Origin: Pseudisothecium myosuroides
Lineage: Eukaryota; Streptophyta; Bryopsida; Hypnales; Lembophyllaceae
Assembly: GCA_951799445.1 (NCBI GenBank)
Contig: OX637287.1
Span: forward strand, 1,488,001 to 1,552,000
Length of the DNA: 64,000 nt
Reading direction: 5' to 3'
The notes beneath the pieces are model-generated. The model was not told the DNA's origin. It made no database searches and saw only the letters and a list, made by a program, of their open reading frames with translations. This document shows, in pieces, positions 1-64,000 of this stretch (position 1 is its first letter; each line of letters opens with the position of its first letter). Position numbers and translations under genes: made by a program.

Positions 1-47
1 CTCACATGTTTTTTTCGGAATAAAGTAGATGTACCTATAATGGATAA

Positions 48-972
48 TTCAAGCCCTAAAGGACCATTTGTCCCTTTGAAAGACAAAAAGAATTATGGCA
101 GGTACATGCAATCTTAATTTTTGTCCTAATTTTTTGAATATTTTTTGAAGATAGAAAAATTGATTAGCTTTGTGGGAATGTAATTTTTTTTCAATGGGTG
201 CTCAAGAACAAAAGTTATACCTAAATAAGCTCAAAACAAGGGAGAGAGGGGGGAGGGAGGGGGGGAGCAAAAAAAATTAAAAGATTTGAATTTTTTTTTT
301 AAATCTTCATAGATTATATTTTTGTCTACATAGAAAGATTTGATTCATTCCATTTGGATTTGTTGTGAGAAAATTATGGACAATTTTGTTTTTTGGGCAA
401 ATAGAACATCTTCTTCAAAAAATAACTTGTAGATTCATTTCTAAATGCAATTTTTATAATTCTTCAAAAAAAAGTTCCATATGGTTTAGTTTGCTTGTTA
501 GAACAATCTCACCATTGGAATTAGTGCATTTTAATTACATTTTAGAAATATTAATAATTTAGATTTTCCTTCTATCTCGTACCTATTTCTACAAATCAAT
601 TTTTTAAAGAATAAAAATTAATTTTTTTTGGAATTTTTTCCCTAGACTCTCAACTTAATTCTCCACTATAAAGATTTAAAGCTCTAAACTTTGTAGTGCA
701 AAAAATTAAAGTTAAGAAGGTTCAAAGTCAAATAATCTAGTCCTGCAATGTGTTGAAAAACTTGTTTTTTCACCTTAAACGCATATATCTTGCAATCTGT
801 GCTGTCAAAAAATTTGAAATTTTTTCCACACACTCTCATATTAGATAGGTGTAAGATCATGTGGTTAGATGTGCAGAAAAATAATTTTGAATTTTTTTTT
901 ACTCTTTGTTATAAAAATGGCAGTTTTTAGTGATTTTTGGCAGTAAAAAGGCCTTGGTCCTTAAGGGGTTAA
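48..972. mobile_element. TTAA-flanked piggyBac-like non-autonomous element (family 1)
   Basis: The left end is decayed (CCCTAAAGGACC preceded by TTCAAG instead of TTAAC). The right end is a clean GGTCCTTAAGGGG followed by TTAA. The AT-rich interior matches the other family-1 copies, for example the conserved stretches around 'caatctcaccattgg' and 'gaaatggcagtttt'. There is no transposase ORF. The superfamily assignment rests on the TTAA target and CCC/GGG ends. Confidence 0.7.
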
Positions 973-1574
973 GCATTTCAGCTATGGTATATGGAGAATT
1001 TATTGAGACATTGAGCTCAATGTTTGCGGAAATAAGGATGAGGATGAATGCCAAAAAAAAAGAACATTTGGTGAAATTGACACATTCTCACCCTCCCTTC
1101 ATATTTGGAACTACTCTAGTGCTATTATTTGGATCATTCTCTAAGCAACGATGGTGTAGGGAAGTCCGATGATGTCCTATGTACTCAATTCCGACAATGT
1201 CCTATGATTCAACTTTAGGAAATTCTCAAGTGTAATAGTAGGTTTCGTATAGTTGTGGATTGAATTCATCACCTTGGGTTGGTTAGAGGTTGCATTTTGA
1301 TTCCCTTTGCAAATATCGAATTGCCGTATATAGACTTTGGAGCATGATATGTACAGATTCTTTTGCTTTAAGGTCTTTGAACTAGCTTCAATTATTGTCA
1401 ATCAAGTTGTAGAGAGTGATTTCAAATTTAATTTGGGACAAGTATATTTAGAAACCCCAAAATTATTTTGGGGCGAAGGGAGTAAGTTGCTTCACACAAG
1501 TCTTCACACCACTGGCACAATTTTGGAGGGATGGAGTCTAACAGTCTCAAACGTGAGTCAAAGAGTGTGAATTT
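973..1574. other. Intergenic, nothing recognised
   Basis: The sequence is unstructured and of mixed composition. Short open frames occur on both strands but overlap one another and show no recognisable domain. I see no repeat ends here. Confidence 0.5.
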
Positions 1575-1930
1575 TTGACACACCCACACCCCGCCAAAAC
1601 GGCCGGGGTGAACTGACCCCTTCGCTCGGCCCTACGGGCCAACCCTGTTTTCCGCACAAATTTTTTTCTGCAAATTTTGAATTCATATTTGGGATCAGAG
1701 ACCCCTAATTAGTATAGTTAGATCAATAATATTTCTTGGATCGGCCCAAAATAGGGGGCTTTTTTTTTACATGCACCCCTGGTAAGGACGAGCGAGGGGG
1801 TCAATCCACCCCGATAGCCAAAACCCGGCCGGGAAATGAAGGTCTTTTTATGATACCGGTACAGTAGCACCGTCACTTTTCCAGGAAAAAAAAATAAAAA
1901 ATAAAAAATAAAAAATAAAAAATTGTTCAA
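1575..1930. repeat. GC-rich patch followed by an A-rich (TAAAAAA)n tail
   Basis: A GC-rich stretch with small hairpins (around CCCCGCC/GGCCGGGG near 1590-1612) and a block at 1740-1880 end in a run of TAAAAAA units at 1888-1922. The layout of a body plus A-rich tail resembles a short retroposon. I could not find an exact target-site duplication, so the identity is open. Confidence 0.35.
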
Positions 1931-2150
1931 TATTTGGCTGACTGAGCTCCAAGCCTTCCAATGCGCCTCTGGAGATTCCAGGGTAGTGACCTCAGCTTAC
2001 CGTCCTTTTCCGTCTCTTTTCTAATGCCACAGCATTCACCGACCATACATTTTGGGCTTGATTAATTTATTCAGAGCATTCTGCAAAGTGATGGGAGGCG
2101 GGATTGGGGGGCGATTGATGGCAGCTTGACAGCTGGCAAATTCGGGAATC

Positions 2151-2163
2151 AAAGTAAGGTACA
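2151..2163. repeat. Left target-site duplication of the truncated LINE
   Basis: AAAGTAAGGTACA is repeated exactly at 2673-2685, right after the A-rich tail. Confidence 0.7.
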
Positions 2164-2672
2164 GTGCCGAAGATACCTTACTTAATGTATCTTCAGCACT
2201 AAGCTAGCACTAAGCTTCCACATAGACTGTATGACCTTAGGACCATATGAACTCTGCTTTGAGGTCAAGCACTTGGATTATATGGATTTCACGGAATAGT
2301 AAGTTGTTTGTCAATGTTTCTGGGCCTCGAGCCAATGGGCAACAAGCTCTATGGGAAGTACTCTCAGATGCAGGTCAAGTGATGCAAATTATGGCTCAGT
2401 GTGGAGCTCGCCATCATCCCCATTTGATAGGTTCTACAAAAGGTTTGAGCGTGTCTGGCTTCAATCCACTGTCTTGGCTAGTAGGAGGGGAGATAAAGAG
2501 GTGTTCTGGAACAAGGTTCGCCCTCCAGAGTGCTCTTTCTTTTAGTGGCTTTTGGGTTCTCCCCGTGGGCCGGGGTTTTGTAGCTCTTATTGTCCAACCG
2601 TTGTGGCTTGGTTGTTGTTCTTTGGTTTTTTTTAATGTAGTGGATCTCCCATTTGTTCAAAAAAAGAAAAGA
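2164..2672 (+). mobile_element. 5'-truncated LINE (non-LTR retrotransposon) 3' fragment
   Basis: An exact 13-bp direct repeat, AAAGTAAGGTACA, flanks this segment at 2151-2163 and 2673-2685. The downstream end is an A-rich tail (aaaaaaagaaaagaaaa). The plus-strand reading around 2260-2370 (WIIWISRNSKLFVN, then a tryptophan-containing ALWEVL stretch) resembles the C-terminal end of plant LINE reverse-transcriptase polyproteins, and the following T/G-rich untranslated region fits plant LINE 3' ends. It lacks any upstream RT domain, so it is a dead-on-arrival truncation. The duplication and tail are seen directly. The LINE assignment follows from that architecture plus the weak protein resemblance. 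Confidence 0.72.
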
Positions 2673-2685
2673 AAAGTAAGGTACA

Positions 2686-3708
2686 ATAGTATGCTCTTAA
2701 AGCGACCATTTAAGAGCTGATTGCCTTTTCAAAGGAAGCTAAATTCCTTGAAACAGTTTTCAGTAAATTTTTGTAGGAAGAAAATGGAATTGCCATTGAG
2801 CCCAAGTCATTTTGTACTTTTCGGACCTTGGTGGAATTAGTTACAAATTTTTGAAGTTGAAATGCAATAGCCACTAAAAGTGACCAACTCCTAGAGTGTA
2901 CACTTTGGGTACATTGAAAAAAGCAAATTGTACCTTTGTGTCATAATCACTTCTAGAACACACTTGCTTTTAGAATTGGCTATCTTGAGGGACACATTTT
3001 CCAATGGATAGGTCCCCAATGGATAAAAAATGGTTGGGCAAAATATAATACTAACTTTGATTGGCGTGGTTTAGAGTTTGAGATTGTAGGAAGTGCAACA
3101 TCTAAAATCACTCAATATAGATTTTAAAAAATTGGACATGGAAATTGAACAATCCATATAAATTCCATCATGAAGAATTTAAAAGACAAATATTGTAGAA
3201 GTCACAACAAATCAAATTTAAGAAAACATAATCATGCACATAATATATAGGACAAATAAGGGGTGCCAAGAAAAAATTATTTATTTTTAAATCCAACCAT
3301 ATTAAGTGACAAATCCCAATTTTCCATTACAATCCTTCTTACCATTCAAGTGAATAAAATTATAAAAGTCATATAATTTGTATATTAATTTTAGTCAAAA
3401 TGCTTAGAGTTTTGAAGAATGAAACAAGGCTTTCTTCCAATGACATATAGAGATTAATTGTGATCAATTAGAAGTTATAGATGACTATAATATCACATGC
3501 ATGTTATTTCAAACATTTAATGTAGAAATTAAGGAATGTGTGCTAATAAAATTCTAATAAAAAATTGAAATGATTCCTATTATTATTAACCTTAATTTTG
3601 GTTCAATCAAGTTGACCATTGGAAGTTCATGTCAACACTGCAATAAGATTATAAAACGTTCTTTCTTTGGAAAGTGTTGATCATTCATAATTATATCAAA
3701 AATCAATC
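2686..3708. other. AT-rich intergenic DNA with one family-C terminal motif
   Basis: At about 2688-2708 there is a TAGTATGCTCTTAAAGCGAC motif, the terminal repeat of the family-C elements at 28181 and 30799. I cannot find its inverted partner, so this is a solo or decayed end. The remainder is AT-rich with no gene seen. Confidence 0.4.
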
Positions 3709-4630
3709 TTAACCCCTAAAGTTCCGAGGCCTATTTTCTACCAAAAAACACTCAAAACTGCCATTTCTATAGCAAAGAGTAAAAAACAATTTTTATTGTT
3801 TTTTTTTTACATCTAACCATAGGATCTTACACTTAACTAGTATTAAAAAGTGTGGAAAAAATTTCAGAATTTTTGACCGCACAGATTGCAAGATATTTGA
3901 ATTTAAAGTGAAAGAAACAAGTTTTTCAGCACATTGCGGGACTGGATTTTTTTACTTTGAACATTTTTAACTTAAAATTTTTGCACTACAAAGTTTTGAG
4001 CTTTAAATCTTTATAGTGGAGAATTGAGTTGAGAGTCTAGGAAAAAAAAGAAATTCAAAAAAACTTAATTATCATTCTTCAAAAAATTGTTAAGTAGAAG
4101 TAGGTACGAGATAGAAGGAAAATCTAAAATATTTATATATTTTAGATGGAATTAAAATACACTAATCCCAATGGTGAGATTGTTCTAGCAAGTAAATTAA
4201 ACCATGATATTTTAATTTTTTTTGAAAAATTGCAAAAATTGCATTCAGAAATGAATCCTACAAGTTAATTTTTTCAAGAAGATGCTCTAACTACCCGAAA
4301 AACAAGAATGTCCATAACTTCCTCATAACAAAGTCAAATGAAATGAATCAAAGCTTTCTAGATAGAAAAAAATATAATCTATGAGAAAAAAAATATTTAA
4401 AAAAAAAATTCAAAATTTTGCAAATTTTTTTTAATGCCCCCCGTCCCCACACATTCCAAGAAATGGCATAACTTCTCGCTCAATTTCAAATTTTTTTTCC
4501 CGCCACGTACCTCTCTCAATTCTTCACAATCACAAAAAGTTTCAAAAAATTAGGAGAAAATTTCAGCCCGTAGGTACCTGCCCCAAGTCCCATTTGTCCC
4601 CCGAATGGACAATGGTCCTTTAGGGGTTAA
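3709..4630. mobile_element. TTAA-flanked piggyBac-like element (family 1, reverse orientation)
   Basis: The left end is TTAACCCCTAAAGTTCCG and the right end is GGTCCTTTAGGGGTTAA. The interior is the reverse complement of the copy at 48-972. At 922 bp it has the usual family length, and no coding capacity is visible. Confidence 0.85.
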
Positions 4631-6337
4631 ATTCTCATGCAATTTATGGAGTGAGAAATAAAAGAATCTAAATTTTGAGGTCAAATTTCAATCAATAATG
4701 TTTCAATGAATAAAAATCCAAAGTTCATGAAATTCTTAGTATGTGATTCTACTTAAGATGTACATTCTTCCTATAAAAAAAATGAAACATTTTGACTTCT
4801 CAGAAAAAACTTATTTTTACATAGAAATTTCATTCAAATTATAATAGGTCTAAATATAGTCCATTTTAAGTGAAACTACACATGAAGGTAGAATCCCTTT
4901 TGTATAACAACATGCTCAAATTTCACTTCATAATTTCAATTTCTCAATTTATGAGAGCGATTTATATGGTGGCCAACTACTTTTGGGAGTCACCGTAAGT
5001 TGAATTCATTACCATCTTCTGAGTTGAAATAATTGTACGATTGATACTGAATTAATTATTTCATATTTCATTATCTTTGGCCTATTATTGATCTTCTTTT
5101 AACAAAATAGTCCCTATTTGAGGTTGTCAAAGGTTCTTTGTTAGCGAATGTTGTCATTAACCACTTATTAGAGTTCATTTTTGACTCTTTTTAATAGCCA
5201 TCCTTCTAAATATGAAACCCACAATTCATCTTCTTCAAATGATACATTGTATAGTTATTGCATTACTTAGCATGATAAATTTGGGATACATAAATATTTT
5301 TGTGTACATATCTAATTGTATAATATTCTTAAACAAAATATTATATATCCATCTTGTAAAGGAGTTTTTATTGTACAAAAATATAACTTTTTCTATCCAT
5401 AAAAATACACCTTATTTCCCCTATAAAAATACATTCAGATCTCCTACAATCTCAATTTTATTTATTCTTTCCTAGCCGCTTGATTCTTTCACCATCTTCT
5501 CTTCTATGTTCTCCATCATTCTCTATACAAGCGTATGAATGTATGCAAGATATGCTTTCCAAAAGATGATCCACTTCTATATGTAAGTTACAAACATGTC
5601 AACTGTAGTGAATGTTGATTTCTTCTTCTAAAAAAGTCAATGTCAATATTTAAAGTATACTGTAATCTTCCAAATCAACTATTTATTCTTAATAGGTTAA
5701 ATGGAACTTTATATGGTATCATATTTGACTATGAGAATGCAAATTATGTACCAAAGTATAATGAGACATGCATATACCATTAGATTGATAATCCAACAAT
5801 TAGCTTCAATCTTTCATTTGGATTTTGTTTTAACATCAATATTTCATCTATTTGCACATTGTACAAGCAGAATACGTGACAATTTTGTAGCTTCTCAAAC
5901 ATATAGGAGGGGGTGTAATGATTCAAATTGGGAGTACCATACATCATTGATCTAGTTCAACATGAAGACAAACTTTTGTCACTTTTGTATACCTCAATGC
6001 ATACTATTTCTAGTTGGTCAAATATACAAAAAAATTCCACCTTAATGCAGTTACAATTTGAATTTGTCCCAGACCTTGAAAAATTAATTTTTGGGAATAA
6101 GATTTATGGAGTATACATTTAGAACCATCACTACATTAAATGTGATACCTTCATCTGAACAAAAAAGTATCACAAAAAACTAAATATTGATTACACAAGT
6201 TGTATACAATCAAAACATGAGAATCTATGAGAGCCCATTGTTGAGCTTTGGTACACCTACAAATAATACTTAAAAAATTCATAACTTTTTCATTTGATGT
6301 TCAAATAATGGAAGCTAGGAATCGTCTTTTGGTCGGC
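4631..6337. other. AT-rich intergenic DNA, nothing recognised
   Basis: About 1.7 kb of AT-rich sequence. Short open frames at 5212-6122 are low-complexity (Ile/Leu/Phe/Tyr-rich) and match nothing I know. No terminal repeats were found. Confidence 0.5.
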
Positions 6338-7260
6338 TTAACCTCTAAAGTACCAAAGTCACCTTGGGGGACACTTGGGATTTTGGGCAAGCTCATGTGA
6401 CCTCACATTTTTACCTGATTTTTTGAAACTTTTTTAGAAGATAGGAAATCATATTGGCTTTTTAAAAATATAATTTTTTTTCAATCAGTGTCCGGGAGCA
6501 AAAGTCATGCCGCCCTAAGTCAAAAAAGCAATTTGCTGGGCAGAACAAAAAAAAATTTAATTGAGTTTTTTTAATTTTTTCTCAAAGATCATGTTTTTGT
6601 CTACATCTGAAGCCTTGATTCATTCTATTTAAACTACTAATGGGAAAGTTATGGACAATCTTGTTTTTCAGGCAATCTAAGCATCTTCTTCAAAAAACAA
6701 ATTGTCGAATTCATTTTTGAATGCAGTTTTCAAATTTTTTCAAATTTTTTATTTTAACAAGATTAAACTTATTTGCAAGAACAATCCCACCGTTGGGATT
6801 ATGTTGTTTTAATTCCATCTTAGAGCTATTAACAATTTAATTAGTGTTTCGTTCAATTTTGGACCTACTTCTATTCAACAATTTTTTTATATGTGAAAAA
6901 CAAGTTTTGATATTCTAAATCTTTTTTCTCAGACTCTCAACTCAAATATTCAATATAAAAAATTTTAACTTCATGGTCTGTAGTGCAAAAAAAATCCACA
7001 AATGGCCATCAAAGTCATCTGAAATTGCAGGCTATAAGTCAAAAAAAAAAAATTCCAACTTTGGATGGTAATATCTTCCAATCGCTACGGTCAAACTTCT
7101 TGAAATTTTTACCACATGATCTGAGACAAGTAAAGTACAAGATCCTATGGTTAGATTCTAAAATTTTATGTTTTTTAAAAATTTCTTGAGTGATCCCAGT
7201 AGAAATGGCAGTTTTTAGTGGTTCCGGAGCCAAAAAATGCCTTGATATTTTCGGGGTTAA
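6338..7260. mobile_element. TTAA-flanked piggyBac-like element (family 1, diverged)
   Basis: The ends are TTAACCTCTAAAGTACC and TTTTCGGGGTTAA, flanked by TTAA on both sides. The interior follows the family-1 plan in forward orientation. The ends have diverged more than in most copies, so this is probably an older insertion. Confidence 0.75.
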
Positions 7261-7757
7261 GATTCGTTAAAAATAATTTATGTTTTATGACAGTAACTAC
7301 GCTTAGAACTTGTAATTAGTGACAGTAACAAGTGCGCATGCCTTAATACTCAAATCAGAGCACAAATCAGATTAGGCCATCACCTTTCATAACTGAATGT
7401 GGCCAAGTAGCGTTGCTAGAGAAGAGTGAAGCACAAACTAAGGGCCTCCTTACATGGGTGGGTGGGAGGAGTCAATAGGGTCGAAATATAAAAAACACTT
7501 TTATGTTGCTTCTACCATAACATTGCTAATCTGATGAGATGCCTCCCCCCCCAAGTGGAGTGATAATTTCCCCCTATATACCTGGGGTAGACTTTAGTTA
7601 ATATATACAAACCCTTCATTGGTTGGGTTGTAGAGACTGTATGGCCACGTTGTTAGACTAGAGGGTTTCATTGGCTGGCGTTGCTTCTTTGTCATTGGGG
7701 GGTCCTGAAATTGGAGGAAGCAAAAAGGCCCCCCCAGTGAAGGTTAACAATGTTATG
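7261..7757. other. Intergenic, nothing recognised
   Basis: Non-coding sequence between a TTAA element and a pogo-like MITE, moderately AT-rich with C-runs. No gene or repeat ends were recognised. Confidence 0.4.
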
Positions 7758-7759
7758 TA

Positions 7760-7965
7760 CAATAGAACCTCTCTTAGTGCATAGTGTTGGGACTATGCAC
7801 TAAGAGAGGTTTATGCATTAGGAGAGGTGTAGTAATGTTCACTACCTCGCGTGGCTTCTAACTACAAGGCCTCCTACCACTGTTCACCAATAAAGGCTTC
7901 AAAGTACAATCTCTTTTAGTGCATATTATGCACTAATAGAGTATGCACTAAGAGAGGTTCTACTA
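7760..7965. mobile_element. pogo/Emigrant-like MITE (Tc1-mariner) with TA target site
   Basis: The ends are inverted: CAATAGAACCTCTCTTAGTG at the left, and CACTAAGAGAGGTTCTACTA at the right, each flanked by TA. CAGTARAACCTC-type ends are typical of pogo-like plant MITEs such as Emigrant/Lemi. The interior contains further copies of the GCACTAAGAGAGG motif in both orientations, so the element can fold extensively. It sits about 0.8 kb upstream of the LURP-one start codon. Confidence 0.7.
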
Positions 7966-7967
7966 TA

Positions 7968-8779
7968 CAGTACAGTGTGGAATACACCGGGATTGGTAGA
8001 ACTCTCTCTGCTACGTCCACGCTTGTCAATCATCGGTGGCACAATTCTTGTCTTTTAGTTGCTTTCTTTGTCCACCAGACTCACATGTAAGCTGGCCCTA
8101 AGTCAATCCTCTGGCATATGCTGTTGAGAGTGGTAAGTAATACAGTACCAATCCGTGGTACCGGCCGGTAAGCTTACTCCGTAATTTTCAATCCCTTCCC
8201 TTCTGTAACTTCACGTGGAAGTGGGTTGAGAAGGAGCTTGCAAACCAGATCTGTCCTCTGCCTTTCGGCTGCGCACTTGTCGTCTGAACATCGCACTCGG
8301 TGCTGCCACTTGTTGCCTTGTCCACCCTTCCAGGCCAGATGGAAGCTCTCCCAGGCTCTCGGCCTAGATAGAGTCCAGGTCAGCCTTGCCAGGACTCAGT
8401 TGCCTTGTAAAAAAAAATTGGATGCTTTCTCTCACGTAGTCACGTATCAATTGGTTCGATCTCGGACGCGTCTGTGTAAGAATAGGTCCAACGGAGATAC
8501 ACGCGGGGATTTGATTTGGGACATGGGAGGGGTATTATTATTGCAGTAGGTACGTCAATCTACTGCCACCACCTGTCCCCTAGCTTCGTCTCCACATAAA
8601 GGCTTCGCATTCAAACCATCGTTCACACCTTGTTTTCGTCCCCGCATCGATCCGATCTCTTTGCATCCAACATTGTTTCGATCTAAGTTAGTGTTTCACG
8701 TTCTCAGAGTGCCGTCCTTGAGATCAGGTTAGATCGATTTGAAGGCTTGCAGCTTGAGTATACTAGTTAGATTGCAGAT
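7968..8779 (+). promoter_or_regulatory. Promoter and 5' leader region of the LURP-one gene
   Basis: The GC content rises and repeats stop as the gene is approached. A perfect G-box core (CACGTG) lies at 8212-8217, within ACGTGG, an ABRE-like context. C/T-rich leader-like sequence precedes the ATG at 8780. The transcription start cannot be placed from sequence alone. Open frames here have no recognisable domain. Confidence 0.4.
8212..8217. promoter_or_regulatory. G-box (CACGTG)
   Basis: Palindromic CACGTG followed by G, 563 bp upstream of the LURP-one ATG. G-boxes bind bZIP and bHLH factors. Function here is only inferred from position. Confidence 0.3.
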
Positions 8780-11450
8780 ATGGCGTACAACCAGGGAGTG
8801 GGAGGAGGCTACCCGCACACTCAACCCAACATCAACACCCCAGGTAACGAATTCCTTCGCAGAGTACACAGGGATTGAAGGCTAGGTGGTGATCTAGGTA
8901 TTCAGAAGTGTGTACACTGTTACTGGCATCGAGAGAGAGGGAGAGAGATCTTTTGTTCATGCTTTGTTGACAAGGTAACGATGTTCTGCAATGGCACCGA
9001 TTACACAAATTTTAGACTCAGTGGTAACTGTCAATGTCCTTAGCTATGGCACATGTAAGAGAGGGGTCACTGTTTCTGGTATCGAGGGAGATCGATGTGG
9101 TTGCAATCAAACCATGTCTGATTTGTAGACAAGGTAACGATGTTCTGCAATGGCACAAATCACACTCAGATTGAATGCTAGCTATTAATCTACTAAGCTA
9201 TGGCACATATGAGGAGAGGGTTCGCTGTTAGTAGTTAGTACTGGCATCGAGAGAGATTACTGTTGATGCAATCAAACGATGTCTGCTTTGTGGGCAAGTT
9301 TGTATGGAAAGCGCTACCCATTGCTTGTTGGTTGCAATTGCTTACGAATGTGGTGAAACTCTGTGTGTGTGCAGGCATGCACCCCACTCAGACGCCCGGC
9401 ATGAACACCGCGGGCATGAACACCCCAGGCATGAACACCCCAGGCATGAATACCACGGGCATGAACACCCCAGGCATGAACACCCCAGGCATGAATACCA
9501 CGGGCATGAACACCCCAGGCATGGGCACGAACACCACGGGCATGCAATCCGCCGGCATGGGCGGAGGAGGCTATGTCCAGCAGCCTCAGAACATCGGGCA
9601 AGCCACGGGTATAACGCCCGGCGCCGGTACCGGGGCCGGGATGAGCCAGCAGCCCGCTCCGGTAGTGGGGCAGCAGTACGTGGCGCAGACGGTGCGCAGC
9701 TATGCCGTGACGAAGAAGAAGATGTCCGTGAGCAAGGGCGACTGGACCATCACCGACCAAGTCGGACACAACCACTACAAAGTGGACGGACGCATAGCCA
9801 GCATGAAAGACAAGCGCTTCTTGCGGGACGCCTCGGGCAACAAAATCCTCACCATGAAGAAGAAGGTACTCATTCAACATCCATCCATCCATTGGGGATT
9901 AATTCACCGCCCTCACTTCCATCCACCCCTCTCACCCTTGGCTGCACTTCCTTGAGATTCTTCTTGTCACCCTCTGAGGTTTTTCACATGAGATTGAACT
10001 AGGAATGGGGGAAACCAGGGAGAAAACGGCTTGCAGAGAAAATCACTGGCACTAATAATAATTTTCTTCGTTGGGGAACAATGTTACCCGTATGGCAATA
10101 CGGGAACCTGAGATAATCGCCCTGTGATCCTGGAGATGATATGTGTTCTTGCCAAGGTATGGGCACCCAGAATCGCTACTTAAATGAATGAAATCTGAAC
10201 ATTTGAGATGGCGATTCTGTGTGAACATATCTCATGAGTTGCCGTGGTGTCACTTTTTTGGTAAGGGTATCGTTTTTCGTGTCCAAATCAGGACCAGGCT
10301 AGTCCAGCAAATGTTAATAATCTTCTTTGATATATGAATGCTACTCCTAGACAGTGTTTAGTCAACAAATTTGCGCAGGCCAACACGCAAGTGTCGAATC
10401 AAAAATTGGAAATGTAATGCTAGATTGGTTTATAGCTGATGATTCCGCTTATGATGGTTATATGGGATACGTTATATAGTAAGTTCGGAACCGCATTGTT
10501 AACGACTTAGTTAGGAACGCCGCGTACAGCTTAGGATCATAGTTGCTAATCGGGGCTCGGAAATGATCTTGTGGTTACGAATATTGTTGAAGTCGATTTG
10601 TGTCCTTCCTGTGCTGCAGTTGATCACGATGCACGACGCTTGGGAGATTCTGGGGGGCGATGGCAACCACGTCGTGGCGACGTGTAAGAAATCCTCGTTG
10701 GTGCAGTTCAGAACCGCCATGGACGTCATGCTGGCCTCCAGCACCACGGGCAAGCACACACCCGATTACCAAATAAAAGGCGACTTCTTCGACCGCAACC
10801 TCACCATCTTCCGCGGCGCTGAACAAGCGGCCTTGGTAACACCCTTAAAACACTTTCCCTTCCTTCACTGCTACAGATTGATCCGCACTAGTTTCAGTGA
10901 GCTCTGATTACCCTCCGTAATTGCACATTCTTAGTATGTATAACTCGATAATCTGTCATGCTGTGGATCCATTTCATTGGACATTGTGAAGACACATGAC
11001 AGGAGTGTAATTGTCCCCATGAGGCAGTGCAATTAGAGAGGGTTGAGTGCACGTCTTTCATGTCATGGCCTATATGCCCAAAATGCATGTAATTGCATGG
11101 TGTTTTGTAACATTGTGATAGTTTACTGTTGCATACGAAGGCGTCCTTGGGATTGGAGCTAAGAAATGAGTATAGTGTGAATTGCGAATGGAGTGTGAAT
11201 TACATTTGTTCCCTACGGAGTATGAAATCAGAGGAGGTGATGTAAACGAGGTTTCTGTGCACTAAATTGTCTGGGTTTTTTGTGTGGATTATGTTTGCAG
11301 GTAACACGGCAGATCACCTTCACAACGGCGATCCTGGGTAAGGACACATTTGGGGTGACGATTTTTCCTGGTGTGGACGAAGCTCTAGTGTTTGCTCTCA
11401 TTATCATCATGGACGAAGTGTTCTTGCATGACAACTCTGACTCTGACTAA
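8780..11450 (+). CDS. LURP-one-related (Tubby-C-like) protein with a GMNTP-repeat N-terminus
   Basis: The coding exons are 8780-8843, 9375-9865, 10620-10835 and 11301-11450, all with GT-AG borders and consistent phases, giving 306 aa. Residues about 120-306 carry the LURP-one/LOR fold: the 'GDWTITDQVGHNHYKVDGR' and 'DKRFLRDASGNKILTMKKK' stretches, then the tryptophan-containing 'WEILGG' and a DFFDRNLTIFRG segment. LOR proteins belong to the Tubby-C/phospholipid-scramblase superfamily. LURP1 of Arabidopsis is linked to basal defence, but the biochemical role of most members is unknown. Residues 30-81 are a tandem GMNTP/GMNTT repeat, then a Gly/Gln-rich linker. Angiosperm LORs are usually about 200 aa and lack this extension, which recalls the Pro/Gly-rich tails of scramblases. 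The C-terminus is acidic (DNSDSD). The first ATG of the open frame was chosen because exon 1 (MAYNQGVGGG) joins in phase. The family call is firm, the function open. Confidence 0.9.
9398..9553 (+). repeat. Coding 15-bp minisatellite (GMNTP repeat)
   Basis: Eight near-exact 15-bp units encode GMNT followed by A, P or T, then two degenerate units (GMGTNTT, GMQSA). They lie wholly in exon 2 of the LURP-one gene. The unit length is a multiple of three, so copy-number change preserves the frame. Confidence 0.9.
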
Positions 11451-12298
11451 ACTAGTCGACTGTGTACATAATAGGCCTGGGATCATGTTTTGCAGTTAAT
11501 TTGTATATGGCATACGTGCTGTAGATAGAAGCTCCGATGTAGTAGCTTCCACGGACAAACTCAGGCTATCCATGTTGCTAACTTTGAAAGTTTTTCGAAC
11601 ATTTTTGAAACTTATTAACGGATGATGACGTTACTACACTTCTCTGACAAGAGCACTTGTGTGTAATGCTGATGTCTGGTTATTCGATTGCTCCATTTTT
11701 TAAAATTTAGGCTAAAAATTTCATATAATGATCAAGGCGTTAGAAGTTGCCAAAACACAATGCTTACTGATCAGGTGTTGTCTTATGTTGAAAAGTCTAA
11801 AAGGACCGTAATGAGGAAATCCCTAGCATCATTCACCGAAACTGTGTGCACTGAAAATTGGAATAAAAAATGCTGTTTTCCAATCCTACAAGTCTAAAGT
11901 CTTTAGTTTCAAAGGTGAGAAAACTTTCATTTTCTTTTACATTTCAAAGCCAAAACCTTATATAATTACTGAATAACTAGTAACGCTGAAATTTAACATG
12001 TAGCTGTACTATTAACAAAATTCTACACACAATGGATAAAAATTATAGTCACTCTGGAAAAAAGTTGTTTGATTATTCATTAGTCACCATTTCCATCCTC
12101 TTGATGTTTTTGGGTTAACCTTTAAACACAGAAATGAAGCTAGTATATGAACACAGTATAAAGTACCTTTGATGATTATATTATACCTCCATTATAGGTA
12201 AAAATAGCATTATCTTTGACATATCTTATGTTATAATGGGCCTTCAATGATTATAGCTACCAACTTATACCTTTCAAGGGCATTTGTATTTTAACTCA
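11451..12298 (+). other. 3' flank of the LURP-one gene and intergenic DNA
   Basis: The first few hundred bases probably contain the 3' untranslated region. Composition then drops to AT-rich intergenic sequence with no gene or repeat ends seen before 12299. Confidence 0.4.
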
Positions 12299-12536
12299 TT
12301 AACCTGATGTTCTTTTGGGATCCGATGAATGATAGAAAATCCTTACATGCGGACAAAAGTACAACTATTCATGTGTGAAATTTTGTTGCGAAAATTGAGG
12401 AGGTCTTCTAGAGTAGTTTGACTTCCAATCAATGCTTTTACATTTTTATCTAAAGGAATGACTCTCATGGTATCTAAAACGATGATTTTTATTGTCACAA
12501 GCACCAATTTGTGCAATAGGGGTTAAAAAGTAACAT
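12299..12536. mobile_element. Short TTAA MITE (family B, about 230 bp)
   Basis: Starts TTAACCTGATGTTC and ends AATAGGGGTTAA. The interior ('acaactattcat', 'tagtttgacttc', 'gatgattttt') is shared with 13506-13730, 15252-15482 and 30431-30660. Confidence 0.65.
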
Positions 12537-12563
12537 CTAAAACAAGCTCTAAGCTCACCTAGC

Positions 12564-13480
12564 TTAACCCCTAAAGGCCCATGGCCTTTTTTCTGCCAAA
12601 AAACACTCAAAACTGCCATTTCTATAGCAAAAAGTACAAAAAAATTCAAATTGTTTTTTTTTCACATCTAACCGTAGGATCTTACACCTTATTGGTATGA
12701 GAATGTGTGGAAAAAATTTCAAAATTTTTAACCGCACAGATTGCAAGATATCTGCGTTTAAAGTGGAAAAATCAAGTTTTTCAGCACATTGCGGGACCAA
12801 ATTTTTTGACTTTAAACATTTTTAACTTAAAATTTTTGCACTACAACGTTTTGAGCTTTAAATCTTTATAGTGGAGAATTGAGTTGAGAGTCTAGGAAAA
12901 AAAAAAATTCAAAAAAACTTAATTATCATTCTTAAGAAAATTGTTAAGTAGAAGTAGGTACAAGATAGAAGGAAAATCTAAAATATTCATATATTTTAGA
13001 TGGAATTAAAATGCACTAATCCCAATGGTGAGATTTTTCTAGCAAGTAAACTAAACCATTCACAAAAAAAATTACAAAAATTGCATTCCGAAATGAATCC
13101 TACAAGTTATTTTTTTCAAGAAGATGCTCTAACTGCCCGAAAAACAAGAATGTCCATAACTTCCTCATAACAAATCCAAATGAAATGAATAAAAGCTTTC
13201 CAGATAGACAAAAATATAATCTATGAGAAAAAAAATATTTTAAAAAAAAATTCAAAATTTTGCAAATTTTTTTTGCTGCCCCCCGTCCCCACGCATTCCA
13301 AGAAATGGCATAACTTCTTGCTCAAAGGTCCGATTTCAATTTTTTTTTCTGCCACGTACCTCTCTCAATTCTTCATGTTCACAAAAAGTTTCAAAAAAAT
13401 CAGGAGAAAAATTCAGCAAAAAGGTACATGCCCGAAGACGCATTTGTCCCCCAAAGGGACAATGGGCTTTTAGGGGTTAA
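12564..13480. mobile_element. TTAA-flanked piggyBac-like element (family 1, reverse)
   Basis: The ends are TTAACCCCTAAAGGCCCA and TGGGCTTTTAGGGGTTAA. The 917-bp body is almost the same as the copy at 3709-4630. The terminal 'GGCCCA' differs from the 'GGACCA' variant of other copies and is mirrored at both ends, apart from one mismatch. Confidence 0.85.
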
Positions 13481-13505
13481 GTTCTACGTTCTAAGCTCCA
13501 CAGTA

Positions 13506-13730
13506 CTATTCCTTGTTGACACGGATGTTTGGCGTCCTATGGATGACATAGAATCCTTCTAGTAGGGTAGAAGTGCAACTATTCATCCATGGAATTTTGT
13601 TGTGAAAAATAAAGTTGTTCTACAGTAGTTTGACTTCTATGAATGCTTCTGCTATTTCTTAAGCTAATGATTTACACGGTAATGAAAAGGGATGATTTTT
13701 ACAGTCACATGTTTGTCCTTTAAGGGTTAA
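13506..13730. mobile_element. Short TTAA MITE (family B)
   Basis: The right end TTTAAGGGTTAA is intact. The left end is decayed ('ccttgttgacacgg' against TTAACCCTTGAATGTCGAAG in the 30431 copy). The interior matches the other family-B copies closely. Confidence 0.6.
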
Positions 13731-13765
13731 GAACTCCTCTTTAGAGAAATGAGGATTTCAATTAC

Positions 13766-14520
13766 ACTAGTGTACCTTGTGCCATTGCTTCAATATATTA
13801 AAATAAAAGTAAAAGTAACTTTATAATTCATAATTCAATAAGAACTTCAGAAATGAGTGTCTTTTCTAACGTAAGTCAGAACACCACAAAACAAAGCTTG
13901 TACACCCCTCCTTGCAGAAAGCTTCCTGACAATACCAAGAATAACACCAAAGGATGCACAATTCAAGAGATCTCACTATGACAAACAAAACAAAACAAAT
14001 ACCCTAAGATAAGGATCTATAACTTCTATTAGAGTGCCCTATGTCGTTGTTATAATCAAAATAAAAGTAAAAATAGTTTTCTAATTTTCTAATTTAATAA
14101 AAAATTTGAAATTCAATAACTTTAACATTGTGGTTCCAAATGCCATGAAACAAAGCCCTTACACCCCTCATTGTAGAGAGCTTTCCAGTGGTACGAAGAA
14201 TGTGACCAGGAGACACACGATCTAGGAGAGCTTACTGAAATAAACAAACAAAACAAAACAAAAAATCAGCAGCCTAACTTAAGGTATTGAAAGACCATGT
14301 CATTGCCATAGCCAAAATTCAAATAATAGTAATTTTCTATAAAAACTTTGAAATTCAATAAATTTTCTGTCGTAAGTTGGAATGCCACAAAACAAAGTAC
14401 ATGCACCCTTCTTTGTTGGGGGCTTTCCAACAATACTAAGAACACAACCGAAGGACGCACAGTCTAGGAGATCTCACTGTAACAATCAAAACAAATAAAG
14501 AACCTAATTGAAGGTATTGA
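13766..14520. repeat. Tandem cluster of three family-D repeat units (about 260 bp)
   Basis: Three successive units start near 13766, 14027 and 14287. Each begins with a variant of ACTAGTGTGCCTTGTGCCGT, contains 'ccaaacgccacaaaacaaag' and ends with CAAACAAAACAAA followed by a 'cctaatttaaggta' motif. Other family-D copies lie at 14822, 26395, 27060, 28480, 50605 and (reverse) 53290-53520. No TIR and no clear target duplication were seen, so the class is unknown. Confidence 0.6.
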
Positions 14521-14821
14521 CCTTTTTTTTGGCTTTTTGGTGCCAAATTGCACTAGGAAAAAAATTAATTTGGCTAAAAAATGGCTGCAAACTATGAAGT
14601 TTTTTGCTAGCCAACTTTGAATTAAAAAAATTGGATGAAATCGCTAGATTGTATGTAGATGAAAACATAATTACAGACATGTGATATGTGCTAATGTGAT
14701 ATGTGCTAATGTGATATTTTCTATCCAATATGTGGATGAATGTTGAAATTTGAAGCACCACTATAGCATTTTATATTGACACTTTGACACTTCATAAAAA
14801 ATGAAAAAACTAAACTGGGAT
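14521..14821. other. AT-rich spacer between family-D units
   Basis: Contains a small tandem of 'tgtgatatgtgctaa' at about 14680-14715. Nothing else was recognised. Confidence 0.4.
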
Positions 14822-15165
14822 AGACTAGTGTGCCCTATGCCATTGCCACATCCAAAATAAAAGTCAAAATAATTTTCTAATTTTTTAATTTATTAAAGCT
14901 TTGAAATTCAATATCTTTCACACCATAATATGAGAGGTTGCATTCTTGGTACAATTGTAAACCTTTATGCACAAAGGAGTGCAAGGGCTTTGTTTTGTAG
15001 CGTTTGTATATAGGTTCAAACGCCACAAAACTCAAAGACCGTGCACCCCTCCTTGCAAAGAGTTTTCTAGCGGTACCAAGAATATGACCAGGGGATTCAC
15101 GGTTTCTTAGATCTCATCATATCAAACAAAATAAACAAAACAAACAACATAATTTAATGTATAGA
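14822..15165. repeat. Family-D dispersed repeat
   Basis: Starts ACTAGTGTGCCCTATGCCAT and ends in CAAAATAAACAAAACAAACA plus 'cataatttaatgta'. It appears to hold an inverted partial second copy near 14930-15020 ('gcaagggctttgttttgtag'). Confidence 0.55.
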
Positions 15166-15251
15166 TTAGAGGAATTTGCTTTACAATATAATTTTGTAAA
15201 GCCAAAAGTTCTCCATCAATACCAATATTTAACTATTAAGAATGGTACAAT

Positions 15252-15482
15252 TTAATCCTAGGGGGAATCCATAAAACAAAATGTCCAATGGTTGATAGAG
15301 AATCATCTTATGTACGATAGAAGTGCACAATTGTTCATCCTTGGAATTTCATATGAAAAAGAAATGTCTTGCACATTTATTTGACCTCCAATAAATGCTC
15401 TTGGATTTTTCTTTGCAAATGATTCACAAAGTACCAAAAAAATTGATTTCCATGGTGACAAGCCCATCCTTCTAGGGAAAAG
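15252..15482. mobile_element. Short TTAA MITE (family B, decayed)
   Basis: Starts TTAATCCTAGGG. The right end has lost its TTAA. The internal motifs ('gatagaagtgcac', 'atttgacctccaat', 'attgatttccatgg') align with the other family-B copies. Confidence 0.5.
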
Positions 15483-15838
15483 AATGGACAATAATATTTC
15501 AATACAAATTTAAATATAATTCCACACATTTTAGGACTTTCTTTGATTTCTTCCCAGCTTTTCTTCATTCTTGACCTCTTAGTTGAAGTTATAGCACTTG
15601 ATAATTACAAAATGTTTTGTCTATTGGGATGAAGAATGAACACAAAATGGACATGGTAATTTAATACAATTGACAAGAAATCAAAGACCAAATTGTCAGT
15701 GAGTTGGACCGTGTATTTAAGTTTGTGATTAAATATGTGCCAATTTCAGTAGTATTGTTTTGCATAGTCTCAAATGACAACTAGGCAATTGTTAAATAGT
15801 ATTATGTTTTCAATCTTGAAGTTTGAAATTGTTCATGT
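15483..15838. other. AT-rich intergenic, nothing recognised
   Basis: About 350 bp without coding signals or recognisable repeat ends. Confidence 0.4.
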
Positions 15839-16785
15839 TTAACCCCTAAAAATACAGAGTCCATGACCAAGTAGTCAAATTTGAAGGTCCCTCGGTCTCT
15901 ATACTCCACTTCTTTGCTATTTATGAGTGAATTTTTTTGGTTTTATTTTTCAAAGATGAAACTATATGTTTGATTTTTTTCATATGAATTTATGAAAGTT
16001 TGCAGAAAATTTCAAATTACCATTAATGTATGAAGAAGAAATGAAGAAAATTCATATTAAATACAAAGCATACTTAAAAAATCTGAAAATTTTATAATCA
16101 AAGTGTATTATAGTGGCAGTATAGAATCCCGTGAAGAATATTGTGGTGTAAGGATTAAGGTGTAATTTCTATTTCACTCCATATATAGGAATATGGTTGT
16201 AGATTCTCAACTTCAAACTTCAAAAAAATGTTTGTTTCAAGGAAATTTTTCAAAATATTCAATTTGAATAGAAACTACAGTTTAAAAACTTTATTTTTTT
16301 ATTTTTTTTATCAAAAGCAAATCATGTTGAATGTTAAAATCAAGTTTTAAGGAGAAAAAAAATTGAAGTATTGAAATACAATATATAGTGAACTGTTTTC
16401 CAATATAGTGCTCCATTTAAATTTAAAAAACAACTAAATTGTCTTGAATTTGATTCAATCATGTGAATATAGCATCTTTATAAGTGAACACAAGAAAATG
16501 GTTGAAAATCATCCATTCATCAACACGTACAAAGCATATTTGATCATCTAGAGAGCACTTTAGTCCTTAGCGTCCCTCTATGATTAATATATGAGGTAGA
16601 TTATCTTAATTTCATGAAATTTCCTTTACAAAAGTTATCATGAGGGAAGGTTTCCAAATATCAAAGGATTACTTTGCAAGAAAAAGATGTTCTTTAGATG
16701 AATGTTACTTTAAAGCAATTTTTTCTTTACTTATTTTTTTCTTTATTTTTTTTTCTAATTACAGACTTCAAATGTATAGGGTTAA
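15839..16785. mobile_element. Possible TTAA element of another family
   Basis: The left end TTAACCCCTAAAAATACAG fits the class. The likely right end is ATGTATAGGGTTAA. The length (947 bp) fits but the inverted match between ends is weak, and the interior does not resemble family 1. Confidence 0.35.
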
Positions 16786-17485
16786 CTTGGCCAAAGAAAT
16801 TTAAAAGCCCTCCAAATCTTTAGAACTTTATATTTAACAAGATAAGTAAAATGACCTTGATATTGAATATAAGTACAAACATTGAAGGGTGCACAAGTTC
16901 ATTATGCAAATTCACAATTTTAGAAAAAATAGTATGACTTTGAAAGGTACATTGTAGCCTATTATGTGGTTGTATTTTGGTATTTGGAATCAAATTTAAT
17001 ATTATCCAATGAAACATTTGGAATTAGGTACAGGTATATTCAAGTATGAAAGTCATGCATCACACTTCAAGGGTGACTAGCATAGCTAATAGACATTGTA
17101 TATTTTCTTACTTTTGGTTGGTTGCCGTTAATTTTGAAAAATTCTTTGAATCCTTGGAATAAACTCCGGGTTTCAAAAAAAAAAAGAAACTCTTTGAAAA
17201 ACTAAAAAATTTGAAAAGTAAAAAGATTTCCACCAAGGATTTTGTCCTTTCTTGTGTACTTTTTCCACTTGCAATGGAAAATGTCTATGTGTTTCAAGAA
17301 AAAAATAAGTGTCTTTTTTTTTTAAAGAATGAAGTTTAAGTGAATGGAAATGGATGCCATACTAGTGAAATGAAGGTCATCTCCAAATGTGTCTAGGTTT
17401 GTGTTCAGGTTTTTATTTCATAAGCAATCAATATCCACTGTACACAAATTCTTTTTTTGTGTTAGTTTCGCGTTGATACAGTGGG
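16786..17485. other. AT-rich intergenic with a retroposon-like 3' end
   Basis: At about 17156-17188 the sequence GGAATAAACTCCGGGTTTC is followed by an A-run, the same motif plus A-rich tail as at 52028-52090. The rest is AT-rich and unremarkable. Confidence 0.4.
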
Positions 17486-18875
17486 ATACCATTCAAAATA
17501 GCATTTTTGCATTCGCAAGGAAGGAAATTTCACACCTGCCAACTTTGACAGACTCCCGAGGGCTGAAAAATTACTTTTTTATCATGAAATTTTTGAAATA
17601 AGAACATCTTTATATTAATAAAATATATATCAAATTTTATGGTCAAAATATTCACAAAAAAAAAGATATTCAAAGTCTACCAACATGTGTAGCGGTGAGA
17701 AAATTTTCACTGTTGCCAATTTTGACACCCTCCCGAGGGCTGAATTTTTTTTTTTTACCATGAATTTTTTGTCATGAGATCATCTCTATGTTGATAATAT
17801 GTGTGCAAAATTTCAGGTTCAAAAGATTTACTCAAAAAAAGATATTTGAAATCTACCAACATGTGTAGTTGTGAGAAACAATTTCACTACTACCAACTTT
17901 GACACTCTCCCAAGGGTTGGATTTTTTTTATTTATCATAAATTTTTTACTACAGAATCATTTTTATGTGAATAACATGTGTGCCAAATTTCAAGGTCAAA
18001 AGATTTACCAAAAATAAGATATGCTAATTCTACCAACATGTGTAGATGTGAGAATGATTTTTTTAGCCCTTGGCATAGAGTGTCATTTTATTGGTAAATT
18101 TTCACATGGATGTAAAATGTCTTTCTCACAACTACACATGCTGGTAGAATTAGCATATTTTTTTTTGTAAGTCTTCTGACCTTGAAATTCTTCAAACTTT
18201 TTATCAATATAGATATGATCTCATGCCAAAAATTTCATGGTAAAATGTTTTTTTCCTGCCCTTGGGATAGTGTCAAAGTTGGCAGTAGTGAAATTTTTCT
18301 CTCAGCTATACACGTTGGCAAATTTTGAATATCTTTTTTGGTGTGAATCTTTTGAACTTGAAATTTGGCATACATGTTATTAACATAAGAATGATTTTTT
18401 AATAGAAATTTCATAGTAAATAAAAAAAAATTCAACCCTTGGGAGAGTGTCAAAGTTGGTAGTAGTGAAATTGTTTCTCACAACTATACATGTTGGTAGA
18501 TTTCAAATATCTTTTTTTGAGTAAATCTTTTGAACTTGAAATTTTGCACACATATTATCAACATAGAGATGATCTCATGACAAAAATTTCATGGTAAAAA
18601 AAAAAAATTCAGCCCTTGGGAGGGTGTCAAAATTGGCAACAGTGAAAATTTTCTCACTACTATACATGTTGGTAGACTTTGAATATCTTTTTTTTTGTGA
18701 ATATTTTGACCATGAAATTTGGTATGCATGTTATTAATATAAAGATTTTCTTGTTTTAAAAATTTCAAGGTAAAAAAATAATTTTTCAGCCCTCGGGAGG
18801 TTGGCAAAGTTGGCAAATATGAAATTTCCTTCTTTGCGAATGCAAAAAGGCCATTTTGAATGGTACCTTGTGATT
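17486..18875. repeat. 1.4-kb inverted array of about 176-bp units
   Basis: Forward units carry the anchor CAACATGTGTAG at 17681, 17857 and 18033 (spacing 176). Past a turning point near 18070-18115, inverted units carry the complement (CTACACATG/CTATACATG-type) near 18132, 18304, 18482 and 18659. The outer flanks also pair: 'cattcaaaatagcatttttgcattcgc' at about 17491 against its complement at about 18836-18864. Each unit also contains a 'tttgacactctcccaaggg' block. The unit length is not a multiple of three, so the open frames crossing it are not evidence of coding. Confidence 0.8.
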
Positions 18876-19860
18876 GCTTTTTACTATATTCCAAGTCCCA
18901 ATTCTACAAGACTTGGATTAGGCCCTATTCCAACCAAAATCCCTATTTTTTGGAATTTAAGAGACAAATAAAAAATATTATATGTGAGATTTGGAGATTT
19001 TTTTATACTATGAAGCCTAAAGTCCAAAGTTTTCACATCTATACTACTATATATTGAACATATGTCAAAAAATGTCAAAAAAATTCAAAAACAAAATTAT
19101 AAAATCCACAGTGGACATATTTATATTCTTCATCAAACTAAGTGTAATTCTTTTAAAATTATATATACTAATTGAGATTGCAAGTAAGAGTTGGATTTTA
19201 GCCAAAAATAGAATCCTGATTCTTACTCCAAGTAAGAACATTCTTTGGCGCCAAACTTTCCAAAACATGTTTCCATGTAAGCACTTCTAACTGCACTTTT
19301 TTGACATAGACCATAAAGAGGGATAGTCTCAATTTGCACCTTGACTTGAAATATACAATAGTCAAAAACTTCGTCTTGATTTTTTGGTCTCCACCATTTA
19401 GATTTTTGAATATTTGGTGGGACATGAGACACACTCAAAATGCACCTTGATTTGTAATATAGCGTGAAAACCCCAAGTCTCAATTTGCACCTTGACTTGA
19501 AACATAGTGAAAAACTTCAATACTCAATTTTTTGCTCTTCACCAATCAGATTTTGAGGATTTGGTGGACTTGGCACATATATGCTCAGATTCGGATTCGG
19601 AAATGGATGAAAAGCATCTGTTTTGAAAGTAAGAACAGCTGTGCTTGACCATTCATCTGCCACTATTTTTGGCACTGATCCCGCCCGGGTGTTTCCTGGT
19701 TACGTTTTGAAGCTACCGTACTTCCCTTTTTCTTTCTTTAGAATTCATTTAGAATTCATTTTTTAAATTTTATTTGACACATTTAGAATTTATTTAGAAT
19801 TTTCATTTTCTTTACTACTGGCGTAGTCACAGGCAAGGCCACAATGTTTGCACTATTTCA
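18876..19860. other. AT-rich intergenic with a 151-bp imperfect tandem
   Basis: AGTCTCAATTTGCACCTTGA occurs at 19325 and 19476, each followed by a 'ccaccattt/ccaatcagatttttgaatatttggtgg'-type block. No gene seen. Confidence 0.4.
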
Positions 19861-21007
19861 TGGCCTGACGTACAGCCGCTTCGTAAAATAATCGAAGTCC
19901 ACGCCTTTAGGCCCGGGGTAGGCATGGGTTTCTCGGAGAAACAGGGAAGTCCAAGCGCAACGCGTGGCGCACGCGCTGCGCGCGAGCGTCCTTTTGGCTG
20001 TTTTGGGGGCCTACTTACCCTTTCTCAGCTTCGCTTCTGTACGGGTCCAAATTTAGCGGGCGGACCCGCACACGAGGTCCCTCCGGGCGTCCTCAAAGTC
20101 GTTTTTACCGCTGATGCAAACCAATCAATTCCTTCACGATCAGTCCCTGGCTGGCTCCTCCCAGGCTGGCAGAGATGGCACGGCACCCTGGCAGGCAGGC
20201 CGAGCCGTCATCGATGCCAATAACTTAGATCATGACTCCCTCAGTCGCACTCACTACTGTTGCAGACTTTGGCAGCAGATTCTGCAGCCCACGTTGGCTG
20301 GGTCCATCTCTCCACCCCCCCTAGCCATGTCGTGCGTGAGAGGATCGACTGCACCCTAAACTGCAAAAGGAATTCGTAGTTAGCGAAAAGTCAGTTGGGG
20401 TTTCCGTGAGAGCTCATATATCCGACTATTTATTAATCATTCTCATGAGGTGCGTTATAAATGCCGCGACGGGGATTTTTCCACTTTTTGAATCCCTACC
20501 ACGTTGCTCACGAATTCTCACTGTTCCAATGGCACGAAAATAGCCATTCAAGTGCGCTATCAGTCGTGGGAGGTTTCATCATGCCGACATCGAGCACGCA
20601 TTAAACTACTGATGCTGGCCGCGCTCGTCGTGCCGGATTTGATACATTATCCGTCGCTGGAAGCTCGTCAGTGTGACGCTCTTGTGCGCTCGCTCGCGCG
20701 CGCTTCACTGACTTACGAACTCTGTCCCGTTTGCTGGGTCTGTATCAGTTCCTTTCTGAAGTCGCAACATGCGTTGTCCCGGATCATCAAGAGGCAGTCC
20801 ACAGGGACAATTACTTGGGAAACCTGAAAGTCTGCGGGGTCTTGTAGTATGAGCGTCTCCGGGCGGAGAAATGGGTGAGTTGGCTGTTGTGTGAATCTTG
20901 CGAATCTTGCGAGGGAGAGGCGGGGGTTGGGATTTTCAGGGGTAGGAAGGCTCCGGGCACATGTGTTCTCATGCCATGGGGGGTGCCTGGTGGTGACTGC
21001 AGGAGAG
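19861..21007 (+). promoter_or_regulatory. GC-rich promoter and 5' leader region of the bHLH gene
   Basis: The GC content rises sharply from about 19870. A candidate leader intron runs from GT at 20875 (ATGG|GTGAGT) to AG at 21002, just before the bHLH ATG at 21008. An upstream ATG at 20849 would read out of frame with the main ORF if that intron is removed, so it could act as an upstream ORF. Open frames at 19924-20827 have no recognisable domain and are treated as leader or promoter sequence. Confidence 0.4.
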
Positions 21008-23598
21008 ATGGGCTCACTGGACGAAGCCTTGAGTGCGATGCTGTCGAGTGACCATGGTTTCTCGTCGTCTCTGGCCAGTGTGTTGCCGTCGTCGAATGCG
21101 ACCACCGCAGAAGGACTCTCGGGGGAGTTTTTTGCATCGCAATATTCCTCATTGCAGTCTGGGAGCTTGCAGGAGAGCTTGCAGGGGAGGTTGCAGGGGG
21201 GGGTTCCAGGGACGGGAATAACAGTAGGTGGTGTGAAGCCGAAGTCAAGCTCTAATTTTCACAGAGCGGGAGGGTTGCAGGGCAACAGTCCGAGTGCGCC
21301 CTCGTACCGCAACGCAGCCGAAGTGTCGCAATGGCCGTTCGGGCGCGACCAGAAGTTTGTGTTGGATGGCAAGAACGAGGTTTTGGAAGTGACGAGTGCG
21401 AACAATTTCAGGCCCACGAATCTGAACCCGCCTCCTCCTGGCGGGCTGCAACGCTACCACTCCGCGCCCAGCAGCTTCCTCCAGTCCTTGGCCGATTTCA
21501 GAGAGGACGGATTCTCGCATGTCGCCGAAGACAGCGACTTACTGGATTCCTTCTTCGCGGACAACAGCCTGGCGCCCATCAATGAACGCGGCGCTCAGCA
21601 GATGGACACTACAGGACCCACGGTCGTCGACGCCGCGAGCTCCACCAGCTTGAAAGATTATGAGCAATTTCTCGCTAGTGCGGACTTCAACTCGCCCTCC
21701 ACGCATTTGCCGAACAACTTTGCGGAGCCCCGGGCTCTCCCCGGCCATGGCGGATACTCCACGCCCGGTACGCCTTTGTCTCTTCCCTGCCGATCGATGC
21801 TTGCGTCCATGGATTCGAATGTCGTCATCACATTCAAAAAGCTTATGGGGGTTTAGTATCATGTTGGATTGTGTGTGCAAGGCTTTGGGTCAGGTATGTG
21901 AAGACCTAATAGGAGACCTAAGAGAAGGAGGAGATTTGGGAACAGTTTGGCAGTTTGTGGGCTTACTTTTAGAGGTGATTCGTAATCTCAAGAGTCTGCC
22001 TATTTGGGTGCATGTGTATGCTCTTGTGATCTTTTGACCAGCGCAGGCGGTTGCTCTGCCCAGCAACTGAACGTTCTCCTGTCACTTTCGTTGGTATATG
22101 GCACATGGCACATTGTCATTGAAAAAGAGGAAGGGTTAGAGTTATAGTCCCATCCATTCCACACTCTTTGAGAGTCCTGTAGACCTTCAAGATTTACAAG
22201 TTTGACACTTCCAGTACCGATCTGGACGATGGTACTGGTCTAGTTTGGAAGCGAGGGTTACGCCTTGAGTTTCTTGGCCACCGTTGGTTATTTAGTGGAG
22301 AATTGTGCTGCTTCAATTTGGAACAAGGGTAAGTTCTCTTGTGTCTGGAACTTGAAATTTGAATTGAATTCGGACATGGCTTTTGCGCTTGGCAGATGCG
22401 TTGGGAGTGCGGTCACGGCCCAGCAGGATAAACCTGCTCCGCCAGAGCAGCACTCCGGCGGACTTTCTGGCAGCCGTTCAGGACACCTTGGAGCCGGACT
22501 GCAGCAGTCCCATCTTCACGATGCCGAGCTTCTTGCAGTCCCCCGACGGATCGAATTCGAACATGTCAAGCGTCACGTCCGAGGCAGAGAATGGTAACCC
22601 CTCACTTTCTGCACGTCCCTTTGCCTTGTAAGGTAGAGGATACTATTTTTGCGTCACTTGTAACCAATTTATGTAGAAGGTTGCTTTGCATTGGGACATC
22701 ACTCACTATTGCCACCTGGGACGATCACTTGGGAAATTTTGCAAGAGTCAAACTCTCTCCAGCTCAAAATATCTCACACAATGGAAGATGATTTTCTTAT
22801 TAGTGGAGGAGATCATGTAGACTACAGTTACTGAAGGGACAGTAGACAACCCTTGAATTTTTCTGCAAAGATGAGTGACCATCAACCATGCAAAGATGAG
22901 TGACCTATTTGGCCAAGTAATGCTTACACCGAACTTGCGAATTAAACTCCAACTTAGTGTTAATTGTTGGAGTCGAGTTGCTGGGGTCAGTCATAAGGCA
23001 ACAGGATCAATGTCCTAACAGTTGTAGTATCCTCTACCTGACTTGTGGACATGCGGGATCAGTCCCCTAATGCTTTAGTATCCTCTTCCTTAATAGTGGA
23101 CATGATTTATAGATGGTGTTACTGATATTTGCAGCAGGGAAATCAGAGAACAAGCTTCAAGTCTCCGCGGATATGGTGACGGATCCGCCGGGGTGGCTGG
23201 GGAACAGCTCCCTGCGTGTGCGCGTTTCTGACCCGAGTTCTCCCCAATCCAAGCTTGGCTTGATTCGTCATTCGAGCCTGCCAGCCCGGAGCCGTCCCTT
23301 CAGTCCCACCCTGGAAGTCGATGACCTAGCAGAATTCTCCGGCACTGTGCCATGCAAGACGCGCGCCAACCGCGGCTTCGCCACGCACCCGCGCAGCATC
23401 GCGGAGCGCGTGCGGCGCACCAAGATCAGCGAGCGCATGAAGAAACTCCAAGACTTGGTGCCCAACATGGACCGGCAAACCAACACCGCCGACATGCTGG
23501 ACGAAGCCGTGGAGTATGTGAAGTACCTGCAGACGCAAGTGCAGGAGCTGTCCAACACTGTGGTCCAGTTAAAGGAACGCTTAGGCCATGGCAACTGA
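21008..23598 (+). CDS. bHLH transcription factor of the bHLH122/128/130 type
   Basis: The coding exons 21008-21767, 22396-22593 and 23138-23598 join in phase (both introns phase 1) to 472 aa. The bHLH domain is at about residues 403-454: '[20 protein letters not shown]' basic region and helix 1, '[20 protein letters not shown]' loop and helix 2. The Glu and Arg that read an E-box half-site are present, and the usual first His is replaced by the PRS context typical of this subfamily. Upstream are three subfamily motifs: [12 protein letters not shown] (147-158), [12 protein letters not shown] (267-278) and LIRHSSLPA (about 361-369). Arabidopsis relatives act in flowering, guard-cell and stress regulation; the role here is unknown. 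A longer frame could start at 20891, but those 39 residues are low-quality and the candidate leader intron would remove them. The whole bHLH domain lies in one exon. The second acceptor is a tandem GCAGCAG. Confidence 0.92.
23131..23137 (+). promoter_or_regulatory. NAGNAG tandem splice acceptor of bHLH exon 3
   Basis: The intron ends GCAGCAG. Use of the second AG gives ...EN-GKSEN; use of the first inserts one Ala (EN-AGKSEN). Both keep the frame. Confidence 0.6.
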
Positions 23599-24660
23599 TC
23601 TCTCTTCACTTGCCGTCTTCTTCCCCAAATCGCTACACTCGCAAGCTCTCACACTACAAGCTTTCATCGATCCCCCATTGCTATACTTGGGAGCGCAGAC
23701 TCAGGGTGTTGATGTTGAAGACTTCCTCTCAGCAGCGTACACTCAACAATCGTTGTCAGTGTGATTGCTTGAGCTTCGGTGACGGATTGCAAATGGAGAA
23801 TCTGACGCTCCCAACCCCAAACAGCGCTCTCGAAGTGCGGTGTAAACAACCCCCCTGCATATAATTTTTCCTTGAGAATTTTCTGCAAATTTGGCAGGAT
23901 TTAGTGGACCTGGGCCTGAATGTTGTGATGAAGTAACGCTGTCGCCCGCCATATCTTGGTGATCCGTAGTTAGCTTAGTTGTACCATACCAGTTGAATTA
24001 GCATTTGCGCAATGAACATTAATTATTTCTTGTGTTTGCGAGGCTGGCTAGAGCTCTCTTGTTCTGGTTTCCCTTTTTTCCAATCAGGTGATGATTGTTG
24101 AAACTCCGGCCTACTCCGCTTGGTTGAGTGACTGGATGCTTGGTTACGTTATTACACTGATTCAAATTGGAGGCTGTCTAAAGTGTCTTTGGTGTAGACC
24201 TGATGTTCCTTGTTGCCTGCACTGGGTTCAAGGTAACACCAATCATAGTGCTTCACTTTTCATTGAAGGTAGGTGAGATGCTCTGATTCTGTGCTGCAGC
24301 TTTTGAAAAATTGACTTGTCGTAAGAGACGATAGTGGGCGCCGCGACAGGAGACTTGATGTGGTTTTCTGACTATTCTAGGTACATGCACTGTTGAGGAA
24401 GGTCAATATTCTTTTGAGAAACAAGCCTTCCCAAAAATCACCTATAGAGTCAAGATTTACAGGAGCTTTTTTGTTTTGGCATCTCTTCTTTTATCTCTTT
24501 ATCTCTTTTTCACTGCTTGTGCTACTTTCTTGTGCAACTTTAGGATTGAGTCTTTGGGGTTGTGAAAACTTGACCCTTGCCTCATGAAACAAATAGTGGC
24601 AATATTAGAATTTGGAAACCCACTCCCTGAGTGTATCCAAGCCAATTGATTGTGACAATT
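23599..24660 (+). other. 3' flank of the bHLH gene
   Basis: Moderate GC at first, probably 3' untranslated sequence, then AT-rich intergenic DNA. Short frames here show no domain and are not called as genes. Confidence 0.4.
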
Positions 24661-26394
24661 TGGACTAGATTATAGGCTAAACAAGGTTATTAAGCATGGA
24701 ATTGAATGTTGATGTAACAATTTAGACTATAAGGTGGAAACACCTTAAACTGTCAAAATAAGCAATTCAACACAGTTGGAGGCACCTTTTTCTAGAAAAA
24801 AATATTTTTGTAGTATTAGCAATTAAAAATCATGAATTTGAAAGGAAAAAAATAGAACTTTTGGATATGACATGTAATTTTTTAAAATTTTCAATGTGGA
24901 AGCTCCCAGGCCACTAAGATCAACCATCATATAGTTGGATCTAAAACCAAAATCTAGAATAATTGTTGGACCATATAGTTGTCATATAGTTGGACCTTCA
25001 CTAAAAATCGACATAAAAAAAATGCTCAACCATATAGTGGTCATATAGTTGGACTGTTACTAAAACCAACATCGAAAAAAATTGCTAGACCATATATATA
25101 ATTGTCATATAGCTGGACTGTCACTAAAATCAACATCGAAAAAACATGACATCGAAAAAAATTGCTAGACCATATATATAGTTGTCATATAGCTGGACCG
25201 TCACTAAAATCAACATCAAAAAAATCAGCTTTTGTATAGTTGGATTTAAAACTGAGATCTAGAAAAATCAATAGTGGACCGTCATATAGTTGGATCTAAA
25301 ACCAAAATCTAGAAAAATCAATAGTCATATAGCTGGATCTAGAAAAATCCAACAGTGAATTCACTGAACTAATCGCAAGTAAATATGGGGACAATTTAAT
25401 GACAATTTTGAAGGATATTTTAATGGAGGTCTGTAGTGCAAGAATGGATAGAAGGACAGTTTTGGGTGTTTTTACCTTAGATCACAAGGCTAAATAAGGT
25501 TATTGGACATAATGGTAAACATTGGATTGAATTTATTTTGATTGATAGATGTGTTTAAGTCATGTAGAATGGTTAGATGTGTTTAAGTCATGTAGAATGG
25601 TTAGGGGTTGTAATATTTTTTAGACATGTAGGTTATAATCTCTCAAAGGATAACCAACAATGACACAATGGTCTAACCTTAGAATACTTTAAGGTAGTCT
25701 GCTCCAAAAGTGCCTATCTCCTTCAAATTGCCTCTATAAATAGCTGTAGAATGGATATTAGGTGATTCCTAAATGGACCACTTTAGCCATTGAGTGAATC
25801 AAGGAAAAATTGTTTTTTATTGCAAGAGCCAATCATTGTCTTTGATTTCCTCACATCTCTTTACAAGTTGCAAGTGGACGAATTTTGGGAGACCTATGGA
25901 CACAAATAGGTGCCTATACCCCAAATCTTTGAAAATTCATAAGTAATTCAAAATACAAAACCACTTGTGTTAAGTTCCACATCTAATGGATGTTTTGTTT
26001 TCTTCGGATGATATCAAGGAGGCCTCATGGATGGATGTAAATGTTTTTTCATCCAATTCTTTTGATGGAAGTTGTTTGAATCCATTTTCAATATAAAATG
26101 TTGCATATTCCTTTCTTCTGACATTTTTTGACTTTCGTACCTAAAAAGGAACATAATTATGCAAAACCTTACATTAGAGAGGGTAAAAAACCCTTCTCTG
26201 GTTAAATAAATAGATTGCAAAACCTTGCTACATTAGCAAGAACATCAATAAAACTCTCCACCAAATTGTAACCCTAATTTAAAGAAAAATGGAAATATTT
26301 GACGGAATATTGACTAAATTGGTTGATACTAAATTTTAATTGGAAATTCATCAATAAAACCCTCTACCAAATTGTAACCCTAATTTGAAAAAAA
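24661..26394. repeat. Dispersed repeat with CATATAGTTGGA sub-repeats (copy 1)
   Basis: Matches 33300-33731 plus 34717-34935 plus 35875-35945 when later insertions are removed (shared 'gaattgaatgttgatgtaacaa', 'gcacctttttctagaaaaaa', 'aaattgtaaccctaattt'). Between 24900 and 25350 there are many irregular CATATAGTTGGA or CATATAGCTGGA units, often with 'ctaaaaccaaaatctagaaaaatc'. A partial family-C element starts near 25693. Confidence 0.6.
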
Positions 26395-27365
26395 CTAGTG
26401 TGCCCTGTGCCGTTGCCACAGTCAAAATAAAAGTAGAAGTCATTTTCTAATTTTTAAATTCAATAATATTTTTAAATTCAATAATTTTCACACTATATGT
26501 TGGATGCGGCAAAATAAAGCACATACACCCCTATTTGTCGAGGGCTTTCAACAGTATTAGGTCCAAGACTGGAGGACACATGGTCAAGAAGATCTCACTA
26601 TAACAAACAAACAACCTAATTTAAGGTCCAAGTAAGGGCTTTGTTTCACAACGTTTGGACATGCGATGTGAAAGTGATCGTTTTTCCAAAATAGAAGATA
26701 ATTTTGTTTAATTTAAGAAAATCCTTTACTTTCACACAATAGGTCCAAACCCCACAAAATTGGTACAAATATAAAGCTCTATATATGAAGGAGTGGAAGG
26801 GCTTTGTTTCGTGGCGTTTGGACATTTGATTTGAAAGTTACAAATTTTTCAAAATAAAATATAATTTAACTCAATTTTTTGAGTCATAAAAACTTTGAAA
26901 TTTACAATAACTTTTCCATCGTAGGTCTAAACGCCATGAAACAAAGTCCGCGCATCCCTCCTTGCCAAGAGCTTTCCAATAGAACTGCTGGATACTTCAC
27001 AATTTCTTAGATCTCAGCATATCAAACAAACAAAACAAATAACCTAATTTAAAGTATAGATAGATTGGTGCGCCTTGTATCGTTGCCACAATCAAAATAA
27101 ATGTAAAAGGATTTTTCTAATTTTTTTAATTCATTCAAAATTTGAAATTCAATAACTTTCACATTGTAGTGTGAGAGTTTGCGTTCTTTATACGGACGGA
27201 GAGCTTTATGCACAATGAAGTGCAAGGACTTTATTTTGTAGTGTTTGGACATGTGATGTGAAAGTTATGGTTTTTCCAAAACAAAAGAGAATTTAATTAT
27301 ACTATTTAATTATACTACTAAAGTCATAACTCCCTCTGTAATATCACAAATGCTACCATTAATAA

Positions 27366-28022
27366 TAGGGGCTCATGCTTGCTATGCTACGCATTCATTG
27401 TATCACATATTAGTAAAATTTTGATATATTTGAATAGAATGCATGATAATGATTTCAATAAGTCTTTGAAATAATTAATTTTAATATTTTCTAAAAATAT
27501 TTTCAATCATGCATACATAAAAATAATATTTTCACACAATGTTATATTATAGAAATAGAATAGTAGTTTGCAATCACCTCTGTAATATCACTTTTGCAGC
27601 TTTTATGATTTCAAAATTCTATTGCTACTACCAAATGATTTGAGAAATTTATTCAATTGAAGCGATTTTGGATTTCACAACAATTAAGTTGTTCGTGAAG
27701 TTTTTGAAATTTACAAATTTTTCTTTTCAATTCACCAAGTTTTTGGGTTGCCATTGTTCGTAACAATTGAGTCAACTTTCGAATGCATTACAATAAATGT
27801 GAATCTTTTACAGTATTCACCATTGCATATATTTCATTCATCATTCAATAAATTTCTATTGTACGTTTCAATATATACTTACTTATAGACAAAATTATAC
27901 AAAGATTTTAGTAATTTTTATTTGAAGATTTATTGAAATTTTTGTTCTGCATTTTATCTAATATATAAAAATTCTAATAAAATTCTAATGATGAATGCGT
28001 AGCATAGCAAGTGCCAACCGCT
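27366..28022. mobile_element. TIR-bearing element, 0.66 kb
   Basis: The left end contains CTTGCTATGCTACGCATTC at about 27378-27396; the right end contains its exact complement GAATGCGTAGCATAGCAAG at about 27993-28011, then a CTAG end. The interior is AT-rich. The CTAG|T end recalls a Helitron 3' terminus, but the inverted repeat argues for a TIR element. Class unresolved. Confidence 0.5.
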
Positions 28023-28180
28023 AGTTCAATTTTAAAATATCCATAACTTTCACATCCTAGGTCCAAACGCCAAGACGTGGCACAAATAAAAAACCCTATG
28101 CACAAAAGAGTGCAAGGCCTTTGTTTTGTGGCGTTTGGGCATGCAATGTAAAATTTATATTTTTTTCAAAATAAAAGAGG

Positions 28181-28310
28181 TAGTATGCTCTTAAAGCAAC
28201 CATTTAAGCCTAACTAATTCACCATTGACAGTACTAGATATTTCAAGCAATATGTCACTCATTTCTAGATATAGATTGCATTTGAACACGGTCGCTTTTA
28301 GAGCATACTA
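28181..28310. mobile_element. 130-bp MITE (family C)
   Basis: The terminal inverted repeats are TAGTATGCTCTTAAAGCAAC and, at the other end, the complement of TAGTATGCTCTAAAAGCGAC. The same TIR occurs at 30799 and 32157. Confidence 0.7.
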
Positions 28311-28688
28311 TCTATTTAATTCAATTTTTTAATTAAAAAATCTATAACTTTTACACCTTAAGTCCAAAAATCTAGCATGAATTGAAAGCTCTATGCATGA
28401 AAGAGTGCAAAGGCTTTGTTTTGTGGCGTTTTGACACGTGATGTGAAAGTTATGTTTTTTCCAAAAAAAAGATAATTTTAATCAATTTCCAAATTCATAA
28501 AAAATTGAAGTTCAATAACTTCCACACCATAGGTTTAGACGCCACGAAACAAAGTCCATGTACCCCTCGTTGCCAAGAGCTTTCGAGCAGTACCAAGAAC
28601 GCCGCTAAATGCCTCACGGTTTGTTAGATCTCAATGTATCAAACAAAACAAACAAACAACCTATTTTAAGGTACAAACCAGTGTGCCC

Positions 28689-29331
28689 AATACCCCTAAA
28701 TGCCCAAGGCCTGTTTGGAGCTTCTTGAAATTTGCTCTAAATTGAACAAAAAGTCAACATTTTCATTAGTTGTACCAATTTCTTTTGAATTGTAACCATA
28801 CAAATTCAAACTAGACATGTTAGAGATCACATAGGAAAAGAAAACATAACAATATCACTTACAGATTGAAAGATTATAATGTTTGATCATGAGGGTGTTA
28901 AAACTATGAAAATTTTTCAATTCTCTTTTTGCATGTCAACTCTAAAAATTTGGTCACTAAAAAAATATGAGGTTATAGGGCCTAATATGCACAATTCCAA
29001 TCAATTTACGGTTTTTCAAAATCTATTCTACAATTTTTTAAATGAATTTCTAATGTGATTTTTTCTCCAAGATCTAGTGTATTTGAGACTCATTTCCAAG
29101 AGCCCTCAACACTATGGGAAGGCAAGATTGCAATGGGTATCCTTGCACAAAATCTTGAGTAGCAAAATCATAATCCTTCATTTTGAAGATTGGCTTTTTG
29201 ATCCTAAAACTAGACTTAAAAAAGAGTTCTCCAAAAATATAAACTACTAAAAATAGCATTTTGGTTGGATTTGCTTAATTTCAAAGTTTTCGAAACACCA
29301 GAATCTGGTGCCTCGGGCAGTTAGGGGTTAA
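28689..29331. mobile_element. TTAA-class element with CCCCTAAMTGCCC ends
   Basis: The left end is CCCCTAAATGCCCAAGGC (its TTAA has mutated to AATA). The right end, read inward, is TTAACCCCTAACTGCCCGAG. The 640-bp interior is not family 1. It abuts the next element, sharing one TTAA. Confidence 0.65.
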
Positions 29332-30189
29332 ACCAAAAAAAAACGTTTTTTTTTAGAATCTAATCATAGGATCTTGTTCTTCACTTGTCTCAAATCATGT
29401 GGTAAAAATTTCATGAAGTTTGACCATATGGATTGGAAGATATTAGCATTCAAAGTTGAAAAAAAAAGTTTTTTTTGAGTGTTGGTTTGCAATTTCAGAT
29501 GACTTTGATCGCCATTGCTCGAAACTTTTTGCACTACAGACCATAAATTTAAATTTTTTTATGTTGAACATTTGAGTTGAGAGCAGGGGAAAAAAAATTC
29601 AGAAAAAAAACACTTGATTTTCATTCATTAAAAAATTGTGAAGTAGAAGTAGGTTCAAAATTGAAAGAAATTCTAAATCGTTAATAACTCTAAGATGGAA
29701 TTGAAACACCATAATCCCAATGGTGAGATTGTTCTTTTCAACAAACTAAACCTTGTCCAAAAATTTTTTTTGAATTTTTTTGAAAATTGCATTCAAAAAT
29801 GAATTCTATAGGTTGTTTTTTGAAGAAGATGCTTAGATTGCCCAAAAAACAAGATTGTTCATAACTTTCTCATTATTATACCAAATAGAATGAATCAAAG
29901 CTTCAGATGTAGTCAAAGACATAATCTTTCAGAAAAAAAATTAAAAATTAAAAAAATAATTTTTTTTGTGGTTTTTTTTTTCTGCCCGGTGAACAGTTTT
30001 TTTGAATTAGGGTGGCATAACTTTTGCTTCCAGGCACCGATTGGAAAAAATAATTATATTTTTTGAAAGCTACTAACATTCCCTATCTTCAAAAAAAAAT
30101 TTGAAAAATCAGGTCAAAATTTGAGGTCACACGAGCTTGCCCCAAATCCCAAAAGTCCCATGAGGGGACTTTGGTCCTTAAGGGGTTAA
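29328..30189. mobile_element. TTAA piggyBac-like element (family 1, left end truncated)
   Basis: The right end GGTCCTTAAGGGGTTAA is intact. The left begins directly after the TTAA of the neighbouring element, and about 90 bp of the usual terminus is missing. The body follows the family-1 plan in reverse orientation. Confidence 0.75.
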
Positions 30190-30798
30190 TCGCCCTCTCA
30201 GAGCCACTTTAATTAAAATCCATCAAATAACTCTGAAATCTATGTTTTTCCAAGAATCTTCTGCTATTATAAGTGCGCTGTGATAAACTTTAGTCAAACA
30301 AAGGACTCCTTGAGCATTGGAGTCAACACCGCTCTTTGCAGTTGCCAACGACGCATCCTTGTAGGCTTGGCTTTTGTGAAACACCGCTGGTTTAAAAATC
30401 CACGCGCTATCATCCCCTTCTACTTCTCCCTTAACCCTTGAATGTCGAAGCGGACGTTTTGTGTCCGATGGATGACGAGGAATCAAACTTAATAGGACAA
30501 AAGTGCAACTATTCATCTTCGAAATTTGTTGTGGAAAGGGAAGATCTTCTACAATAGTTTGACTTGCAATGAGTACTTTTGCAATTTTGGAGGCTATTGA
30601 TTCACATGGTAATAGAAAAGGATGATTTTGAGGGTCACCCCTTTGGCGTTTAAGGGTTAAGTGAGACTGCACCCTGAGCTTCCCTATCCCAGCTACAATC
30701 CGTGCTTCTTGGTTAGCATCCCCCATCTCTTCCATTTGTACAGTTTTGCTCTCAACATTCGGGCACCCGAGAAACAGATTGCAAAACACTGCTAAAGT
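30190..30798 (-). pseudogene. Gene-fragment copy 1 (unknown protein), interrupted by a MITE
   Basis: The minus strand encodes a stretch reading 'CNLFLGCPNV' and 'ANQEARIVAGIGK', which is also found, diverged, at 36430-36560 ('RNLFLGRPNAAPLENKT', 'ANQEARIVAATGR'). The matching region continues at 32160-33020, so the ancestral sequence has been split by insertions (30431-30660, 30799-32157, 32363-32960). A minus-strand reading in the partner copy contains an acidic FTTEKAFAVDGLDIMDFS stretch followed by stops. I do not recognise the protein. Conservation of the peptide in two diverged copies suggests an old gene fragment. Confidence 0.45.
30431..30660. mobile_element. Short TTAA MITE (family B, best-preserved copy)
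   Basis: The ends are TTAACCCTTGAATGTCGAAG and GGCGTTTAAGGGTTAA, flanked by TTAA. 230 bp. It interrupts the gene fragment shared with 36430-36760, which lacks it. Confidence 0.75.
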
Positions 30799-32157
30799 AG
30801 TATGCTCTAAAAGCGCCCACCTTCTTCAAATGGACCCTATAAGTAGGTATTAAATGGACCTCAAGTGGTCCTTATAAGGATATGTGATAAACTTTTAATG
30901 GGCTAAAGATAAAGTGGGAGCAATTTAAAGTGTGTCAAAGATCACTTTAAGGTTCAAATGTGGATGGTTAAAGCGTGTGGTTGGGTTCATTTTTAAATGT
31001 AGTAATAGTCCGCATTTATGTATTTAAATAAGAAGCCAACTACTTTATTTAGAGTATGCAATATCTGAAAATAGATTGAAGGGCCTGTCCCTATTTACAA
31101 AAAAGACCTGTCCTATTTACTAGTCACAATGAGAGTGACTCTCCTTTCATCTACTATAACGTTTGAAGCAAAAGTTCAATGAACATAAAAAATTTATTGG
31201 AGATGTCTAACTTTATGGTAATCAGATCCCTCATTTTTTAGTAATTAAAAAAAATCATTTTATATTTAAATTTCATTTTTGTTAATTTGTCCCACCGTAA
31301 GGTTTAGGGGTTTTTACTACGTTAGGAGTCCCCAAATTTAATGATCTGGAGCTGAAATTTTCATGGTCTATTTGCATAGTAGGAAAACACATTCCTACCA
31401 AAGGAAATCTAAAAATATATTATTTTGTGTCCTCCACATGAGTGCAAACAGCACTCCCATTGCATGCAATTTCTAAACAATGAAGATGGTTCTAAGATCA
31501 ATATTTTGGTGAAATCTCATTATTATGGACTCTTTCCAAATGGACAATTTTTAGTTTTTTTATTTATTATTTTTCCTATTTTTTACAAATTAAAATGTGA
31601 AATTACAGTGACCGGTCCTATTTTCATGAGATTTAGGGTTTTTCAAGTTCTCCTACTTAGAAATTTTTTCTATGCTTTTCCTTCCTAGGGTACCTTCTTC
31701 TTAAAGGTGTATATATAAAACATATTTTTCATTTAAAAAAAAAATTGATTTTCTATTTATAAAGCCCCCTCAAAAGAAAAAATGAGTACTATGAAAAATG
31801 CTACGAAAAATGGAAGGTCTTTCTTGCAATGACCCTGAATACAAGTATGGTAGCTTTAAGGACCCTTGCTTGTTATTTATTGCAAATTCCCATGCTTATT
31901 CTTGGTTTCCCCAACTCCCTTAAAGGCCACATGTGTACTAATTTTGCCAGACCTATTGTCATAAATAGGTGCCTAGGACCGAAAACTTTGAAAAATCATA
32001 AGTAATTCAATATTGCTTGGAAAATTATGAAACCACTTGAATTAGATGCCACATCCATTTATCTTTCTCTGAAAAATAAGCAAAAAATCTTATAATCTAT
32101 AGAAGACCACGAAAAAGGGGGACCAACCCTTAAATGGGCGCTTTTAGAGCAGAATAC
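30799..32157. mobile_element. 1.36-kb TIR element (family C)
   Basis: The left end contains GTATGCTCTAAAAGCGCCCA; the right end is the complement of the same TIR (GGGCGCTTTTAGAGCAGAAT). The related locus at about 36549 has no such insertion. The 3' part (about 31920-32060) matches 25850-25985 ('aaataggtgcct', 'cataagtaattcaa'). No transposase ORF; non-autonomous. Confidence 0.6.
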
Positions 32158-33025
32158 CTTATCCTCCACCGAAAAATGCCCCTAATTCCACCCAATTGTC
32201 TTCTATGGAAAAGTCCATAATATCTCAATGAAGGAATTTTCAAATCATTCACTGCAAATGCATTCAGACACTTTGAAAAATCTAGATTAATTTTTTAAAT
32301 TTTTTCTGTCGTAAAGTGCTCAATGCAGCCATCCATCAAATACCAATTGATGTCATTCAAGGTTAAACCCTAAAGGACCATAAAGCCACCACATGGCTTC
32401 TACAACTACATTTGTAAAAAAATTGATATGTGAACCTTACTAACAGTTCGTAAGCAACAAAGAGACCCTAGATGATTCTATGTTGAATCCATCGGCGCAA
32501 TCGGATCGAGAAATGATTGAGTGTGCAATTTTTGGTGAATTTTTTGATAATGGAAAAGGCATTGTGGGCCGTTACTTCACATTCTCATATTTTTTTTCTA
32601 CACCTCAAAATGATTTGAAAAAATTACACATCAATATTTTGATGATATGCGTATGTGGAAAAAAACCTAGAATTTTTGGAGCACTTTTGAGCATTCCAAT
32701 TCCAACATTTTGATTTCAGTGTACATAGAAAGTACTCCCTAACCAAACATCTTTCATTAATCTTGTCAACGGTGGCATTTTCTCAAAAATTGTGCAATTT
32801 TGTTGATTTTTTTCCATAGGAAAGCTAAATAAGTCTTGTTTCATTTCGACGGTGGCGATCATCAAAATTATTCCATACAAATGAGGAATTATGCTTGCTA
32901 CAAAAACTAGTCAAAAAAACAAGGACGATGCTCAAACACCCCTGGTCCTTTAGGGGTTAACCAACATGTAAAATCACAGGTTCTTCTGCTACCAATGTTC
33001 ATTCTAACTATTCTTCAAAGCCAAT
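32158..33025 (-). pseudogene. Continuation of gene-fragment copy 1
   Basis: 'ctaattccacccaattgtcttct', 'aaagtccataatatc' and 'ctaccaatgttcattctaactattc' are shared with 36575-36760. The segment is interrupted by the TTAA element at 32363-32960. Confidence 0.45.
32363..32960. mobile_element. TTAA element, 0.6 kb
   Basis: The ends are TTAAACCCTAAAGGACC and GGTCCTTTAGGGGTTAA. The interior is unlike family 1. The related locus near 36690 is unoccupied. Confidence 0.75.
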
Positions 33026-33299
33026 ATTCAAATTTTTTATTTTTATTTTTTTTAATTAATTTTTAAAGAAGTTTTTTGAGTTGCGTGGGCCGCCCAAAGT
33101 TCAAAGAAAGTTACATACCATGTAATAATTTTTTAACTATGTAGTCAAAAGTTATGAAAATTGTTGGGCCTCTTAAAGCTACTCCTTGGGGACGTGTTGT
33201 GTAAAATTTTCAAAATATACAAAAAGAAATTCCATTCGTAGTGAGTTGCCCAAAATCGCTATGTTGCCAAAAAATGCAGCTTGGTCCTTTAGGGGTTAA
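33026..33299. mobile_element. Truncated TTAA element (right end only)
   Basis: The right end TTGGTCCTTTAGGGGTTAA is clear. The left end is absent. Confidence 0.5.
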
Positions 33300-33731
33300 G
33301 CATAATGGTAACCGTTGAATTGAATGTTGATGTAACAACTTTGACCAAGGTAGAAACACCTAAAATCGTCAATAAGCAATTCAGCATAGTTGGAAGCACC
33401 TTTTTCTAGAAAAAATGTTTTTATAGTATTAACAATTGAAAATCATGAATTTTCAATAAAAAAAATTTAAAATTTTTGGATGTGACATGTAATTTTTGTG
33501 AATCTTCAAAGTAAAACCTCCCTAGGCCACTAAAACCATCATATAGCTAGATTTAAAACCAAAATCTAGAAAAATTAGCCATCATATAGTTGGACCGTCA
33601 TATTGCTAGATTAAAATTAAAAATAGCTAGATTTAAAACCAGAATCTAAAAACATCTAATCGTCATGAAGCTAGATTTAAAACCAAAACTAGAAAAATTA
33701 GACGTCATATAGTTGGACTATCATATAGCTA
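33300..33731. repeat. Dispersed repeat with CATATAGCTAGA sub-repeats (copy 2, part 1)
   Basis: Homologous to 24661 onward. Interrupted at 33732 by a TA-flanked MITE. Confidence 0.55.
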
Positions 33732-34715
33732 CATTGAATAGGGATATTAACCCCTAAAGGACCGTTTGTCTCCTCGGGGGACAATTTGGGTCTGGGTAGG
33801 TTCCTATTGTCTCAATTTGTAGTAAAAAATTTTGGAATTTTTTGAGGTTGTGTAGCTTTGTGAGAGCTTTGTGGATATATAATTTTTATATTATATTTTT
33901 GTGTATACATGAAGCTTTGATTGATTCAGTTTGGACTTGTGATGGAAAAGTTATGGACAATCTTAGTTTTTCAGGCAATCTAAGCATCTTCTTGAAAAAA
34001 TAACTAATAGGATTCATTTTTTAATGCAATTTTTACAATTTTCCAAAAAAAATTGTTAGACATGGTTAAAATTGCTTGCTAGAAAAATCTCACCGTTGGA
34101 ATTATTGTGTTTTAATTCCATCTTAAAGCTATTAATGGTTTTGTTTTTCCTTCATTCTTGAACCTACTTCTGGTTATCAATTTTTTGATAAGTTTTTTTT
34201 CCTGATTTTTGCCCCTAGATTCTCAACTCAAATATTCAACATAAAAAGTTAAAAAATCAAAATCAATAGTACAAAAATTTTAAGTTAAAAAGATTCAAAG
34301 CCAAAAATTCTAGTCAAGCAAGGTGTTAAAAAAACTTGTTTTCTTCACTTTGGATGCAAATATCTTGCAATCTATGTGGTCAAAGTTTTTGAAATTTCTC
34401 CCTTACATACTTATACTAGTCTAGTATAAGATCCTACGGTTAGATATGCAAAAAAAACAATTTTTAAAGTTTTTTGCTCTTTGCAATAGAAATGGCAGTT
34501 TCGAGTGTAGTTTGATGGAAAAAAGCCTCGATCCTTTAGGGGTTAAGGGGACCCATACTAATTAATCGACATTTCACACTATACAAATATCTACCTATCC
34601 TATACATCAATAGTTATTGAAGTGTCGATGGGTTGTACATCATGTTTCAAACATCTACAGTTTTCCAAGATAAATCCCTTTAATTTTTTGGTCCCCTTAA
34701 TATCCCTATTCAGTG
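33732..34715. mobile_element. TA-flanked Tc1/mariner-like MITE with a nested TTAA element
   Basis: The terminal repeats are CATTGAATAGGGATATTAA(GGGGACC), broken by the nested insertion, and at the other end GGTCCCCTTAATATCCCTAT-TCAGTG. Both sides are flanked by TA (33730-33731, 34716-34717). Without the inner element the MITE is about 185 bp. Confidence 0.75.
33747..34546. mobile_element. TTAA piggyBac-like element nested in a MITE terminal repeat
   Basis: The ends are TTAACCCCTAAAGGACCG and ATCCTTTAGGGGTTAA. The insertion used the TTAA inside the host MITE's own TIR (GATATTAAGGGG); the intact opposite TIR shows the pre-insertion sequence. Confidence 0.85.
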
Positions 34716-34935
34716 TAAATTGAAACCGAAATCTAGAAAAATCAACCATCATATAGCTAGACCGTCATATAGCTAGATCTAAAACCAAAATTTAGAAAAA
34801 TCTTAAAACCAAACATCTAGGAAAATCAACCGTCATATAGCTGTTGGATTCAAACAACTCCCATTGATTTTAAATTTTAATCGGAAATCCAACTATAAAG
34901 CCCTCCACCAAATTGTAACCCTAATTTAAAGAAAG
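34716..34935. repeat. Dispersed repeat (copy 2, part 2)
   Basis: Continues the CATATAGCTAGA block and the 'aaattgtaaccctaatttaaagaaa' segment also found near 26265-26285. Confidence 0.5.
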
Positions 34936-35874
34936 TTAAACCCCTAAAGGATTGGCATGCTTTTTTTGGCTGTATAGAATTTTTGGGCAGGTACGTGTGA
35001 CTAGAGATTTCCATATTTTAAGCTGAAATTTTAATAGAAGGTGGGCGCAAGGAATATCTTTCATATGCACTAAATTTCAGCACATTTGGAAATAGGAGTC
35101 AAAAGTTATGGCCAAATATGTTATTTTTTTTTGTAACTGGGCAGTCTGGGCAGCATAAAAAATTTGGCAAATTTTGATTTTTTTTTGAATATTTTTTTCT
35201 TGTATATTATATTTTTTTCTATCTAGAAAGCTTTGATCCACTTCATTTGGATTTGTTATGAGAAAGTTATGGACATTCTTATTTTTCAGGCAGTTAGAGC
35301 ATCTTCTTGAAAAAAATAACTTGTAGGAATCATTTCTAAATGCTATTTTTGCAATTTTTCAAAAAAAAAAATTCTCATTGTTTAGTTTACTTGCTAGAAC
35401 AATCTCACTATTGGGATTAGTGAATTTTAATTCCATCTAAAATATATTAATATTTTAGATTTTCCTTCTATCTCGTACCTATTGCTACTTAATAAATTTC
35501 TTAGGAATGATAATTAAGTTTTTTTGAATATTTTTTTTTCCCCTAGACTCTCAACTCAATTCTCCACTACAAAGATTTAAAGCTCAAAACTCTGTAGTGC
35601 AAAAATTTGAAGTTTAAAATGTTTAAAGTCAAAAAATCTAGTCCCACAATGTGCTGAAATACTTGTTTTTTCCACTGTAAATGCAAATATCTCGCAATCT
35701 GAGCAGTCAAAAATTCTGAAATTTTTTCCACACATTCTCATACTAGTTAGGTGTAAGATCCTACAGTTAGATGTGCAAAAAAAACGTTTTTCAAATTTTT
35801 TTACTCCTTGCTATAGAAATGGCAGTTTTGAGTGTTTTTTGGCAGAGAAAAGGCCTTGGGCCTTTAGGAGTTAA
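34936..35874. mobile_element. TTAA-flanked piggyBac-like element (family 1, forward)
   Basis: The ends are TTAAACCCCTAAAGGA and GGGCCTTTAGGAGTTAA. The related unoccupied locus is near 26280 ('taatttaaagaaaaatggaaat'). Confidence 0.8.
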
Positions 35875-36040
35875 AGAAACATGGAAATATTCAACAGAGT
35901 ATCGACTCAATTGGTTGATATTAAATTCTAATCAGAAATTTTAATCCGGAGAGGAGAACATGGGGCAGGAGTAAAGGTTCATTCGAAAGACATGAAACCT
36001 CTAAAGCAAAACTTGATAATACAGAGAGAGAGAGCCTATA

Positions 36041-36220
36041 CAATAAAACCTCCCTAAGTTGATCCTCTCTAAGTTGATAAACCTCTGTAAACTAATCATG
36101 TCAGACTGGTCCGGGACTGGGCCACATAACAAAGGCTATGACTAAAAATGATCCTCTCTAGGTCAATAAACCTCTATAAACCAATCTATCAGACCGGTCC
36201 GGCTTAGAGAGGTTCTACTG
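36041..36220. mobile_element. pogo/Emigrant-like MITE
   Basis: Starts CAATAAAACCTCCCTAAGTT and ends TTAGAGAGGTTCTACTG, with TA on both sides (36039-36040, 36221-36222). CAGTAAAACCTC-type ends are characteristic of Emigrant/Lemi MITEs. It also has internal copies of 'gatcctctcta.gt.gataaacctct'. Confidence 0.75.
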
Positions 36221-36319
36221 TACAAGGCTTCTACGATCTATCTTTTTAGAAGTATCTTCTGTAATATAAGCAGAATAGAGGTGCATCATAAACGGTCCTG
36301 GGACTGAGGAAAGAGGTGC

Positions 36320-36770
36320 TACCTACTAGAGTTCACCTTGGTGATGGTGAGGGTTTGGGAAGTCGCCCCCACTGTCTGTCCAGAGGTCCCAGGGTCCAAT
36401 CCGCCCCCCTCAAATGTATGCTTTTTCGGTTCCTCCCTGTCGCAGCTACAATCCGCGCTTCTTGGTTAGCAGCCCCCGTCTTTTCCGTTTGCGTAGTTTT
36501 GTTCTCCAATGGAGCAGCATTTGGGCGACCCAGAAACAGATTGCGAAACACTACCACCCTCCGCCAAATTGTAACCCTAATTCCACCTAATCGTCTTCTC
36601 AAGAAAAGTCCATAATATCCAAACCATCCACTGCAAATGCTTTTTCTGTCGTAAAGAGCTCAATGAAGTTATCCATCAAACACCAATGAAGCTCAGTAAA
36701 ATCACAGCTTCTTCCGCTACCAATGTTCATTCTAACTATTCTTCAAAGCCCATATTCTCTGAGACCTCGT
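36320..36770 (-). pseudogene. Gene-fragment copy 2 (unknown protein)
   Basis: Uninterrupted counterpart of 30660-30798 plus 32158-33025. The minus-strand peptide 'RNLFLGRPNAAPLENKT' and 'ANQEARIVAATGR' is shared. Upstream on the minus strand lies FTTEKAFAVDGLDIMDFS, broken by in-frame stops. Protein family not recognised. Confidence 0.45.
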
Positions 36771-37051
36771 ATTGATCTGTGATTTCACTCATACATTCAT
36801 CCAACGAAACCTTTTGCGATTGTGAAATGTGAAATATAGTGCAAGTCTACGGACTCAAATCCATACGCGTACACTGCATATGTCTTAGATCAAATCTGTA
36901 CGTCAACCGTAGTCCAATGTGAACTATCGTACACAACACCAATCTTGATGTTCATTTATATGCACATCATCAGGAACTGATCAAATTCAACAGTTCAAAC
37001 TGAGTCCTATAATGCTGACTGAAACAACACCCAACGGAATGTAGAGGCCTC
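36771..37051 (-). other. 3' flank of the thioredoxin-like gene
   Basis: Probably 3' untranslated region and intergenic sequence. No other feature seen. Confidence 0.4.
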
Positions 37052-38527
37052 TCACTTTAAACCATGAAGGTCAGTCCACTCTTCGATGGTCTGGTTAACA
37101 TCCAAGTGTTTGTAGACGGCTTCCAGAATTTTAGCTTTGTCACGAGTTGGGAAGGATTCTACAAGCTCTCCATTCTTGTAGAAATGAAACAATGGCACAA
37201 CCTGCATGCATCAAAATGGTGGTTGTCAAGTCACCCTCGTAGTGGAAGGGAGCCCACCTCATGCATCTCCGAGATCCTCACAATGACACATATACGCTAC
37301 TAGAGAAACTAACAACACGCAATGTAAAATTGATTGACAACAGAAAATATGACCACAAGGCTATTTGTCAGTCAGTGTAAGATCATGTTTTGCACACAGA
37401 ACTGATTGAGGTAGCCATACCTTGACCCTGAATTTCTCTGCTATGTCAGACTGCTCGTCATACTCATCCATAACCTGCACAAACCAGAAAATCCCAGTTT
37501 CCCAACACTGCAAATTTAGCCCTGATCTATGTTCATAAGAAAATAAAACCACAGCAACCTACGATATATAGAAAGAGCTACGAAAGGCACTTGCTACGAA
37601 AGGCACACGGTAAAATAGCATCTGGGTTTTAGTTTAAAACAACATGCAGAAATTCGAGAGCTAGGATCCCGTTCAGACTTAAAACCAAGCACATTACACG
37701 ACATCTTTGAGTAGTTTGGCATAGGACCTTTTGAGAACAATGCATCCTAAGAGTTATACAGAGCAAAGTCATGCCAAATCAAATAGGAGAAAATCAAGCC
37801 ACCTCTGCCATACTCTCACGTGAGAAGACAATAGTAATCGGTTTAAGAAGCTCCCACTCGTTCACACTTTGAGCTCAACTTTGTAAAAAAAGGTGTCAGG
37901 AATTTCTTTCCATGTGTCAGATCATTATCATGGCAATTAAGAGGATGCCCAACAAGAGTCTTATGTAATGGAGCCTATTCTAATACAGTCGAAATGAAAG
38001 TCACAGGATAGGTCACATACATTGTGTTTCAGAAAAATCACAGAAGCTTCGCCACTGCCAGCTCCTTTGCAAAGCTTCTGGAATCCTTTTTCGATGTACC
38101 GGCAGCTCCCACACGAAGTCCGGAAGAAATCCACCACAACTAAAGCACCACTGGTCTTGGAATCCTCAATCGCATGGTCCAGCTCACTCAGTTTATTGAT
38201 CTCGCGGACACATTCAATAGGGCACAAATCCTCGTCGTTGTCACTATTTTCAATGTCGGATCCCATTTCTTTAAGGAGCACCTTCTCCAGTTTCTGCTTC
38301 CTGTACTCATGTGCGTTCAACAAAGCGGACGGTGCCCTAATTCCACCTCGCCCTTCTCGTCGTTGCAAAGAAGAAAATCGTTTCGGCGAACATGGATATC
38401 CAAGAAAGGAAGAAGAGCTGCGAGTAATAATAGCTTGGCAAGTAGACGGATTCACAAAAGGACTAACCAATTTTTCACTTGAAGAAGCTGAAGCCACAAA
38501 AGTTCGGGACACAAATAGCACCTCCAT
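37052..38527 (-). CDS. Chloroplast thioredoxin-like protein (CGSC active site)
   Basis: Minus-strand exons 38527-38021, 37474-37421 and 37201-37052 (both introns phase 0, GT-AG) encode 236 aa. Residues 1 to about 60 are Ser/Arg-rich and look like a plastid transit peptide. The thioredoxin fold follows: LVVVDFFRTSCGSCRYIEKG with the redox cysteines C139 and C142, then VIFLKHNV, 'DEYDEQSDIAEKFRVKV', and 'VVPLFHFYKNGELVESF' with the cis-proline at about 190. The Trp before the CXXC is replaced by Ser, as in the plant thioredoxin-like group that includes Arabidopsis At1g07700, which I believe is its closest type. A pre-domain 'LCPIECVREI' motif, also typical of that group, is present. Members are thought to act in plastid redox control; the substrate is unknown. 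Confidence 0.9.
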
Positions 38528-39010
38528 CGGACCCGCTCCAAAGCCGTGCTCAGATCCTCCCCAGAAAAAAAGAAAAAGTCAAGGTCTAAATTCTAAATTG
38601 TTCAGGCTACCAAGCAAGCCAAAGCGTCCTGGGTAGACTCACACAGACCAAAGAATTCGAACTGCTTCTCGTATTCTACCAAATGACAACGAGAGCGCAT
38701 CGTCTTTCGCGCATTCTACAAAAGAGCACTTGCAAAGAATCGACAATCTCTTCAAGCATGAATCCACTCCAAATTCCAGAATTCGCCAACAGAAAAAACT
38801 ACAGTTTTGTACAAAACTTAAGTCCCCTTCTGCGACACTGCTACAACCACAGAAGAACTAATTATGAAACCCTAATGAGGTCGTAAATTCTCAGCTTTCG
38901 CAAGAAACTTCTCAACGAACTGAACTTGGAATTGCCCAAAGCGGCAAACCAGGTTTGTTTTTCTGTGAGCCAGGTTTCACCACCCTGAAGCTGTGCCTGA
39001 CTGTCCACGT
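38528..39010 (-). promoter_or_regulatory. Upstream region of the thioredoxin-like gene
   Basis: A telo-box-like motif (AAACCCTAA on the plus strand, TTAGGGTTT in gene orientation) lies at 38867-38875, 340 bp from the ATG. Such boxes are common near plant housekeeping promoters. Transcription start not determined. Confidence 0.35.
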
Positions 39011-40787
39011 GAAGAGACGAGGGCAACGGTAGCAAAAATATCTAAGGCTCTCAAAGACCCAACAATGAAGTTTCCTCACATTAACCGTTTGGTTCATGCC
39101 TCGGTCCATTATGGAATTTTTGGATATATTTTCTTATATTTTTGTAAAAAAAAAATAGCTTAATTCCATCAAATTGGTCAAAAGGGAAGGATATCTTTTT
39201 TTGAAATTCAAGTATTATTTGGTATAAATGAGAAGAGATTTTGGCAAAACATTGCTTGGAGGTATTTTAAATATGGACTTTACAGCATTTCGACATTACA
39301 GTAGGTGCACCCATAATCAACATCTGAGCACATTTATTATTGCTTATAATTTGCCTCTTAAGGTTTTATTTTGAATTGTACAATCCAACAAAAAAATTTG
39401 GAACCATTTTCAAAAAAATTCTCTACTACTTTGGTGCTCAAAAGTAGTGTTTCTTTGTCAATTTTTTTTATTACTTTAACATACATACAGGTCACTGGAA
39501 TATGAATGATTGCAATCTTGGCACTTCTTAAAAATGCAAGAAAACAAACAAGATATAAAGCACAAAAGGGATTATTGTATAGTCCTTCTTCCAATTTGAA
39601 GGTAATGAGTGGTCCTCCTTGTAGGAGTATTGCTCAAAAACAAAATCCTATTTATCCACCTAACAATTTATAAGTTCAAATATACCAATAGTTAGATGAC
39701 AACACCTAAAATCAAATAAATGAGCACTTGAGCATAGTCCCCATCATTAAAATATCTAATGTCTAATTCAATCTTGTTGGAATTCAAATGGAGCTTTTAA
39801 TTCTCTTAGCATGCTTTTTAAAACAGTGCATGAATAAAAAATGAATTTCTTCAATTCTTAGACTCTCATAAATAGTCACTATTAATTTTTAGGCAAGAAT
39901 TTTTAGGGGTCATTGCTTTTACAAATGAGTTTCAATTAGGTGCAATTATAAAATACAATTCATTGCCTTGTAGAAAGTCAAAAGGGTGTTGTGTGATGCT
40001 CCTTTTGAATACGAGAAAATATTATTAACCTTAATCTCTAAGTGTGTAGTGATTGTCATCCATATTTATATCAAAAAATAGTTTTTTCACAGGAAGGTAT
40101 TAGAAACATCATTTAAATCAACAAAATGATTATATATCTTGAAGAATATTTAATTGTGCACCACTTTACAAAGTTTCATCGAGATCCAATGACATAAATC
40201 TCAAGATTATAATAATCAAAGTTGTCAGAAACTTACTAATGAATCATCCAAAACAAAACCAATTAAGGTCTTTAATCTTAAATTCTCTACAATAAAGTGT
40301 TAAAAATTATAAATTTCATTGGATATAAAGAAATGTGAAATGTGAACAAATAAAAAAACTTTTAAAGAATTTGGAGTCACAAAAGGCCTGAGATATTGAG
40401 TAAGAAGGCGCTTAGGTCCAAATTGCACCTACTTCTCTTTGGTATTTTTCCAAAAAAATTAAATCTTCTTTTAAAAACAATCAAAGTCCTACTTTAATGT
40501 AGAGATGTTTCTTTACTTTCAAAGAGTTTTCATATCATCTTTGAGGAACCTCTAGGTTTGCTTTTATTTGGCTAATAAAATACATAAATAGACACCAAAT
40601 ATCTATATAATAGGATAATGGGTAGGATTAATAAGTGCAAAAACGATCAAAAGCAATTGGTTCTATACGATTGTATTTGAGTCTTGAAATGATATGGAAA
40701 TGTCAAGGAGGTAATGCATGTAGCAATAAAAGATAGAAACCATATAGTATATTTATTTGATGATAGATATATGACTTGAAAGTTATC

Positions 40788-41719
40788 TTAACCCCTAAAG
40801 GACCGTATGTCCCCTCGGGGGACAATTTGGGTCCAGGTAGGTTCCTATTGTCTCAATTTGTAGTAAAAAATTTTGGAATTTTTTGAGGTTGTGTAGTTTT
40901 GCAAGAGCTTTGTAGATATATAATTTTTTATTTAAATCGGTGCTCAGGAGCAGAAATTATGGCACAATAAGCCAAAAACAGAGATTGGTGGGCAGCCAAA
41001 AAAAAATCACAAAAAATCAAAATTAAATTTTTAATTTTTTTTCCTGAAATATTATATATTTTTTTATACGTGAAGCTTTGATTCATTCAATTTGGACTTG
41101 TGATGGAAAAGTTATGGACAATCTTAGTTTTTCAGGCAATCTAAGCATCTTCTTGAAAAAATAACCTGTAGGATTCATTTTTGAATGCAATTTTTACAAT
41201 TTTCCAAAAAATATTGTTGGACATGGTTAAATTTGCTTGCTAGAACAATCTCACCATTGGGATTATTGTGTTTCAACTCCATCTTAGATTTATTAATGGT
41301 TTTGTCTTTCCTTCATTCTTGAACCTACTTTTGCTCAACAATTTTTAATGAGTGAAAATTAAGGGATTTTTTCCTGAATTTTTTTTCCTATATTCTCAAC
41401 TCATACATGCAACATAAAAAGTTTAAAAATCAAAATCATTAGTACAAAAAATTTAAGTTAAAAAGATTCAAAGCCAAAAAATCTAGTCATAGAAGGTGTA
41501 AAATTTTTTTTCTCTTCACTTTGGATGCAAATATTTTGCAATCCATGCGGTCAAAGTTTCTGAAATTTCTTCCATATGTACTTATACTAGTCTAGTATAA
41601 GATCCTACGGTTAGATATGCAAAAAAAACAATTTTTAAAGTTTTTTGCTCTTCGCAATAGAAATGGCAGTTTCAAGTGTTGTTTGATGGAAAAAAAAGCC
41701 TCGGTCCGTTAGGGGTTAA
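40788..41719. mobile_element. TTAA-flanked piggyBac-like element (family 1), empty site known
   Basis: The ends are TTAACCCCTAAAGGACCG and CGGTCCGTTAGGGGTTAA. Copy 2 of the duplication reads 'gttatcATAAttagttg' at about 59240, a single tetranucleotide with one substitution. Confidence 0.92.
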
Positions 41720-42044
41720 TTAGTTGTTGGTAGCTTTCAATGAAATTTTTTAATTGTGTCTAGTTAAACTTAATTGTACCTTTTAAAATATCCATCAGTG
41801 TACAAAACGGAGGAAGTACATCCAAGTGTAGTCACTCAATGATTTCTAATTTTTGGACAAAGTTTTGAATCAATTCATGTAAGGATCTTGTATTTGTGTA
41901 GCTGATGATTGAGGCATTCTCAAAGCCTAGTAATGTGGTGCTAGATTGTTATACATCTATAGATACCTCCACTAAGTATCATTATTTAAACTATAATTTT
42001 TCTACATTATGTGTAACATATAAACTTCAATTAATGATGTTCTT

Positions 42045-42985
42045 TTAACCCCTAAAGGACCATTGTCCCTACGGGGGACAAATGCGTTTTCGGGCAGGTA
42101 CCTACGGGCTGAAATTTTCTCCTGATTTTTTGAAACTTTTTTTGGAGGTAGAAAAATTGATTAGCTTCAAGGGAATATAATTTTTTTTACAATCGGTGCC
42201 CGGGAAAAAAAGTTATGACCATATAAGCTCAAAAACAGGCTACGGGGGGCAGCTCGGGCAGCAAAAAAAAAATGGACAAAAATTTGAATTTTTTTTTTTA
42301 ATATTTTTTTTCTCATAGGTTATATTTTTGGCTATCTGGAAAGCTTTGATTCATTTCATTTGACTTTGTTATGAGGAAGTTATGGACATTCTTGTTTTTC
42401 GGGCAGTTAGGGCATCTTCTTGGAAAAAATTACCTTAGGATTCATTTCTGAATGCAATTTTTCAAATTTTTCAATTTTCTTTTTTTTGCATGGTCTGATT
42501 TACTTGTTAGAACAATCCCACCATTGGGATTAGTGCATTTTAATTCCATCTAAAATATATGAATATTTTAGATTTTCCTTCTATCTCGTACCTACATCTA
42601 CTTAACAATTTTTTTAAGAATGATAATTAAGTTTTTTTTGAATTTTTTTTTTCCTAGACTCTCAACTCAATTCTCCACTACAAGCATTAAAAGCTCAGAA
42701 CTCTGTAGTGCAAAAATTTTAAGTTAAAAATGTTCAAAGTCAAAAAATCCAGTCCCGCAATGTGCTGAAAAACTTGTTTTTTCCACTTTAAACACAGATA
42801 TCTTGCAATCTATGCGGTCAAAAATTCTGAAATTTTTTCCACATTTTTTAATACTAGTTAGGTGTAAGATCCTACGGTTAGATGTGAAAAAAAAACAATT
42901 AAAATTTTTTTTAACTCTTTGCTACAGAAATGACAGTTTTCAGTGTTTTTTGGCAGAAAAAAGGCCTCGGTCCTTTAGGGGTTAA
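42045..42985. mobile_element. TTAA-flanked piggyBac-like element (family 1), empty site known
   Basis: The ends are TTAACCCCTAAAGGACCA and GGTCCTTTAGGGGTTAA. Copy 2 has an intact single TTAA ('gttcttTTAAtcgattt', about 59566). Confidence 0.95.
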
Positions 42986-43960
42986 CCCCTCACCGCCCAA
43001 GGCCGTTTTGGGTTCAAAAACATCACTGCTTTTGAAGTGATATAGATCTAAATGTCACTAAGCTATAGAGATCTTAACCATACAATCTTGTAGTGTACAT
43101 GTTGTAAATGATGTGTATCAAATTTGAAGTCATTTGACCGGATAGATTGCAAGATTGTAACGTTTTAGTGTTGAAAAAGGATGCTGAAATTTTCCTAAAA
43201 ACACATTTAGAGGCAAAATTTGATTTCTAAATCTAATCAAATGAAAAAACTTTAAACTATGAAGTGATTTAAAACCAGCATACAAACACATTGTTGAAAA
43301 AAAATATCATTCAATTGACTCAATGTGCTTGCAAAATAGCCTGCAAATGTCAAAAAATGAGGCAAGAAAAGTTGCAAAAAACACAGATGAGGTTGAACCT
43401 CCTTCTACTAAAATGCTTCTCAGTCATTCATAACTTCTTGGATTGATCTGAAATTTTAGCCACACAAACTAGACTAGTATGCGCAACTTTCTCAAATTTT
43501 TTTATTGGAAACGGACACTGTATGAAGAAGATACAAGCTGCCGAAGTTCATTGTAGTCCAAGAATGCCGGGGTTTTGAATTTCGAATTGCTCCCAAACAT
43601 TCAAAACAACTTGGATTGCTGTGAAAATTTTACCACAATAACTAGACTTCAAGGGGAATATAACCCAACAAATTTTATTGAAATCGAACAACGGATGAAG
43701 GAGATACAAGCCCCCAAAGTTGCAGCCATGAATTGCACTTTGGTGAATCAAATTGAACCTATGAACTTCGATTGGCTTCCAAAAAATCATTACCTCTTGG
43801 ATTGATTTGAAAATTTTACCACACAAACTAGAAGAGAAGGTGCAAATTTCTCAACAAGTTTTATTGAATTTTGACATTGGATGCAAAAGTTACAATACTT
43901 TGAATTGGACTTGAAACTGTGTGAGGACACTTTTGGGCCCCTTGGGCGGTGAGGGGTTAA
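42982..43960. mobile_element. TTAA element (family 2) abutting the previous one
   Basis: The termini are a perfect 17-bp inverted repeat CCCCTCACCGCCCAAGG inside TTAA. It shares the TTAA at 42982-42985 with its neighbour. The interior matches 46528-47504. Confidence 0.93.
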
Positions 43961-44269
43961 TCGATTTTTAGTAACAAATCATCATTTCTTGGGTTTCATT
44001 TGACCTTTATTTCTACTAGTGATTGCAATGAAGACTATGAGGATAGTGATGCAAACCAAATTGCCAATACACTAATATAAGGTTCATATTGCTCAGCGGT
44101 AGTCCTGAATTTAGAAGGTAACTTCTAGATCAGAAGCTCGGAATGAACATCATTAGCTTCATCCTTTTCATCTGACATCTCTCACTTCTTACACCATCTT
44201 GCATGTTTCGCACGCTTCACACACTTCTTACACCCCACACACTCTTTATACTTCTTACACTTCACATCT

Positions 44270-44435
44270 ATGGGCAATTTCGTTAAAATGGCGAAATGTT
44301 TTTAAAATGGCATGAAAACAGTTCAGAATGGCTCGCAGAATGGCCATCCTGAAATCTATACCATTCCTAGATGGTGAAAATGGCACACTGTCAAAGTGGC
44401 ACTTGGAATACCGCCATTTTAACGAAATTGCCCAT
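44270..44435. mobile_element. 166-bp MITE with 4-5-bp target duplication
   Basis: Terminal inverted repeats are ATGGGCAATTTCGTTAAAAT and its complement. Flanking ATCT (or ATCTA) is duplicated. Copy 2 has the empty site 'cacatctaaaaaacctc' (about 59850). Superfamily not assigned. Confidence 0.88.
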
Positions 44436-45411
44436 ATCTAAAAAACCTCTTAAATTTAGCTCCATCACTTTCTTCTCTAAAGCCCTTTTTAAAGTGGTTT
44501 TCCACATATAACTTATTCCTAAAGCCAACTTCCCAAAATGCTACATACATTTGGCTTAAAGTCCACTCTTGGCTTTTAGTACAACCAAATACTTAATACA
44601 CAAATATCTAAAGACCTTTATTTATATCCAAATTATTCGTTAAGACGTTCTAGTAAAATGATAAAAACCATGTACTTGAATACTGATGAATAAATCTAGT
44701 ACTTGTACCTGCTCATTACATTGAGCCTCCACTTTGTACACTTAGCTACTAATGGGTGTGAAATATTCCACACCATCTACTATGGAGCCAAGGCAATGAT
44801 AGTGCATGCTATTGAATGTCATGTAGGAGCTTGTAGTTTTCCTTTTAATTTTCTTTTGCTAAAAAAAAGCTTCTAAAGTCATTATTTGCCTAGAGCTAGA
44901 GGCTTTAATAAATGGTTTTTGAAGTAGCATGAAACCTAAGAAATGGTATCATTGTGACATGTGCTCCCTATAAAATAAAACAGCCAATTGCAGTCAAAAC
45001 TAGGAGTTTGTCTTCATGCCATTGCTAAATTTTTTAATTTTTTTCCTTACATAAAGACAAGTGTGAGAAATAGATGGAGCAGTTGAAATTATATTTTTTT
45101 TGACAAAGTATGAATTAGCTATGAATTTTTGAAGGTCCAATCCCAAAAGAATCTCTAGACCACTCCATAACCAACGAAAATTGTATTCATAATGCTCACC
45201 TTACTCACTCTTAAAGCAATCACAATAGTTTCTAATGTGAAAGGCTTTAAAAAAGTCACTTTCTACAATGATTTACACAAGAAAAAGTTAGGTGTTTCTA
45301 ATGAGGTTACTAATCACTCTATTAGTGTCAGGTGAGACATTAATTATGACCCAAAATCTCACAAATTGAAAATAACCACCATGGGGTCATTCCCTACGTG
45401 TCCATCATGGA

Positions 45412-45975
45412 CTCGGGGGGGTCACTTAGAGTGTCCATTAGAAAACACGTGCGAACAAAACTTTGAACCCCCTATATTATGTCCTAAAATTTAAATAAAA
45501 TGAAATAAAAAAAATATGACTAGATTTTCCTACTTCAAAAGTTTATGTTTTGAATTATTGATATTTTTATTTGTTAATGATAATTAGTTACAAATTTTTG
45601 AAGTAATTAGATACACTGTACAACTGAAAAATAACTTTCACACTCCTATATTATATCCTAAAAAATTGTCTAAAAAATGAACAAAAAATTCCTAAAAATA
45701 GCTCTCTATTGAGAGTTCATTTTGAGTTGAGTATTGATGGAATGGTCATCTAAATGTGATCTCTATAAATATTTGAGTTGAAAAACATGCCGTTTTAGGC
45801 CATTTTCAACCTCTTGTACAAATCATTTCAACTATTATTTTAGTTTGAAATTTTGGCAATAGAAACCTATAGTCATTATTAAGCAACCCTCAAAATTTTA
45901 AGTTGAAATTATAGTTAATTAGAAACCACTTGTTCGCACGTGGTTTGTAGTAAAATACTAGGTGCCCCCCTCGAG
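45412..45975. mobile_element. hAT-like element with 8-bp target duplication
   Basis: The ends are CTCGGGGGGGTCACTTAG and the complement of CTCGAGGGGGGCACCTAG. ATCATGGA flanks both sides (45404-45411, 45976-45983). Copy 2 has the empty site 'tccatcatgggtcatttgacc' (about 60820). An 8-bp duplication fits the hAT superfamily. Non-autonomous. Confidence 0.85.
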
Positions 45976-46011
45976 ATCATGGATCATTTGACCATGATGG
46001 GCTGTTTTACC

Positions 46012-46392
46012 TTATAATGAGTGTTTCAAATAACAACGCACTTGGAATTGTTGCTTGCAGCTCAAGCACTTGAAGCAGGGCTGCAAGATCGATATTCTTC
46101 TTGTTATCATATCATATTTGAAGGGCATGTTGTCAGCCATGCCGCAACAATGGCTCTCTCGTAGCAAGCCCTTCAGTTCTGGATTTCTGGGGGTCCTCAT
46201 TCTGCTTCTTGGCATAGGTGGCCAGCTAGCCTTGCGAACAGCTATGGGAGCCCAAGGTGAAGAGTTTTTAAATTCGCAATTGCCGCATTGGTACCGTGGT
46301 TGGATCCGCTTTCCATTGTCATAAAATTTGAATATGTTCTCAATGGATACGAAATCGCTGTGGTAGCAACGCGTGCAATGTTGTGCCATCAT
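46012..46392 (-). CDS. Short Cys-rich ORF, Dof-like zinc-finger features
   Basis: A 126-aa open frame with no introns called. The first half has C-x2-C (HCTRC) and, 26 residues later, C-x2-C in KFYDNGKRIQPRYQCGNC. This resembles the Dof finger, where KFCYYNNY...QPRYFCKxC is diagnostic, but Dof has a 21-residue spacer. A second, weaker block near the C-terminus (ILQPCFKCLSCKQQF) again recalls QPR-xFCKxC. The Dof basic C-terminal half (RRYWTKGG) is missing, so DNA binding is doubtful. It lies inside the segmental duplication. The second copy (60852-61234) is frameshifted by a 4-nt difference. It may be a transposon-carried or decaying zinc-ribbon gene. Functional status is uncertain. Confidence 0.4.
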   Translation of the reverse strand: MMAQHCTRCYHSDFVSIENIFKFYDNGKRIQPRYQCGNCEFKNSSPWAPIAVRKASWPPMPRSRMRTPRNPELKGLLRESHCCGMADNMPFKYDMITRRISILQPCFKCLSCKQQFQVRCYLKHSL

Positions 46393-46527
46393 ATGATGGA
46401 ATGCCAGTTAGTCTTTATGGAAAGCGGAGGAAGCTAAGTTAGGAGGGATGCAGGAGGTAGCGGACTAATAAGTTGAGGCAAGAAGAAGAGCTGATGAGCA
46501 GAAGAAGTGAAGAATTGCCTGGGGCTC

Positions 46528-47504
46528 TTAACCCCAAAGTGACATTCAATTTCTGGGGTTCAAAAACATCATTGCTTTGAAGCTTTATGGATCTAAATGT
46601 CTTCAAGTTATACAAATCTCAACCGTACAATCTTGTAGTGTACATGTTGTAGATGACATGTACAAAATTTGAAGTCATTTGGCCACATAGATTGCAAGAT
46701 CATAATGTTTTAGTGTTGAAAATGGATGCTGAAATTTTCCCAAAAACACATTTGGAGGTGAAGTTTGATTTCAAAACCTACTCAAATGAAAAAACTTTAC
46801 ACTACAAAAAGATTCAAAACTAGTATACAATCACATTGGTGAAAAAAAACTTCACTCAACTGAATCATTGTGTCTACAAAACGACTTTGAAATGCCAAAA
46901 TCAGCAAGAAAAATTGCAAAAAACACATCTAAAGCTGAATCTCCTTCTACTAGAATGCTTCTCAGTCACTCATTAATTTTTGGATTAACATGAAATTTTA
47001 GCCACAAAAACTAGACTAGTATGTGCAACTTTTCCTAAAAGAATTATTGAAAATGGACTGTGTATGAAGAAGAAACAAGCCGCTAAAGTTCACTACACTC
47101 CAAAAATGGCAGGATTTTGAACTTCGAATTGCTCCCAAACATTCAAAACAACTTGGATTGACATGAAAACTTTACCACAATAATTATACTTCAAAGGGAA
47201 CAAAATCCAAAATTTTTAATTGAAAAATGAGCAATGGATGAAGGAGATACAAGGCCCCGAAGTTGCAGCCCTAAAATGCAGTTTGGTGAACTCAAATTGA
47301 AGTGTTGAACTTCAATTGGCTTCCAAAAAATCAATACATTTTGGATTGATCTGAAAATTTTACCATACAAACTAGAAGGGAGAACTCAACTTTACCAACA
47401 AGTCTTATTGAATTTGAACCTTGAATGCAAAAGTTACAGCACTTTGAACTGGACTTGAAACTCTGTGAGAACACTTTCTGTCCTCTTTGTCACTTTGGGG
47501 TTAA
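46528..47504. mobile_element. TTAA element (family 2) with CCCCAAAGTGACA ends
   Basis: The terminal inverted repeat CCCCAAAGTGACA is flanked by TTAA. The interior is clearly the same family as 42982-43960 ('acaatcttgtagtgtacatgttg' and following), yet the termini differ completely past CCCC. In the other duplication copy, the same target carries a different element. Confidence 0.92.
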
Positions 47505-47640
47505 GGCTTCGTATTCATATCTGGAAGGGAGGGGAGAGGGGACCACTGAACTGGCAGTTAACTGACATTTCATTTTATTTTTATTGGCAATCAATTCCCT
47601 CCTCGGCGATGTCTGCTTCGATTGACTGCGTGACGGAGGT

Positions 47641-48324
47641 GTCTGTTGCTCGACCGAACCTGATTGAGATTTAGCGTGGCCAGGCACTGATCGAACCTGA
47701 CCAAATGCTAATGGTTTGATATGTCGCAAGGTGTGCGTGACGGAGTAAATTTTACTGTTAAAGAAACTTGTTGCTCATTCTGGTGTTGATTACGTCGTCA
47801 AAACTAGTTCATTTGCTGCACGATCTGTCCTCAAGTGTTCGACACATTACCCCCTGCCTTCAGCTGCACTTTTCTATCGAGTTTTCTATGGTTTTAGTGG
47901 TACAACCATTATTCGGGCTGAATGAGGACGGGCTCTAGTAGAAGAACCAGGGTCTAACCAGCATGAGGAGCTGCTAGGAAACTTCATAAGTGGGACTGAT
48001 CGACGAACTCACGCTATATCGTAGACATGAAGAACAGTACAACAAGCGAAAGAGATCGACAACTCGATCCGTGAGATCATTGTAGTACAACAAATGGCAA
48101 GTCTCAGTATTGATAAGTTCAAGAACTGAACTGCAGCATCATCGCGGCCTCTCTAATACTTCCCCAGTATTACATCTTGCTTTAAGTACATCTGGAGAAA
48201 ATCTCAGACCTGCGCAGACCTGCGTCAATCAGTGATGACTGCATACGAACAGTTCCAGATGACCATAAAAGATGGTGCTACAGGCAAAAACCAAGAGAAT
48301 TATCTCCATCAACCCTAGCTTGCC
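47641..48324. other. 3' flank of the aldo-keto reductase gene
   Basis: No feature recognised. Probably includes the 3' untranslated region on the minus strand. Confidence 0.4.
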
Positions 48325-50604
<2,280 letters not shown>

Positions 50605-50880
50605 CTAGTGTGCCTTGTGCCGTTGCTACAGCCAAAACAAATGTAAAAGGAATTTTTCTAGTTTTTTAGTTCATAAAAAAATTTGAAATTCAGTATCTTT
50701 GACACTTTAGGTCCAAACGTCACAAATCAAAGCCATGCACCCTTCCTTACAAAGGGTTTTCCAGCGGTATCAAAAGCGCGACCTCAAGACATACGATTCT
50801 GGAGATCTTACCGTATCAAATAAACAAGCAAGCAAATAAAACAAAACAAAACAAATAGCATAACTTAAGGTATGGATTGT
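50605..50880. repeat. Family-D dispersed repeat
   Basis: Starts CTAGTGTGCCTTGTGCCGTT and ends 'caaaacaaaacaaatagcataacttaaggta'. About 275 bp, one of the most complete copies. It lies close to the promoter of the aldo-keto reductase gene. Confidence 0.6.
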
Positions 50881-51301
50881 GGCTCTGTGAGCGCATTCAT
50901 ACCATTATTAACCCTAGAATGCCGCTGGCGCCATCATTAGAAAATCTAAGGCCATGGGAGGGCTGCTCCTCAGTGACAGACCAAGTTGTTAACAAGCTGG
51001 TCTGACACTCCTAAAAAAAGGCCTAAGTGAGTAGTCAGCTTGGGTGAATCTCGCGAAAACAGTCAGGCATGACTGTTTTCGCAACAAAAAGAGGTTAATT
51101 TTAGTTTTAAATTTTTTTTAAACACACAACCCATTGTATCTGCAGTTTATGAACTTACAAACCTTGCTTAATTGACAATGGTTTCAATTAAGTCAAATTA
51201 AATTCAATCAAGCCACAAAATTTGACTTAGTTGGATTTTATTTGACTTTATTGGAACAATATAAGTGTCAAATAAACCACTTACTTAGTTCAATGAGCTA
51301 A
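50881..51301. other. Intergenic with a possible TTAACCCTAG end
   Basis: TTAACCCTAGAATGCCGC at about 50909 resembles a left TTAA-element end, but no convincing partner is seen. A short hairpin 'cgaaaacagtca..tgactgttttcg' lies near 51054-51081. Confidence 0.35.
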
Positions 51302-51905
51302 AACTTACAGAAAGAAGCTCTTTATACTAGTGGGATAGGAGTAGGGGAGACAATGGATGTGGGATATATGAATTAGGAAGAAAAGGAGTTTGGTCACTCA
51401 TTTTGAAGTAGAGTCCCAAAATAGTGTAAAAACTGAAATTTCAAACCTCATTTAGGCATAGTAGAAAAACCTTTTTGAAAAAACTTTGAACTAAAAAAAG
51501 TAGAGGAATTATTTGTCCTTTCATCTCCAAAAATCCGTTTGAGGTTTTAAGCCTCCACCTAAGAGTTATGGACAAATTTGAAAGAGGGGTTGGAAGGGAC
51601 ATTTTTTTGGACATTTGTAAACACCCTCTTTCAAATTTGTTCATAACATTTAGGTGGAGGCTCAAAACCTCAAACGGATTTTTGGACATGAAAGGACGAA
51701 TAATTCCACCACTTTTTTTAGTTCAAAGTTTTTCAAAAAGTTTTTTCTACTGTGCCTAAATGAGGTTTGAAATTTCAGTTTTTACACCATTTTTGGACTC
51801 TACCTAATGAGCGCCCAAGCTCGTTTTCTTCCTAATTCATATATCCCACATCCACTGTCTCCCCTACTCCTACCCCACTAGTAAAAACAGATTCTTTCCA
51901 CATGT
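51302..51905. mobile_element. Foldback element, about 0.6 kb
   Basis: Two arms of about 280 bp are near-perfect inverted complements, for example 'tactagtgggataggagtag' at the left and 'ctactcctaccccactagta' at the right. They are separated by a 40-bp loop near 51590-51630. Related to 57037-57430 (shared 'aaaaatccgtttg' and 'ttttggcatagtagaa'-type blocks). Confidence 0.8.
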
Positions 51906-52027
51906 TCTAATACACTAAACTAAGTAGGTGCCTTAATTTGACTTCAATTGTTCAATTTGCCAATCAAACAAATGAAGTCAAATTAAGGCTTTGCCCTCGG
52001 CTTCCCCCCATTTGTTTTTAAATTTTT

Positions 52028-52092
52028 GGAATAAACTCCGGGTTTCAAAAATAAAATAAAGTAAAATAAAATAAAGTAAAATAAAATAAAGT
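52028..52092. repeat. Retroposon-like 3' end with (GTAAAATAAAATAAA)n tail
   Basis: GGAATAAACTCCGGGTTTC, which contains an AATAAA signal, is followed by an A-rich 15-bp repeat. The same motif with an A-tail is at 17156. Confidence 0.45.
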
Positions 52093-52099
52093 CACCAAA

Positions 52100-52160
52100 A
52101 AATGAAGTGGCTTTTGAAGCTAGTTGCCTAAAAAAACTAGCTTCAAAAGCCACTTCATTT
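52100..52160. repeat. Perfect 26-bp palindromic hairpin
   Basis: The arms at 52100-52125 and 52135-52160 are exact complements (core GAAGTGGCTTTTGAAGC) with a 9-nt loop. Confidence 0.9.
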
Positions 52161-52191
52161 GGCTTAATTTTTTTTGACCCTAACTTAAATT

Positions 52192-52244
52192 AATTAAAAA
52201 TCAGGGTTAAGGTGCATTAGAGTGCCTTAACCTTGATTTTTTAA
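52192..52244. repeat. Imperfect palindrome next to the 52100 hairpin
   Basis: The arms around AAAAATCAGGGTTAAGGTGC and TGCCTTAACCTTGATTTTT pair with a short loop. Confidence 0.7.
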
Positions 52245-53105
52245 CTCTTTAAAATCAATTCTTGGGCCACTGCCAAGAATCCGTCTCCACAAGTTCTAGT
52301 GAGCAGGAATAGGGGAAAAATCATTTTTTTGGCCAAAAAAACCCATTCTGCAAGATCCTTGAAGGGCTGTGGAACAGCCTTCCAGAGGCCCCGTTTTTTC
52401 TCTAATGTGATTGGTGTTTGGATGACAATCCAAGGAGCTCCAAAGGTAATCAAAGCACTTTTTCATCCCCTTTTTCCATGTTGACCTTTCATGCTGGGTT
52501 ATAGAGAGTATTCAATTGAGTTTGTAGTCTTGCTAGTATTTGTCTTCACTTAAATGAGAAGTTGTTAAAAAAAAACGGATCACAAAATATGCCTATTCTA
52601 GTGTATTTTGAAAAGTTGTTGCTCCTTGCTTTAAATCTGAAATTTCTTCACAAAAAATGATATTTTTTGAATTTGAGCCCAACTAATAAAATGAAGGTCA
52701 TCTATTCTAGTTTTTAGTCTAATCCTAATATTGAATATTTTATTGCAATTTAAACTTTGGATGTATTTTCAATGTCTAGTATTTTCTAATTATAGAATGA
52801 TACAGAAATTGAGTTTACACTATGATGTTTGTCATTGTAATATGCACACATGGTGAAATTTTCAGATTTTTTGAGATAATTTTCCATTTGATGTGATTTT
52901 TCTTCACTTTCTCCTCAAAAATTCTCAAAAAAATCAATTTTCTACAAAAAAATCTAAAAATTTAGTGAAGTAAAGAAGACATGTAATTTCATCTCTGAAA
53001 AATAAATATAAATTTTTTCATACATATCTAATTGTAAAATGGCAGCAAACTATGTAATAGGCAATGAGGCTTGAAACCAATGGTCATAGGTCCGTCATTT
53101 AGGGG
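52245..53105. other. AT-rich DNA, probably containing a TTAA element
   Basis: The right terminus of an element (GTCATTTAGGGG then TTAA at 53106-53109) is clear. Its left end could not be found. Confidence 0.4.
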
Positions 53106-53390
53106 TTAACCCCTAAAGGTTTGTGCATCTGCAAAGTGGATGCGCCTTTGTCACCCTCTATTTTAGCTTACAAAATATCCATTTTTGTTATCCATACCTT
53201 AAAGCAAGTTGTTTATTTGTTTGTTTGTTTGTTTGTTTATTATGTTGAGATTTTTCAGACTGCGCATCCCTTGGTCGCATGCTTGGAACCGTCGAAAAGC
53301 TTTCAGCGAGGAAGGGTGCATGGACTTTGTTTTGTTGTGTTTGGATCTACAATGTGAAGGTTATTCAATTTTTGAGTATTGTTGAATTTT

Positions 53391-53437
<47 letters not shown>

Positions 53438-53520
53438 TTTAATTTTTTTTATATTATTTTTATTATTTTATTTTATTTTATTTTATTTATTGTGGCAACG
53501 GCACAAGGCACACTAGTATA
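53106..53520. repeat. Composite: TTAA-element left end plus reversed family-D repeat
   Basis: TTAACCCCTAAAGGTTTG starts at 53106, sharing its TTAA with the preceding element end. From about 53270 the sequence is a reversed family-D copy ('gggtgcatggactttgttttg') ending GGCACAAGGCACACTAG at 53515. An (AT)n run at 53394-53429 and (TTTTA)n at 53465-53490 are embedded. Confidence 0.5.
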
Positions 53521-54750
53521 TTTTATACTAAGAAAATGAAGCTTGACAAGTTTTGGTTCTATTGTTCTATCCCATCCTAAAATTTTGAAAAATCAGAAAA
53601 TTGAAAGACTTATTGCAATTGCAAGCTCCAAGTGTCACAATCCAAATTACAAAGTATTGTTATGTTAGTATGATTTTCATTTGAATTTTATATTCTAACT
53701 TAAGGTAATGAATTTTCTTTTAATTTTTTTAAATTTAAAGTAAAACAATTTATTTTTCATTCTAACCTTTGTTTATGATAAGAATGAAAGAATATTATAA
53801 TATATATTATAATTGATATAACATTATATTTTCACATTCTATTATTAAAAATTATATTTATTTTGATGTTTTCATCAAAATGTATTTAATCAATAGAAGA
53901 TATATTTTTATGGGCCCTGTTGGAAACACTGACGCTCCCAATGTAGGGAACACCATGTCGCGCTGGGAACTTTGGGAGCGGGGAACGTCGAGGACGCCGT
54001 TCGTTGAAACAAAAGACCTGTGACAATGAGCACGAGAGAGCTCTGCAAGACGTGTTTTTTTACTACGATGCTTGCGATTATGTAGATTAGATCGGTAGCT
54101 GCATTTCCTGGGCCTTTTTCCGATTCCGTTACGTTGGAGCTTGATTTCAAACATTTTGGCTCAGTATTTGTCACATGATGAGTTTAGTTATGCATTGATT
54201 CAGGCCAAAGCAATGAAGGTTTGGATCCTGGGTCGTGGAACCAAGTGCTGGAGGAACCGTCAATTTGGGATACTTGTAATAAGCAAGTAAATTTTGGCAA
54301 CAATTCTGTCAACTCGTCCATCTTGTGTCAAGCTCACTTGTGCTCTCAATTTTGAATAAAAGGGGGTAAAGGGGAATGCCGAGCGTTGTTGCACTGTGTT
54401 GGGGTTTAAGGTTTGGCATCGGAACAGTTGCCGCAATTGAGGATCTCATAAAAAAGGATTCTGTATTGTCCTTGTCAATAGTGGCAATCCTTGTTCAGTT
54501 TTTTTTTGCATAATTTTACTATCTCCTAGGTGAAACCTCCAATGTGTGTACACTCCTTCATTGGTGCCATCCACATGTGAATATCTTGAATTTTTTGAAG
54601 GTACGTTGAACACGAGAATAAGATCAACGTTGTTGTTTTTGTGGGGGAGATTTATGACGATATGAAACAAACACTTGTCTTAATAATGTATAGATGTAAG
54701 GGTTTTTGTATGCTGGATTGATTAATAGCTGGTCTTGCTTATAAAGGCAG
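53521..54750. other. Intergenic; AT-rich then mixed composition
   Basis: AT-rich to about 53910, then higher GC at 53915-54420 without a recognisable domain in any frame. It may hold upstream parts of the broken NAPRT gene, but I could not identify them. Confidence 0.4.
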
Positions 54751-56461
54751 TTTCGATTTGTTCCGAAAGAATCCATTTGGAGGAGAGTACATTGTGTTTG
54801 CAAGTCTGGAGGAATGTATTCACTTTGCTACCAATTTCAAGTTCAAGGATGATGCCACTGAGTACCTTCAGACTATCATGCCCTCCTCATGTGAGGTCAA
54901 CATTTCTTACCTCTTCCTTTATCCTAATTCTTAGGTAACAAATAAATTAGTAATGTCTGTTTGGTTGTCACAATGACAATTACAGTGAGCCAATTCAATG
55001 CTCAAAGTCCATTTTTGGTAATTTTCTTATCTCTTGTTTTGTTGGCTCTAGTCTAGTGAAACCACCATTGTGTATACCCTCCTTGAGGGCTTTCTAAAGG
55101 GACCAACTTTGTGGAGATCTTTGGAATGTTGATGAAACGAATTAATACCTACCTTTATGTTTAGATACAAGTTGTTACATGCTTTTGACATTGTGCTCAC
55201 ATTCAAGTTAGTTTTGTAGAGAATGCTGATCCATGATGGTTCTAAGGTTTAGTGGGATGCTCATTACGATATTACTGGGATGTTGTCTCGTTTTTGTGCT
55301 AGAGTATGATATCCTGCAAAGGCACCTGTAAGATTAGGGTTTTGAATTCTGGAGATGTTTTCAAACCTGCAATGACATGAGTGACTTCGAGAAATTTTTA
55401 CAAGACAAATTCTATGTTTATTTAACCCCTAAAAGCCCGTTGTCCCTTCGAGGGACAAATGCGTTTTCGGGCAGGTACCTACGGGCTGAAATTGTGTTCT
55501 GATTTTTTGAAATTTTTTTTGGAGATAGAAAAACTGATAAGCTTCGTGGGAATATAATTTTTTTCTCAATCGGTGCCCGGGAAAAAAAGTTATGACCAAA
55601 TAAGCTCAAAACAGGGGACGGGGGGCAGCCCGGGCAGCAAAAAAAAAATGGACAAAAATTTGAATTTTTTTTTTTAATATTTTTTTTCTCATAGATTATA
55701 TTTTTGTCTATCTAGAAAGCTTTTATTCATTTCATTTGGATATGTTATGAGAAAGTTATGGACATTCTTGTTTTTCGGGCAGTTTGAGCATCTTCTTGAA
55801 AAAAATAACTGTAGGACTCATTTCTGAATGCAATTTTTCAAATTTTTCAAAATTTTTTTTTTGGCATGGTTTAGTTTACTTGCTAGAACAATCTCACCAT
55901 TGTGATTAGTGCATTTTAATTCCATCTAAGAGATATTAATATTTTAGGTTTTCCTTCTATCTCATACCTACTTCTACTTAACAATTTTTTTAAGGATGAA
56001 AATTAAGTTTTTTTGAGTTTCTTTTTTTTTCCTAGACTCTCAACTCAATTCTCTACTATAAAGATTTAAAGCTCAAAACGCTGTAGTGCAAAAATTTTAA
56101 GTTAAAAATGTTTAAAGACAAAAAATCTGGTCCCGCAATGTGTTGAAAAACTTGTTTTTTCCACTTTAAACGCAGATATCTTGCAATCTGTGCGGTCAAA
56201 AATTCTGAAATTTTTTCCACACATTCTCATACCAATTAGGTGTAAGATCCTACGGTTAGATGTGGAAAAAAAACAATTTGAATTTTTTTTAACTTTTTGC
56301 TATAGAAATGGCAGTTTTCAGTGTTTTTTGGCAGAAAAAAGACCTTGGGCCTTTGGGGGTTAAAAAGCGTTGATTGTTTTGACGTTGAAATATGTGCCGT
56401 GCCGGAGGGCTTTGTAGTGTTCCCGCGCATTCCTTTGGTGCGTGTTGAAGGACCTCTATTG
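54751..56461 (+). pseudogene. NAPRT: Nicotinate phosphoribosyltransferase fragment split by a TTAA element
   Basis: Two exon-like blocks are seen. Block 1 (54751-54895) reads FDLFRKNPFGGEYIVFAS and 'LEECIHFATNFKF', ending MPSSCE at a GT. Block 2 is 55404-55425 plus 56364-56461. Joined across the insertion it reads [17 protein letters not shown], then '[19 protein letters not shown]', ending at a GT donor. These are consecutive N-terminal segments of plant NAPRT, which makes nicotinate mononucleotide from nicotinate in NAD salvage. The usual FDLYFRKNPFGG has lost one residue. A 942-bp TTAA element (55422-56363) interrupts block 2 within YLKS. The upstream start exon and all later catalytic exons are missing, and the acceptor before block 2 does not fit the phase cleanly. 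I call it a pseudogene fragment. Confidence 0.8.
55422..56363. mobile_element. TTAA piggyBac-like element inserted in a NAPRT exon
   Basis: The ends are TTAACCCCTAAAAGCCCG and GGGCCTTTGGGGGTTAA. Removing the element and one TTAA restores the frame TAT-TTA-AAA-AGC (YLKS), which proves the exact target. Family 1, forward. Confidence 0.95.
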
Positions 56462-56734
56462 GTACGCAAATATTTATGAATGCTTGTTATACTATCACGA
56501 CAAAAAACCCTAATTTGCCCAATCTCTCCAGCAAAACACAAAATCTCTCATCCTGACCTAAACCAAAACCGAACATAAGAAAGACTTGAGATGTACCATA
56601 ACTTGTATTTATATTGCACACACCATATGCTTTGTCCTTCCCAAAAACTAATTCATATGTGGTTGTCACTAGTAGAAAAATTAGCGACCAAAACAACCAA
56701 AAAGTGTTGTTTGCGCCTATTGTTTTGGTCGCGT

Positions 56735-56995
56735 TGTACCGGTCAAAATTACACTTAAATCTGTTGATTTTTCTGTTGATTTGGTCAAATTAACAAAATA
56801 AATAAAATTTAAAATTAAAAAAAAAAAAAAAAAAAACTTTTTTTTGTTGCCCAAATATCCGAGCAGCCAAACTTTTTTTTTACACTGCCCAAAAATTTTG
56901 GGCAGCCCTGAACTAGCCCTTGGTTTGATCCAGATTTGAACCGGAGACCTTAGGCTTGTGAACCAAAGGCCTTTAGCCATTCCACCACCACTAAC
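56735..56995 (-). mobile_element. tRNA-derived SINE-like element
   Basis: On the minus strand, a Pol III A-box-like TGGCTAAAGGC (56969-56979) and a B box GGTTCAAATC (56933-56942) are spaced as in a tRNA. The T-arm TCCGG/CTGGA can pair, but the acceptor stem cannot, so this is not a working tRNA. Downstream is a short body, then a long T-run near 56840. Boundaries approximate, no target duplication found. Confidence 0.55.
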
Positions 56996-57036
56996 CTTTG
57001 CATGTACATAATGATATATTTCTTACTTATACACTT

Positions 57037-57430
57037 GCAATTCAGTTTTTTACATTTCAACAGACTTCAAAGTTAATTTTGGCATAGTAAAGCAACTTTT
57101 TTCAAAAAACTTCGAACTAAGAAAAGTTGTCAAATCAAACTACCTCTAACCTCCAAAAATCCGTTTGCGATTTTGACTCTGCAATCAAAATTAATGGACA
57201 AAATTCAGAGCGCATGTTTGAAAATGTCAAAAGAAAATGTCAATAACTCTCTCTGAATTTTGTCCATAACTTTTGATTGAAAAGTCAAAATTGCAAAAGG
57301 ATTTTTGGAGGTGAAAGTTATATTGATTTGACAACTTTTCTGACTTCAAAGTTTTTTGCAAAAAGTTATTCTACTATGCCAAAATGGCCGCCAAAGACTG
57401 CTGAATTGAAAAAACACTGAATTTTGAATG
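57037..57430. mobile_element. Foldback element, about 0.4 kb
   Basis: The left arm ('ggcatagtaaagcaactttttt', 'cctccaaaaatccgtttgc', 'atggacaaaattcagag') pairs with the right arm around a loop near 57220-57240. Same family as 51302-51905. Confidence 0.75.
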
Positions 57431-60400
57431 ATTAAGTTCAAAAAAAATAAAAATCATTACACTTAGAAGAGACGAGAACAACGGTAGCAAAAATATCTAA
57501 GGCGCTCAAAGACCCAACAATGAAGTTTCCTCACATTAACCCTTTGGTTCATGCCTCGGTCCATTATGGAATTTTTGGATATATTTTCTTATATTTTTGT
57601 AAAAAAAAAATAGCTTAATTCCATTGAATTGGTCAAAAGGGAAGGGTATCTTTTTGAAATTCAAGTATTATTTGGTATAAATGAGAAGAGATTTCGGCAA
57701 AACATTGCTTGGAGGTATTCTAAATATGGACTTTAGAGCACTTAGACATTCCAGTAAGTGCACCCGTAATCAACATCTGAGCACATTTATTATTGCCTAC
57801 ATTTTGCCCTCTTAAGGTTTTATTTTGAATTGCACAATCCAACCATTTTTTTTGGAACCATTTTCAAAAAAAAATTCTCTTCTACTTTGGTGCTCAAAAG
57901 TAGTGTTTCTTTGTCAATTTTTTTTATTACTTTAACATACATACAGGTCACTGGAATATGAATGATTGCAATCTTGGCACTTCTTAAAAATGCAAGAAAA
58001 CAAACAAGATATAAAGTACAAAGGGATTATTGTATAGTCCTTCTTCCAATTTGAAGGTAATGAGTGGTCCTCCTTGTAGGAGTATTGCTCAAAAACAAAA
58101 TCCTATTTATCCACCTAACAATTTATAAGTTCAAATATACCAATAGTTAGATGACAACACCTAAAATCAAATAAATTAGCACTTGAGCACGGCTCCTATC
58201 ATTAAAATATCTAATGTCTAATTCAATCTTGTTGGAATTCAAATGGAGCTTTTAATTCTCTTAGCATGCTTTTTTGAATAGTGCATGGATAAAAAATGAA
58301 TTTCTTCAATTCTTAGACTCTCATAAATAGTCACTATTAATTTTTAGGCAAGAATTTTTAGGGGTCATTGCTTTTACAAATGAGTTTCAATTAGGTGCAA
58401 TTATAAAATACAATTCATTGCCTTGTAGAAAGTCAAAAGGGTGTTGTGTGATGCTCCTTTTGAATACGAGAAAATATTATTAACCTTAATCTCTAAATGT
58501 GTAGTGATTGTCATCCATATTTATATCAAAAAATAGTTTTTTCACAGGAAGGTATTGGAAACATCATTTAAATCAACAAAATGATTATATATCTTGAAGA
58601 GTATTTAATTGTGCACCACTTTACAAAGTTTCATCGAGATCCAATGACATAAATCTCAAGATTATAATAATCAAAGTTGTCAGAAATTTACTAATGAATC
58701 ATCCAAAACAAAACCAATTAAGGTCTTTAATCTTAAATTCTCTACAGTAAAGTGTTAAAAATTATAAATTTCATTGGATATAAAGAAATGTGAAATGTGA
58801 ACAAATAAAAAAACTTTTAAAGAATTTGGAGTCACAAAAGGCCTGAGATATTGAGTAAGAAGGCGCTTAGGTCCAAATTGCACCTACTTCTCTTTGGTAT
58901 TTTTCCAAAAAAATTAAATCTTCTTTTAAAAACAATCAAAGTCCTACTTTAATGTAGAGATGTTTCTTTGCTTTCAAAGAGTTTTCATATCATCTTTGAG
59001 GAACCTTTAGGTTTGCTTTTATTTGGCTAATAAAATACATAAATAGACACCAAATATCTATATAATAGGATAATGGGTAGGATTAATAAGTGCAAAAGCG
59101 ATAAAAAAAAACAATTGGTTCTATATGTATTTGAATCTTGAAATGATATGGAAATGTTAAGGAGGTAATGCATGTAGCAATAAAAGATAGAAACCATATA
59201 GTATATTTATTTGATGATAGATATATGACTTGAAAGTTATCATAATTAGTTGTTAGCTTTCAAAGAAACTTTTTAATTGTGCCTAGTTAAACTTAATTGT
59301 ACCTTTTAAAATATCCATCAGTGTAAGAAACGGAGGAAGTGCATCCAAGTGTAGTCACTCAATGATTTCTAATTTTTGGACAAAGTTTTGAACCAATTCA
59401 TGTGAGGATCTTGTATTTGTGCAGCTGTTGATCAAGGCATTCTCAAAGCCTAGTATGTGGTGCTAGATTGTTATACATCTATAGATACCTCCACTAAGTA
59501 TTATTATTTAAATTATAATTTTTCTACATTATGTGTAATATATAAACTTCAATCGATGATGTTCTTTTAATCGATTTTTAGTAACAAATAATTATTTCTT
59601 TGGTTTCATTTGACCTTTATTTCTACTAGTGATTGCAATGAAGACTATAAGGATAGTGATGCAAATCAAATTGCCAATACACTAATATAAGGTTTGTATT
59701 GCTCAGCGGTAGTCCTGACTTTAGAAGGTAACTTCTAGATCAGAAGCTCTAAATGAGTATCATTAGCTTCATCATTTTCATCTGACATCTCTCACTTCGC
59801 ACGCTTCACACTTTTTACATCCAATAGACTCTTTATACTTCTTACACTTCACATCTAAAAAACCTCTTAAATTTAGTTGCATCACTTTCTTCTCTGAAGC
59901 CTTTTGTAAAGTGGTTTTCCACATATAACTTATTCCTAAAGCCAACTTTTCAAAATGCTAAATACATTTGGCTTAAAGTCCACTCTTGGCTTTTAGTACA
60001 ACTAAATGCTGAATACACAAATATCTAAAGACCTTTATTTATCCAAATTCTTCGTTAAGACGTTCTAATAAAATGATAAAAACCATGTACTTGAATACTG
60101 ATGAATAAATCTAGTACTTGTACCTGCTCATTACATTGAGCCTCCACTTCGTACACTTAGCTATTGATGGGTGTGAAATATTCCACACCATCTACTATGG
60201 AGCCAAGGCAATGATAGTGCATGCTATTGAATGTCATGTAGGAGCTTGTAGTTTTCCTTTTAATTTTCTTTTGCTAAAAGAAAGCTTCAGTAAAGTCATT
60301 ATTTGCCTAGAGCTAGAGGCTCTGATAAATTATTTTTGAAATAGCATGAAACCTAAGAAATGGTATCATTGTGACATGTGCTCCCTATAGAATAAGACAA

Positions 60401-60851
60401 CCAATTGCAATTAGAATTAGGAGTTTGTCTTCATGCCATTGCTAAATTTTTTTAATTTTTTTCTTCACATAAAGACAAGTGTGAGAAATAGATGGAGCAC
60501 TTGAAATTATATTTTTTTGACAAAGTATGAATAAGCTATGAATTTTTGAAGGTTCAATCTCAAAAGAATCTCTAGACCACTCCATAACCAACAAAAATTG
60601 TATCCATAATGCTCACCTAACTCACTCTTGAAGCAATTTCAATAGTTTCTAATGTGGAAGGCTTTAAAAAAGTCACTTTCTACAATGATTTACACAGGAA
60701 AAAGTTAGGTGTTTCTAATGAGGTTACTAATCACTCCATTAGTGTCAGGTGAGACATTGATTGTGGCCCAAAATCTCACAAATTGAAAATAACCATCATG
60801 GGGTCATTCCCTACGTGTCCATCATGGGTCATTTGACCATGATGGGCTGTT

Positions 60852-61234
60852 TTACCTTGTAATGAGTTGTTTCAAATAACAACGCACTTGGAATTGTTGC
60901 TTGCAGCTCAAGCACTTGAAGCAGGGCTGCAAGATCGATATTCTTCTTGTTATCATATCATATTTGAAGGGCATGTTGTCAGCCATGCCGCAACAATGGC
61001 ACTCTCGTAGCAAGCCCTTCAGTTCTGGACTTCTGGAGGTCCTCATTCCGCTTCTTGGCATAGGTGGCCAGCCTTGCGAACAGCTATGGGAGCCCAAGGT
61101 GAAGAGTTTTTAAATTCACAATTGTCACATTGGTACTGTGGTTGGATCCGCTTTCCATTGTCATAAAATTTGAATATGTTCTCAACGGATACAAAATCGC
61201 TGTGGTAGCAACGCATGCAGTGTTGCGCCATCAT
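60852..61234 (-). pseudogene. Frameshifted copy of the Dof-like Cys-rich ORF
   Basis: Same as 46012-46392 except for a 4-nt difference (GGCCAGCC against GGCCAGCTAGCC) near 61070. The frame is therefore split into a 63-aa N-terminal and an 81-aa C-terminal reading. Either this copy lost 4 nt or the other gained it. Confidence 0.55.
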
Positions 61235-61370
61235 ATGATGGAGTGCCAGTTAGTCTTTATGGAAAGCGGAGGAAGCTAAGTTAGGAGGGATGCAGGAGGT
61301 AGCGGACTAATAAGTTGAGGCAAGAAGAAGAGGTGATGAGCAGAAGAAGTGAAGAATTGCCTGGGACTCT

Positions 61371-63862
61371 TAAATTAGGCCCGGTTTATACTTGGGGCCG
61401 GATTGAAGGCCGGCCGGAACTCTCCAAGTTTGAACCAATAGGAGCATTCAATTCCTTCAAATCCGACCCAAGGGCTTTATACTTGGGGCCGGATGGAACT
61501 ACAACTCATCCTATGTGTCACCTTAGGTGGCATGGTTTTGGCGCCAAACCATCCGGCCCCAAGGAAGAAATCGGGACGAGGTTTTGGGTTGCCCGAACTC
61601 CCATCTAGGGTCGGATTGGGCTCCTCCGTTGGATGATACAAATCTCCACCGTCTATTAATGCAAGGTCATTTATTTTAATTTTTTTGTTACATGCTTTTT
61701 ATTTTTGTTCACATGAAACTTCCTCCCATCTGCATTCCTGAAATTTTGGGGCTTTGCTGTCAATTCCAGGCTTGCTCAAGTTAGCAAGCCATACAGGTAC
61801 AACATTATGTCAACAAGTATTATGTCAAGCATATAAGTTATGCAAGCAAATTATCATTTTGTTATTTAAGTTCAGTTCAGTTAAGGTTTAACTTAAGTTA
61901 TCATTCTTGTTTACCAATACTGTTTATTATTTTATAGAACGGAGTTGATTTGTTTTTGGAGAACGGAGTTGATTATTTATTTTATTTTATGTTATTTTAT
62001 TTTGACTTTGATTTGGGTTTTGACTTTGAGTACCACATTTTAACTAGTGTAAATTAAAAACAAGGAATTCAAGCAATAAGGCCACTTTCTAACAGGGAAT
62101 TCAAAATAATACATAATCTATGTTTGCTTGGTTTATTCATGTGATTATTTTCAAACCCGTATAGTGACAAGTCCAAAATTATTTTATTGCAAGAAGAAAA
62201 ATGAAAAGTTTCAACAAAAGTAAAAAAATTCACTTTTCCATTTGAAAATTGAAAATAGGAAAAATAGGAGTAGAAAGGAAAAGTTAAAAAAAAAAAATCT
62301 CTTTTCTATTTTTGAAGTAGAATAAATAGGAAGAAGAAGGAAAAAAGGAAAAATAAATAAACAATTTTTTTTTTTTTTTTTCAAATAGGAAAGAAAGGAA
62401 GAGAAAAAAAAAACATGCATGTTTTTATAATTTTTTTTAATTGAGCATTGAAAAAATCTAAGAACACATAATTGGAGATTGGGCCCTAGAATCCGGCCCA
62501 AGGGCTTTACATTATCGCAGGACATTAAATCGTCCTATCCTTTGTGGGCCCCAAGGTGAACTGTACATGTCAGGCCAATGGGACCCGGTCGAGATCGCGG
62601 GTCCCAGGGCACAGCTGCAGGACCATGCCCCCCGACGGAACTGCAGGACCGTAATACAATTTTATTGTTCTTCGGGTCCTGCACAGAACAGACATGACGA
62701 CAATTTTAGGATTTTAGGCGGCGGTTTTTAGGGTTTAGGGCGGCGGATTAGGGGATAGGATGGCAAGTTAGTATTTAGGGTGGGTTTTTTTTTACGTTCT
62801 GCATAATTGAGTCCTACTACATATCCCACATGGATTGTTGTATCTCCTACCACTCCTCATGTATATAAAGAACTTGTCTTTTCAATTCTAAATGCAACTC
62901 ATAAATGGTTTTTGAAGAAAAGTAAAAAGACTGTCAAAATAACTATTTAATGTCTTGTGAAAAGACTTTCAAAATGACTATTTAATGTCCTGTAAAGCAA
63001 TCTAACAACATCAACAAAACTTTTTTAACTTGTACAAAAACAAGATTTGTATGTGGCACAATTGAGACAACATTTTTCAAAGTTCTTGTAGAATGTATAA
63101 GCAGCAGGACTCCACCAAATAAATTTTTTGATAACTCTAAAATAGTTGAAGTGTTTTTTCTGTGCAAGACGTGTAAAACATTGAAATTGCCGTGAAGAAT
63201 AAGGTTAGGAGACAAACGTGGGTGAAAAATGTTGTTTCAATTGTGCCACATACAAATCTTGTTTTTGTACAAGTTAAAAAAGTTTTGTTGATGTTGTCTT
63301 GCTTTACAAGACATTATATAGTCATTTTGAAAGTCTTTTTACCTTTCTTCAAAAACAATTTATGAGTTGCATTTAGAATTGAAAAGACAAATTCTTTATA
63401 TACATGAGGAGTGGTAGAAGATACAACAATCCATGTGGGATATGTAGTAGGACTCAATTATGCAGGACGTAAAAAAAAACCCACCCTAAACACTAACTTG
63501 CCATCCTATCCCCTAATCCGCCGCCCTAAACCCTAAAAACCGCCGCCCTAAACTCTAAAAACCGCCGCCTAAAACCCTAAAATCACTGTCAAGTTTGTTC
63601 TGTGTAGGACCCGAAGAACAATAAAATTGTATTGCAGTCCTGCAGTTCCGTCGGGGGGCATGGTCCTGCAGCTGTGCCCTGAGACCCGTGATCTCGACCG
63701 GGTCCCATTGGCCTGACATGTACGGTTCACCTTAGGGCCCACAAAAGATGGGACGATTTAACGTCCTGCTACATTATCTGGGGTCAGATGGAAGAATTGG
63801 GGCCGGATTGAGGGTCGGATTGAAGGCAAATCCGACCCAGGCCCAATATAAAGCCGGCCTAA
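61371..63862. mobile_element. TIR element (TTAGGCC ends), possibly PIF/Harbinger-like, carrying a nested foldback
   Basis: The left end is TTAGGCCCGGTTTATACTTG and the right end is the complement of TTAGGCCGGCTTTATATTGG. The flanks suggest a TAA duplication: the pre-insertion site was CTCTTAAGGCT, judged from copy 1. Without the nested element it is about 1.23 kb. An internal GGGCTTTATACTTGGGGCCG near 61468 repeats the terminal motif. A/T-rich low complexity at 62210-62430. No transposase. Confidence 0.7.
62517..63769. mobile_element. Mutator-like foldback element with 9-bp target duplication
   Basis: The termini GCAGGACATTAAATCG and CGATTTAACGTCCTGC begin inverted arms of about 560 bp (62517 to about 63079, and about 63222-63769). 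TACATTATC is duplicated on both sides (62508-62516, 63770-63778). Very long TIRs plus a 9-bp duplication are the signature of Mutator-like elements. The arms contain telomere-like TTTAGGGTTTAGGG tracts. No coding sequence. Confidence 0.88.
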
Positions 63863-64000
63863 GGCTCTGTATTCATATCTGGGAGGGAGGGGAGAGGGGA
63901 CCACTGAACTGGCTGTTAACTGGCACTTCATTTTATTTTTGTTGGCAACCAATACCTCCTCGGCAATGTCTGCTCCGATTGACTGCGTGACGGAGGTGTC

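Follow-up and report, generated by a model that had tools for sequence, protein, structure and literature searches.

Non-autonomous piggyBac elements in a moss genome, their transposase-bearing relatives, and a predicted second reading frame

Introduction

The TTAA transposon piggyBac is the workhorse of animal genetics, and it usually has a single gene, the transposase, which is not a defining property. The elements of Trichoplusia ni (piggyBac, 6x67) and piggyBat (9c0f) share with the moss elements analyzed here the TTAA target, the CCC...GGG ends, and a DDD transposase. The transposase frames of the two moss families that we call D and A are longer, 1056-1091 codons compared with the 594 amino acids of piggyBac, and many of the moss elements carry an extra reading frame (ORF1), unlike piggyBac and piggyBat. 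Elements of two genes are known in PIF/Harbinger, which has a 3-bp target and a different transposase. The moss elements would resemble PIF/Harbinger in encoding a protein besides the transposase if ORF1 is a protein; ORF1 itself belongs to no Pfam family.

The moss elements, at 5.0-5.9 kb, are also larger than piggyBac at 2.47 kb (PMC10140906). The piggyBac families of bees have the same TTAA, repeats of about 14 bp and a DDD transposase, but they measure 2.23-3.52 kb, their transposases have about 580 amino acids, and the available part of their description mentions no second gene (PMC10140906). Teratorn, a composite of piggyBac and a herpesvirus, does have protein besides the transposase; it is 180 kb long and viral (PMC10175614).

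The original prediction held that piggyBac at the density seen here was undescribed in land plants. The mere presence of piggyBac in plants is not new, because reviews and repeat tables already list it. In the parts of these sources available to us, it is reported from plants (PMC10140906, PMC8086355, PMC10813416), counted among the superfamilies of angiosperm MITEs (PMC10004981) and among the superfamilies found across all groups studied (PMC4438587), and it appears in a fern repeat table with 1230 hits covering 122 kb (PMC6890710) and in Stipa with one hit of 75 bp (PMC8319324). These land-plant entries (PMC10004981, PMC6890710, PMC8319324) concern the same superfamily but give a name or small counts only, whereas for the moss we show genes for the transposase, ends that match, and copies that are nearly identical. 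The text match to piggyBac in a moss genome paper is the word "piggybacking" (PMC10619864, available in part). We found no description of moss piggyBac families in a body of open-licence literature that covers few subscription papers. As far as we could find, then, what is new is how abundant the elements are, that recent copies are open, and that there is a second reading frame.

We are highly confident that the short elements described below are non-autonomous, internally deleted piggyBac elements of a moss genome, cut and pasted into TTAA by the DDD transposase of autonomous relatives, 5-6 kb long, in the same genome. The wider reading, which we favor with much less assurance, is that these relatives form a moss piggyBac lineage of their own, still transposing and the source of thousands of short elements, with two overlapping genes: ORF1, and a transposase with a long N-terminal extension that starts inside ORF1 at a fixed position in the +1 frame.

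The elements in the window

The window is a stretch of 64 kb, positions 1488001-1552000 of its contig, in a genome of 388 Mb and 222 contigs that was searched as a whole. The features discussed are collected in Table 1.

Table 1. Elements, duplicated segments and insertion sites, in window coordinates
Feature	Position	Strand	Observation
Related element	6338..7260		similar at both ends to P3, a complete transposase-bearing element
Related element, 917 bp	12564..13480		self-BLAST and TTAA-pair scan
Related element, 800 bp	33747..34546		self-BLAST and TTAA-pair scan
Segmental duplication, copy 1	39011..47643	+	self-BLAST
E1, non-autonomous piggyBac, TTAACCCCTAAAGGACC family, 932 bp	40788..41719		TTAA at both ends, 17/18 end bases matching
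E2, TTAACCCCTAAAGGACC family, 941 bp	42045..42985		17-bp perfect inverted repeats including TTAA
E3, non-autonomous, TTAACCCCTCACCGCCCA family, 979 bp	42982..43960		21-bp perfect inverted repeats including TTAA
E4, non-autonomous, TTAACCCCAAAGTGACA ends, 977 bp	46528..47504		17-bp perfect inverted repeats including TTAA
Related element, 942 bp, 90% identical to E2	55422..56363		self-BLAST and TTAA-pair scan
Segmental duplication, copy 2, extending past the window edge	57466..64000	+	self-BLAST
Empty site of E1 in copy 2, single ATAA	59242..59245	+	joined-flank alignment
Empty site of E2+E3 in copy 2, one TTAA	59567..59570	+	joined-flank alignment
Different insertion at the E4 target in copy 2, TAA-flanked	61374..63859	+	junctions read

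All four elements E1-E4 are bounded by TTAA, with inverted repeats of 17-21 bp counted from the TTAA and one mismatch, in E1; E2 and E3 have the TTAA at 42982-42985 in common, and the interior of E4 shows 83% similarity to E3 by self-BLAST. Some 18% of the window consists of about 13 such elements, although several of their boundaries are BLAST limits rather than ends that were read. We observe 16 TTAA-bounded pairs with at least 14/16 end bases matching, where 20 dinucleotide shuffles gave 0-4 each; the 16 include overlapping pairs and two non-CCC pairs, and CCC stands at both ends in 10. The window elements are non-coding, and the transposase domain PF13843 was found in their long partners only.

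Occupied and empty sites

The two copies of the segmental duplication are 91.5-96.5% identical over their aligned pieces, with one further piece of 64 bp at 89% (self-BLAST). The original prediction had four elements distinguishing the copies. As a comparison of occupied and empty sites this stands for E1, E2 and E3, each absent from copy 2 at an empty site, and it does not stand for E4. Where copy 1 reads TTAA-element-TTAA-element-TTAA at 42045-43960, copy 2 was expected to have one TTAA, and the joined flanks of E2+E3 (50/60 bases) indeed align to copy 2 without an internal gap. The joined-flank alignment likewise agrees with a single ATAA in place of E1.

The target of E4 at 46528 had also been called defined. 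Its flanks do match copy 2, yet the site is occupied there by a different insertion of 2486 bp, which lies between two TAA triplets at the same CTCTTAAGGCT target. E4 is for this reason left without an empty control, and we rejected its site as empty-site proof. The clean comparisons of occupied and empty sites are two, for three elements (E1, E2 and E3).

The empty site of E1 reads ATAA and not TTAA, and we counted this against the preferred explanation.

Ends and transposase genes across the genome

The exact end CCCCTAAAGGACC occurs 14,269 times in the genome (7203+7066), compared with 6 (4+2) for the same pattern read backwards. Exact TTAA precedes 12,717 of these ends (89.1%), so that TTAACCCCTAAAGGACC is found 6438+6279 times, with 0 for its reversed-pattern control. 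For the family of E3, there are 250 exact ends (control 0), 229 of them with exact TTAA (91.6%; control 0). These counts cover both long and short elements. Had most ends been flanked by something other than TTAA, the proposed class would have been in trouble, but exact TTAA stands at 89-92% of them in two families. The remaining 8-11% or so, which we counted against our explanation, would have lost their exact TTAA by later mutation.

A profile search finds at least 116 PF13843 matches in the genome (899 candidates), all above the curated cut-off, and none in 14 control genomes. Both limits could be set for eight long elements of 5.0-5.9 kb, which end on each side in TTAA and matching repeats; short inverted repeats beginning with CCC are present in all eight as they are in E1-E4. 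Among eight joined segments, seven (5011-5887 bp) have at both ends TTAA and repeats matching at 13-19/20 bases, the weakest being those of L014 (13/20) and L023 (14/20); the left end of the eighth, L016, was not recognised. Another complete element, P3, has 5626 bp, TTAACCCCTAAAGGACCAA at both ends, repeats matching at 19/20 bases, and an open frame of 758 codons that includes the DDE domain. The P1 and P2 segments stop short of the left end, which in P4 is probable. We also looked at 0.6-kb regions 3′ of 20 transposase genes (19 outside the eight joined segments, plus L027): 8 contain an exact TTAACCCCTAAAGGACC end, 6 another TTAACCCC end, and 6 none, one of these last being L069, after L027, whose end already lay behind.

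The short elements are tied to such partners to different degrees. E1, E2 and the elements at 6338 and 55422 have a terminal sequence in common with P1-P4. E2 is 76% identical to the right end of P1 over 220 columns and 76% to the left end of P4 over 159, and the 6338 element matches the ends of P3 at 86% over 97 bp and 77% over 306 columns. The likeness of E3 to transposase-bearing elements is confined to the terminal repeats, of L015/L026. For E4, no close transposase-bearing partner appeared among the elements examined, and L068 has the nearest end. We propose that the short elements would have arisen by internal deletion of piggyBac elements, and that the DDD transposase of the 5-6 kb autonomous relatives would act on them in trans, inserting them into TTAA by cut and paste, with excision that is presumably scarless.

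As an example of the enzyme, the D-family protein of 1091 codons has PF13843 at 618-988, and its only PDB relatives at E ≤ 0.001 are piggyBat and piggyBac. The four aspartates of the catalytic site are present in all nine element frames. Cysteine/histidine-rich C-termini, which may correspond to the cysteine-rich C-terminal region of piggyBac and piggyBat, were read in most frames (the L014 frame stops before that region); the D protein has no Pfam zinc-ribbon match. For a metagenomic relative, P0001, which is 47% identical to the D-family protein, the catalytic part of the model is well predicted and the N-terminal 400 residues mostly are not; its top fold matches are 6x67 and 9c0f, which have the same fold in the catalytic part.

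The assignment to piggyBac from TTAA and CCC/GGG ends is thus borne out, because a PF13843 transposase with its catalytic aspartates sits inside elements with matching ends. The genome search proposed for a piggyBac DDD transposase with such ends returned what was looked for, and the partners do not encode a transposase of a different class. Kolobok elements also duplicate TTAA, and the duplication alone does not tell them from piggyBac. But since the partner elements carry PF13843, together with the piggyBac aspartates, we rejected the attribution of the TTAA duplications to Kolobok: it is contradicted for the CCCCTAAAGGACC family, PF13843 is the sole Pfam family over the cut-off in the D protein, P0001 and P0002, and we regard a Kolobok origin of the elements as very improbable. 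Still more improbable, in our judgement, is an animal or fungal contaminant as the source of the sequence instead of a plant, an idea suggested by piggyBac being best known from animals and by the nearest named transposases being animal ones (22-34% identity). Against it, the window lies within a contig of 55 Mb, all of the contigs C1-C11 have PF13843 matches, and the named proteins closest to a thioredoxin-like protein in the window come from Ceratodon purpureus at 71%, followed by Physcomitrium patens at 66% and Sphagnum at 55-58%. The contamination reading is contradicted, and the host, judged from these sequences, is a moss.

Recent movement

Six contigs each hold a copy of the D family; over 2765-2776 bp these copies show 0-3 mismatches and, in one pair, one gap, and the flanks before their TTAA differ. 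In the A family, five copies compared over 4116 bp show 0-3 mismatches, with no more than 2 gap bases. For a single pair from each of the two families the left boundary was read as well, and there too the flanks are unrelated. The full open frame is not in every copy; a two-base difference shortens the frame of one A copy. Near-identical transposase-bearing copies with different flanks imply, as far as sequence can tell, that both families moved very recently, and transposition is probably ongoing at present. Such near-identical open families would make a TTAA transposon native to plants available for tagging, and they would allow the study of how plants silence or tolerate piggyBac.

A second reading frame

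ORF1 is a conserved frame 5′ of the transposase frame and on the same strand. An HMM of ORF1 finds it in all eight joined segments and in none of the four P-type segments (P1-P4), so the family that matches E1 and E2 may lack it. When the genome was searched with the ORF1 of the D family, at least 150 scored matches came up (309 candidates). For at least 48 of the at least 116 transposase matches, ORF1 is matched on the same strand at a distance of 1.5-3.5 kb upstream; among the matches listed, none has ORF1 downstream or on the opposite strand within 6 kb.

The first 104 codons of ORF1 have a median pN/pS of 0.34 (range 0.19-0.46; 36 pairs from 9 loci, with synonymous differences near saturation), and purifying selection appears to act on them. 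The ATG of the transposase frame (ORF2) falls at ORF1 nucleotide 317 in 9/9 related loci, with an A at -3 in all of them. The ORF1 tail, which overlaps ORF2, stays open longer than in synonymous shuffles of ORF2 (from 0/5000 to 0.008 in five families), but in the nine related loci its median pN/pS is 1.19, with no amino-acid constraint of its own. We therefore do not claim dual coding of the overlap, and we claim selection for the first 104 codons only, because the families were noticed for their long ORF1 and the tail is unconstrained. How ORF2 would be reached is a separate question: simple leaky scanning from ORF1 is doubtful, because 4-7 ATGs intervene between the two starts in five families.

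We think it somewhat probable that ORF1 is a second element-encoded protein, as predicted from these patterns. The main rival is that a single long transposase begins with ORF1, either as its first exon or as a stretch joined to the rest by a frameshift, and that ORF1 is not a gene of its own; we consider this possible but rather less than probable. ORF1 does lie immediately 5′ of the transposase, whose frame begins within it, and introns are not visible in the sequence analyses used. The coordinate phase is mixed as well, +1 in 23, +2 in 13 and 0 in 12 of the 48 pairs among the matches listed. For the 22 pairs whose open frames reach 850 codons, the phase is +1 in 14, 0 in 5 and +2 in 3; where the frames reach 1030 codons, all 12 pairs are +1, although nine of the 12 are copies belonging to two families. 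A spliced or frame-shifted fusion sits less well with a transposase frame that has its own ATG at the fixed position described above, and whose conservation starts at that very ATG. The +1 relation also recurs in five families and in 14 of 15 distinct ORF1 loci (five further D-element copies left out), where a frame starting with M..KEAAR or similar overlaps ORF1, L092 being the locus without it. Returning to ORF1 as a separate protein, a conserved second gene, if true, would be an accessory protein in the piggyBac superfamily; to our knowledge none is known there besides the viral composite Teratorn, and ORF1 would be the first.

Databases have little to say about what ORF1 might be. It matches no Pfam family (best E-value 0.022, in one of six sequences) and nothing in the PDB (best E-value 0.26), and the AlphaFold model, made for P0017 with 3 relatives, has a mean pLDDT of 43, too poor for use. 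Four public proteins do match ORF1, one of them 67% identical to that of the A family.

A second insertion at the E4 target

The same TTAA is the target of two independent insertions, one in each copy of the segmental duplication: the piggyBac element E4 in copy 1, and in copy 2 a 2486 bp insertion that is unlike E4, flanked by TAA, and has ends ATTAGGCCCGG...CCGGCC. Its likeness to Harbinger is in target length only. It contains an inverted pair (90% identity over 468 columns) enclosing a 253 bp TTAA-bounded pair, whose 16-base ends are perfect, TTAACTTGTACAAAAA, and not of the piggyBac-like type starting CCC after TTAA.

Positions of the features (window numbering, except L015)
Feature	Positions
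2486 bp insertion, copy 2	61374-63859
Inverted pair	62517-63769
TTAA-bounded pair	63025-63277
E3 interior	43010-43933
E4 interior	46556-47477
L015 junction (own numbering)	near 147-150
Repeat cluster	17522-18865

Adjoining elements and their ends

At L015, a locus elsewhere in the genome, a single TTAA joins a transposase-bearing element to a second TTAACCCTTAAAGGAC-type end, like the TTAA common to E2 and E3, and back-to-back insertion may be common.

The interiors of E3 and E4 are 83% identical and their terminal repeats differ, as if ends had been swapped or had diverged rapidly.

Repeats in direct and inverted orientation, 77-90% identical, are also densely clustered in one part of the window; they are dissimilar to the TTAA elements.
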